A DNA stretch of 40,503 nucleotides. Origin: an uncultured Prevotella sp. Lineage in GTDB: Bacteria > Bacteroidota > Bacteroidia > Bacteroidales > Bacteroidaceae. Where the stretch lies: positions 1 to 40,503 of the forward strand of contig ONYZ01000056.1 of assembly GCA_900322175.1 (NCBI GenBank), in the 5' to 3' direction. The position numbers and the translations under genes were made by a program. Shown one piece after another: positions 1 through 40,503 of the stretch (position 1 is its first letter; each line of letters starts with the position of its first letter). The notes under the pieces are model-generated. The model searched no databases. It saw only the letters and a program-made list of their open reading frames with translations, and had not been told where the DNA came from.

Positions 1-95
1 TTGATTGCTACTACTTCATAACCTTCAGCCTCGAACATCTGACGGAATGCGAGACGACCAATACGGCCAAAACCGTTAATTGCTACTTTTGTCAT
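1..95 (-). CDS. gap: glyceraldehyde-3-phosphate dehydrogenase, N-terminal part
   Basis: The first 31 codons of a minus-strand gene that runs off the window. They read [20 protein letters not shown] followed by [11 protein letters not shown], the NAD-binding Rossmann start (NGFGRIGR) typical of glycolytic GAPDH. The enzyme oxidises glyceraldehyde-3-phosphate to 1,3-bisphosphoglycerate in the cytoplasm. The catalytic cysteine lies outside the window. A -7 box lies about 85 bases upstream. Identification is firm for the family; completeness cannot be judged. Confidence 0.9.
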
Positions 96-178
96 TTTAC
101 TTAATTATTTAAATGGGTTATACCTATAAATTACTAACTTTTTTACCTCTAAATCGAAAATTTTTCTGACTTCGGATG

Positions 179-186
179 CAAAGTTA
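179..186 (-). promoter_or_regulatory. Bacteroidota -7 box for gap
   Basis: On the minus strand this reads TAACTTTG followed by CA, matching the TAnnTTTG consensus. It lies 84 bases upstream of the gap start codon. It is divergent from, and very close to, a plus-strand -7 box at 199-206. Confidence 0.6.
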
Positions 187-198
187 CAAAATTATTTC

Positions 199-206
199 TA
201 TATTTG
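199..206 (+). promoter_or_regulatory. Bacteroidota -7 box for mscL
   Basis: TATATTTG followed by CACC on the plus strand matches TAnnTTTG. It would give an mscL leader of about 150 bases that includes an AT-rich ATTGATCATTAACATATTAA stretch at about 323-342. Confidence 0.5.
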
Positions 207-360
207 CACCATAAATCAATTAAAAATAAAGAAAAAACATAGAATCGAAAAGTGAAAAGTATGAAAATCGATGGAGGGAATCCGATGATTGCAAAATACA
301 GATTACAAATTGACATCGAACAATGAACATTGATCATTAACATATTAAAATTTAAAGATT

Positions 361-744
361 ATGGGATTTATTAAAGAATTCAAGGAGTTTGCCATGAAAG
401 GCAACGTGATGGACATGGCCGTGGGTGTTATCATCGGCGGTGCGTTTGGTAAGATTGTCACCTCATTGGTAAACGATGTGCTGATGCCACTGATCGGCAT
501 CGTTACTGGTGGCATCGACTTCACCAATCTAAAGGTCACCATCGGTGAGGCAAACATTACTTATGGACAGTTCATACAGAACATTATCGACTTCCTGATT
601 GTTGCCTTGTGTATCTTCCTGATGCTTAAGGGTATCAACAAGCTGAACCGCAAGAAGGAAGAACCAGCCCCCGAACCAGAGGCTCCCAAAGGCCCCACAC
701 AGGAGGAACTCCTGACAGAGATTCGCGACCTGCTTAAGAAGTAA
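361..744 (+). CDS. mscL: large-conductance mechanosensitive channel MscL
   Basis: A 127-residue inner-membrane channel that opens under osmotic downshock. The N-terminal amphipathic helix ([14 protein letters not shown]) is followed by TM1 (about residues 15-45, with the gate motif [13 protein letters not shown]), a short periplasmic loop, and TM2 (about 67-88). The tail is charged and proline-rich ([13 protein letters not shown]) and ends in a [11 protein letters not shown] helix, as in the family's C-terminal bundle. The length is normal (about 125-145). It stands alone on the plus strand, divergent from gap and convergent with guaA, with a strong hairpin after the stop. Confidence 0.97.
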
Positions 745-755
745 AAACCATAAGA

Positions 756-784
756 AATCCCCGCTCGAACATGAGTGGGGATTT
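756..784. terminator. hairpin between convergent mscL and guaA
   Basis: AATCCCCGCTC and GAGTGGGGATT pair around a GAACAT loop, one G-T pair included. Outer CCATAA and TTATGG extend the stem. T-rich sequence follows on the plus strand and A-rich sequence precedes it, so it may serve both mscL and guaA. Confidence 0.75.
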
Positions 785-842
785 ATTATGGCTAAATAAT
801 CACTTTCAACTGATTATCAGGCACTTACATTACATTTGAATT

Positions 843-2369
843 TTACTCCCATTCGATTGTTGCGGGTGGTTTTGACGAGATATCATAGCAAACGCGATTT
901 ACTCCGCGTACCTTATTAATAATCTCATTCGACACCTTGGCCAGGAACTCGTATGGCAGATGTGCCCAGTCTGCTGTCATAGCATCGGTTGATGTTACAG
1001 CGCGCAGAGCTACTGGATGTTCGTATGTGCGCTCATCGCCCATCACACCTACACTGCGAACGGTTGACAGCAGGATGGCTCCAGCCTGCCAAACCTGATC
1101 GTAAAGTCCCCACTCACGGAGACCGCGGATATAGATATCATCAGCATCCTGCAGAATCTGAACCTTTTCGCGGGTGATATCACCAAGGATGCGGACAGCA
1201 AGTCCTGGACCTGGGAATGGGTGACGAGTAATCAGATGCTCAGGCATACCCAACTGGCGACCTACGCGACGAACCTCATCCTTGAACAACCACTTCAATG
1301 GCTCGCACAACTGCAGGTGCATCTCCTTGGGCAGTCCACCTACATTGTGGTGACTCTTGATGACCTTACCTGTTATATTGAGACTCTCGATACGGTCGGG
1401 ATAGATAGTGCCCTGACCCAACCACTTGGCATCGGTAATCTTCTTTGCCTCGGCATTGAACACCTCTACAAAGTCGCGACCAATAATCTTTCGCTTCTGC
1501 TCAGGATCGGTTACACCAGCCAGATCGCTGAAGAACTTCTCGCTGGCATCTACACCTATCACATTGAGGCCCAGCACCTTGTAGTCTTCCATCACCTGGG
1601 TAAACTCGTTCTTGCGCAGCATACCGTGGTCTACAAAGATACAGGTCAGGCGATTGCCGATAGCCTTGTTAAGCAGCACAGCAGCTACTGATGAATCTAC
1701 ACCTCCTGACAGACCAAGTATCACGCGATCGTCGCCCAACTGTGCCTTAAGCTCGGCAACAGTAGTCTCTACGAACGATGCAGCACTCCACTCCTGCTTA
1801 CTGCCGCAGATATCTACTACAAAGTTCTTGAGGAGCTGTGTGCCCTGTAGTGTGTGGAACACCTCGGGGTGGAATTGCACTGCCCATATAGGCTGCTTGG
1901 TGCTGGCAAAGGCGGCGTTCTTCACGTCCTTAGTACTGCCGATAACCTCGAAATCGCTTGGGATGGCAGTGATGGTGTCACCATGACTCATCCATACCTG
2001 CGACCCCTTCTCGAATCCCTTGAACAAAGGGTTGTCGAGATTGATAGTCTCTAGGTTGGCACGTCCATACTCGCGAGAGTCGGCCTTTTCCACCTTACCA
2101 CCCAGTGTATGGCTGATAAACTGGGCTCCGTAGCAGATACCCAGCACAGGTACACGTCCAACAAACTGCGACAAGTCGACCTTGAATGCCTCAGGATCGT
2201 GTACTGAGTAGGGCGAACCACTCAGGATAACACCAATCACCGATGGGTCGTCCATGGGAAATTTGTTGTAGGGAAGAATCTCGCAGAAGGTATCCAGCTC
2301 GCGCACTCGGCGACCAATCAACTGAGTGGTCTGCGAACCGAAATCCAAAATAATAATCTTCTGTGTCAT
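843..2369 (-). CDS. guaA: GMP synthase (glutamine-hydrolysing)
   Basis: A 508-residue cytoplasmic enzyme converting XMP to GMP with ATP and glutamine, the last step of GMP synthesis. An N-terminal class I glutamine amidotransferase domain carries the nucleophile in GICYGAQ (Cys79) and the His167/Glu169 pair in QFHPEV. The ATP pyrophosphatase P-loop SGGVDSS is at 221-227. The C-terminal dimerisation domain ends in the conserved [10 protein letters not shown]. Full length for the family. It lies 31 bases downstream of a nucleotidyltransferase gene on the same strand and probably shares its promoter at 3150-3157. Confidence 0.98.
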
Positions 2370-2404
2370 ACTATATAATTTATAATTTAGAATTCAGAAT
2401 TTAG
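2370..2404. repeat. AT-rich simple repeat (family C) between nucleotidyltransferase and guaA
   Basis: The gap is built from tandem variants of AATTTAGAATTCAGAATTT. It reaches into the stop codon of the upstream gene. Related AATTGAGAATT units occur inside that same gene at 2602-2640 and in the gap at 34760-34784. Confidence 0.5.
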
Positions 2405-3123
2405 AGGGAGACAAACTCCTCCGCTTTGTCGAGGGTGTCTAGTTTGCCTACATCCAGCAGGCGCAGGTCCTTGGCATCATAACCTCGTATCAGATGATCG
2501 CCACATGCCTTCAGATAGAAGTCCATAATGGGGAATCTCTCTGGCCACTCATCAAGCAGTGGCGCCAGCGATGGATGGAACACGTGGATGCCTGAGAAAG
2601 CAAGCTTTCTTAATTGAGAATTAAGATTTGAGAATTGAGAGATGGGGCCTTTGAATTCACCTGTCTCGATGTTGGTCCAACCTTGCAGGCGCATGTCGTT
2701 GTCGAACATCAGGTAGCGCTTGGTTTTACGCTCGCTAACTACCAGCAATGGCGTATCCATTGGCAGGGCGTTAAGATCCAGATTGCTGAGTATATCCACA
2801 TTATGAATAAGGATAGGCTCTGACGGGTCAAACAGCGGGAGGGCCTTCTTGATGCCTCCGCCAGTCTCTAGCAGTTGGCTCGTTTCATCGCTTATGCGGA
2901 TATCCAGGCCAAAGTTGTCGTTGGCTTTAAGATAGTCTACTATCTGACTGGCAAAGTGATGCACATTGACCACAATGCGCTCATAACCTGCTTGCTTAAG
3001 TTTCTGGATTACGTGCCAAATGAGCGGCTGTCCCCCTACCCTCACCATCGCCTTTGGCATGGTGTCGGTGAGCGGCTTGAGACGTGTGCCAAGCCCTGCT
3101 GCAAAGATCATTGCTTGCTTCAT
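2401..3123 (-). CDS. sugar-phosphate nucleotidyltransferase (NTP_transferase family)
   Basis: 240 residues. The N-terminus MKQAMIFAAGLGTRLKPLTD and MPKAMVRVGG is the nucleotide-binding signature GxGTRLxPLT...PKAM of sugar-1-phosphate nucleotidyltransferases. An HNVDIL acidic motif at about 107-112 would bind metal. It most resembles MurNAc/mannose-1-phosphate uridylyl- or guanylyltransferase-like proteins; the substrate cannot be fixed from sequence. In Bacteroidota such genes often sit with cell-wall sugar recycling. Residues 162-174 (SQFSNLNSQLRKL) are encoded by a simple AATTGAGAATT-type repeat and look like an in-frame insertion. First gene of a two-gene operon with guaA. Confidence 0.85.
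   Translation of the reverse strand: MKQAMIFAAGLGTRLKPLTDTMPKAMVRVGGQPLIWHVIQKLKQAGYERIVVNVHHFASQIVDYLKANDNFGLDIRISDETSQLLETGGGIKKALPLFDPSEPILIHNVDILSNLDLNALPMDTPLLVVSERKTKRYLMFDNDMRLQGWTNIETGEFKGPISQFSNLNSQLRKLAFSGIHVFHPSLAPLLDEWPERFPIMDFYLKACGDHLIRGYDAKDLRLLDVGKLDTLDKAEEFVSL
2602..2640. repeat. family C simple repeat inside nucleotidyltransferase gene
   Basis: The coding strand is a run of AATTCTCAATT/AATTGAGAATT-like units, encoding SQFSNLNSQLRKL. The composition is much more AT-rich and repetitive than the flanking coding DNA. Similar units lie in the intergenic gaps at 2370-2404 and 34760-34784 and in the kinase gene near 26640-26656. Confidence 0.6.
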
Positions 3124-3149
3124 TTGCGCACTATGCTTTATTTGGGTTG

Positions 3150-3157
3150 CAAAGGTA
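3150..3157 (-). promoter_or_regulatory. Bacteroidota -7 box for nucleotidyltransferase-guaA operon
   Basis: TACCTTTG followed by CAACC on the minus strand, 27 bases upstream of the nucleotidyltransferase ATG. Matches TAnnTTTG. Confidence 0.6.
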
Positions 3158-3183
3158 GCAATTTTTTCGGAGATAAAAAAAGA

Positions 3184-3213
3184 ATTGCTCCAAAATATTT
3201 CATTTGGAGCAAT
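3184..3213 (-). terminator. terminator of the outer-membrane protein gene
   Basis: ATTGCTCCAAA and TTTGGAGCAAT form a perfect 11-bp stem with an ATATTTCA-type loop. On the minus strand it is followed by a T run (positions 3182-3174), just downstream of the stop at 3227. Confidence 0.85.
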
Positions 3214-3226
3214 TTATCTTTCAATA

Positions 3227-6214
3227 TTACATCATACGTGGACCACCGAAGCCTCCACCACGGGGACCTCCGCCAAATCCACCGCCACCGAAACCACCAC
3301 GGCCTCCGCGACCTCCACGTCCGCCAGGACCACCAGGGCCACCGAAACCACCCTGACGTCCAGCCTTACCTCCAAAGAGGTTCAGACGATAGATGACGTG
3401 CAGCATACCATAGCTGGTAATAGCGTTGTAGCTGGTTTCACTGCTTGAGAGTGCAGATATAGTACGACTTACAGTTGACTGCTCGTGCAGAATGTCGTAC
3501 AACTGCAGTGATACGGTGAGTGGCTTACCCTTAAGGAAGCTCTGTGAGAGCTGGGCATTCCAAATCAGCTCGTTGGTATTCATTGAGGCATCACTGTAAC
3601 CACGACGACTCTGCATGTTCATGTTGGTGGTGAGCGATGTACCCCAAGGAGCTGTGATACCGATCATACCTCCGTATGAGAACTGCCATGTATCCATATT
3701 GCTATTTTTCTGCAACTCGCTGCGCGAACGCATATAGTTAAGCGATCCGTTGAGTTCAATCTCCAACCAGTCGTTACGAAAACTGGTAGCCAAGCGCTCA
3801 CCTACTGTCAGCGAGGTAGTAACACTCTTCTGAGACTCGGCACTAATACCTGTGCTAACAAAACCTACATTATGGTTATATCCCAGGTTTGTAAATGTAT
3901 TAACATTGAAATAGCCTGTAGAATCGATAGCTGTATTAAACATGAAGCCCATGTTACCATTCCAGTTACCATTAATATTCTCTGGACGTGTGATTGTTCC
4001 ACCAGAACCATCAGAATTATATGTAGTCTTGTTGGCAATCGAATTGGCTGTGGTAGAGAAGTTGATGAATGTCATCACTGCACGCTGGTGCTTCTGGAAA
4101 TAGTCGTTGTAGAACAACTGGAAGTTCTGTGTGAACGAAGGCTTCAGTCCTGGGTTACCAGTGGTGATACGCAGTGGGTTGCTGTCATCATACACATCGA
4201 GCAGGTCGCTTATCGAAGGCTGCTGACTACGTCCACGATATGTGAAACGCAACTGACCAGTCTGCGACTTCTTCCAACGGAAATCAAGTGTTGGAGTGTA
4301 GTTGGTCACAGTACGTGTGGTATCTGCTCTATACACTTTTCCGTCAGCCTTGGTGTAGTCCTGCAGGAAGTGTGATTTCTGTGGGATTACCTGGAATCCG
4401 ACATTGAAGTTATAGGCTTTGCGTACAATACGAAGCATTACCTCTCCTGTATGGGTATAGTTGGAATACTCAGAGAACTTACTAAGTTTAGGATCCTCAT
4501 AATAATCCAGCGGACGAGTAAGTGCTCCTAGGTATGCATCCCAGTTACGGTATACAGGCACGATGCCTGTATAATCCACATCAGTGAAACTATAAGTCTT
4601 ACGATCGCTCTTTGTGAAACTGTACTGATAGTTATAACTGAACTGCAGATAAACCTGACGTGCTATAGGCTCACTATATGTCAGTCGGGCACTGTAGCCC
4701 CATCTGTCCTGTGGAGTAACACTATAACGGTTGGTCTGGTATGTAGAGTCGCCAGTACCAAGATAGTTCATTACCTGGAACAACTCAGAGAAGTTGTTCG
4801 ACATCGACTTGCTGGCGCCTTCGCTCCAGTTGGCATTCAACTGCACGGTAATGTTGCGGCCACTATTATTGAGGCGACGATTAAACTGCAACATACCTCT
4901 CAGGTTCTTAGAGTCGCTATAGCTGATACCATCCTGAACGCTATAGTTCTGAGCTATACCATACTTACTTGCAATAGTATATACATCAGCCAGTGGGTCA
5001 GTGCTATAGTCGAACGGATTGTTATCAAAAGTTACGTTCGTACTAGTATTTATACCATCGTTGGTGCTATAGCTGAAGTTTGGACGGAACATGATGTTCG
5101 TCATCGAGTCTGGTTGCCATTCCAATCGCATCTGTCCGTTCCAGCTATCCGAACGTGAGTAGTTCTGGCTCAGACTATTGCGGTACTGCGATCTCTGCTC
5201 ATCAATGAAGTTTGTACTGTTTCCTTTTGAGTAAGTATCGCCATTGCTGTGGTTCCAACGGATACTACCATCGAGCTTTAGCTTGTTTGTCTTCTCGTAG
5301 TTCAGGTTTACACCAGTCATCTTGTTGGCAGTGAGGCCCTGGCGTCCTCCACCAAATCGGCCTCCTCCACCACCACCTGGGAATCCAATATCATTTGTGT
5401 TATTTGCATTGGTCATAAGGAATACTTTCATGTCATTCTGCATGACACCACCGAAGATACGGCCAGAATAACGATGCTCGGTACCTATGCCCAAATCGGC
5501 ATTAACCATCACACCCTTGTTCATACCAGCCTTGATACCGAAGTCGAGAACAGTCTCTTCCTCGCCATCCTCAATACCACTTACACGGGCCAGGTCGCTC
5601 TTCTGATCGTAGGCCTTGATGCGGTCGATGATATTTGTAGGCAGGTTCTTCATGGCCGTCTTGGTATCGCCAGTCATAAACTCCTTACCATCTACCAGAA
5701 TCTTCTTAACCTCCTTACCGTTAATCTTGATAGTTCCATCATCGCTAACCTCGGCACCTGGCAAGCGCTTAACCAACTCCTCTACAACCGACCCCTCGGG
5801 AGTACGGAATGCTGCGGCATTATATACAAAGGTATCAGCTTTCAGGGTTACTTTCGAAGCACGTGCAGTAACTGTGGCACCCTTCAGCATAATAGCATCG
5901 GGCGACAGCGAGATAGTACCTGCATTGTAGCCCTTACCTTCCTTAAGTGTAATCTTCTTAGTGTAGGTCTTAAATCCTACGTAGGTAATCTTAAGTGTGT
6001 AGGTTCCATCACTGGGAGCTGTCACACGGAAAGCACCATCGGTGTTAGTTACGGCATTGGCTACAACTTTCTCGCCCGAAAGAATAGAGGCGGTAGCCTG
6101 AATTACAGCGTCTTGAGTATCCTGCTCAATCACCTTACCTTGTACCACGCGCTGTGCGTGTACTGACAGAACCGCTAACATTGCGGTGGTCATTAATAGA
6201 ACTAATCTTCTCAT
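3227..6214 (-). CDS. outer-membrane beta-barrel protein, TonB-dependent-receptor-like, glycine-rich tail
   Basis: 995 residues. A signal peptide (MRRLVLLMTTAMLAVLSVHA, then Q) precedes a carboxypeptidase-regulatory-like domain (about 22-110; QGKVIEQDTQDAVIQATASI, TYVGFKTYTKKITL). A plug-like domain follows (about 125-240; VEELVKRLPGAEVSDDGTI, INGKEVKKILVDGKEF), then a long barrel rich in alternating aromatic strands. The barrel appears to end at the aromatic strand HVIYRLNLF near 945. About 47 extra residues follow, almost all Gly, Arg, Pro and Phe (GGRGGRGGRGG type). A second Gly cluster lies near 278-293. The family is common in Bacteroidota; without a SusD partner the ligand is unknown. 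It is monocistronic with its own terminator. Confidence 0.85.
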   Translation of the reverse strand: MRRLVLLMTTAMLAVLSVHAQRVVQGKVIEQDTQDAVIQATASILSGEKVVANAVTNTDGAFRVTAPSDGTYTLKITYVGFKTYTKKITLKEGKGYNAGTISLSPDAIMLKGATVTARASKVTLKADTFVYNAAAFRTPEGSVVEELVKRLPGAEVSDDGTIKINGKEVKKILVDGKEFMTGDTKTAMKNLPTNIIDRIKAYDQKSDLARVSGIEDGEEETVLDFGIKAGMNKGVMVNADLGIGTEHRYSGRIFGGVMQNDMKVFLMTNANNTNDIGFPGGGGGGRFGGGRQGLTANKMTGVNLNYEKTNKLKLDGSIRWNHSNGDTYSKGNSTNFIDEQRSQYRNSLSQNYSRSDSWNGQMRLEWQPDSMTNIMFRPNFSYSTNDGINTSTNVTFDNNPFDYSTDPLADVYTIASKYGIAQNYSVQDGISYSDSKNLRGMLQFNRRLNNSGRNITVQLNANWSEGASKSMSNNFSELFQVMNYLGTGDSTYQTNRYSVTPQDRWGYSARLTYSEPIARQVYLQFSYNYQYSFTKSDRKTYSFTDVDYTGIVPVYRNWDAYLGALTRPLDYYEDPKLSKFSEYSNYTHTGEVMLRIVRKAYNFNVGFQVIPQKSHFLQDYTKADGKVYRADTTRTVTNYTPTLDFRWKKSQTGQLRFTYRGRSQQPSISDLLDVYDDSNPLRITTGNPGLKPSFTQNFQLFYNDYFQKHQRAVMTFINFSTTANSIANKTTYNSDGSGGTITRPENINGNWNGNMGFMFNTAIDSTGYFNVNTFTNLGYNHNVGFVSTGISAESQKSVTTSLTVGERLATSFRNDWLEIELNGSLNYMRSRSELQKNSNMDTWQFSYGGMIGITAPWGTSLTTNMNMQSRRGYSDASMNTNELIWNAQLSQSFLKGKPLTVSLQLYDILHEQSTVSRTISALSSSETSYNAITSYGMLHVIYRLNLFGGKAGRQGGFGGPGGPGGRGGRGGRGGFGGGGFGGGPRGGGFGGPRMM

Positions 6215-6322
6215 TTGCTACTTTTTTCTACGTTTTTTTGAAAGTTTGACGCTTATTCAGAAAAAAAGTTTAATGAATACACTACTTTTTTACTATATTT
6301 GTTACGTTTTATAAAAAATATG

Positions 6323-6330
6323 TTTATCTT
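6323..6330 (+). promoter_or_regulatory. Bacteroidota -7 box for aroB
   Basis: TATCTTTG then CACGC, with ATATTTG about 25 bases upstream as a plausible -33 element. The TTG of this box lies in frame with aroB but is promoter, not start codon. Confidence 0.7.
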
Positions 6331-6371
6331 TGCACGCAGAAAAAATGAAATTGTCAACTAGGCAACCGGAA

Positions 6372-7421
6372 ATGAGTCAGCAAAAAGTAATCATATCCCA
6401 GCAGTTGGATGCCACACTCAAAGAGGCAATCTCTGAGTGCGAGCACGACATGATATTCGTCTTGGCAGATGAGACAACAGCTAAATGCTGTCTGCCAGTT
6501 GTCAGTGCATTCGACTATCTTAAAGATGCCAAGACCGTCATCATCGAGGCTACCGATACGCATAAGGATCTGAATTCGCTGAGTCATGTTTGGCAGGAGT
6601 TGAGCAGAGGAGGTGCTACACGCCACACCTTATTAATAAATATAGGGGGCGGAATGGTTACTGATCTCGGAGGTTTTGCCGCATCAACATTCAAGCGCGG
6701 CATCAACTATATCAATATCCCCACCACCCTGCTATCGATGGTAGACGCTTCGGTAGGTGGAAAGACAGGCATCAACTTCATGGGACTGAAAAACGAGATT
6801 GGCGTATTCAACAATGCCAAGAGCGTTATACTGGATACAGAGTTCCTTAAGACTCTGGATACCGAGAATATGCTGTCAGGTTATGCCGAGATGCTGAAGC
6901 ATGGACTGATTTCTGATCAGAAGATGCTCGACGAGCTACTGACATTTGATATCGAGAAGCCCAATCTGGAACAGCTTCAGCGCATGGTGGCTGATTCGGT
7001 AGCAGTAAAGCAGCGCATCGTAACAGAAGATCCTACAGAGAAGGGCATCCGCAAGGCCCTGAATCTGGGTCATACCGCAGGTCATGCCTTCGAGTCGTTT
7101 GCCCTGAAGCATAATCCCGTGCTACATGGCTACGCAGTGGCATGGGGACTGATAGTAGAACTGTATCTGAGTGCTATCAAGACTGGTTTCCCCAGCGAGA
7201 AGATGCATCAGACAGCTAGGTTTATCCTAGACCATTATGGAAAAATGAACATCACGTGCGATGACTACCCAACACTGTTGGAACTCATGACGCACGATAA
7301 GAAGAATATAGCTGGCATCATCAACTTCACGCTTCTGGGCGGTGTGGGGGATATCCTCATCAATCAGACAGCTACTAAGGATGAGATCTATGAAGCGTTC
7401 GACTTCTATAGAGAGAGCTAG
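6372..7421 (+). CDS. aroB: 3-dehydroquinate synthase
   Basis: About 349 residues from ATG 6372 (MSQQKVIISQQLD). This start is preferred over ATG 6345 because the promoter at 6323-6330 would leave 6345 with almost no leader. The enzyme catalyses the second shikimate-pathway step, DAHP to 3-dehydroquinate, using NAD and a divalent metal. The NAD-binding GGGMVTDLGGF, the segment PTTLLSMVDASVGGKTGIN, and the metal-ligand histidine blocks GHTAGHAFES and HGYAVAWG are all present. Shikimate products feed chorismate, the precursor used by the neighbouring menaquinone genes. It stands alone with a good terminator. Confidence 0.96.
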   Translation: MSQQKVIISQQLDATLKEAISECEHDMIFVLADETTAKCCLPVVSAFDYLKDAKTVIIEATDTHKDLNSLSHVWQELSRGGATRHTLLINIGGGMVTDLGGFAASTFKRGINYINIPTTLLSMVDASVGGKTGINFMGLKNEIGVFNNAKSVILDTEFLKTLDTENMLSGYAEMLKHGLISDQKMLDELLTFDIEKPNLEQLQRMVADSVAVKQRIVTEDPTEKGIRKALNLGHTAGHAFESFALKHNPVLHGYAVAWGLIVELYLSAIKTGFPSEKMHQTARFILDHYGKMNITCDDYPTLLELMTHDKKNIAGIINFTLLGGVGDILINQTATKDEIYEAFDFYRES

Positions 7422-7488
7422 CTTAAGTTGTATGTGTTATTGATTAACCAATCAGCTTAGTAGACCTAATCATATTACTAACTAATCA

Positions 7489-7519
7489 GGGTAGGACTGC
7501 TCGAGAGAGTAGCCCTACC
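7489..7519 (+). terminator. terminator after aroB
   Basis: GGTAGGACTGCTC and GAGTAGCCCTACC pair with one internal mismatch around a short GAGA loop. TACTTTTT follows, where the family B repeat begins. Confidence 0.8.
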
Positions 7520-7521
7520 TA

Positions 7522-7645
7522 CTTTTTAGATAATAAGAACATAAGAACATATTTTTTCGTACTACATATCGCGCAGCCTTATTTATGTCCTTATGTTCTT
7601 CTTATCTAAAAACCTTATTTGTTCTTCTGTTCTTTTTATCCAGAA
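7522..7645. repeat. family B repeat, copy 1 plus a second right end
   Basis: A long imperfect inverted repeat. The left arm is TTAGATAATAAGAACATAAG, the right arm is CTTATGTTCTTCTTATCTAA, and a core contains CGCGCAGCCTTATTTATG. A partial second right arm (TTGTTCTTCTGTTCTTTTTA) follows from about 7613 and overlaps the menE stop codon. About 90 bp for the full unit. Confidence 0.85.
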
Positions 7646-8643
7646 ATAAGGTCGAGGATTTTTTTGCGGGCGGGTTTGCCCGTTTCAGTCAGTGGTATCT
7701 GGTCTATATGTTGATATAGTTTTGGACGATGATACTTTGGCAAGTACTTTTCGCAGATAGCTTTCATCTCGTCGATGTCGCCTTCTGTCAACAGTACCAC
7801 TATCTCGCCAAATTTCTCGTCTTTCTTCTTACTTATTATATAAGGTACGCGCACGTGAGATTTTAGTTCGCGCTCCACCTCCTCTATCTGTATCTTGATT
7901 CCTCCAGAACAGATTACATTATCCTTGCGACCCAGCACACGGAATCGGCCATCAGATTTCAGCTCTACTATATCATTCGTAGTGAGCGTGTCAGCACAAA
8001 CCTCTGGTGCATCTATCACTAAGCATCCCTCATCAGTAGTGCTAAGTTTAACAGTAGGGAATGGCATGTACCACTCCGACGCCTCAGGACCACTGATGCG
8101 TCGCAATGCGATATGCGACAGAGTCTCAGTCATGCCATAGGTACTCCATACAGCATTCGGAAACTTCCTCAGCTCAGCCTCCATAGCATCATCTATGGCC
8201 CCACCACCTATTATCAGATGCCGGATAGCCATCAGTCGCTCCCTCTCCTCAGGCACCTGCAATGAGTTATACACCTGCATCGGCACCATAGCGGCGAAGT
8301 CAATGTGACAATGTTTCGCTCGGCTCTGCCGCTTGGCTTGTCCAAGAATGTTTAATGTTAAATGTTTAATGTCCAAAGGATGGCCTGTGGGGGGGACACT
8401 TATCAATTGGAGCCCTCGCTCGATTGAGCGTACTACCATCATCTTTCCTGCTATATAGTCGGTGCTCATACACAGCAAAGCTGTGTCACCTGGCTTCAGT
8501 CCCAAAAAGTCACAGGTTATCCTAGCAGAATTCATCATCCTGCGCTTCTCCACCATCATACGTTTAGGCTCACCAGTACTCCCCGATGTCTTCACCTCCA
8601 CGTATGGCGAATCATTATTCCACTCGTCAATAAACAGCTTCAT
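7636..8643 (-). CDS. menE: o-succinylbenzoate-CoA ligase MenE
   Basis: 335 residues from ATG 8643 (MKLFIDEWNNDSPYVEVKTS). The upstream in-frame ATG at 8676 lies inside a family B repeat and only adds MFLCSYYQKKK, so it is rejected. MenE activates o-succinylbenzoate with ATP and CoA in menaquinone synthesis. The AMP-binding P-loop TSGSTGEPK is near the N-terminus, YGMTETLSHIA follows mid-protein, and GRKDNVICSGGIKI leads into the C-terminal lid with the catalytic Lys in TGKPARKK. The protein is short for the superfamily but usual for Bacteroidota MenE. Residues about 89-100 (DIKHLTLNILGQ) are encoded by an ATGTTTAATG simple repeat. The last codons and stop come from the flanking repeat. Last gene of the men operon. 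Confidence 0.93.
   Translation of the reverse strand: MKLFIDEWNNDSPYVEVKTSGSTGEPKRMMVEKRRMMNSARITCDFLGLKPGDTALLCMSTDYIAGKMMVVRSIERGLQLISVPPTGHPLDIKHLTLNILGQAKRQSRAKHCHIDFAAMVPMQVYNSLQVPEERERLMAIRHLIIGGGAIDDAMEAELRKFPNAVWSTYGMTETLSHIALRRISGPEASEWYMPFPTVKLSTTDEGCLVIDAPEVCADTLTTNDIVELKSDGRFRVLGRKDNVICSGGIKIQIEEVERELKSHVRVPYIISKKKDEKFGEIVVLLTEGDIDEMKAICEKYLPKYHRPKLYQHIDQIPLTETGKPARKKILDLISG
8345..8378. repeat. family E simple repeat (AATGTTTAATG) inside menE
   Basis: Tandem AATGTTTAATGTTAAATGTT units, unlike the surrounding codon usage, encode DIKHLTLNIL in frame. A CGGC-AGA-GCCG micro-hairpin lies beside it near 8320-8332. Confidence 0.55.
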
Positions 8644-8765
8644 CTTCTTTTTTTGATAATAAGAACATAAGAACATATTTTTTCGTCCTACACAACGCGC
8701 AGCCTTATTTATGTTCTTATGTTCTTTTTATCTAAAACTCATCATGTTCTTTTTATCTAAAAATA
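8644..8765. repeat. family B repeat, copy 2 (menE-menC junction)
   Basis: The full unit runs from TTGATAATAAGAACATAAG to CTTATGTTCTTTTTATCTAA, with core CGCGCAGCCTTATTTATG. It is followed by an extra right arm with CTCATCATGTTC. It overlaps the menC 3' end. The copy at 19326-19475 is nearly the same sequence in inverted orientation. Confidence 0.88.
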
Positions 8766-9813
8766 ACATATCACCCTGGATGGTGAGGGGCATGGGGATG
8801 TTATCAGTAAACAACTGTCCTGTGCCTAAGCCCTGTGGCATGGTGATATTATCGCCATACACATCAGCAGCAAACTGGGCGATAGCGTTCAGTCCGATGT
8901 TACTCTCCAAGGCCGATGTTATCCACGAACCGATACCAAGGTCCTTTGCAGTATTTATCCACTCTCTGCACCCCATCATTCCTCCATGCAGCGATGGTTT
9001 CAGGATGATGTATCGTGGTTTGATGATTTCCAGCATATGGCGCTTTATCTCCGGGTCGTTCATGCCTATCAACTCCTCGTCGAGTGCGATAGGTAGTGGC
9101 GACTCTCTGCATAGTTCTGCCATATATGCCCATTGTCCTTGCTTGATAGGTTGCTCTATCGAATGGATATTATACTGCGAGAGCAACTCGAGTTTATACA
9201 GCGCCTCTTCGTATGTAAAACCGCCATTGGCATCCAGTCGCAGTTCCACCTCATGATGCGAGAAACGTTCGCGTATCTTCTTAACCAGGTCAAACTCCTT
9301 CTCAAAGTCGATGGCACCAATCTTCAGCTTTACGCATCGGAACCCAAGTTTCAGTTTCTCCTCCATACGCTGGAGCATTTCCTCGTAGTTGCCCATCCAC
9401 ACCAGCCCGTTGATTGGGATCCCAACCTCGCCACGCGAAAAAGCATTGTCGAAAAGAACACATTTTCCATTTTCCATCTTCCCTCTTACATCTTCCTTCT
9501 TACCTCTTACATCAAGCAACGCCGTTTCCAATCCAAACAGCATTGATGGATAGTCGCGCATGGCTTCATAGTCTATCTCGCCAGTCATACAAAAGGCCTC
9601 GCAAAACTTATGCAGCTTCGCCATGTAGATATCATCGCCCATAGCATCACAACTCAGGTCGGGCAATGGTGCACACTCACCCACTCCATGCCTGTCACCA
9701 TCGCGCAGATGTATAAGCCATATCTTGCGAGTTAAATAAACCCCGCGAGAAGTCCCCGCGGGTTGCTTAAAATGCAATATTTTCTTTTCTAGATAATAAG
9801 AACAAAAGGACAT
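8728..9813 (-). CDS. menC: o-succinylbenzoate synthase MenC
   Basis: 361 residues as read from ATG 9813. Enolase-superfamily dehydratase that makes o-succinylbenzoate from SHCHC. The N-terminal HFKQPAGTSRGVY is followed by the barrel motifs CVKLKIG (catalytic Lys), LRLDANGG, SIEQPIKQG, ALDEEL and IILKPS (second catalytic Lys). The only ATG before HFKQPAG lies in a family B half-repeat and adds MSFCSYYLEKK; a TTG just before His is the alternative. The C-terminus LDKKNMMSFR and the stop are also repeat-encoded, so repeats bound the gene at both ends. Residues about 102-118 (DVRGKKEDVRGKMENGK) come from an in-frame family D repeat. The ATG follows the GxxExxY stop by 4 bases. Confidence 0.92.
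   Translation of the reverse strand: MSFCSYYLEKKILHFKQPAGTSRGVYLTRKIWLIHLRDGDRHGVGECAPLPDLSCDAMGDDIYMAKLHKFCEAFCMTGEIDYEAMRDYPSMLFGLETALLDVRGKKEDVRGKMENGKCVLFDNAFSRGEVGIPINGLVWMGNYEEMLQRMEEKLKLGFRCVKLKIGAIDFEKEFDLVKKIRERFSHHEVELRLDANGGFTYEEALYKLELLSQYNIHSIEQPIKQGQWAYMAELCRESPLPIALDEELIGMNDPEIKRHMLEIIKPRYIILKPSLHGGMMGCREWINTAKDLGIGSWITSALESNIGLNAIAQFAADVYGDNITMPQGLGTGQLFTDNIPMPLTIQGDMLFLDKKNMMSFR
9460..9510. repeat. family D simple repeat (TCTTCCTTCTTACATC) inside menC
   Basis: Plus strand reads repeated TCTTACATCTTCC-type units; menC reads them as DVRGKKEDVRGKMENGK. The same units form the non-coding stretches at 29255-29345 and 31975-32095. Confidence 0.6.
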
Positions 9814-9817
9814 ATTA
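9784..9817. repeat. family B half-repeat between menC and GxxExxY gene
   Basis: Only the left arm is present (AGATAATAAGAACAAAAGG, then ACATA). It supplies the menC start codon and stops at the GxxExxY stop codon. The matching right arm is missing on this side. Confidence 0.7.
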
Positions 9818-10192
9818 TTATTGTTTATATAAACGATACTTACGTTTGATTTCTATCTTTTGAGCGCCAAAATTAATAAGCAATCCATGATCCAAACGTG
9901 TTGCATGTAGATAGTTCACCAATTGAACCTCATGAGCAGACACCAGATTACTAACTGCTTTCAATTCGAGAACAACTCTATGGTCAACTATCATATCTGC
10001 CCTGAACTCACCCACGACCTCATCTTTGTAATACACATTAAGCGGATATTCCATATCATAAGGGATGTCATGTTTTGACAATTCAACTCCTAAGGCTTTC
10101 TGATAAACAGACTCTAAGAACCCAGGTCCCAATTCCATCCTTACTTGATAAGCACATTCTATGATAATCTTGATCAATCTTTCAATATCCAT
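9818..10192 (-). CDS. GxxExxY protein (PD-(D/E)XK nuclease-like fold)
   Basis: 124 residues from ATG 10192 (MDIERLIKIIIECAYQV). The longer ATG at 10231 lies in a family B repeat and is rejected. The name motif is visible as GPGFLESVY (about 27-35). VLELKAV (E-x-K) fits the catalytic core of the PD-(D/E)XK superfamily to which this family is assigned. The C-terminus HGLLINFGAQKIEIKRKYRL is typical. The molecular role is unknown. It sits between menB and menC, where it has no known pathway role. A half and a full family B repeat bracket it exactly, so it looks like a passenger gene. A remnant of another GxxExxY gene lies at 27288-27407 between family A ends. Confidence 0.88.
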   Translation of the reverse strand: MDIERLIKIIIECAYQVRMELGPGFLESVYQKALGVELSKHDIPYDMEYPLNVYYKDEVVGEFRADMIVDHRVVLELKAVSNLVSAHEVQLVNYLHATRLDHGLLINFGAQKIEIKRKYRLYKQ

Positions 10193-10194
10193 AT

Positions 10195-10291
10195 CTATTT
10201 CTTTTTCTTGATAAAAAGAACATAAGGACATAATTTATTCATCATACAAACCGCGAAGCCTTATTTATGTTCTTATGTTCTTATTATCTAA
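10195..10291. repeat. family B repeat, copy 4 (GxxExxY-menB junction)
   Basis: The full unit has arms TTGATAAAAAGAACATAAGG and CTTATGTTCTTATTATCTAA and core CCGCGAAGCCTTATTTATG. It ends 4 bases before the menB stop and begins just before the GxxExxY start codon. Confidence 0.85.
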
Positions 10292-10295
10292 AAAT

Positions 10296-11147
10296 CTAAG
10301 GCAGCTTCGGGTACTTTTTAAAGTTTGGTTTACGCTTCTCTAGGAAGGCCTTTCCACCCTCCTGAGCCTCATCCAGGAAATAATACAGCATAGTAGCATC
10401 GCCTGCCAATTCCTGAATACCAGCCTGACCATCCAGTTCTGCATTCAGTCCGGCCTTGATCATACGCAGTGCCAGTGGCGAACGTTCCATCATTATCTCT
10501 GCCCACTCCACACACTCATCTTCCAATCGCTCTATGGGCACCACCTTATTTACCATGCCCATCTCTTCAGCCTCCTTGGCAGAGTACTGGCGACAGAGGA
10601 ACCATATCTCGCGGGCCTTCTTCTGACCAACGATACGAGCCAGATAGCTAGAACCAAATCCTGCATCAAACGAACCAACCTTAGGACCAGTCTGTCCAAA
10701 GATAGCATTCTCCGAAGCAATTGTCAAGTCGCAAACCAGATGTAACACATGACCACCACCTATGGCATAGCCATTCACCATCGCAATCACAGGCTTAGGC
10801 AGTCTGCGTATCTGCATCTGCACATCCAGCACACTCAGACGGGGCACGCCTTCTTCGTCAACATAACCGCCACGCCCCTTAACATTCATATCGCCACCAC
10901 TACAGAAAGCATGCTTTACGTCAGCCAGAGTCTTACCCTCAGGCACCTCGCTCATAGCTCCAGTAAGCAGCACCACACTTATGTCCTGCATTTCGCGACA
11001 CATCGCAAAGGCCTGACTCAACTCCCAAGTGGTCTTAGGGGTGAAGGCGTTACGGTATCTCGCACGATTAATGGTAATCTTTGCGATTCCATTATATTCT
11101 TCGAAAAGAATCTCTTTAAACTCTCTTATCGTTTGCCAGTTTCTCAT
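10296..11147 (-). CDS. menB: 1,4-dihydroxy-2-naphthoyl-CoA synthase MenB
   Basis: 283 residues. Crotonase-family enzyme that ring-closes o-succinylbenzoyl-CoA to DHNA-CoA. The oxyanion-hole and active-site segments [46 protein letters not shown] and [18 protein letters not shown] are all present, as is the C-terminal [16 protein letters not shown]. Full length. Its start lies 32 bases inside menD, which suggests translational coupling. The stop abuts a family B repeat. Confidence 0.97.
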
Positions 11148-12807
11148 TTTTCAATATCTGATAATATGATTTTATAATACGTTCATCCTCCTCAGGATCG
11201 GTAAAGATCTCCAACAGTACAGGACGATTAGATTTCTTATTCAACAATGAGTCGATACCCTTCTGCATTTCCTCCATATTGGTTGCCTTCAGATAGCGGA
11301 TGTTGTTCTGCTTACAGATGCCCTGAGCTGTAGTCTGATGCGCAGCTGAGATAAAGCTGTCGCGAACAGGACTCTTCTCCAGTCCCTTCAACAGATTGAA
11401 GATGCCACCCTTACCATTATTCAGCACTACTATGTGCAGGTTGCCATTCAGGTTCTGGTTCCACAGGGCGTTCTGATCGTAGAAGAAACTCAGGTCGCCA
11501 AGCACACACAGCACCTTCTCATCACCTGTAACTATCGAGCAACCAGCCGCTGTCGACAGCGAACCGTCTATGCCATTCACACCACGATTGCAGAATACAT
11601 AGTGCTTGGCATACAGGTTGGCCAGTCGGATAGGACTGCTGTTGCCATAGTGGATATAGCGATAGATGGCCTTACCCAGTTTATCCTCCAGATACTTCAC
11701 TGCAGCCATCTGCGAATACTCTGGTTCAAACTTCATGGCACGATAAGCTGCCAATCGTGTGGCCTGATCCCAACGTGCCTTGAATGTAGCTGTAGAACTG
11801 ATGGCCTTAAACTTGATGGCATTTACCAAGTCTTCTATCACATCAGCAGCACTACCCTCTATCACACCATACAGTTGCATCGACGTGTCGTGTATGCTAC
11901 CATCCTCGGTCACTGCCCAGATGTGTACATCCTTTATACCACGCAACCATTTCTTTATACGCTTGCTCACCAGTGTGTCACCCAGATACAACACGAAGTC
12001 GGGCTGATATGCAGGGTTATCACCCAGCACTTGTATCACCTCGTCGAAGTTGGTACCACCTTTGCCCACACTCAATGACTCGTGCACCACCACAGCACAC
12101 TGCGACAGCATGAAGAGTTCCTGCGGAATCAGTTCCTCTGTCGACATCTGTCCTATCACCACCATTGGTTTCTTGGCTGCAGCAAACTGTCCTGCACACT
12201 CCAGTGAAATAAGAGACTGATTACATCTGGGTGTCAACAGCTGTATCACACGCTCCTCAGGCAGTTTCTCTACATTATATTCGAACAATGGTTCTGATAT
12301 AGGCACGTTGATATGCACAGGACCACAACCATGATGGCGAGTTTCGTTCAGTGCCTCGTTTATCAGACGGTTGCAATACCAATGCATCTCGTCGTCGGTA
12401 GGCTCTGGCAGACTCACTGCTTTCTTTACAAATCGTCCCAACGCATCCTTCTGTGGCAGTGTCTGTCCATCCAACTGGTCTATCCACTGCTCAGGTCTGT
12501 CGGCAGAAATCACTATCAGCGGCATGTGCTGATAGTAAGCCTCAGCCACAGCTGGTGCCAGATTCAACAGGGCTGTACCTGATGTAACGCAAACCACCAC
12601 AGGACGATGCAGCACCTGTGCCATACCCAGTGCATAGAATCCCGCACTACGCTCGTCAGTCACAGGATAGCACTCGATATCTGTACACTCGTTCAGGTTG
12701 TGTACGATAGCCGAGTTGCGGCTACCAGGACAAACCACTGCGTACCTCACACCATGAGCAACCAACAGGCTGGTCAGGATGTTTACATTTTCCTTACTGC
12801 TATACAT
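11116..12807 (-). CDS. menD: SEPHCHC synthase MenD
   Basis: 563 residues. Thiamine-diphosphate enzyme that joins 2-oxoglutarate to isochorismate, the first committed menaquinone step. The N-terminal [10 protein letters not shown] and [15 protein letters not shown] (with the activating Glu) precede a central domain. The C-terminal ThDP/Mg motif runs from [12 protein letters not shown] to NNGKGGIF. Full length for the family. It overlaps menF by 8 bases and menB by 32 bases, the compact core of the operon and free of repeat elements. Confidence 0.97.
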
Positions 12808-13846
12808 ATAACAATCTCCTCATTGTTTCCATTTTTGCTTCAGTCTCTTGCCACTCCTGCTCCTCGGTGCTGTCTTTCAACAAGCCGCCACCAGCGTAGA
12901 GATGACAGTTCTTTCCTTCGATATTCATACATCTTAGCGATACATACAGATGTGTGTCGTCCATCTGTAGCGGTCCCATAAATCCACTATAGTACCTGCG
13001 CGGTGTATGCTCGTTCTTCACGATAAAGTTAAAAGCCTCGCGCTTGGGCAGTCCACACACTGCCGGTGTGGGATGGAGTGCCTGGAGCACGTCACCTATA
13101 TGTTCGTGGTCAGCCAACTTAAACGTGAAGTCGCTCCTCAGGTGCACCAGGTTTGCAGCACGTACTGTTCTTGGACCTTCCTCTCTGAAGTCGCCGGTAA
13201 ACTGTTCTAGACATTCCGTGATATATGTTGCCACTATGCGCTGCTCCTGTATGTTCTTGGTACTCCATGTCAGAGTCTCGCCTTCGCCATTCAGTTGGTC
13301 GCCCTCAAGTTTCATTGTTCCTGCCAGTGCGATGGTGCGCCAGTCCTGGCCATTTCCATCCAGCAGTATCTCGGGGGTTGCAGTCAACCAACGTCCACTC
13401 TGTGGAGTCTCAACCAGTGCGATAAACAGTCGTGGGTACATCTCACATGCCCTATAGAACAGATCCATTGGCTCCACACCTTCAGACATATTCTCATCAG
13501 CACATCGTGCCAGCACTATCTTTCTGAAATGACCATTCTCCAACTGCGCATGATAATTGGCAAAATCCACCCGATAATAATCCGCCTCCTTATTTATGTT
13601 TCTTATATTTATGTCTTCGCTTTTTATGTTTCTTATGTTCTTATTATCTAAAGAAACCCGTTCTGGCGTACCTTGGATAAGCACCAAGGGCTGACCATAC
13701 TTTACATCGAAGGGGGCTACAACAAAACCCTGTTTTCCATTCAACTCTGTCAGCGAATGCAGCTCCATGGGTTCACCCTCCGATTGACGAATCAGAGTAG
13801 CGTGGTCTTCATGGGGTAGTCGGTATATTGCGTATGCTTGCATCAC
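12800..13846 (-). CDS. menF: isochorismate synthase MenF
   Basis: 348 residues. Chorismate-utilising enzyme that makes isochorismate from chorismate. FRKIVLARC, ATPEILLDG, TIALAGTMKLEGD, EQRIVATYITECLEQF and LHPTPAVCGLPKREA are family motifs; the Mg-binding C-terminal block reads YSGFMGPLQMDDTHLYVSLR. It is shorter at the N-terminus than E. coli MenF, as usual in Bacteroidota. Residues 66-88 (LDNKNIRNIKSEDINIRNIN and three more) are encoded by a family B repeat arm in frame, just before the catalytic domain. It overlaps the upstream thioesterase by 4 bases. Confidence 0.94.
   Translation of the reverse strand: MMQAYAIYRLPHEDHATLIRQSEGEPMELHSLTELNGKQGFVVAPFDVKYGQPLVLIQGTPERVSLDNKNIRNIKSEDINIRNINKEADYYRVDFANYHAQLENGHFRKIVLARCADENMSEGVEPMDLFYRACEMYPRLFIALVETPQSGRWLTATPEILLDGNGQDWRTIALAGTMKLEGDQLNGEGETLTWSTKNIQEQRIVATYITECLEQFTGDFREEGPRTVRAANLVHLRSDFTFKLADHEHIGDVLQALHPTPAVCGLPKREAFNFIVKNEHTPRRYYSGFMGPLQMDDTHLYVSLRCMNIEGKNCHLYAGGGLLKDSTEEQEWQETEAKMETMRRLLYV
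13583..13651. repeat. family B-related repeat in frame inside menF
   Basis: CCTTATTTATGTTTCTTATA and CTTATGTTCTTATTATCTAA match the right half of family B units (with TTTC for TTC steps). The minus-strand gene reads through it as DNKNIRNIKSEDINIRNINK. Confidence 0.75.
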
Positions 13847-14256
13847 TTTTTCTGCTTGATAATGTAGTTAGTTACTCGCACACTCGATATCAACTCATCT
13901 GCCGTATTCTTTATATCCACATTCCATACGTGCAGTGTTGTACCCTTGTGCTGCATCTTTGCATAGGCTGTCACGGTGTCGCCTTCTACCACAGCCTTAA
14001 CATGACTTCCGCTCACCTCAATACCCACACAGGCACATCCGGGACATAATGCCGACGATGCCACACCTGCCAGATTCTCAGCCAGAGCCAGCGATGCGCC
14101 ACCACTCAAGAACCCGAATGGCTGACGATTTCGCTCATCAACTTTCATTCTTGCCATACAAGTATCAACCTCGGGAGTGGAAATAAACTCCATCCCGAGG
14201 GCTGTACTCAAATTCGGCTTCGCATTAATTATCTCTTTAATTTTCTCTACGTTCAC
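13843..14256 (-). CDS. hotdog-fold thioesterase, probable DHNA-CoA thioesterase
   Basis: 137 residues of the PaaI/YdiI hotdog family. QPFGFLSGGASLALAENLAG contains the family's active-site helix start, and GIEVSGSHVKAV is the usual strand region. It is the first gene of the men cluster and overlaps menF by 4 bases, so hydrolysis of DHNA-CoA to DHNA (the MenI role) is the natural inference. No MenH-type alpha/beta hydrolase is seen in the cluster. Likely cytoplasmic. Family confident, substrate inferred from context. Confidence 0.85.
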   Translation of the reverse strand: MNVEKIKEIINAKPNLSTALGMEFISTPEVDTCMARMKVDERNRQPFGFLSGGASLALAENLAGVASSALCPGCACVGIEVSGSHVKAVVEGDTVTAYAKMQHKGTTLHVWNVDIKNTADELISSVRVTNYIIKQKK

Positions 14257-14267
14257 TTTCTATTTTT

Positions 14268-14442
14268 TTTCTTTGATAATAAGAACTTTTTTTGATAAAA
14301 AGAACAAAAGAACATAATTTTTTGTCCTACATGTCGCTCAACCTTTTTTTGTCCTTATGTTCTTCTTATCTAAAAACTTTTTTGTTCTTCTGTTCTTCTT
14401 ATCTAAAATCCCTTTATGTTCTTTTGTTCTTTTTATCTAAAA
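14268..14442. repeat. cluster of family B repeats between ROK gene and men operon
   Basis: One full unit (AAAAAGAACAAAAGAACATA ... CTTATGTTCTTCTTATCTAA) has an extra left arm before it and two extra right arms after it (TTGTTCTTCTGTTCTTCTTA; TATGTTCTTTTGTTCTTTTT). It ends at the stop codon of the ROK gene. It fills the whole gap and holds no visible TAnnTTTG box on the minus strand. Confidence 0.85.
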
Positions 14443-15423
14443 CTACTTGAACAGCGAGTACTCCGGCACACTCCATGCCAGTGCACTGGCACCCAGCACA
14501 TCACGCTCACGGTCGTCAAGTTTCGACACAAGTATCTTAACCTTGCCTCGCATATTACCGAATACATGATCCTCAAACGTCTGCCATGTTGGATCGAGCA
14601 GATACTTACCTGCATGCGAAATACCACCCGTCAATATGATTGCCTCAGGATCAACTATCGATGCATAGTTGGCCAATCCCAGTCCAAGTATCTCTCCAGT
14701 ACGGCGATATACTTCGATAGCCAACTCGTCACCCTGGTCGCAACACTCCTTGATGGTGCGTGGTGACAATTTATCTAATTCACGCATCAGTGATGCTTTG
14801 TTGCTCTCTGCCATCAACTCCTTCGCTGTGTTTATGATACCTGCGGCACCTGCATAAGCCTCCAAGCATCCTTCTTGACCACATCCACACTTACGTCCGT
14901 GATTCACCACACAGGTATGTCCAAACTCTCCAGCATAGCCGTGGTGTCCGGTATGGTCATTGCCTGCAGAGAAGAAACAACTGCCCAGTCCTACTCCCAA
15001 ACTCAATATTATGAAGTTCTTCATACCATGCGCACTTCCAAAGGTGTACTCACCCAGAGCACTCACGTGAGCATCGTTCGACAGCCCCACAGCCAGTCCT
15101 ATACGGTCTCTCAGCATAGCACTCAGGGGCACTATCCCCTTCCATGGCAGGTTGGCGGCATTCTCAATACAGCCTGACACCGAACTGGCACTAGGCGAAC
15201 TCACGCCAATTGATCTGATGGTCTCATAACCGCCATTGGCCTCAACCAGTGTTACGATCTTGTCGCTCAAAGTTGTCACGAAGTTATTCACATCGGGATA
15301 GTCGGTCGTGGGGAAGTTATCCTCAGCCAGAATGTTTCCACGGATATCCACAATTGCATAGGTCGTACTTTCATTACTGATGTCTACGCCTACCACTTTT
15401 GTTTTAATCTGATACTCATCCAT
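14443..15423 (-). CDS. ROK-family sugar kinase/regulator 1
   Basis: 326 residues. The ROK zinc motif GHTCVVNHGRKCGCGQEGCL (GH...CxCGxxGCxE) and the catalytic block SNDAHVSALGE (Asp117) are intact. The N-terminal phosphate loop reads VGVDISNESTTYAIVD instead of the common DxGGT. No helix-turn-helix domain precedes it, so a glucokinase-like role is plausible. It is the last of three tandem paralogues that share the ending EYSLFK, 22 bases after ROK 2. Confidence 0.85.
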   Translation of the reverse strand: MDEYQIKTKVVGVDISNESTTYAIVDIRGNILAEDNFPTTDYPDVNNFVTTLSDKIVTLVEANGGYETIRSIGVSSPSASSVSGCIENAANLPWKGIVPLSAMLRDRIGLAVGLSNDAHVSALGEYTFGSAHGMKNFIILSLGVGLGSCFFSAGNDHTGHHGYAGEFGHTCVVNHGRKCGCGQEGCLEAYAGAAGIINTAKELMAESNKASLMRELDKLSPRTIKECCDQGDELAIEVYRRTGEILGLGLANYASIVDPEAIILTGGISHAGKYLLDPTWQTFEDHVFGNMRGKVKILVSKLDDRERDVLGASALAWSVPEYSLFK

Positions 15424-15445
15424 ATCTTAATTTGGTCTAGTTATA

Positions 15446-16459
15446 TTACTTAAACAACGAATATTCCTTCACGTCCCATGCCAGCGCGCTTGCACCCAGC
15501 ACGTCTCGCTCACCTTCCTTCAGGATTGATACGAGTATACGGGTCTTGTTCTTGATGTTGTGGAATACGTGCTCCTCAAACGATGTACGCATAGGTTTCA
15601 GCAACCATTTTCCAGCCTGGGTCATGTCGCCAGTCAGTATGATTGCCTCAGGATTCAGTACCGAAGCATAGTTGGCCAGGCCCAGACCTAATGTCTCACC
15701 TGTACGACGGAACACCTCGATTGCCACCTTATCGCCCTTATAACAACAGTCGGCTATGCTCTTAATGCTCAAATCAGTCAGTTCACTCAGCATTGTTGGT
15801 TCCTTGCTTTCTGCTATCAGTTCCTCAGCAGTCTTAATCACTCCCTTCTCCGAGCAGTATGTCTCCAAGCACCCCTTGTTGCCACAACCGCACTGGCGTC
15901 CATTCACTTCTACACAGGTATGTCCCACCTCACCAGCAAAACCATTATATCCCAAGTGTGGCTGACCATTAGAGAAGAAGCAGCTACCCAGTCCGCCATG
16001 ACTGATAGATACCACCACAAAGTCCTTCATACCGTGTGCACTGCCATACGACTTCTCGCTCAGTGCTGTGATATGCGCATCGTTAGCCACAGCCACTGCC
16101 AGTCCCAACTGGTCTCTCAGCATCGCAGCCAGTGGTATCACTCCCTTCCACGGCAGATTAGCAGCATTCTCTATACAACCTGTCACGAAACTGGAGCTAG
16201 GTGCACTCACACCTACCGAACGAATCTTCTCGTAGCCTCCGTTCTCTTCTACCAGTGCCACCACCCTTTCGCAGAGCGCTGCTACATACTCGTTTACGTC
16301 CATATAGTCGGTGGTAAGAAAGTAGTCCTGTGCCACTATCTCCCCCCTGATGTCCACAACGGCAAACGTGGTTCGGTCCACACGAATATCTATACCAACC
16401 ACACGGGTTTTTATTTTATCTACAGTTTCTACAGCCTCCCCTCTATTGTCTATTTCCAT
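15446..16459 (-). CDS. ROK-family sugar kinase/regulator 2
   Basis: 337 residues, with about 10 extra N-terminal residues before the common TRVVGIDI start. The catalytic block ANDAHITALSE (Asp127) and the zinc motif GHTCVEVNGRQCGCGNKGCL are present. The phosphate loop is IDIRVDRTTFAVVD. Middle of the three-gene ROK run, with gaps of 10 and 22 bases to its neighbours. Cytoplasmic sugar kinase is the best guess; the sugar is unknown. Confidence 0.85.
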   Translation of the reverse strand: MEIDNRGEAVETVDKIKTRVVGIDIRVDRTTFAVVDIRGEIVAQDYFLTTDYMDVNEYVAALCERVVALVEENGGYEKIRSVGVSAPSSSFVTGCIENAANLPWKGVIPLAAMLRDQLGLAVAVANDAHITALSEKSYGSAHGMKDFVVVSISHGGLGSCFFSNGQPHLGYNGFAGEVGHTCVEVNGRQCGCGNKGCLETYCSEKGVIKTAEELIAESKEPTMLSELTDLSIKSIADCCYKGDKVAIEVFRRTGETLGLGLANYASVLNPEAIILTGDMTQAGKWLLKPMRTSFEEHVFHNIKNKTRILVSILKEGERDVLGASALAWDVKEYSLFK

Positions 16460-16469
16460 ATCTCTATTT

Positions 16470-17453
16470 TTATTTAAATAGTGAATACTCTCTTACTTCC
16501 CATGCCAGCACACTCGCACCCAGAACATTATTCTCCACGCGATCGTCCTCTGATATCAGGAACTTTGCCTTGCCACATGTATTGTGGAACACGAATCTGT
16601 CGAACATCTCCTTGGCAGGTTCAAACAGCCAATTGCCTGCTCTCGATATGCCTCCGGTAAAGATAAACGCCTCGGGGTCTACCATCGATGCATAGTTGGC
16701 CAGCCCCATTCCCAGTATCTCTCCAGTACGGCGATATACCTCTATAGCCAGCTCGTCACCCTTATCGCAACACTCCTTGATGGTACGTGGCGTAAGTTTA
16801 TCCAGTTCTCGCATCAGTGATGGCTTCTGCGATTGCTGCATCAGTTCCTTGGCTGTAGCGATGACACCCTTGGCAGCAACGTATGTCTCCAGACAACCCC
16901 TGTTTCCACAACTGCACTGACGCCCGTCATGCACTATACACGTATGACCTATCTCACCGGCAAATCCATCGTTGCCCTTGTGTATCATTCCATTCGAGAA
17001 CAGGCAACTGCCTATTCCACTGCCCATGGTCATCACCACAAAGTCGCGCATGCCTCTGGCCAGTCCGTATGCATGCTCGCCCAGAGCTCTCACGTCAGCA
17101 TTGTTGGCCACAGCCACTGCGAATCCCGTACGGTCTCTCACTAGTGCTGCCAGGGGTATTACACCTTTCCAAGGCAGGTTGGGAGCATTCTCTATACTAC
17201 CAGTCATAAAGTTTGCACTCGGCACACTTATTCCAACAGACCTTATGCTCTCGTAACCACCATTATGGTCTATCAGGTTCATCAGTCGTTCACTTAGTGC
17301 TGTAACAAATTGTGTGACATCAGGATAGTCCATCGTATGGAAACTTTCCATCACAAGTATATCACCCCTCACGTCAACTATGGCGTAAGTGGTGACTTCC
17401 AGACTGATGTCTATACCTACTACACGTTTCTTTATTATCTCTTGTTCCATCAA
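16470..17453 (-). CDS. ROK-family protein 3, catalytic Asp replaced by Asn
   Basis: 327 residues, first gene of the run. The zinc motif GHTCIVHDGRQCSCGNRGCL is intact, with Ser where the paralogues have Gly in CGC. The catalytic block reads VANNADVRALGE: Asn118 (codon AAT) stands where the paralogues and typical ROK kinases have Asp (GAT). This predicts loss of, or much weaker, phosphoryl transfer, so it may act as a sugar sensor or partner of the other two. A -7 box lies just upstream at 17476-17483. Confidence 0.83.
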   Translation of the reverse strand: MMEQEIIKKRVVGIDISLEVTTYAIVDVRGDILVMESFHTMDYPDVTQFVTALSERLMNLIDHNGGYESIRSVGISVPSANFMTGSIENAPNLPWKGVIPLAALVRDRTGFAVAVANNADVRALGEHAYGLARGMRDFVVMTMGSGIGSCLFSNGMIHKGNDGFAGEIGHTCIVHDGRQCSCGNRGCLETYVAAKGVIATAKELMQQSQKPSLMRELDKLTPRTIKECCDKGDELAIEVYRRTGEILGMGLANYASMVDPEAFIFTGGISRAGNWLFEPAKEMFDRFVFHNTCGKAKFLISEDDRVENNVLGASVLAWEVREYSLFK

Positions 17454-17475
17454 AGCGTCTTCAGTTATCGTGCAG

Positions 17476-17483
17476 CAAATATA
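17476..17483 (-). promoter_or_regulatory. Bacteroidota -7 box for ROK run (and perhaps men operon)
   Basis: TATATTTG followed by CTGCACG on the minus strand, 22 bases before the ROK 3 start. No other minus-strand -7 box is evident before the men genes. Confidence 0.55.
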
Positions 17484-17566
17484 TACTTTTTTTTGGTATT
17501 GAGCAAATCTTTCCTATTTTTTTTGCAAATATTTACCCGAATCTTGCATTTTTCGAGAATTTTCCG

Positions 17567-17574
17567 TAACTTTG
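17567..17574 (+). promoter_or_regulatory. Bacteroidota -7 box for lysS-gpsA
   Basis: TAACTTTG then CACCC; a TTG about 20 bases upstream (17544-17546) fits the -33 position. The lysS ATG follows at 17608. Confidence 0.75.
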
Positions 17575-17607
17575 CACCCATAAAATTGAAATATTCGAAT
17601 ATTAAAG

Positions 17608-19325
17608 ATGAACATTTTAGAGTTAAGCGAACAAGAAATCGGAAGGCGTCAGAGCCTTCAGGAACTGCGCTCGATGCCTATCCTGCAGCAGAGTTCCCTA
17701 CCAATGCATTCAGTACTGAAATCAAGGAGAATTTCAAGGATGAAACAGAGCGTGAAGTAGTTATTGCAGGCCGTATGATGAGCCGTCGTGTGATGGGTAA
17801 GGCCTCATTTGCCGAGCTTCAGGACTCTAAGGGTCGCATCCAGGTGTACATCACCCGCGACGATATCTGTCCGGGCGAAAACAAGGACTTATATAATAAT
17901 GTATTTAAGCGTTTGCTCGATATTGGCGATTTCATCGGTGTCAAGGGTAAGGTTTTCCGCACCCAGACTGGCGAGATTTCTGTGCATGCGTCTGAGTTGA
18001 CACTGCTCTCTAAGAGCCTCAAGCCACTGCCTATCGTTAAGTATAAGGACGGTGTGGCCTACGATAAGTTTGATGATCCTGAACTGCGCTATCGCCAGCG
18101 TTATGTCGACTTGGTGGTCAACGAGGGCGTAAAGGACACCTTCCTTAAGCGTGCAACCATCATCCGAACCATGCGCCGCATTCTCGACGATGCGGGCTAT
18201 ACAGAAGTTGACACACCTATCCTGCAGAGTATAGCAGGTGGAGCATCAGCCCGCCCATTCATCACCCACTTCAACGCTCTGAATCAGGACATGTACATGC
18301 GTATTGCCACAGAGCTTTATCTCAAGCGCCTCATTGTGGGTGGTTTCGAGGGTGTTTACGAGATGGGTAAGAACTTCCGCAACGAGGGTATGGACAAGAC
18401 TCACAACCCTGAGTTCACCTGCATGGAGCTCTATGTCAGCTATAAGGACCTGCTGTGGGGTATGACCTTCACCGAGAAGATGCTCGAGGAGATCTGCACA
18501 GCCGTAAATGGCAAGCCCGAGGTTGAGATCGACGGCAAGGTCATTTCTTTCCGCGCTCCATTCCGCCGTTTGCCTATCCTCGATGCCATCAAGGAGAAGA
18601 CTGGCTTCGACTGCGACGGCAAGACCGAGGACGAGATTCGCGAATTCTGCAAGTCTAAGGGCATGGACGTAGACGAGACCATGGGTAAGGGTAAGCTTAT
18701 CGACGAACTCTTTGGTGAGTTCTGCGAGGGTACCTTCATCCAGCCAACATTCATTACCGACTATCCCGTTGAGATGTCACCACTTACTAAGATGCACCGT
18801 TCAAAGCCTGGACTCACTGAGCGTTTCGAACTGATGGTTAATGGTAAGGAGTTGGCCAATGCATATTCTGAGCTTAACGATCCTATCGATCAGGAGGAGC
18901 GTTTCATCGAGCAGATGAAGCTCGCCGACAAGGGCGATGACGAGGCTATGATTATCGACCACGACTTCCTGCGCGCACTGCAGTACGGTATGCCTCCTAC
19001 ATTTGGTATCGGCATCGGTATCGACCGTCTGGTAATGCTTCTCACAGGTAAGTTCGCCATTGGCGAGGTTATGCTGTTCCCACAGATGAAGCCTGAGAAG
19101 AAGATTCCTCAGTCGTCTGTAGCCGAGTGGGCCGAGATTGGTGTTCCTGAGGATATCGTACCAGTACTCCGCAAGGCAGGTTTCAACCTGATTACGAACA
19201 TCAAGGACGAGAAGCCTCAGGGCCTTCAGCAGAAGATTGGCGAAATCTTCAAGAAGTACAAGCTAGCAATGGCGAAGCCGAGCGTAGACGAAGTCGCCAC
19301 CTGGATCGAAAAGGCCAACGTATAA
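17608..19325 (+). CDS. lysS: lysyl-tRNA synthetase, class II, with a frameshift near residue 23
   Basis: Charges tRNA-Lys. The native start MNILELSEQEIGRRQSLQEL is in frame with ATG 17608 but that frame stops at 17760. The rest (DAYPAAEFPTNAFSTEIKEN onward) continues in another frame to 19325. The OB-fold tRNA-binding domain (GRMMSRRVMGKASFAELQD) is followed by class II motif 2 (GKNFRNEGMDKTHNPEFTCM) and motif 3 (GIGIGIDRLVMLLTG). Family members normally have about two more residues (MGID) at the break. A roughly 10-bp deletion between TCGATG direct repeats near 17671 would explain it. The gene is essential, so either this is a sequence error or translation finds another way. It has the Bacteroidota C-terminal extension after FPQMKPEKK. 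Confidence 0.88.
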
Positions 19326-19475
19326 TATTTAGATAAAAAGAACATGATGAGTTTTAGATAAAAAGAACATAAGAACATAAATAAGGCTGCGCGTTGTGTA
19401 AGACTAAAAAAATATGTACTTATGTTCTTATTATCTAAAAAATTAAAAAGATTCTTATTATCAAAAAAAGAAAAG
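19326..19475. repeat. family B repeat, copy 7 (lysS-gpsA gap), inverted relative to copy 2
   Basis: TTAGATAAAAAGAACATGAT then GAGTTTTAGATAAAAAGAAC and core AATAAGGCTGCGCGTTGTGT. It ends in CTTATGTTCTTATTATCTAA and then a degenerate arm (TTCTTATTATCAAAAAAAG). It is close to the reverse complement of 8644-8765. Confidence 0.88.
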
Positions 19476-19477
19476 AT

Positions 19478-20473
19478 ATGTACGACTGTGGTAAGATAGC
19501 AATTATCGGAGGTGGCAGCTGGGCAACAGCTATAGCCAAGATTGTAGTGAGTCACACCCACCATATTGGTTGGTATATGCGTCGCGACGACCGTATCGAG
19601 GACTTCCGTCGCATGGGTCACAATCCCGCCTACCTCACCAGTGTCCACTTCAATATCGATGAAATCAAATTCGATAGCGATCTCAACCGTATTGCTCAGC
19701 AGTACGACACACTGGTGTTTGTCACCCCTTCGCCTTACCTCAAGAGTCATCTTAAGAAATTAAAGACACGTATACGCGATAAATTCATACTAACTGCTAT
19801 TAAAGGTATCGTACCTGATGAAAATCTCGTATGTAGCGAGTATTTTCATCAGGTGTACGATGTACCTTACGAGAATCTGGCTTGTATCGGTGGTCCTTCT
19901 CATGCCGAGGAGGTTGCACTCGAGCGCCTCAGCTATCTCACCGTAGGTTGTGCCGACCGTGAGAAAGCCCAGGCATTCTGCGATGTATTGTCGAGCGAAT
20001 ACATCAAGACCAAGACATCTAGCGATGTGGTTGGTATAGAGTATTCTTCTGTCTTGAAGAATGTCTATGCCATTGCCGCAGGTATCTGTAGCGGACTTAA
20101 GTATGGCGATAACTTCCAGTCGGTACTTATGGCCAATGCCGTGCAGGAGATGAATCGATTCCTCACAGCTGTTTATCCATTGGACCGCAATGCTTACGAC
20201 AGTGTTTATCTTGGCGATTTGCTGGTTACGGGTTATAGCAACTTCAGTCGTAACCGCACCTTTGGTACGATGATTGGCAAGGGCTACAGCGTAAAGTCAG
20301 CCCAGATTGAGATGGAGATGATTGCAGAGGGCTACTTCGGCACCAAGTGTATGAAGGAGATCAATCGCCACTGCCACGTCAACATGCCTATCCTCGATGC
20401 AGTGTATAACATCCTATACGAACGCATCGCCCCCCAAATCGAAATCAAACTTCTTACAGATTCATTCCGCTAA
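19478..20473 (+). CDS. gpsA: glycerol-3-phosphate dehydrogenase [NAD(P)+]
   Basis: 331 residues. Makes sn-glycerol-3-phosphate from dihydroxyacetone phosphate for phospholipid synthesis. The NAD-binding GGGSWATAIAK, substrate-region GGPSHAEEV and catalytic-Lys block SSVLKNVYAIAAG are present. It follows lysS across a family B repeat, a gene pair usual in Bacteroidota; the pgi gene often found next is absent here. It converges with the flavodiiron gene with an 11-base gap and no clear terminator. Confidence 0.95.
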   Translation: MYDCGKIAIIGGGSWATAIAKIVVSHTHHIGWYMRRDDRIEDFRRMGHNPAYLTSVHFNIDEIKFDSDLNRIAQQYDTLVFVTPSPYLKSHLKKLKTRIRDKFILTAIKGIVPDENLVCSEYFHQVYDVPYENLACIGGPSHAEEVALERLSYLTVGCADREKAQAFCDVLSSEYIKTKTSSDVVGIEYSSVLKNVYAIAAGICSGLKYGDNFQSVLMANAVQEMNRFLTAVYPLDRNAYDSVYLGDLLVTGYSNFSRNRTFGTMIGKGYSVKSAQIEMEMIAEGYFGTKCMKEINRHCHVNMPILDAVYNILYERIAPQIEIKLLTDSFR

Positions 20474-20484
20474 TGCCCTCCTGC

Positions 20485-21651
20485 CTAAGCAAGGAGAGCA
20501 TCAGCCAATTGCTCCAATTGTGTTTCATCGCTTGCCTTCATGCGCGAGCGGATAGTTATCATGGGCTCTACTATCTCGCAGTCCTTCATGGCCTCTATCA
20601 TGCCCTTCATTACCTTGCCGGCTGTTGGTGCCCAACTGCCGTTTTCTATGATGGCAAACTTACGCTTCTGATAGTTCTTGATTTGTAAGTGATACAGGAA
20701 GTCATGCATCACGGGGAACACGCCTGCATCATAGCTAGATGCCGCTACAACCACCTTTGGATAGCGGAACGCATCCTCAATAACCTCCGCCATGTCAGAA
20801 CGACTCAGATCGCTTACGACGACCTTCTGCGCGCCACGGGCGCGCAAAAGGTCGCCTAAGCGCTCAGCAGCAGCTGCTGTACCACCATGTATGCTGGCGT
20901 AAGCTATCAGTATTCCCTCGCTCTCTGGCTCGTATTTGCTCCATGTATCGTATAGGCGTACAGCCTCTGTCAGGGCGTCACCCTTCAGCACAGGTCCGTG
21001 CAACGGACAGATAGTCTGTATATCCAATGCAGCCATCTTTTTGATAACACTCTGCACCTGACTGCCATACTTACCGCAGATATTAAAGTAATATCTACGA
21101 GCCTCGCAAGCCCAGTCATCAGTCTCATGCACCAGCGCACCAAACTTACCAAAGCCATCAGCACTGAACAGCACCTTGTCTGTGGTGTCATAACTCATAA
21201 TCACCTCTGGCCAGTGTATCATTGCAGCACCGATAAACTGCAGTGTGTGCTTACCTAATGACAGTGTATCACCCTCTTTCACGGTAATCACGCGACCTGT
21301 AAAGTCAACTCCCTCAAAGAAGTTGGCAAGCATTTTCACAGCCTGTGCGCTGCACACCAGTTGCACTCCAGAATAAGTCTCCAGCATCCAAGCAATCAGT
21401 GCCGAGTGATCTGGCTCCATGTGGTGAACCACCAGATAGTCTGGCTGTCTGCCATTCAGAGCCGCAGTCAGGTTAGCTTTCCACTCCTCACCTTTTCTGC
21501 GATCAGCAGTATCCAGCACCGCTATCTTCTCATCATCGATGAGGTAAGAGTTATAACTCATGCCCTCGGGCACCACATACTGACTCTCAAACAGATCGAT
21601 GTCCAGATCATCTACACCGATATACTTTATGCTGTCACTTATCATATTCAC
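20485..21651 (-). CDS. FprA-family A-type flavoprotein (flavodiiron protein)
   Basis: 388 residues. An N-terminal metallo-beta-lactamase-like diiron domain carries HHMEPDHS (HxExDH) and LHGPVLKG. The C-terminal flavodoxin domain begins near 248 with ILIAYASIHGGTAAAAE as the FMN-phosphate loop. Such proteins reduce O2 or NO to water or N2O in anaerobes. The gene lies 7 bases behind ugd on the same strand and is probably co-transcribed with the UDP-sugar genes. Confidence 0.93.
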   Translation of the reverse strand: MNMISDSIKYIGVDDLDIDLFESQYVVPEGMSYNSYLIDDEKIAVLDTADRRKGEEWKANLTAALNGRQPDYLVVHHMEPDHSALIAWMLETYSGVQLVCSAQAVKMLANFFEGVDFTGRVITVKEGDTLSLGKHTLQFIGAAMIHWPEVIMSYDTTDKVLFSADGFGKFGALVHETDDWACEARRYYFNICGKYGSQVQSVIKKMAALDIQTICPLHGPVLKGDALTEAVRLYDTWSKYEPESEGILIAYASIHGGTAAAAERLGDLLRARGAQKVVVSDLSRSDMAEVIEDAFRYPKVVVAASSYDAGVFPVMHDFLYHLQIKNYQKRKFAIIENGSWAPTAGKVMKGMIEAMKDCEIVEPMITIRSRMKASDETQLEQLADALLA

Positions 21652-21658
21652 AATTACA

Positions 21659-23005
21659 TTAGTCTCTACGGAAGATGTCTCGTGTGTAAACCTTTGCCTC
21701 TACGTCGTCAAGGGCTGAGTCGTATCGGTTGGCAATGATGGCATTGCTCTGCTTCTTGAATTCATCCAGATTATTCACCACCTTCGAACCGAAGAACGAA
21801 TCACCATCCTTAAGTGTTGGCTCATAGATGATTACGTTGGCACCCTTGGCCTTTACACGCTTCATGATACCCTGGATAGCACTCTGACGGAAGTTGTCAG
21901 AGTTGCTCTTCATTGTCAGGCGATATACACCTATTGTCACTTCCTTCTCAGCACTCTCGTTCCAGTCGCTGTTAGCTGTGTAGTAACCAGCCTTGCGCAG
22001 CACCTCATCAGCAATAAAGTCCTTACGTGTACGGTTACTCTCCACGATGGCCGTCATCATGTTCTGTGGCACGTCAGCATAGTTGGCCAGCAACTGCTTG
22101 GTATCCTTTGGCAGACAGTAGCCACCATAACCAAACGAAGGATTATTATAGTGAGTTCCGATACGTGGGTCGAGACCAACACCTGATATGATAGCCTGAC
22201 TGTCAAGTCCCTTTACCTCAGCGTATGTATCCAACTCATTAAAGTAGCTCACGCGCAGGGCCAGATATGTATTTGCAAACAACTTCACAGCCTCAGCCTC
22301 GGTCATACCCATAAACAGCGTGTCGATATCCTCCTTGATGGCACCCTCCTGTAGCAGAGCAGCAAATGTCTTGGCATTGGTCTCCGATTCAGGATTGCTG
22401 ATGGCTTCGATGGCAGCATTCTCCTCGTCCCATTTCTTGTTACGGTCAGCAGGAAGGATCTTAGGATATCCCACGATGATACGACTGGGATACAGGTTGT
22501 CATAAAGAGCCTTGCTCTCACGCAGGAATTCGGGCGAGAACAGCAGGTTAAACTTCTTACCCTTCAGCGAAGGATCTGTCAGGAACTTCAATGCATACTT
22601 CACATAAAGCGAACGGCAATATCCCACGGGGATAGTACTCTTTATCACCATCACAGCATCAGGGTTAACCGAGATTACCAGATCGATCACATCCTCTATA
22701 TGGTGAGTATCAAAGAAGTTCTTCTGCGGGTCATAGTTGGTTGGAGCAGCAATCACCACAAAGTCAGCATCCTTATATGCACTAGCACCATCCAGAGTAG
22801 CCTTCAGGTTCAGATCCTTCTCAGCCAGATACTTCTCGATATATTCATCCTGGATAGGAGAAATCTTGTTGTTCAGTTTCTCCACCTTCTCTGCTATCAC
22901 GTCCACAGCTGTTACCTGATGCTTCTGCGAAAGCAATGTTGCAATCGAAAGGCCCACATAGCCAGTTCCTGCTACGGCAACCTTAATGTTTTCAAATGAG
23001 TTCAT
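21659..23005 (-). CDS. ugd: UDP-glucose 6-dehydrogenase
   Basis: 448 residues. Oxidises UDP-glucose to UDP-glucuronate with two NAD. The N-terminal Rossmann motif [10 protein letters not shown] (residues 11-20) is followed by [17 protein letters not shown] and the catalytic cysteine in [14 protein letters not shown] (Cys297). The C-terminal UDP-binding domain follows. The product is the substrate of the UDP-glucuronate 4-epimerases encoded at 27466 and 37193, so it links to both cassettes. Middle gene of a three-gene minus-strand operon. Confidence 0.95.
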
Positions 23006-23023
23006 AATAGTTTTGATAATAAA

Positions 23024-25027
23024 TTAGTCTAACTTCTCGTATATTGAATTATTCGACTTATACTCCGGAACGATATGCTTCATCTTCGCTACCGTTGCCA
23101 TATCGTCGTATTGCTCCGAAATCTTGATCAGCTCGTTGATATCCTTGCAAACCACGTCATAGTCATACTCACGCACCTCAGCGATACGGATTTTCTCGTG
23201 GAATGTAGGCTTGGTACCTTCCAGTTCGTTCAGCACCTCTTCGTATAGCTTCTCGCCTGGGCGTAGACCGGTAAACTTTATCTCCACATTCTTCGCACCA
23301 CTCAGTTTAATCATACGTTTAGCCAGATCAGCTATCTTCACAGGTTTTCCCATGTCGAATACAAAGATTTCGCCACCATTACCCTTGGTACCAGCCTCAA
23401 GCACCAGCTTACATGCCTCAGGTATCAGCATAAAGAATCTTACTATTCTCTCGTCGGTCACAGTCACTGGTCCACCATTCTTAATCTGTTCGCGGAACAA
23501 TGGGATAACCGATCCGTTCGATCCCAACACATTACCGAATCTGGTGGTCACAAATTGTGTTCTAGCTGATGGACCGCCTATCTGTCCAGCAGTAACAAAG
23601 CTGTCCTTATTACCCAGTTTCTCCAGGTACTGACCGATTCTGCGCGACTTGATGGCCAGATCCAGGCTCTGTACATAAATCTCACAGATACGCTTCGAGC
23701 AGCCCATCACGTTAGTTGGGTTCACAGCCTTATCTGTAGATACCATCACAAATTTCTTTACGCCATATTTCACTGACAGGTCAGCTATCACCTTCGTACC
23801 ATAGATATTGTTCTGCACAGCCTCGCTTGGGTTATCCTCCATCATAGGCACATGCTTATATGCTGCTGCATGGAACACATAGTCTGGTCGGAATCGTCTA
23901 AACAGCTCCTCCATTCTCTTTTCCTTGCAAATCGATGTCACAATGGTCTCTGCAGGCACATTGGGGAACTCCTTCTTCATCATTAGGCGGATGTCGTGCT
24001 CAGGTGTCTCAGCCTGGTCTATCAGCAGCATGGCTGCAGGATTCAACTTGGCCACCTGTCGACATATTTCCGATCCGATAGAACCGGCTGCACCAGTCAC
24101 CAGCACACGCTGTCCGGTCAGCAGTTCACCTACAGATTTCATATCCACACGAATTTCAGAGCGGGGCAACAGTTCCTCTACGCTCACCTCGCGAATCTGC
24201 ATATTGGAGTAGTCCACAGCGCTGTCACCTTCAAGTGTGTCCATATCAAATTCCACAGCACCCTGTGCCATGAATATCTTTGCACCTGCACCGATAATAA
24301 CATCCTGTACCTTCTGGTTCTCACGGAATTCCTTTACACGATAGGGCGATATCATCACTGCTTCAATATCATTCTCGTGTATTATATCAGCCAAGTCATC
24401 ATCTACCGAGTACACTTTCTCACCCATTATCTCCTGATGCTTGGCTTTTTTGTAATGCGTGATAAAGCCCTTAACAACATACTTACGCGGACGCTGCGAA
24501 TTGATACTCTTGGCCAGCCCCACGCCTCCGGTCATTGCACCATAAATCAGTACGCGCACAGCACGCTTGTTAGAGAAGGCTACATCATACAGAGTCTTCA
24601 CAAACACGCGTAACGCCCACATCATCAGGGTCGCAAAAATAAATATCAGGAATATGCTGGTGGTATTAAAATGTGCAAACCACTTGGCAGGCAGCATTTG
24701 CATAAAATACTCTGCAACACATGCTAACAGCAGTGTCACACCATTACAATACGCCACACGCATCAAGTCTACAAAACTTGAGTAGCGCATAAATCCCGAG
24801 TAGGTATGGAATAGTCGGAAGCCTGGTATACTCAGCACAACAAATATCAGCAGAGTGTTTATTACCTGCAGTGTGTTTTCAAACAGTGTTACAGCATTAT
24901 TAAATATCCAATACGTCAACACACCGCTGACCATTACTATTGCACAGTCAATTAAAAGAATGCTCCAATATGGCAGCGAATTTTTAGTGAAATACCAATT
25001 CAGTATCTTGTCTAACGGATTCTTCAT
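23024..25027 (-). CDS. membrane-bound UDP-sugar 4,6-dehydratase-like protein (PglF/CapD/WbpM type)
   Basis: 667 residues. Four predicted membrane segments (about 22-44, 54-71, 92-112, 123-143) and a CoA-binding-like Rossmann region (about 155-260) precede the short-chain dehydrogenase domain with TGAAGSIGSE (311-320). The active-site segment VSTDKAVNPTNVMGCSKRIC has Met where classical members have Tyr, as expected for this subfamily. FVTTRFGNVLGSNGSVIPLF and LRPGEKLYEE are conserved. It probably converts UDP-GlcNAc to the 4-keto-6-deoxy sugar for surface polysaccharide. A roughly 20-residue insertion (YLEKLGNKDSFVTAGQIGG) precedes FVTTRFG. First gene of the operon with ugd and the flavodiiron gene. 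Confidence 0.92.
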   Translation of the reverse strand: MKNPLDKILNWYFTKNSLPYWSILLIDCAIVMVSGVLTYWIFNNAVTLFENTLQVINTLLIFVVLSIPGFRLFHTYSGFMRYSSFVDLMRVAYCNGVTLLLACVAEYFMQMLPAKWFAHFNTTSIFLIFIFATLMMWALRVFVKTLYDVAFSNKRAVRVLIYGAMTGGVGLAKSINSQRPRKYVVKGFITHYKKAKHQEIMGEKVYSVDDDLADIIHENDIEAVMISPYRVKEFRENQKVQDVIIGAGAKIFMAQGAVEFDMDTLEGDSAVDYSNMQIREVSVEELLPRSEIRVDMKSVGELLTGQRVLVTGAAGSIGSEICRQVAKLNPAAMLLIDQAETPEHDIRLMMKKEFPNVPAETIVTSICKEKRMEELFRRFRPDYVFHAAAYKHVPMMEDNPSEAVQNNIYGTKVIADLSVKYGVKKFVMVSTDKAVNPTNVMGCSKRICEIYVQSLDLAIKSRRIGQYLEKLGNKDSFVTAGQIGGPSARTQFVTTRFGNVLGSNGSVIPLFREQIKNGGPVTVTDERIVRFFMLIPEACKLVLEAGTKGNGGEIFVFDMGKPVKIADLAKRMIKLSGAKNVEIKFTGLRPGEKLYEEVLNELEGTKPTFHEKIRIAEVREYDYDVVCKDINELIKISEQYDDMATVAKMKHIVPEYKSNNSIYEKLD

Positions 25028-25062
25028 ACATCTTATTATTTAGTTGGTAACCAAACCGGCTG

Positions 25063-25070
25063 CAAAGGTA
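25063..25070 (-). promoter_or_regulatory. Bacteroidota -7 box for dehydratase-ugd-flavodiiron operon
   Basis: TACCTTTG then CAGCC on the minus strand, 35 bases before the dehydratase start. Confidence 0.6.
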
Positions 25071-25133
25071 GCCCAAATTCATTAAAACACCAAATATTTC
25101 TTTAGTTTTTTTTGCTTTTATAAAAAAAAACGC

Positions 25134-25141
25134 TATCTTTG
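25134..25141 (+). promoter_or_regulatory. Bacteroidota -7 box for cassette 1
   Basis: TATCTTTG then CCGAC, with TTTGC about 22 bases upstream as a fair -33 match. It is 20 bases before the nucleotidyltransferase ATG. Confidence 0.7.
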
Positions 25142-25161
25142 CCGACAAAAAAGATGAAATC

Positions 25162-25959
25162 ATGAAGAATATAGTTATTGCGGCAGGTTATGCCACCCGT
25201 TTGGGCGAACTCACTAAGAACTTCCCCAAGCCTCTGCTCAAGATTGGTCAGAACACCATTTTGGGTCGTATGCTCGATGACATCGATAAGATTCCAGATA
25301 TCGATGAGCACATCATTATCACCAACCACAAGTTTGCCCATATCTTCGAGGATTGGGCCAAGGAGGTTTCGAACCCACTTCGTGGGGAAATTTCCCAAAA
25401 TTCTAATCAAAATTTGAAAAATTTCCAGGCGAAGCCTGTTAAAAAACCAATTACAATTGTCGATGATGGAACCGAAACAAACGAAACCCGCCTAGGCGCC
25501 GTGTGCGATCTGCTCTTTGCGATGGATAAACTCAGCATCGATGACGATTTGTTGGTAGTAGCAGCAGACAACTTGCTATTTTTCAGTTTTAGCGAATTCG
25601 TCGATTTCGCCAAGCAGAAAGGCACCTCGTGCATCATGTGCCATGAGCAGCCATCGATCGAAAAGCTTCAGCGCACAGGCGTGGTAGAGCTAGATGAGAA
25701 TAATCGTGTATTGGGCATGGAAGAAAAGCCCCAGCAACCCAAGAGCCACTGGGCAGTTCCACCTTTTTATATATATATGAAGAAAGATCTGGATCTTGTA
25801 CGCCATTCTGTTGAGAATGGTTGCGGCAAAGATGCCCCTGGCAATTTGGCTCACTACATGGTAGAACACACCACCATGCACGCCTGGCCCATGAGCGCCG
25901 GTCGCTTCGATATTGGTAGCCTCGACACGTACAAAGAGGCCGTAGAGAGATTTGGTTAA
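25162..25959 (+). CDS. sugar-1-phosphate nucleotidyltransferase, cassette 1, with in-frame family A insertion
   Basis: 265 residues. The nucleotide-binding signature AAGYATRLGELTKNFPKPLL is at the N-terminus, and VVAADNLLFF is the metal-binding Asp block. With the kinase and epimerase next door, UTP transfer to galacturonate-1-phosphate is the suggested reaction (inference). The paralogue at 36445 (244 residues) aligns almost throughout but lacks residues 71-93, which a 65-bp family A repeat encodes (PLRGEISQNSNQNLKNFQAK). The insertion follows FEDWAKE and ends before PITIVDDG. First gene of the cassette, with its own promoter. Confidence 0.88.
   Translation: MKNIVIAAGYATRLGELTKNFPKPLLKIGQNTILGRMLDDIDKIPDIDEHIIITNHKFAHIFEDWAKEVSNPLRGEISQNSNQNLKNFQAKPVKKPITIVDDGTETNETRLGAVCDLLFAMDKLSIDDDLLVVAADNLLFFSFSEFVDFAKQKGTSCIMCHEQPSIEKLQRTGVVELDENNRVLGMEEKPQQPKSHWAVPPFYIYMKKDLDLVRHSVENGCGKDAPGNLAHYMVEHTTMHAWPMSAGRFDIGSLDTYKEAVERFG
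25374..25438. repeat. family A repeat A1, in frame in nucleotidyltransferase
   Basis: 65 bp with terminal hairpins CCCAC-TTC-GTGGG and CAGGC-GAA-GCCTG. The middle carries GGAAATTTCCCAAAATTC and CAAAATTTGAAAAATTTCC. It is absent from the paralogue at 36445-37179. Confidence 0.9.
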
Positions 25960-25965
25960 ATATAA

Positions 25966-26030
25966 CTCACTTCGTGAGGAAATTCCACAGAATTATGTTC
26001 AAAATTTGATATATTTCCAGGCGCAGCCTG
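25966..26030. repeat. family A repeat A2, between nucleotidyltransferase and kinase
   Basis: 65 bp with hairpins CTCAC-TTC-GTGAG and CAGGC-GCA-GCCTG. It fills most of the 86-base gap. Same length as A1 and A6. Confidence 0.9.
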
Positions 26031-26045
26031 CTAAATTATAAAACG

Positions 26046-27233
26046 ATGAAAGAATATCAATATCACATTTTCTCGCCCTATCGCGTTTGTCCATTGGGCG
26101 CACATGTAGACCATCAGCATGGTTTGGTCACAGGTTTTGCCATCAACAAGGGTGTAGACCTATGGTTCAACATCAATTCCGAAGACTCACTTCGCGAGGC
26201 TAACATCTCCCACGTTCATCTCGAATCGAAAACTTTCGAAGGAGTGGTCGATTTCGATATTGATGCACCCTCTCAGGTGCGCGAACATCATTGGGGCGAC
26301 TACGCCCGTGGTGCCAAGTATGCCCTCAAGAAGCGTTTCAGCCTTTCCAAGGGAATCACAGGCGTCATCCAGGGCTCATTGCCAGTTGGCGGCCTCAGCT
26401 CATCAGCAGCTGTGCTCATTGCCTACGTCATGGCCTTTGCCAAAGCCAACGACATCACCCTTCAGCCCTTCGAAGTTGTTAAAATCGCTTCCGAGGCCGA
26501 GCGCGAGTATATTGGCTTGAATAATGGTCTGCTCGACCAGGCCTGTATCGCCTTGAGCAAAAAGAATCAGCTCTTATTCCTGGATTGCGACTCCAACGAA
26601 TACCGCCTGATACCTTTTGGCGGCCAACAGCAATCAACAGATAATTCTCAATTACCTTTTGAGATTGGCATTTTCTTCAGCGGATTGACCCGCTCATTGG
26701 TCAACAGCGATTACAACCTGCGCGTCTATGAGTGTAAGACCGCCGCATGGAACATGCTCGCCTATACCGAGCAGCCCCTCAAGACGTTCGACAAGACATT
26801 CTTGCGCGACATCCCAAAGGCCACGTTCGAGAAGACTCGCATAGCCATGCCAGCCCGTTTTGCACGCCGTGCAGAGCACTTCTATTCTGAATATCGCCGC
26901 GTGCGCCAGGGTGTTACAGCTTGGGAGACGGGCAATCTCAAACTCTTTGGAAAACTCTCGTTCGATAGTTGCGAGTCCAGTATCCACAACTACGAATGCG
27001 GTTCCCCAGAGCTCATTGCCATCTACGAGATAATGCGCAGCCTGCCCGGAGTCTATGGCGGACGCTTCAGTGGTGCCGGCTTCAAGGGCGCCTGCATCGC
27101 CCTTGTCGACCCAGCTCACAAATCAGACATCGAGCACGAGTTAACCAAACGTTACCTCGCCCAGTTCCCCGAATACGAAAACACCTTCAAAGTATTCTGG
27201 GTCACCCCCGACGACGGCGCCCGCTTTGTATAA
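26046..27233 (+). CDS. GHMP-family sugar kinase, galacturonokinase-like, cassette 1
   Basis: 395 residues. The N-terminal substrate motif PYRVCPLGAHVDHQHGLVTG resembles the CPLGAHxDHQ form of plant galacturonokinase more than the GEHTDY form of galactokinase. The phosphate loop is GSLPVGGLSSSAAV, and the C-terminal GHMP motif is GGRFSGAGFKGACIAL. Phosphorylation of galacturonate at C1 is proposed, supported by the neighbouring UDP-uronate epimerase. Residues near 48-53 (DSLREA) match the left end of family A, exactly where the paralogue at 35214 carries another repeat. TDNSQLP near 200-206 resembles a family C footprint. Confidence 0.85.
   Translation: MKEYQYHIFSPYRVCPLGAHVDHQHGLVTGFAINKGVDLWFNINSEDSLREANISHVHLESKTFEGVVDFDIDAPSQVREHHWGDYARGAKYALKKRFSLSKGITGVIQGSLPVGGLSSSAAVLIAYVMAFAKANDITLQPFEVVKIASEAEREYIGLNNGLLDQACIALSKKNQLLFLDCDSNEYRLIPFGGQQQSTDNSQLPFEIGIFFSGLTRSLVNSDYNLRVYECKTAAWNMLAYTEQPLKTFDKTFLRDIPKATFEKTRIAMPARFARRAEHFYSEYRRVRQGVTAWETGNLKLFGKLSFDSCESSIHNYECGSPELIAIYEIMRSLPGVYGGRFSGAGFKGACIALVDPAHKSDIEHELTKRYLAQFPEYENTFKVFWVTPDDGARFV
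26186..26212. repeat. family A left-end fragment A3 in kinase gene
   Basis: CTCACTTCGCGAGGC matches the left hairpin end of family A. The rest is not recognisable. It occupies the site where cassette 2 carries the unrelated repeat at 35351-35424. Confidence 0.5.
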
Positions 27234-27280
27234 CACGCTTCGCGTGGAAATTATCCAAAATTATAAACAAATTCTACAAA
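27234..27280. repeat. family A left end A4
   Basis: Perfect hairpin CACGC-TTC-GCGTG, then GGAAATTATCCAAAATTAT as in family A. It starts at the kinase stop codon and is followed by the GxxExxY remnant instead of the usual right end. Confidence 0.7.
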
Positions 27281-27287
27281 TGAATCT

Positions 27288-27407
27288 ATGAACTTAACCC
27301 ATAAGCCATATGGTATGTTAATCAATTTTGGGGCAAGTAGTCTATATTCCGAATGGTATTACAGGAATCCCGAGACTAAAGAGATTGAGAAAATAAAATT
27401 ACTGTAA
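27288..27407 (+). pseudogene. 3' remnant of a GxxExxY gene
   Basis: A 39-codon open frame, MNLTHKPYGMLINFGASSLY, then SEWYYRNPETKEIEKIKLL. GMLINFGASSL aligns with the C-terminal HGLLINFGAQKIEIKRKYRL of the intact GxxExxY protein at 9818-10192 and with the usual end of that family. The GxxExxY and E-x-K core is gone. It lies between a family A left end (27234) and a right-end-like hairpin (27438-27449), in the gap between kinase and epimerase. Probably not functional. Confidence 0.75.
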
Positions 27408-27456
27408 AATTTTCGCAAGAAATTTATGTGAAATTTCCGCCGCAAGGCGCTAATAA
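27408..27456. repeat. diverged family A right end A5
   Basis: AAATTTATGTGAAATTTCC leads into the hairpin CGCC-GCAA-GGCG (27438-27449). The arrangement matches AATTTCC plus CAGGC-GAA-GCCTG of complete copies, with different stem bases. Confidence 0.5.
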
Positions 27457-27465
27457 ATAGGAATT

Positions 27466-28608
27466 ATGGATAAAATCAATTTAAACGGAAAGAGTATTTT
27501 AGTAACCGGCAGTGCCGGCTTCATCGGTTCAAATTTAGTCCTCCGTCTGTTCAAGGACATGACCGAAGGCACAATCATTGGCCTGGATAATCTAAACGAT
27601 TATTACGATCCATCACTTAAGGATTACCGCCTTAATGTGATTGAAAAGGCTAAGCCTGCAAATATCAGTTATCAATTTATTAAGGGCGATTTGGCCGATA
27701 AGGCCCTGATCGACAAGTTGTTCGATGACTACAAGTTCGATGTGGTGGTAAACCTCGCAGCTCAGGCTGGCGTGCGCTATAGCATCACCAACCCCGATGC
27801 CTATATCCAGAGCAACCTCATTGGCTTCTACAACATCCTCGAGGCCTGCCGCCACTCAAAAGACGACTCACTTCGTGAGGAAATTTCCCAGAATTCTGGT
27901 CAAAATTTGAATAATTTCCAGGCGAAGCCTGCCCCCTATCAAGGTGTTCAGCATCTGGTCTACGCCTCAAGCTCCAGCGTTTACGGTGGCAACAAGAAAG
28001 TACCCTTCTCTACCGACGACCGTGTAGATAATCCCGTGTCGCTCTATGCAGCCACCAAGAAAAGCAATGAGCTCATGGCACACTGCTACTCCAAGCTCTA
28101 CGACATCCCCTCTACCGGTCTGCGTTTCTTCACCGTCTATGGTCCTGCCGGTCGTCCCGATATGGCCTATTTCGGTTTCACCAACAAGCTGTTGAAGGGC
28201 GAAACCATCCAGATATACAATTATGGCAACTGCCGTCGCGATTTCACCTATGTCGATGATATCGTCGAAGGAATCGTGCGCGTGATGCAGGGTGCTCCAG
28301 AGCGCAAGAAGGGCGAAGACGGGCTCCCTATCCCACCCTATGCCGTGTATAACATCGGTGGCGGTCAACCCGAGAACCTGCTCGACTTCGTAAACATTCT
28401 CCAGGAGGAACTCGTCCGTGCCGGTGTGCTCCCTCAGGACTTTGATTTCGAGGCCCACAAGCAGTTGGTTCCCATGCAGCCAGGTGATGTTCCCACCACC
28501 TATGCCGATGCCACCGCCCTTGAGCGCGATTACGGCTTCACCCCCAAGATCACCCTCCGCGAAGGCCTCCGCCATTTCGCCGAATGGTACGCACAGTTCT
28601 ACAAATAA
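27466..28608 (+). CDS. UDP-glucuronate 4-epimerase, cassette 1, with in-frame family A insertion
   Basis: 380 residues of the extended SDR family. NAD motif TGSAGFIGSN, then GLDNLNDYYDPSLKDYRL, which is characteristic of UDP-glucuronate 4-epimerases (CapI/LpsL type). The active site is SSSSVYGG with YAATKKSNE. RFFTVYGPAGRPDMAYFGFT and RRDFTYVDDIVEG are conserved. It interconverts UDP-glucuronate (made by Ugd) and UDP-galacturonate. Residues 134-156 (SLREEISQNSGQNLNNFQAK) come from a family A repeat. The paralogue at 37193 goes directly from ACRHNPVE to HLVYASSS. Confidence 0.9.
   Translation: MDKINLNGKSILVTGSAGFIGSNLVLRLFKDMTEGTIIGLDNLNDYYDPSLKDYRLNVIEKAKPANISYQFIKGDLADKALIDKLFDDYKFDVVVNLAAQAGVRYSITNPDAYIQSNLIGFYNILEACRHSKDDSLREEISQNSGQNLNNFQAKPAPYQGVQHLVYASSSSVYGGNKKVPFSTDDRVDNPVSLYAATKKSNELMAHCYSKLYDIPSTGLRFFTVYGPAGRPDMAYFGFTNKLLKGETIQIYNYGNCRRDFTYVDDIVEGIVRVMQGAPERKKGEDGLPIPPYAVYNIGGGQPENLLDFVNILQEELVRAGVLPQDFDFEAHKQLVPMQPGDVPTTYADATALERDYGFTPKITLREGLRHFAEWYAQFYK
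27867..27931. repeat. family A repeat A6, in frame in epimerase
   Basis: 65 bp with hairpins CTCAC-TTC-GTGAG and CAGGC-GAA-GCCTG. It is read in the same frame as A1 (LRxEISQNSxQNLxNFQAKP). The other two frames on this strand hit TGA. Confidence 0.92.
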
Positions 28609-28620
28609 GTAACATATTAA

Positions 28621-28661
28621 AAACGACGAAAGCCAGCCTGATAGCTGGCTTTTATCGTTTT
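28621..28661. terminator. bidirectional terminator between epimerase 1 and rfbC
   Basis: AAAGCCAGC-CTGATA-GCTGGCTTT stem-loop, flanked by AAACGA and TCGTTTTT, so it has T tails in both directions between convergent genes. Confidence 0.88.
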
Positions 28662-28672
28662 TATTGATAATA

Positions 28673-29254
28673 TCACTTAAACTCCGGATATAAATCTACG
28701 TTAATATCAAATGGACTATCGAAATCCTTCAAGAGCACATGCTTAGTATCCTTCTCTGACAACAGAGCCTTTTCTGCATCAATCTTCCAATCTATTCCCA
28801 GACTATCATCAACGATAGATATTCCATCATCAGCCTCAGGATGATAAAAGTTGTCGCACTTATACTGAAACACCGCAGTCTCCGAGAGTACAGCAAAACC
28901 ATGTGCAAAACCTCTTGGCACAAAGAACTGGCGACGATTCTCCTCTGTAAGTTCTACAGCAATATGCTCACCGTATGTAGGCGAACCCTTACGAATATCC
29001 ACTACCACATCAAGCACAGCCCCCTTCACACAACGCACCAACTTACTCTGTGTGTACGGTGGACGCTGGAAATGCAGACCACGCATAACGCCATAACACG
29101 ACATACTCTCGTTGTCCTGTACAAAATTGATCTTACGCACTTTCTCATCAAATTCCCTCTGCGAAAAACTCTCAAAGAAATACCCCCGCGCATCCTTAAA
29201 CACCCGTGGCTCAATAATCACCACCCCATCAATATTTGTCCTTATTACTTCCAT
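28673..29254 (-). CDS. rfbC: dTDP-4-dehydrorhamnose 3,5-epimerase
   Basis: 193 residues. Cupin-fold epimerase of dTDP-rhamnose synthesis. DARGYFFESFSQREF, FVQDNESMSCYGVMRGLHFQ (catalytic His in RGLHFQ), RKGSPTYGEH and FFVPRGFAHGFAVLS are typical; the C-terminal half has YHPEADDGI. The rfbA, rfbB and rfbD partners are not in the window. It lies downstream of the WbuC gene on the same strand, separated by a family D repeat. Confidence 0.94.
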   Translation of the reverse strand: MEVIRTNIDGVVIIEPRVFKDARGYFFESFSQREFDEKVRKINFVQDNESMSCYGVMRGLHFQRPPYTQSKLVRCVKGAVLDVVVDIRKGSPTYGEHIAVELTEENRRQFFVPRGFAHGFAVLSETAVFQYKCDNFYHPEADDGISIVDDSLGIDWKIDAEKALLSEKDTKHVLLKDFDSPFDINVDLYPEFK

Positions 29255-29345
29255 AACTTATCTTCCTTCTTACATCTTCCCTCTTCCATCTTACATCTTC
29301 CCTCTTACATCACACATCATCCATCATCCATCATACATCTCCGAT
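29255..29345. repeat. family D simple repeat between wbuC-like gene and rfbC
   Basis: Tandem CTTCCCTCTTACATC and ATCCATCATACATC units. It fills the gap and supplies the last codons (MYDG) and stop of the WbuC-type gene. Same units as 31975-32095 and the insertion in menC. Confidence 0.75.
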
Positions 29346-29737
29346 CCATCCTCGCCATATTTACCATCCTTACCCTCGTAAATCACCGACGGCTCCAGTA
29401 CCTCTACCGTATGCCACACACCTTTCGGCACCTGACATCCATAGTTGCCCTCCGCAGGGCACAGATGTATGCGTTCAGTCTCCCTCAGCGTCACCTTACC
29501 GTCCGCCTGAGTCACCTCTTCATATAATATCTCATCCAAACGTCCTTTAAGCAGAATCACATTCTCATTGCTCATCGGATGACGATGGATTGCTACAACC
29601 GTACCTGGCATCAAAGCGTTCAACATACGCTGCGAACCATCCTCAGCCGATGTTCTCAGATCCAGATTCGTCCTCAGGCGAGGATTCACCTCCGCCTCTT
29701 CAAACATTTTTTTCAGTAATTCTTGATTAATCGTCAT
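29324..29737 (-). CDS. WbuC-family cupin protein, copy 1
   Basis: 137 residues from ATG 29737 (MTINQELLKKMF), chosen because the paralogue at 34782 starts MVINQALL; ATG 29749 would add four residues. LDLRTSAEDGSQRMLNALMP, GTVVAIHRHPMSNE (metal-binding HRH), LLKGRLDEILYEE and PKGVWHTVE make up the small cupin seen in O-antigen loci. The biochemical role is unsettled. The C-terminus runs into a simple repeat. A -7 box is at 29812-29819. Confidence 0.87.
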   Translation of the reverse strand: MTINQELLKKMFEEAEVNPRLRTNLDLRTSAEDGSQRMLNALMPGTVVAIHRHPMSNENVILLKGRLDEILYEEVTQADGKVTLRETERIHLCPAEGNYGCQVPKGVWHTVEVLEPSVIYEGKDGKYGEDGSEMYDG

Positions 29738-29811
29738 AATTTCTATCATTTTCCTACTTCATGTACAAGACATCAACAAGGAACCACATAAATACCATCC
29801 TATTTCGGGTG

Positions 29812-29819
29812 CAAAGATA
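29812..29819 (-). promoter_or_regulatory. Bacteroidota -7 box for wbuC-like gene 1 and rfbC
   Basis: TATCTTTG then CACCC on the minus strand, about 75 bases before the WbuC start. Paired palindromes lie just upstream at 29844-29876. Confidence 0.65.
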
Positions 29820-29843
29820 CAAATAATTTTTATAATTCTGCCA

Positions 29844-29876
29844 TTTGGCCAAAAATTATTCGCCCATTTGGCCAAA
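29844..29876. promoter_or_regulatory. two TTTGGCCAAA palindromes 23 bp apart
   Basis: Perfect 10-bp palindromes at 29844-29853 and 29867-29876, both within CCATTTGGCCAAA. They lie 25-57 bases upstream of the minus-strand -7 box at 29812-29819. Two-turn spacing suggests a dimeric regulator site for the WbuC/rfbC promoter. Confidence 0.5.
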
Positions 29877-29914
29877 TTTCATTGGTTCTAAGTCAATTTG
29901 TTATTTTTATTTTC

Positions 29915-29999
29915 ACTTCCACCTCCACCAAACACGGCGCAAGCCCTTTGTATATGCTGGTTTTCGGAGGTGGAAGTACCTTATTTCACTTCCACCTCT
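29915..29999. repeat. inverted repeat ACTTCCACCTCC with a third direct copy
   Basis: ACTTCCACCTCC (29915-29926) pairs perfectly with GGAGGTGGAAGT (29966-29977) around a 39-base loop. CACTTCCACCTC recurs at 29988-29999, giving two alternative pairings. No gene is apparent here. Confidence 0.6.
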
Positions 30000-30079
30000 C
30001 TTCCACCTTTTCAATCAAAACAACTTGTTTTGTTGTCAAAGAACATATTTCTTACCATCTAAAAGTTCATATATAAAAC

Positions 30080-30131
30080 CTAACTAGTTTTCAATTGCAA
30101 TGCAGTTAGCTAGCAATTGTTTGCTAGTTAG
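30080..30131. repeat. nested palindrome
   Basis: Outer arms CTAACTAG (30080-30087) and CTAGTTAG (30124-30131) enclose inner arms CAATTGC (30092-30098) and GCAATTG (30113-30119). It is the first of three palindromic arrays before the gene at 30458. Confidence 0.6.
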
Positions 30132-30155
30132 TTTTCAAAATTACCCAAATTGCCG

Positions 30156-30209
30156 CACTCGAGTGAATCGATCATTTCACCCGGGTCAATCGATCCATTC
30201 ACTCGAGTG
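30156..30209. promoter_or_regulatory. three CACYCGRGTG-type palindromes at exact 22-bp steps
   Basis: CACTCGAGTG at 30156-30165, CACCCGGGTC at 30178-30187 and CACTCGAGTG at 30200-30209. The two spacers are AATCGATCATTT and AATCGATCCATT. Same-face repetition fits cooperative binding of a dimeric regulator. No known operator was recognised. Confidence 0.6.
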
Positions 30210-30217
30210 AATTAATT

Positions 30218-30362
30218 TAATCCACAAAGGATTATAATATAAGACTTTATATTTTTTGGGGGATTATTAGTCAGAATATTATAATCCTGCGCGGATTATA
30301 ATATAGGATTTCATATTTTTTTTGTGACTATTAGACAGAATCGGTTAATCCCTCTAGGATTA
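30218..30362. repeat. three TAATCC-N5-GGATTA palindromes in a 64-bp tandem repeat
   Basis: TAATCC at 30218, 30282 and 30346; GGATTA at 30229, 30293 and 30357. The first two steps are exactly 64 bp. Intervening sequence is also repeated (TATATTTTTTGGGGGATTATTAGTCAGAAT against a diverged second copy; AGACTTTATAT/AGGATTTCATAT). The array ends about 60 bases before the -7 box at 30421. Confidence 0.7.
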
Positions 30363-30420
30363 TAAATACAAAAATTGAATAATTTCGGTTCAAACTGCGT
30401 TAAATATCAGAAACTTTTCG

Positions 30421-30428
30421 TAACTTTG
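30421..30428 (+). promoter_or_regulatory. Bacteroidota -7 box for the 55-codon gene
   Basis: TAACTTTG then CACCG, 30 bases before ATG 30458. A clear -33 match is not visible, which fits activator dependence. Confidence 0.7.
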
Positions 30429-30457
30429 CACCGCATACATAAAAAGAATAAAAAGAT

Positions 30458-30625
30458 ATGTTAGGAATTGACAGTAAAGAAACTCCGATTGTGACAGGCG
30501 CTTATGCAGATGAGATTCGTGAGGCTGTACGTCGAACATGCCAAGGTCAGTTCGACGAGGCAGACCTTAAGGTAGCTGCCCGTTCTGCCAGTATCAAACA
30601 AGAGTACGATGCAGTCTGGAAGTAA
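30458..30625 (+). CDS. small protein of 55 residues, function unknown
   Basis: Reads MLGIDSKETPIVTGAYADEI then REAVRRTCQGQFDEADLKVA and ARSASIKQEYDAVWK. Acidic and basic residues alternate, helical in appearance, one Cys, no membrane segment or signal peptide. I do not recognise a family. It looks real because an excellent -7 box lies 30 bases upstream, the codon use is typical of the genome, and a 350-base region of ordered palindromes precedes it. The next gene is 200 bases away with its own promoter, so it is likely monocistronic. Confidence 0.55.
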   Translation: MLGIDSKETPIVTGAYADEIREAVRRTCQGQFDEADLKVAARSASIKQEYDAVWK

Positions 30626-30762
30626 TCTTGGATCACCAAAGCGACTGATTTTTGAGAGAGCAACCGATGCCGGTGTTCTTTCAGGTTACCCAGTATGAAT
30701 AAACGTTAAATTTCTGTTTGCAGAAAAACAGCATAATCCTTGCAGATATCGAATAAAATGCT

Positions 30763-30770
30763 TAATTTTG
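30763..30770 (+). promoter_or_regulatory. Bacteroidota -7 box for toxin-antitoxin pair
   Basis: TAATTTTG then CAACC, 59 bases before ATG 30829. The 137 bases between the 55-codon gene and this box hold only a small CTGTTT-GCAG-AAACAG-like hairpin near 30715-30732. Confidence 0.5.
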
Positions 30771-30828
30771 CAACCGATAAGTCCTAATATGAGAATTAAC
30801 TGCGATAATAATTATGTGTAGATACAAT

Positions 30829-31113
30829 ATGTCATTCAACGATGCTGTCATGAACGAGCTGCGGCCTCACTTCAAGGACGAAGAGTCCCTGTTGGTGTGG
30901 CTGGAGGTCAATATGGACCATCTCATGCGTGAATACATCGCTAGGTTTAAAAGACCTAATATTGATGGAGAGCAGTTGCTTAGAAAGCTGAATACGCTGC
31001 CTAATACATCAGCTGGCTTTCTGCAACTCAACGGCATTCTCGGAAAGCAGGGAGCAAGTTTCTCATGGGAAAATCTGCGTGAGGATGCATATTCAGACAA
31101 GTACGGCATATGA
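30829..31113 (+). CDS. probable antitoxin of a PIN-domain toxin
   Basis: 94 residues from ATG 30829 (MSFNDAVMNELRPHFKDEES); ATG 30814 would add MCRYN. The N-terminal half is helical and charged. The C-terminal half NTSAGFLQLNGILGKQGASF and SWENLREDAYSDKYGI resembles the toxin-binding tail of short antitoxins (W..LREDAY). The stop overlaps the PIN gene start by 4 bases (ATGA), the usual arrangement of type II pairs. No DNA-binding motif is recognised with certainty. Confidence 0.75.
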   Translation: MSFNDAVMNELRPHFKDEESLLVWLEVNMDHLMREYIARFKRPNIDGEQLLRKLNTLPNTSAGFLQLNGILGKQGASFSWENLREDAYSDKYGI

Positions 31114-31547
31114 GAGTGTTCCTTGATACCAATGTTATCCTGGAATTCTTCATTGAACGTGAAGATGTTCGGACGGCGGCGCAACTGTTCAACAGACTTA
31201 AGGACGAAAAGGCCGAAATGTACATGTCGGTTGGAAGTTTTTATACTATGCTGTTCTTGATTGATAAGTACTTGAGAAAAGAACTGGGGCTGACAAGTGA
31301 AGTCCGTATTGCCACACTTCGTTCACTTGCAGTGAAAATTGTAAAGGCTATAAGTGTTGCCGAGCATGACAGCGAGAGTTTGTTACGCGGAGTCGAAGAT
31401 ATGCAGTTCAAGGACATTGAGGACAGCTGCCAGTATCAGGCTGCGGTCGCTGCTGGGTGTGATTTTATAATAACATATAATGTGAAAGACTATCCTCATA
31501 CACTCTTGCCCGTCTTTTCTCCAAGTGACTTCTTACAGCATGAGTGA
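31110..31547 (+). CDS. PIN-domain ribonuclease toxin (VapC-like)
   Basis: 145 residues. FLDTNVILEFF at the N-terminus supplies the first Asp of the metal site. FKDIEDSCQYQAAVAAGCDF and IITYNVKDYP carry the remaining acidic residues (ED and the TxNxxD block). Such toxins cleave RNA and are held inactive by the co-translated antitoxin encoded just upstream. It overlaps the downstream four-helix-bundle gene by 8 bases. AT-rich relative to the housekeeping genes, in line with an acquired pair. Confidence 0.9.
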   Translation: MRVFLDTNVILEFFIEREDVRTAAQLFNRLKDEKAEMYMSVGSFYTMLFLIDKYLRKELGLTSEVRIATLRSLAVKIVKAISVAEHDSESLLRGVEDMQFKDIEDSCQYQAAVAAGCDFIITYNVKDYPHTLLPVFSPSDFLQHE

Positions 31548-31974
31548 GATCAGCGAAGCCATACAAGAGAAATGCCTCGCCTTCAGCGACAGAATCATTA
31601 AACTCAATGATTATCTGCTGAAGGAGGCTGCCAATGCAAAACCTACCTACAAGATAGTCAAGGGTAAAAGGGTGTATGAGAAAAGCGTACCGGTTTATCT
31701 CCAGTCAGTATCAAACTTGTGTAATCAGTTATTAAGAGCTGGTACGTCAATTGGCGCAAACAATGCTGAAGCGTCAAGCGCCATTAGTAAAGCAGACTTC
31801 AAATCAAAGTCATATATAGCCTTAAAAGAGGCCCGGGAATCACTCTATTGGCTGGATTTGTTACATAGGAACGGTTACTTGACAGATGTCCAATTCAATA
31901 GCCTCTATACGGACTGCGAAGAACTAGTAAAAGTGTTAACTCACCGATGCAAGAAGCTGGATGGGGTAGAATAA
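31540..31974 (+). CDS. four-helix-bundle protein (23S rRNA insertion-sequence family)
   Basis: 144 residues from ATG 31540 (MSEISEAIQEKCLAFSDRII); GTG 31525 is the longer option. QLLRAGTSIGANNAEASSAI and SKADFKSKSYIALKEARESL plus YWLDLL match the four-helix-bundle family first seen as inserts in 23S rRNA genes and common as passenger genes in Bacteroidota. The role is unknown. An additional segment KPTYKIVKGKRVYEKSVPVY lengthens helix 1-2. It overlaps the PIN gene and is followed at once by a family D repeat. Confidence 0.88.
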   Translation: MSEISEAIQEKCLAFSDRIIKLNDYLLKEAANAKPTYKIVKGKRVYEKSVPVYLQSVSNLCNQLLRAGTSIGANNAEASSAISKADFKSKSYIALKEARESLYWLDLLHRNGYLTDVQFNSLYTDCEELVKVLTHRCKKLDGVE

Positions 31975-32095
31975 CATCAAACATTATCCATATAACATCA
32001 AACATCTCTTATCACATCATCCATTATACTTCATCCATCATACATCTCTTATTACATCATACATCATCCATAAAACATCAAACATCTTCTGATTG
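31975..32095. repeat. family D simple repeat after four-helix-bundle gene
   Basis: About 120 bp of CATCAAACATTATCCATATA and ATCATACATCATCCAT units in tandem. Non-coding. Same vocabulary as 29255-29345. Confidence 0.75.
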
Positions 32096-32159
32096 CACAG
32101 GTGGTCGTAGGACGATGCAGTTCGATACTGCCAATCAGTACAAATATTAAATCTGCTAT

Positions 32160-32578
32160 GATAATAAATCTTGAGAAAGTAGATAGCAAACTATTTGAGT
32201 ATCCTTTTGCTGATCAGTTCGCATTCAATATGCAGATGTATGAATATCGTTTGAAGCGTGTGCTGTCTATAGATTTCTCGTATTCATGATATGCTTGAGG
32301 GATGTAGTACTGATTATATAGTCGATGCCCCTGTATTCCCAGGAAATAGCGGTGGTCCTGTTATTATAAAGCCCGAATTAGTAAGTATTTCAGGGACAAA
32401 ATCTCAAAAAGAATCGCGGCTGATAGGACTTGTTAAAAGTTATATTAATTATAAAGATATAGCTGTAAGTCCACAAACAGGCAGACCAAGAGTTGTTTTT
32501 GAAGAAAATACAGGACTTACGAAAGTAGAACCTGTTGACCACATTATAGAAACGATACTTAATGGGGTGAATCCATGA
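32160..32578 (+). pseudogene. remnant of a trypsin-like serine protease gene
   Basis: The frame from 32291 reads MLEGCSTDYIVDAPVFPGNS then GGPVIIKPELVSI. GNSGGPV is the catalytic-Ser motif of S1-type proteases, with DAPVFPGNSGGP typical of the bacterial group. The upstream frame 32160-32289 (MIINLEKVDSKLFEYPFADQ) ends in TGA and is out of frame; SRIHD just before 32291 can be read but a TAG precedes it. The His and Asp of the catalytic triad are missing. Decayed and probably inactive. Confidence 0.65.
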
Positions 32579-32627
32579 TAGAAACGATCCATCTACTGAA
32601 GGGAACTCTACGAATTAGATTGACCAG

Positions 32628-34043
32628 TTGGTCTCTAAGGTAATTCAGTTTTCCCAATTCCATATTGGAAGTCTTATTGTGAATCAGTTAAGGGCTGATG
32701 CTAAGGCGAATAATAATTGGGGGGAGACCGATGCAACACTGGAGAAGATTTATGGATCATATTTATCTGCTTGTTTACTCCATGACATCGCCCATGCACC
32801 ATTCTCTCATACTCTAGAAGGGTATTATGGTCAGAAAAGAGTTCTGTCAGAAAAACTGAAGAACGAAATCCATGATGATAAATTCTCAGCAGATCTTGAA
32901 GATGCGAAATTAAAAGAGGAACCCAATTTTCATGAATACGCAAGTGCTATCATGGCTTTTAGAGAATATAAACCCTCTCTAGACAGACTTGGGTATGATG
33001 CAGAACTTGTAGCTCGAATGATAACAGGTGTATTTTACAATGTAGAAAGAGAGACACATCAAATTCATAACTGTATGATAACTCTTCTGCATGGTAAAAT
33101 AATAGATGCAGACAGGCTAGACTATGCATGTCGCGATGTATGGGCATCTGGTTATAGCACATCAAGCGTAGATTTAAGACGCTTGATATCTGCTCTTCAT
33201 ATTAAGAAATGTGAGAAAGATTATAATGTCTGTTTTGAGAGCAGTTCATTAAATGAAATTGAAGGAGTCTTGAACGTAAAAGATTTCCAGATGAAGTATG
33301 TGATTAATCATCATGTGGTAAATTATGAACAACAGCTTTTGACAATGGCGGCAGAACATGCTGCAATACATTTCTTTCCAACTGTTGCGCGAGAAAATCC
33401 AGATAACCCTGGATTTGCTGCATTAGGAAAGATAGTGAACATCGATGCCTTGAAAGGTGAGGTGAGAACTGAGGTCGGTAATTTGAAGATAACAAATGTG
33501 TCAGATGATGACATTATATTCTTAATGAAACAAGATTCGAATAACGATCTTTATCAGCATTGGCGTAGTCGCAAATTTGAACATTTTTCTTTATGGAAGT
33601 CGCGAGATGAGTTCTATCACTTCTTTCCAAATGTTCCCAAAAATCAGAATTTGAAAAATGGAAAGTTTAAGGAAGAAGTTCTGAAAGTTTTAAGAAGCAA
33701 AGGCTACAGGGATGAAGAAATATTGATTAATGAAGCCAAGTTTAAATGCCGAGTTCGACTTCGACAATTATATCTTGTGGTTGCAAATGATGTCGTAAGA
33801 TATACTGATATAAAGCCGGAAGAAGCAAATTCAAATAAGGACATTGAGTTCTATTATGTGTTTATTTCGAAACGTGATGTCAGTGACAGAGAGGAGATAA
33901 AGAAAACCCGCATGGAGTTGATGGAAGCGTTAAAAGAAACCATGATATCGTTATATGGAGAAGCTGCTCATAGTACTTTTCGTGAAAAGATGAGGGATTC
34001 GTGGCTTTGCAGACTGATTTGCGGTGAAAAGAATGAGAATTGA
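32628..34043 (+). pseudogene. HD-domain phosphohydrolase lacking its N-terminus, copy 1
   Basis: 471 codons open from a TTG, with no good ATG. CLLHDIAHAPFSHTLEGYYG is the HD motif of SAMHD1/dGTPase-like proteins, and DADRLDYACRDVWASGYSTS the third metal-binding block. The intact paralogue at 38583 starts MKRILDSVHGYIEID and carries FQRLRRVEQ, RHDRFIHSLGVFHLG before this point. Here IDQLVSKVIQFSQ joins directly to FHIGSLIVNQL, so about 38 residues with the first metal His are deleted. Out-of-frame IHLLKGTLRI just upstream looks like the lost start. Probably inactive. Confidence 0.7.
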
Positions 34044-34081
34044 TTATGGCAAACAAGAAATAATAACGAAAACAAGAATAA

Positions 34082-34759
34082 ATGAAGTATTTAATAGTAG
34101 TGGCACATCCGGATGACGAGGTGCTGGGAGCAGGAGCTTCGATTTATAAGTGGACAAAGATGGGCGACATAGTGGATGTATGCATCATGAGCACTGAGGC
34201 GAAGGCGCGGGCATTTCGTCCGGAGGATAAAGAGTTGGACGATGACCTGAATGCGTCGTCGGACTATTTGGGGATATGTGCGAAGTTTGAAGGTTCGTTT
34301 CCGAATATAGAGATGAACACGGTGTCGCACTTGAAGCTGGTGCAGTTTATAGAAGGGGCTATCAGGGAGAGTGAGCCGGACGTGATCATCACGCACCATC
34401 CTGCGGATACGAACAATGACCATCTGCAAACGAGCATGGCGTGCCAAGAGGCGATAAGGCTGTTTCAGCGCAGGCCGGAGGTGAAGCGCGTGAAGGAGTT
34501 CTGGTATATGGAGGTGCCCAGCTGCACGGAGTGGAAGATTAACAATGCCATGCAGACGTTTAATCCTAACTGCTTTGTGGAAGTGGGAAAAGAGGGCATA
34601 GATGCCAAAATAAAGGCTTTGAGCATGTACCGTGGTGTAATGCGGCCATATCCTCATCCCCGTTCTGCTGAGTATATCGCTGGGCTTGCGGCTGTTCGTG
34701 GGAGTCAGTGGGGGGTGATGTATGCGGAGAGTTTTGAGGTTGTGTTGCGCGAATACTAA
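34082..34759 (+). CDS. PIG-L (LmbE) family deacetylase
   Basis: 225 residues. VVAHPDDEVLGAGASIYKW carries the zinc-binding AHPDDE. The third ligand lies in ITHHPADTNNDHLQT. The family removes N-acetyl groups from GlcNAc-type sugars; the substrate here is unknown but the setting (WbuC cupin, UDP-sugar genes) suggests surface-polysaccharide work. First gene of the second cassette, 38 bases after the HD remnant. Its codon use is more G-rich than the DNA before it, a composition jump at about 34080. Confidence 0.93.
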   Translation: MKYLIVVAHPDDEVLGAGASIYKWTKMGDIVDVCIMSTEAKARAFRPEDKELDDDLNASSDYLGICAKFEGSFPNIEMNTVSHLKLVQFIEGAIRESEPDVIITHHPADTNNDHLQTSMACQEAIRLFQRRPEVKRVKEFWYMEVPSCTEWKINNAMQTFNPNCFVEVGKEGIDAKIKALSMYRGVMRPYPHPRSAEYIAGLAAVRGSQWGVMYAESFEVVLREY

Positions 34760-34784
34760 TCAAGAATTGGAGAATTAGAGAATG
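34760..34784. repeat. family C-like simple repeat between PIG-L and WbuC genes
   Basis: AATCAAGAATTGGAGAATTAG then AGAATGG: short GAATT-based units as in 2370-2404, just before the WbuC start at 34782. Confidence 0.4.
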
Positions 34785-35180
34785 GTTATCAATCAAGCAT
34801 TACTAGATAATTTGACTGAGCAGGCGAAAGCGAGTCCACGATTGAGAATGAATCTGGACCTCCGTAACAGTGCGGATGACCAGAGCCAGCGGATGCTGAA
34901 CGCCATAGAGCCGGGGAGTCCGCTGCCCATACATCGGCATAGACATACTTCTGAAACAGTAGTGTGTTTGAGAGGTAGACTTGTTTGGGAGTTCTATGAC
35001 GAGCTGGAGCGGATTTGCACGGAGACCATCGAGCTTTCGCCCAATGGGCAAGTTGTTGCTTTGAATATTCCGGCTGGTCAGTGGCATACGGTTTGTGCCC
35101 TGGAGTCTGGTTCCGTGATTCTGGAGATGAAGGAGGGGAAGTATGAACCGATTCAGGACTGTGATGTCCTGAAGATGTAA
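34782..35180 (+). CDS. WbuC-family cupin protein, copy 2
   Basis: 132 residues. LDLRNSADDQSQRMLNAIEP, PLPIHRHRHTSETVVCLRGR and IPAGQWHTVCALE are the cupin motifs, HRHRH being the likely metal site. It is a paralogue of the gene at 29324, clearly diverged, so both cassettes carry a WbuC gene. Role unknown in detail. It sits 22 bases after PIG-L and 33 bases before the kinase, in one operon. Confidence 0.88.
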   Translation: MVINQALLDNLTEQAKASPRLRMNLDLRNSADDQSQRMLNAIEPGSPLPIHRHRHTSETVVCLRGRLVWEFYDELERICTETIELSPNGQVVALNIPAGQWHTVCALESGSVILEMKEGKYEPIQDCDVLKM

Positions 35181-35213
35181 GATGGCTGATGTCTGATGTA
35201 AGAAATAATGTTT

Positions 35214-36432
35214 ATGAAGGATTATCAATATCATATTTTTAGCCCATATGGGGTTTGCCCCTTGGGGGCACACGTTGACCACCAGCATGGCTTGGTGACA
35301 GGTTTTTGCTATCGATAAAGGCGTTGACCTATACTTCGATGTAAATGACCAGACCCCCTCTGGCTCCCCCTGTTTAGGGGGAGAGAAAAAGTCCTCCATA
35401 AACAGGGAGGATTTAGGAGGGTCTCATGTGCATCTGGAGTCGAAGACGTTTGAAGGGGTGGTGGACTTTGAGATAGATAAGCCATCACAAGTTCGTGAGC
35501 ACCATTGGGGTGATTATGCTCGTGGTGCTAAGTATGCGCTGCGTAAGCGATTTGAGTTGAGTCATGGTATAGAGGGTGTCATTCAAGGCTCGCTGCCAGT
35601 GGGTGGTCTGTCATCGTCAGCTGCTGTGCTGATTGCATATGTTATGGCATTTGCTAAGGCGAATGACATTACCTTGAAACCGTTTGAGGTGGTGAAGATT
35701 GCATCGGAGGCGGAGCGTGAGTACATCGGATTGAACAATGGTTTACTTGATCAGGCGTGTATTGCACTGGGCAAGAAAGATGGTCTGTTGTTCCTCGACT
35801 GTGATTCGAATGATTGGCGCATTATTAAGCGCAATGCTGATATGCCAGAGTTTGAGATTGGTATCTTCTTCTCTGGACTGACACGTTCGCTGGTGAACTC
35901 AGACTATAATCTTCGTGTGTATGAATGTAAGACGGCTGCATGGAATATGTTGGCTTATACAGATCAGCCATTGAAGACGTTCGACAAGACATTCTTGCGC
36001 GATATTCCGAAGACGACGTTTGAGAAAACGCGGATTGCTATGCCACAGCGCTTTGCCCGTCGTGCGGAGCACTTTTACTCAGAATACCGTCGTGTGCGTC
36101 AGGGCGTGACGGCATGGGAAACGGGGAATCTGAAACTGTTCGGAAAGTTGAGTTTTGACTCTTGTGAGAGTAGTATCCATAACTATGAGTGTGGTTCACC
36201 AGAGCTCATAGCTATCTATGAGATAATGCGCCAGTTACCTGGAGTGTATGGTGGTCGCTTCTCTGGAGCTGGCTTCAAAGGAGCTTGTATTGCCCTCGTA
36301 GATCCAGCCTATAAGGAGGAAATTCAGAAGGTGCTCACTGAGAAATATCTGGAACAGTTCCCTGAATACGAAAAGACATTCCAGGTGTTCTGGGTGAAGC
36401 CGGATGATGGGGCAAGATTCTTGGATAATTGA
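35214..36432 (+). pseudogene. galacturonokinase-like GHMP kinase, cassette 2, frameshifted
   Basis: The gene starts MKDYQYHIFSPYGVCPLGAH, then VDHQHGLVTG, and stops at TAA 35318. An extra T in GGTTTTTGCT (cassette 1 has GGTTTTGCC) breaks the frame. Reading resumes in the next frame (AIDKGVDLYFDVN) and continues through GSLPVGGLSSSAAV and GGRFSGAGFKGACIAL to 36432. A 74-bp repeat (35351-35424) adds about 25 residues. The N-terminal substrate site is cut from the catalytic body, so the protein is likely lost unless this T is a sequencing error. About 85-90 percent similar to the intact copy by eye. Confidence 0.8.
35351..35424. repeat. family F palindromic repeat inside kinase 2
   Basis: 74 bp bounded by AGACCC and GGGTCT, with inner hairpin CTCCCCCTGTTTAGGGGGAG and arms TCCTCC/GGAGGA. 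It sits at the position where kinase 1 carries the family A fragment A3. Confidence 0.8.
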
Positions 36433-36444
36433 AAATTGTGAAGT

Positions 36445-37179
36445 ATGAAAGACATTGTTATTGCTGCTGGATATGCGACAAGGCTTGGAGAGTTGACGAA
36501 GAACTTCCCAAAGCCATTGTTGAAGATTGGTGAGAATACTATCTTGGGAAGGATGTTGGATGATATCGACAGGATTCCTGAGATTGATGAACATATCATT
36601 ATTACGAATCATAAGTTCGCTGGTATCTTCGAAGACTGGAAGAAGGATTTGCACTATAGCAAGCCTATTTCCATCGTTGATGATGGAACAGGGACAAACG
36701 ATACTCGTCTTGGAGCTGTATGCGATTTGTTGTATGCCATGGATAAGCTCCACATCGATGATGATTTGTTGGTGGTTGCAGCGGACAACCTGCTGTTCTT
36801 CTCATTTCAGGAGTTTGTGAACTTTGCCAAAGAGAAACAGACAAGTTGCATCATGTGTCATGAGCAGCCTTCGATAGAGAAACTACAAAGGACAGGAGTC
36901 GTGGAACTGGATGCCAATAATAAGGTACTTGGTATGGAGGAAAAACCTCAGGTGCCAAAGAGTCACTGGGCTGTGCCACCATTCTATATCTATCTAAAGA
37001 AAGACCTCGATTGGGTACGTCATTCTGTAGAGAATGGTTGTGGGAAGGATGCTCCTGGAAATCTCGCTCACTATATGGTGGAACATACCACCATGCATGC
37101 GTGGCCCATGAGTGCCGGAAGGTTTGACATCGGTAGCCTCGATACATATTATGAGGCGGTAGAGAAATATGGTAAGTAA
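36445..37179 (+). CDS. sugar-1-phosphate nucleotidyltransferase, cassette 2
   Basis: 244 residues. AAGYATRLGELTKNFPKPLL signature and VVAADNLLFF metal block, nearly the same protein as the one at 25162 but without the family A insertion: FEDWKKDLHYSKPISIVDDG is continuous. This gives the ancestral form of the family in this genome. Synonymous codons differ widely between the copies. It lies 12 bases after the kinase and 13 before the epimerase. Suggested reaction: UTP plus uronate-1-phosphate to UDP-uronate (inference). Confidence 0.88.
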   Translation: MKDIVIAAGYATRLGELTKNFPKPLLKIGENTILGRMLDDIDRIPEIDEHIIITNHKFAGIFEDWKKDLHYSKPISIVDDGTGTNDTRLGAVCDLLYAMDKLHIDDDLLVVAADNLLFFSFQEFVNFAKEKQTSCIMCHEQPSIEKLQRTGVVELDANNKVLGMEEKPQVPKSHWAVPPFYIYLKKDLDWVRHSVENGCGKDAPGNLAHYMVEHTTMHAWPMSAGRFDIGSLDTYYEAVEKYGK

Positions 37180-37192
37180 CGAACACTAATTT

Positions 37193-38230
37193 ATGAAGAC
37201 AATATTAGTAACTGGATCGGCAGGGTTTATAGGTTCGAACCTTGTGTTGCGTCTTTTTAAGGAGATGCAGGAAGGAACCATTGTCGGACTAGATAATCTG
37301 AATGATTATTATGATCCTTCACTGAAAGACTATCGCCTCAGTGAGATTGAAAAGGCGAAGCCTGCGGGAATTGAATATGAGTTCGTGAAGGGTGACTTGG
37401 CTGACAAGGCGCTGATTAATGAACTGTTCGAGAAGTACCACTTTGACGTGGTAGTGAACCTTGCTGCACAGGCAGGTGTACGCTATAGCATTACCAATCC
37501 TGATGCCTATATCATGAGTAACATGATAGGTTTCTATAATATACTGGAGGCTTGCAGGCATAACCCTGTGGAGCATTTGGTATATGCTTCTTCAAGTTCT
37601 GTATATGGTGGCAATAAGAAAGTTCCATTCTCTACAGATGACCGTGTAGATAATCCTGTGTCGCTGTATGCAGCTACAAAGAAGAGCAATGAGCTGTTTG
37701 CTCACTGTTATTCCAAGTTGTATGATATTCCTACTACTGGATTGCGCTTCTTTACGGTGTATGGTCCTGCCGGTCGTCCCGATATGGCATACTTCGGCTT
37801 CACCAACAAACTGCTGAAGGGTGAGACCATCCAGATATTCAACTACGGCAACTGCCGTCGTGATTTTACGTATGTCGATGACATCGTAGAGGGCGTGTAT
37901 CGTGTGATGCAAGGTGCTCCAGAGCGCAAGAAGGGTGAAGACGGCTTACCCATCCCTCCATATGCTGTCTATAACATCGGTGGTGGTCAGCCAGAGAACC
38001 TGCTGGACTTCGTGAACATCCTGCAAGAAGAGCTGGTTCGTGCCGGTGTGCTGCCTGCTGACTTCGACTTCGAGGCCCACAAGAAGCTTGTCCCCATGCA
38101 GCCAGGAGACGTACCCACCACCTATGCCGATGCCACAGCCCTTGAACGTGATTTCGGGTTTACTCCCAAGATAACGTTGAGAGAGGGATTGAGAAAGTTC
38201 GCTCAATGGTATAAAGAGTTCTATGGTTAA
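37193..38230 (+). CDS. UDP-glucuronate 4-epimerase, cassette 2
   Basis: 345 residues. TGSAGFIGSN, GLDNLNDYYDPSLKDYRL, SSSSVYGG, YAATKKSNE and GPAGRPDMAYFGFT as in the first copy, with no insertion (ACRHNPVEHLVYASSS). The first 550 bases use AT-rich synonyms like the rest of cassette 2. From about 37755 to 38140 the DNA is much closer to copy 1 in GC-rich synonym choice. Last gene of the cassette. Confidence 0.92.
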   Translation: MKTILVTGSAGFIGSNLVLRLFKEMQEGTIVGLDNLNDYYDPSLKDYRLSEIEKAKPAGIEYEFVKGDLADKALINELFEKYHFDVVVNLAAQAGVRYSITNPDAYIMSNMIGFYNILEACRHNPVEHLVYASSSSVYGGNKKVPFSTDDRVDNPVSLYAATKKSNELFAHCYSKLYDIPTTGLRFFTVYGPAGRPDMAYFGFTNKLLKGETIQIFNYGNCRRDFTYVDDIVEGVYRVMQGAPERKKGEDGLPIPPYAVYNIGGGQPENLLDFVNILQEELVRAGVLPADFDFEAHKKLVPMQPGDVPTTYADATALERDFGFTPKITLREGLRKFAQWYKEFYG

Positions 38231-38268
38231 ATCAATGTATATGTAATATCGTCTATACAATTATCTCT

Positions 38269-38586
38269 ATGTCATATAAGTTCAAGGGAGAAGATCTTTT
38301 CATTATGGCAATGCCAGAACTAGAAGAGTCACATAGTGTTGCTGTTGCTTTCCGACGATTGAATGGAATGAGGGATATTTTACGCTCAAAGGGAATAATG
38401 TATGATTTGGGACAGCGTGAATTAGAATCATTAAGCTATGATTTTCCTCAGAATGTTATTATCAGTAGTTCTGAGATTCACATAGAATACTCTCATTCGC
38501 TTGGAGAGTATGTGAAAATGAGACTAAGATCGTATTCTGTGGAGGATGTCGAAATGATGTATCAAATGTGGGAGGAAGCAAAATGA
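38269..38586 (+). CDS. small protein of 105 residues upstream of HD gene, function unknown
   Basis: Reads MSYKFKGEDLFIMAMPELEE and on to SVEDVEMMYQMWEEAK. Helical, mixed charge, no signal peptide or membrane segment. I do not recognise a family. The stop overlaps the HD gene start by 4 bases (ATGA), so the two are translationally coupled and probably work together. AT-rich, like the HD gene. The truncated HD copy at 32628 has no such partner before it; the protease remnant is there instead. Confidence 0.7.
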   Translation: MSYKFKGEDLFIMAMPELEESHSVAVAFRRLNGMRDILRSKGIMYDLGQRELESLSYDFPQNVIISSSEIHIEYSHSLGEYVKMRLRSYSVEDVEMMYQMWEEAK

Positions 38587-40058
38587 AGAGGATTCTGGAC
38601 AGTGTACATGGATATATTGAGATTGATAATACTTATGTCGAAAATATAGTTGATACAGAGTATTTTCAGCGACTCAGGAGAGTAGAGCAGACTTCTACAA
38701 GAACATTATTCCCGAGTGCTCGCCATGACCGTTTTATCCATTCTTTGGGTGTATTTCATTTAGGTTGCAAAATCGTCTCTCACCTAAGAGAAGACTTACA
38801 GGGGGAGCAAATAGAGAATATAGATAGCATTTTTGAAAGCTATATACTTTCATGTATTCTTCATGATGTTGCGCATTCTCCCTTTTCGCATACCTTAGAA
38901 GAATTTTACGAGAACCAATGGTCAGACTTAAGAGGAGTGTTGAAACAGGTCGTGGCAAATCCTGAATTTTCAGAAGATTGGGATAATGTTTCAGACCCGT
39001 CTGCACAACATGAGCGAATGAGTGCTATAGTAGCTGTTGGTAAATTTGGAGATTATATCCGCAATAGAGGTGCAGATCCTGTACTTGTGGCACGAATGAT
39101 AATTGGTCTTGCATTTAGGGACAGGGTTAATCATAGTTTTGAGAATGCCATGATAGAATTAATTCATGGCGATGTGATTGATGCAGACGGACTTGATTAT
39201 GTATGCCGCGATGCATGGGCTTCAGGATATAGTACTACTAGTGTGGATGTTGAGCGACTTATTTCATCAATAAAGATCGTGAGAGATCAGAATAATGAGA
39301 ATTATTATCGCCTATGTTTTACCTCAAAGAGTCTTAATGAGATAGAATCGGTTCTGAAAGTGAAAACTTTTCAACAGTATTATGTTATCCATCACCATAC
39401 AGTTACTTACGAACAGAGGCTGTTGGTAAAAGCTTTAGAGTCTGCTGCTTGTTTCCATGTGTTTGGAGAACGAAATGTAGGTGATTCCAACCGACGCAAG
39501 GAAGCATTACAGCGCCTATGCCAAGTTAAATGCTTCTTTAGTCAGGATGGAAATAATTGGATTGAGACAGATCATACTCATATAAGGATACAATTACCGA
39601 TGGATGATGATTTCGTTTCATTGATGAAGCCTGTTAGGGATGATAAATATGTCAGTCAATGGCTCAGCAGAAAATTTCTTTTGAAACCTTTGTGGAAATC
39701 AAAAGCTGAATTTTATAAACGATTTAAGAATCTAAGGGATGTTAAACTTACTGAGAATAGTTGGATTTTTCATAATGACTGTAGGACATTTATTAATCAG
39801 AGGACAGGAATTCCGTTGGAAGACATATGGATAGAAAAAGCAACACCAAAGTATAAAGGAAAGTTTGCCAATAAAGTATGGATCTATGTTAATAGGGAAC
39901 CTACACAATATTCTAAACTCTTTCTGAAAGATATTTCGTCCTTTGAGCCATTACAGAACGAATTTTTCTTTATCTATATCCCTAGAGATGCTGATCTACA
40001 AAGGATTCTTGGTGACCTGGAAAATGAATATTCAAAATACTTTGCTATTAGAGCATAA
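38583..40058 (+). CDS. HD-domain phosphohydrolase (dGTPase/SAMHD1-like), intact copy
   Basis: 491 residues from ATG 38583; an in-frame GTG 15 bases upstream is rejected. DSVHGYIEID, FQRLRRVEQTS and RHDRFIHSLGVFHLG (His53) lead to LHDVAHSPFSHTLEEFYE (His94, Asp95), and DADGLDYVCRDAWASGYSTT (about 201-220) gives the third metal-binding Asp. This is the layout of dNTP triphosphohydrolase-like HD proteins. The C-terminal 200 residues are not recognised. Role could be nucleotide-pool control or defence, which the sequence cannot settle. Confidence 0.88.
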   Translation: MKRILDSVHGYIEIDNTYVENIVDTEYFQRLRRVEQTSTRTLFPSARHDRFIHSLGVFHLGCKIVSHLREDLQGEQIENIDSIFESYILSCILHDVAHSPFSHTLEEFYENQWSDLRGVLKQVVANPEFSEDWDNVSDPSAQHERMSAIVAVGKFGDYIRNRGADPVLVARMIIGLAFRDRVNHSFENAMIELIHGDVIDADGLDYVCRDAWASGYSTTSVDVERLISSIKIVRDQNNENYYRLCFTSKSLNEIESVLKVKTFQQYYVIHHHTVTYEQRLLVKALESAACFHVFGERNVGDSNRRKEALQRLCQVKCFFSQDGNNWIETDHTHIRIQLPMDDDFVSLMKPVRDDKYVSQWLSRKFLLKPLWKSKAEFYKRFKNLRDVKLTENSWIFHNDCRTFINQRTGIPLEDIWIEKATPKYKGKFANKVWIYVNREPTQYSKLFLKDISSFEPLQNEFFFIYIPRDADLQRILGDLENEYSKYFAIRA

Positions 40059-40101
40059 GTCAAAATACATTCTTAATAGTATCGATTAAGTCGGTCATGG
40101 A

Positions 40102-40162
40102 ACTATTGGTTTGAGAGAATTCGAGCCTTGCTCGCTTCGCTAGTCGAAGAACTTCCAATAGT
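40102..40162. repeat. inverted repeat between HD gene and last ORF
   Basis: ACTATTGG (40102-40109) pairs with CCAATAGT (40155-40162). Inside it CGAGC-CTT-GCTCG (40122-40134) forms a micro-hairpin like those ending family A. It could be a terminator-like or repeat element; no T run follows. Confidence 0.5.
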
Positions 40163-40200
40163 GATATGGCCGCTTGTCGGTTTTAAGAAATGGATATCAG

Positions 40201-40503
40201 ATGAACTACAGCGATTTGTCATCCAAACTAACGCAAGTCATTGAGCAGATTCCAAAGGATGTGCTTTATGACTTTTGTTGTTCTTATGCACAAGAGCATG
40301 AAGAGCTGGCTATGGCATTGGTCAATGAGTTCTGGAGGCCAGAGAAGGATGACTATCGCTCGATGGTTCAGCAATGTCTGATGCATCCAACACCAGCTGG
40401 TATCAAGAATGGTGACGGGTATGACTGGGGTGCTATTGCAGTAGATCTTTCTCGGATGATGACTCTGACAGATGAGAAAGTGAAGGAAGGGAGTCTGCTG
40501 GAT
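40201..40503 (+). CDS. hypothetical protein, N-terminal 101 codons
   Basis: Starts MNYSDLSSKLTQVIEQIPKD at ATG 40201 and is open to the window end. VLYDFCCSYAQEHEELAMAL and DWGAIAVDLSRMMTL look like helical-repeat protein sequence. I recognise no family with confidence. No clear promoter; it follows the inverted repeat at 40102-40162. Confidence 0.6.
   Translation, partial: MNYSDLSSKLTQVIEQIPKDVLYDFCCSYAQEHEELAMALVNEFWRPEKDDYRSMVQQCLMHPTPAGIKNGDGYDWGAIAVDLSRMMTLTDEKVKEGSLLD

Follow-up and report, generated by a model that had tools for sequence, protein, structure and literature searches.

In-frame 65-bp hairpin elements in a gut Prevotella operon, possibly short members of a family of elements that carry GxxExxY genes

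Introduction

How can a palindromic DNA segment lie inside a gene without breaking it, and what moves such a segment? Rickettsiales are the group best known for in-frame palindromic elements, and we know of no mobility gene found for those elements. The same question is raised by a locus in a gut Bacteroidota genome. The window, a stretch of 40,503 nucleotides from an uncultured Prevotella sp. (contig ONYZ01000056.1, assembly GCA_900322175.1), had been described in a first-pass annotation as holding three double-hairpin repeats of 65 bp, which were read as insertions kept for their structure and likened to Rickettsia palindromic elements (RPEs). That interpretation as a whole was partly supported by the present analysis. 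The element looks like one that enters genes of gut Prevotella repeatedly and leaves them unbroken, and like a stripped-down form of a larger carrier of a nuclease-like gene.

Results

All three 65-bp copies were confirmed at the positions given by the first-pass annotation, and two of them are read in frame (Table 1). The open frame around A1 has 265 aa and that around A6 has 380 aa; both copies encode the peptide LRxEISQNSxQNLxNFQAKP. The view that they are insertions was borne out by empty sites, since the segment is absent from the paralogues in the second cassette and likewise from the orthologous operon of another genome (G258). Compared with the empty orthologue in G258, A1 is a net addition of 22 aa; A2 is missing from the corresponding gap. 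At the epimerase site, two residues that are adjacent in a solved homologue (120/121 in 5u4q) correspond by sequence alignment to residues 133-160 here; a comparable alignment was not obtained for the loop of the nucleotidyltransferase. No clear target-site duplication was found at the window copies. The short A3 matches the left hairpin at 13 of its 14 bases, one stem pair being broken, and its loop in the GHMP kinase reads NSEDSLREANISHVHLESK, compared with the shorter ANDGHVHLESK (G258) or SDNGHVHLESK (G135); taken alone, A3 is a weak candidate for an element fragment. The dN/dS values against the empty G258 genes were 0.029 for the nucleotidyltransferase and 0.089 for the epimerase, a comparison that also spans the time before insertion, and by this measure both host genes are under purifying selection.

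Table 1. Elements, host genes and second cassette in the window
Feature	Position	Strand	Family or evidence
Nucleotidyltransferase host gene, NTP_transferase family, 265 aa	25162..25959	+	PF00483
A1, double-hairpin element, 65 bp, in frame in nucleotidyltransferase gene	25374..25438	+	
A2, double-hairpin element, 65 bp, intergenic (nucleotidyltransferase/GHMP kinase)	25966..26030	+	
GHMP kinase host gene	26046..27233	+	PF00288, PF08544
A3, 14-nt fragment resembling left hairpin, in frame in GHMP kinase gene	26186..26199	+	
A4-A5, apparently decayed GxxExxY element, 216 bp	27234..27449	+	left hairpin CACGC/GCGTG, right CGCC/GGCG
GxxExxY gene remnant inside A4-A5, last 39 codons and stop	27288..27407	+	protein and DNA alignment
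Epimerase host gene, NAD-dependent epimerase/dehydratase, 380 aa	27466..28608	+	PF01370
A6, double-hairpin element, 65 bp, in frame in epimerase gene	27867..27931	+	
Second three-gene cassette, no element found	35428..38230	+	paralogy, covariance-model search
GHMP kinase, second cassette	35428-36432	+	
Nucleotidyltransferase, second cassette	36445-37179	+	
Epimerase, second cassette	37193-38230	+	

Each element is built from two copies of a single unit in opposite orientation, so that its right hairpin reads as the left one reverse-complemented. The unit consists of a 5-bp stem, a 3-nt loop and then, inward, an AT-rich tail GAAATTATTCAAAATT. The paired left-stem changes noted in the annotation (CCCAC/GTGGG, CTCAC/GTGAG and CACGC/GCGTG) were all seen, and the same held across the family: among 122 distinct units, 232 stem cells were changed on both sides and none on one side only. 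Of the 610 stem cells in these units 99.5% were paired, compared with 24-60% in slid controls, in an alignment that had been fitted to the covariance model. When tails were matched blind to the stem (n = 151), 122 had a perfect 5-bp stem and five had four pairs, and there was no G-U pair among the 139 tail matches having at least three Watson-Crick pairs. The stem changes between A1 and A6 are paired, yet they alter amino acids; structure, not peptide, is conserved, in accord with the first-pass proposal. Since one-sided stem changes are lacking, it may be at the DNA level that the two arms stay complementary, fold-back copying being one possible route, and not through selection for a helix in RNA. 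The single-strand folding z-scores of the three window copies were -3.15, -2.78 and -3.20 as DNA and -2.67, -2.01 and -2.52 as RNA. In the lowest-energy fold of A1 and A6 the ends pair together (CTTCGT with GCGAAG) and the two end hairpins are not formed; A2 took the two-hairpin fold, as did those copies that were folded from G157, X. brevis and G135. A search of Rfam gave a single match at chance level (E = 0.69), which was not within the copies.

In the genome of the window itself (3.37 Mb), BLAST with one copy found exactly three places (E = 2.2e-29, 1.9e-20 and 3.0e-18). The covariance model returned seven half-units, every one in this operon; since all seven were among its 24 training rows, that search adds just that no further copy was found outside the operon. 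The expectation of copies beyond the cassette was thus not borne out in this genome, and it did hold for other genomes, where copies are frequent. In the genus-wide search proposed by the annotation, the unit was found by the covariance model in 38 of 299 genomes under strict filters and with no more than 21 candidates scored in any genome, so that counts near 21 are minimum values. With a strict pattern, 23 of 25 matching DNA stretches among GTDB genomes were titled Prevotella, Prevotellaceae or Xylanibacter. A Gammaproteobacteria stretch (L273) with the pattern had no model match and was set aside as chance, and a phage origin was rejected after a search with one pattern gave no exact match in viral_contigs. 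BLAST with one copy was positive in just 3 of 100 genomes because the stems and the inner part vary. Isolated one-mismatch pattern matches are mostly chance, a reversed control pattern also striking many genomes once. Three genomes (G207, G232 and G172) were pattern-rich, yet had no covariance-model match; another (G134) was pattern-poor, yet had five.

Neighbouring units no more than 260 bp apart were arranged as inverted pairs ('+-') in 49 of 82 cases from overlapping loci, giving 47 distinct elements, six inside ORFs with at least 40 aa on each side and 41 elsewhere. By inspection there are ten in-frame copies in six genomes, three gene families and two reading frames: two in the window, one in G135, three in RUG515, one in G157, two in a CHC2 primase-like gene of the culture-collection strain Xylanibacter brevis ATCC 19188 and one, altered, in G297. 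The common reading frame claimed by the annotation therefore applies to the window copies and does not extend to the family, in which the primase copies use another frame. In all six strict coding copies the frame was open, two of the six possible frames were open and the length was 2 mod 3; in the 41 non-coding copies no frame was open in 16, one in 20 and two in 5, and 22 had a length of 2 mod 3. Copies are not independent, and this bias of the coding copies is suggestive only.

The nucleotidyltransferase site is also filled in two other species (G135 and RUG515), and the epimerase site in one of them. Some insertions are therefore old, or recurrent at one site, and some copies may have been inherited rather than newly inserted. 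Primase site 2 of G297 is a further empty site, and presence differs between relatives at the primase sites and at a second epimerase site in RUG515. Identity among 65-bp copies within a genome was 83-91% in the window and 84-91% among the three coding copies of RUG515, and same-site copies were 80-86% identical between genomes; by these overlapping ranges, likeness within a genome appears to be in slight excess. Of the two outcomes that the annotation named as refuting it, neither came about: copies are frequent in other genomes, and the loop is short in 31 of 50 sampled nucleotidyltransferases and 11 of 17 epimerases, loop counts that come from loci partly chosen for unusual frame length and are not population frequencies. 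The loop lengths of the host genes are variable across many lineages.

The half-copy that begins A4-A5 partners an inverted hairpin at the far end, which the first-pass annotation had overlooked. Between them lies the end of a GxxExxY gene, whose 39 residues are identical in 31 positions (E = 5e-23) to the C-terminus of a hairpin-flanked GxxExxY protein of G135. An intact GxxExxY (PF13366) gene stands between inverted units in G135, G269 and RUG515. Two other Prevotella have the intact hairpin-flanked gene directly 3' of the GHMP kinase gene, and in two of the three genomes it sits between the GHMP kinase and nucleotidyltransferase genes. Together, these forms read as a decay series that runs from a gene-bearing element to a 65-bp remnant.

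GxxExxY genes were commonly enclosed by inverted repeats: in 38 of 43 the flank score was above the 95th percentile for a control set of 54 ORFs. In a stricter test, a score above that same threshold (11.35) was obtained for 17 of 22 GxxExxY genes, 17 of 23 S23 genes and 3 of 38 controls, and at the test's own 95th percentile for 11 of 22 GxxExxY and 12 of 23 S23 genes. Close homologues of the hairpin-flanked gene had inverted-repeat flanks in 11 of 18 cases compared with 5 of 119 controls, and a hairpin with AT-rich tail on both sides in 4 of 18 compared with 0 of 119, counts that are lowered by flank windows lying too far out where the match begins inside the tail (chiefly L374) and that leave out L380 (short) and L392. 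The flanks of most GxxExxY genes are other inverted repeats, not this unit, and the gene could therefore be a passenger of repeats. Among 28 GxxExxY sources the unit was matched just in two from G135, and among 20 further sources just in G269 and in G336, where the units do not enclose the gene. PF13366 had no match in three model-positive genomes (G218, G309 and G320, two of them 93-95% complete) and one match each in G110 and G157. No published family of GxxExxY hairpin elements was found in the literature searched, in which work on GxxExxY is sparse.

Discussion

The closest parallel by description is with the palindromic elements of Rickettsia and Wolbachia, which share coding and non-coding copies and a preserved reading frame. 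RPEs are described in PMC3767692 as short palindromic repeats found between genes and, in frame, inside ORFs at exposed positions, with orthologues that may hold different groups close to each other. An RPE-like way of life is upheld here by residence in both kinds of DNA, by the kept frame and by low dN/dS. The present elements differ in phylum, in having one hairpin-and-tail unit at both ends, in using more than one reading frame and in their GxxExxY long form. The first-pass picture of a bare palindromic element thus holds for the lifestyle and not for the composition, given the link to a GxxExxY gene between such hairpins.

On balance we lean, with modest assurance, towards the 65-bp copies being ORF-less, non-autonomous members of a family of hairpin-ended GxxExxY elements, and we infer the role of the enzyme as their mover. 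Fuller members would carry the GxxExxY gene (PD-(D/E)XK nuclease family PF13366) between like ends. Its protein might recognise or cut the hairpin ends and promote copying of the element, short derivatives being served in trans and nearby targets preferred, and coding insertions would persist solely if they were in frame and in a tolerant loop.

The most serious competitor, which we hold to be rather unlikely, is that these are palindromes of the RPE or REP kind spread by an unspecified host or transposase route, with GxxExxY as a passenger in any repeat family. The variety of inverted repeats around GxxExxY genes, the three model-positive genomes without PF13366 and the G041 module borne by elements with 8-bp duplications all agree with it. 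It is countered by the gene standing between exactly such hairpins in three genomes, twice between the same two genes, by its decayed form beside short copies in the window, and by the retention of inverted-repeat flanks in close homologues. Movement by the RAYT (Y1 HUH) transposase of the genome, as for REPIN-type elements, is improbable. The inverted pairs of hairpin units, in arrays in some genomes (G110), are REPIN-like, and PF01797 was found in 8 of 10 model-positive compared with 8 of 20 other genomes tried (10 of 12 and 6 of 18 by an earlier pattern grouping). For REP, BIME and REPIN elements, occasional in-frame intragenic copies and CGTC repeats from Bacteroidetes are reported (PMC3733652). 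The Bacteroidetes-specific TnpA_REP subclass 2.6 is reported with 'atypical secondary structures' (PMC6006769), which would suit this explanation. Against it, 12 PF01797 loci (at most one per genome) held no unit at up to three mismatches, PF01797 was unmatched in the model-positive G336 and G134, and of 138 distinct units just one had GT[AG]G within 8 nt before the stem and none had CGTC; moreover, the constant tail is internal to the element. PF01797 is somewhat commoner with the elements, but no unit bordered its genes at those loci, and a RAYT/REPIN origin was rejected.

Still less probable is a device acting in the transcript, either a terminator or mRNA stabiliser or an excised segment like the 23S intervening sequence (IVS), the peptide then being absent from the protein. 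Copies lie within and between genes of one operon, a 23S_rRNA_IVP gene is 3.6 kb away, and 23S IVSs with the S23 protein are described in PMC4990558 as bordered by inverted repeats, ORF-carrying, located at a tolerant host site and removed by RNase III. The likeness extends to borders, ORF cargo and tolerated position; here, by contrast, the window copies lie in or between protein genes and not in 23S rRNA, the cargo is GxxExxY and not S23, the insert is in frame and excision was not seen. All six strict coding copies are open-framed and 2 mod 3, and open frames speak against excision because excision would need none; the lack of G-U pairs is ill-suited to selection on RNA. The least credible account, already largely refuted, invokes no mobility at all: the loop would be a variable region passed down as part of the cassette and diversified through slippage and gene conversion. 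In its favour, the window, G135 and RUG515 have the same site occupied, loop variation is found in many lineages and gene conversion could explain likeness within a genome; on the other hand, the unit occurs in other genomes in unrelated genes and intergenic DNA, in either orientation and with different stems, and relatives differ in whether the second epimerase site of RUG515 and the primase sites are filled.

The favoured reading, short members of a GxxExxY element family, would place an RPE-like lifestyle in gut Bacteroidota together with a candidate enzyme, an apparent decay series and empty sites, so that how selfish DNA keeps entering proteins and lengthening loops is now testable. More tentatively, and doubtful as it stands, GxxExxY proteins could be the mobility enzymes of an undescribed Bacteroidota class of elements ended by hairpins or inverted repeats, each with its own repeat, whose miniature forms would go on supplying proteins with new in-frame segments; the loops of this sugar-nucleotide operon would then record dozens of events by several repeat families.

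A different association was seen in G041, where the hairpin modules lie within elements of 104-250 bp with GTAA-type ends and an 8-bp duplication in six of seven. These resemble miniature inverted-repeat elements (MITEs) of the GTAA...TTAC type in being short and non-autonomous with inverted ends; the window copies instead end at the hairpins, with no GTAA ends and no clear duplication. GTAA ends and an 8-bp target duplication are typical of IS66-type elements, and we take the G041 elements to be IS66-like. The hairpin module thus looks able to ride on an apparently ordinary transposase.

The 65-bp copies consist of inverted hairpin units

The three 65-bp copies described in the first-pass annotation were all present at their coordinates, two within genes and one between genes. 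The hairpins of the proposed double-hairpin structure were also present, but reading of both strands refined this description, in that each end was one common unit in inverted orientation. In most units the 5-bp stem followed the pattern C-NNN-C and the loop was TTC; the complementary arm was followed by GAAATTATTCAAAATT or a near-identical sequence. A covariance model of the unit detected seven units in the window (two per 65-bp copy, plus one at 27234), all of which belonged to its training set. The unit at 27234 formed an inverted pair with an eighth, weaker unit at 27449. The GHMP kinase loop that holds the hairpin-like stretch was shorter in G258 and G135, two of the 299 genus genomes (G numbers). 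Every unit detected in the source genome of the window, which is 83% complete, was confined to the 2.6 kb described here, suggesting that the units were acquired or expanded together with the cassette.

Repeat elements and neighbouring genes in the window
Feature	Coordinates (strand)	Location	Remarks
GxxExxY gene	9818-10231 (-)		Intact, PF13366; flanking inverted repeat AGATAATAAGAACATAAG / CTTTTGTTCTTATTATCT
65-bp copy A1	25374-25438	Nucleotidyltransferase gene	
65-bp copy A2	25966-26030	Intergenic	
Hairpin-like 14-nt stretch	26186-26199	GHMP kinase gene	13 bases same as left hairpin
Decayed GxxExxY element	27234-27449	Directly behind GHMP kinase stop, as in G135	Ends like those of the intact elements
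65-bp copy A6	27867-27931	Epimerase gene	
CTTACATCTTCCCTCTTCCATC minisatellite	29248-29338	Start of minus-strand ORF	ORF resembles an RmlC-type epimerase
PIN-domain gene	31110-31547		
S23 gene (23S_rRNA_IVP)	31525-31974 (+)	Directly after PIN-domain gene	Followed by CATCCATTATACTTCATCC-type repeats

Stem arms change in step

The stem covariation claimed at first pass was borne out: in 24 hand-picked units, 120 of 120 stem cells were paired, and 41 had changed on both sides. In a larger set (122 distinct units, 610 cells), pairing reached 99.5% (24–60% in slid controls), with 232 two-sided changes and no one-sided change. Because these units had been fitted to the model, the count was repeated without requiring a stem, on a non-random set of loci collected by tail pattern and by the model. 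Of 151 tail-bearing places (two mismatches at most), 122 had a perfect 5-bp Watson-Crick stem, representing 17 sequences, and 5 further places had four pairs. No G-U pair occurred in this recount among the places with three or more pairs, and the lack of G-U steps would fit better with arms kept complementary as DNA than with an RNA helix. The lowest-energy folds of A2 and of three copies from other genomes formed two end hairpins, whereas those of A1 and A6 joined one end to the other via complementary loops, which does not fit neatly with a two-hairpin picture.

In-frame copies in coding sequences

By a strict count, 6 of 47 distinct inverted-pair elements lay inside an ORF with at least 40 residues on each side. 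Inspection gave ten in-frame copies, located in the nucleotidyltransferase (window, G135 and the MAG RUG515), the epimerase (one in the window, two in RUG515) and a CHC2 zinc-finger primase-like protein (one in G157, two in Xylanibacter brevis, and one in G297 with an extra repeat inside). The single reading frame noted earlier held for the window, G135 and RUG515, where the copies read EIxQN or EILxN, but the primase copies read NxSK; the frame is therefore not fixed. The G157 primase-like gene (L145) also had, relative to that of X. brevis (L149), an extra insert, in frame and roughly 59 codons long, that was bordered by repeats of FGLHL.

That these segments are insertions was supported by the G258 operon, where the three genes keep their order and none of the insertions is present. 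Compared with its element-free orthologue (L199), the window nucleotidyltransferase was 22 residues longer, equal to 65+1 bp. Outside the insert, dN/dS against G258, which also includes pre-insertion time, was 0.029 for the nucleotidyltransferase and 0.089 for the epimerase; pN/pS against G135, where the nucleotidyltransferase insert is also present, was 0.105, with synonymous change saturated. The host genes therefore look maintained. Paired changes between the A1 and A6 stems led to residue substitutions (P→S and G→E), indicating that something other than the peptide is conserved. In the solved homologue 5u4q, the residues bordering the epimerase insert are adjacent in sequence; the nucleotidyltransferase loop lay outside the alignments with solved relatives.

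Distribution of the unit

A search of the genus genomes yielded further copies: 38 of 299 had model matches at E 0.01, and six of these had at least 20 or 21 matches each. A GTDB-wide scan with a strict pattern, which may omit records close to the window's genome, gave 25 stretches, 23 of them titled Prevotella, Prevotellaceae or Xylanibacter; named carriers were X. brevis ATCC 19188 and the MAGs RGIG4424, RGIG3793, RUG446, RUG515 and RUG12472. The model was applied to 10 of the 25; of the two stretches with other titles, one "uncultured bacterium" matched it and one Gammaproteobacteria MAG did not. One exact pattern scanned against viral contigs gave no match. G110 (RUG446) contained intergenic tandem arrays (L038, L041, L043) of many hairpin units with differing stems, in which tail repeats within one unit co-varied (CAAAATT to CAAAATC). 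At a G157 locus (L084), a RAYT-like gene was flanked on each side by a hairpin plus GAATTCATTCAAAAACCTGTCCCCATGATCA in direct orientation, possibly a REP of its own.

A GxxExxY gene between inverted units

An intact GxxExxY gene (PF13366, PD-(D/E)XK nuclease family) lay between two inverted units in the GHMP kinase-nucleotidyltransferase gap of G135 and RUG515. G269 had a third such element, 654 bp end to end, and G169 is probably a fourth case (strong end 53 bits, weak end 26 bits). The decayed window element retained only the last 39 GxxExxY codons (31/39 residues identical, E 5e-23); its DNA was alignable at both ends, with 13 of 15 pre-hairpin bases the same, and the downstream gene was the epimerase in the window versus the nucleotidyltransferase in G135 and RUG515. 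These forms look like stages of decay, from a full element to an internally deleted one and, we infer, to the 65–86-bp remnants. Identity was 83–91% among copies within the window and 84–91% among RUG515 coding copies, compared with 80–86% at the same site across genomes; the ranges overlap, and the difference is a slight hint that copies were made or converted since the species diverged.

Of 14 model-positive genomes, 11 had PF13366 matches (56 in total) and three had none; among 16 others, 7 had such matches (10 in total). The unit is therefore truly linked to the GxxExxY gene in three or more genomes, with no such link in others. Flanking inverted repeats, different for each gene, were frequent at the GxxExxY genes of these genomes: 38 of 43 scored above the 95th percentile set by 54 control ORFs. 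Some flanks were direct repeats instead. A position-based test with the same score gave 17/22 for GxxExxY, 17/23 for S23 and 3/38 for controls. Inverted-repeat flanks were frequent at S23 genes of relatives; the window S23 gene had none by the test applied to it. Window ORFs at 8676 (-), 9813 (-), 8711 (+) and 14416 (+) began with similar peptides, M[FS][LF]CS[FY]Y.

The first-pass observation is real and extends further than claimed, and its best reading is a family of hairpin-ended elements whose long form bears GxxExxY, the candidate mover. In G041, hairpin modules occurred within seven short elements with GTAA...TTAC ends, which we take to be IS66-like; six had an 8-bp flanking duplication (one mismatch at most), and three were flagged as having a GGAAATT tail. 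The pattern resembles that of a MITE moved by conventional transposition. It shows that a different system can also carry the module, which weakens any claim of GxxExxY as the only mover. Two features spoke against REPIN membership: GT[AG]G stood at the hairpin foot in 1 of 138 distinct units, and none of 12 PF01797 (RAYT) loci showed a flanking unit with three or fewer mismatches. REPs within genes are described in several species, with CGTC repeats in Bacteroidetes (PMC3733652), and TnpA_REP has a Bacteroidetes subclass with atypical flanking structures (PMC6006769). Rickettsia palindromic elements lie inside ORFs at exposed positions with the frame intact (PMC3767692), and the Coxiella 23S IVS contains an ORF bordered by complementary ends (PMC4990558). 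The Prevotella element appears to work like the Rickettsia elements, a likeness of behaviour rather than a classification by homology. Searches of the open literature found neither the hairpin unit nor palindromic elements read in frame in Prevotella, nor any treatment of GxxExxY as a gene of mobile elements; an earlier report may exist among subscription papers, most of which lay outside this search.

Other repeats in the same loops

Among distinct sequences, sampled with a bias toward long loops, nucleotidyltransferase loop 1 had at least 14 residues in 19/50 and loop 2 at least 18 in 20/50, and the epimerase loop had at least 20 in 6/17. The inserts resembled several unrelated repeats (e.g. 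TPSGSPCLGG, LRPQTSD, NTNLTNQTN, PPKQGESEGV and SNSKSSNSK). Such loops tolerate recurrent in-frame entry of small repeats and seem to keep a record of it. In the GHMP kinase-nucleotidyltransferase gap of G037 (L340), a small ORF resembling a DUF559 endonuclease lay between repeats CCCTGTTTAGGGGG and TCCTCCCTAAGCAGGGAGGA, and similar sequences were in frame in neighbouring nucleotidyltransferase loops. The nucleotidyltransferase-epimerase gap of G149 (L341) held an S23-like ORF between AATTGACAATTGACAATT-type inverted repeats, and the G037 epimerase (L210) had a similar sequence, read in frame, in its loop.
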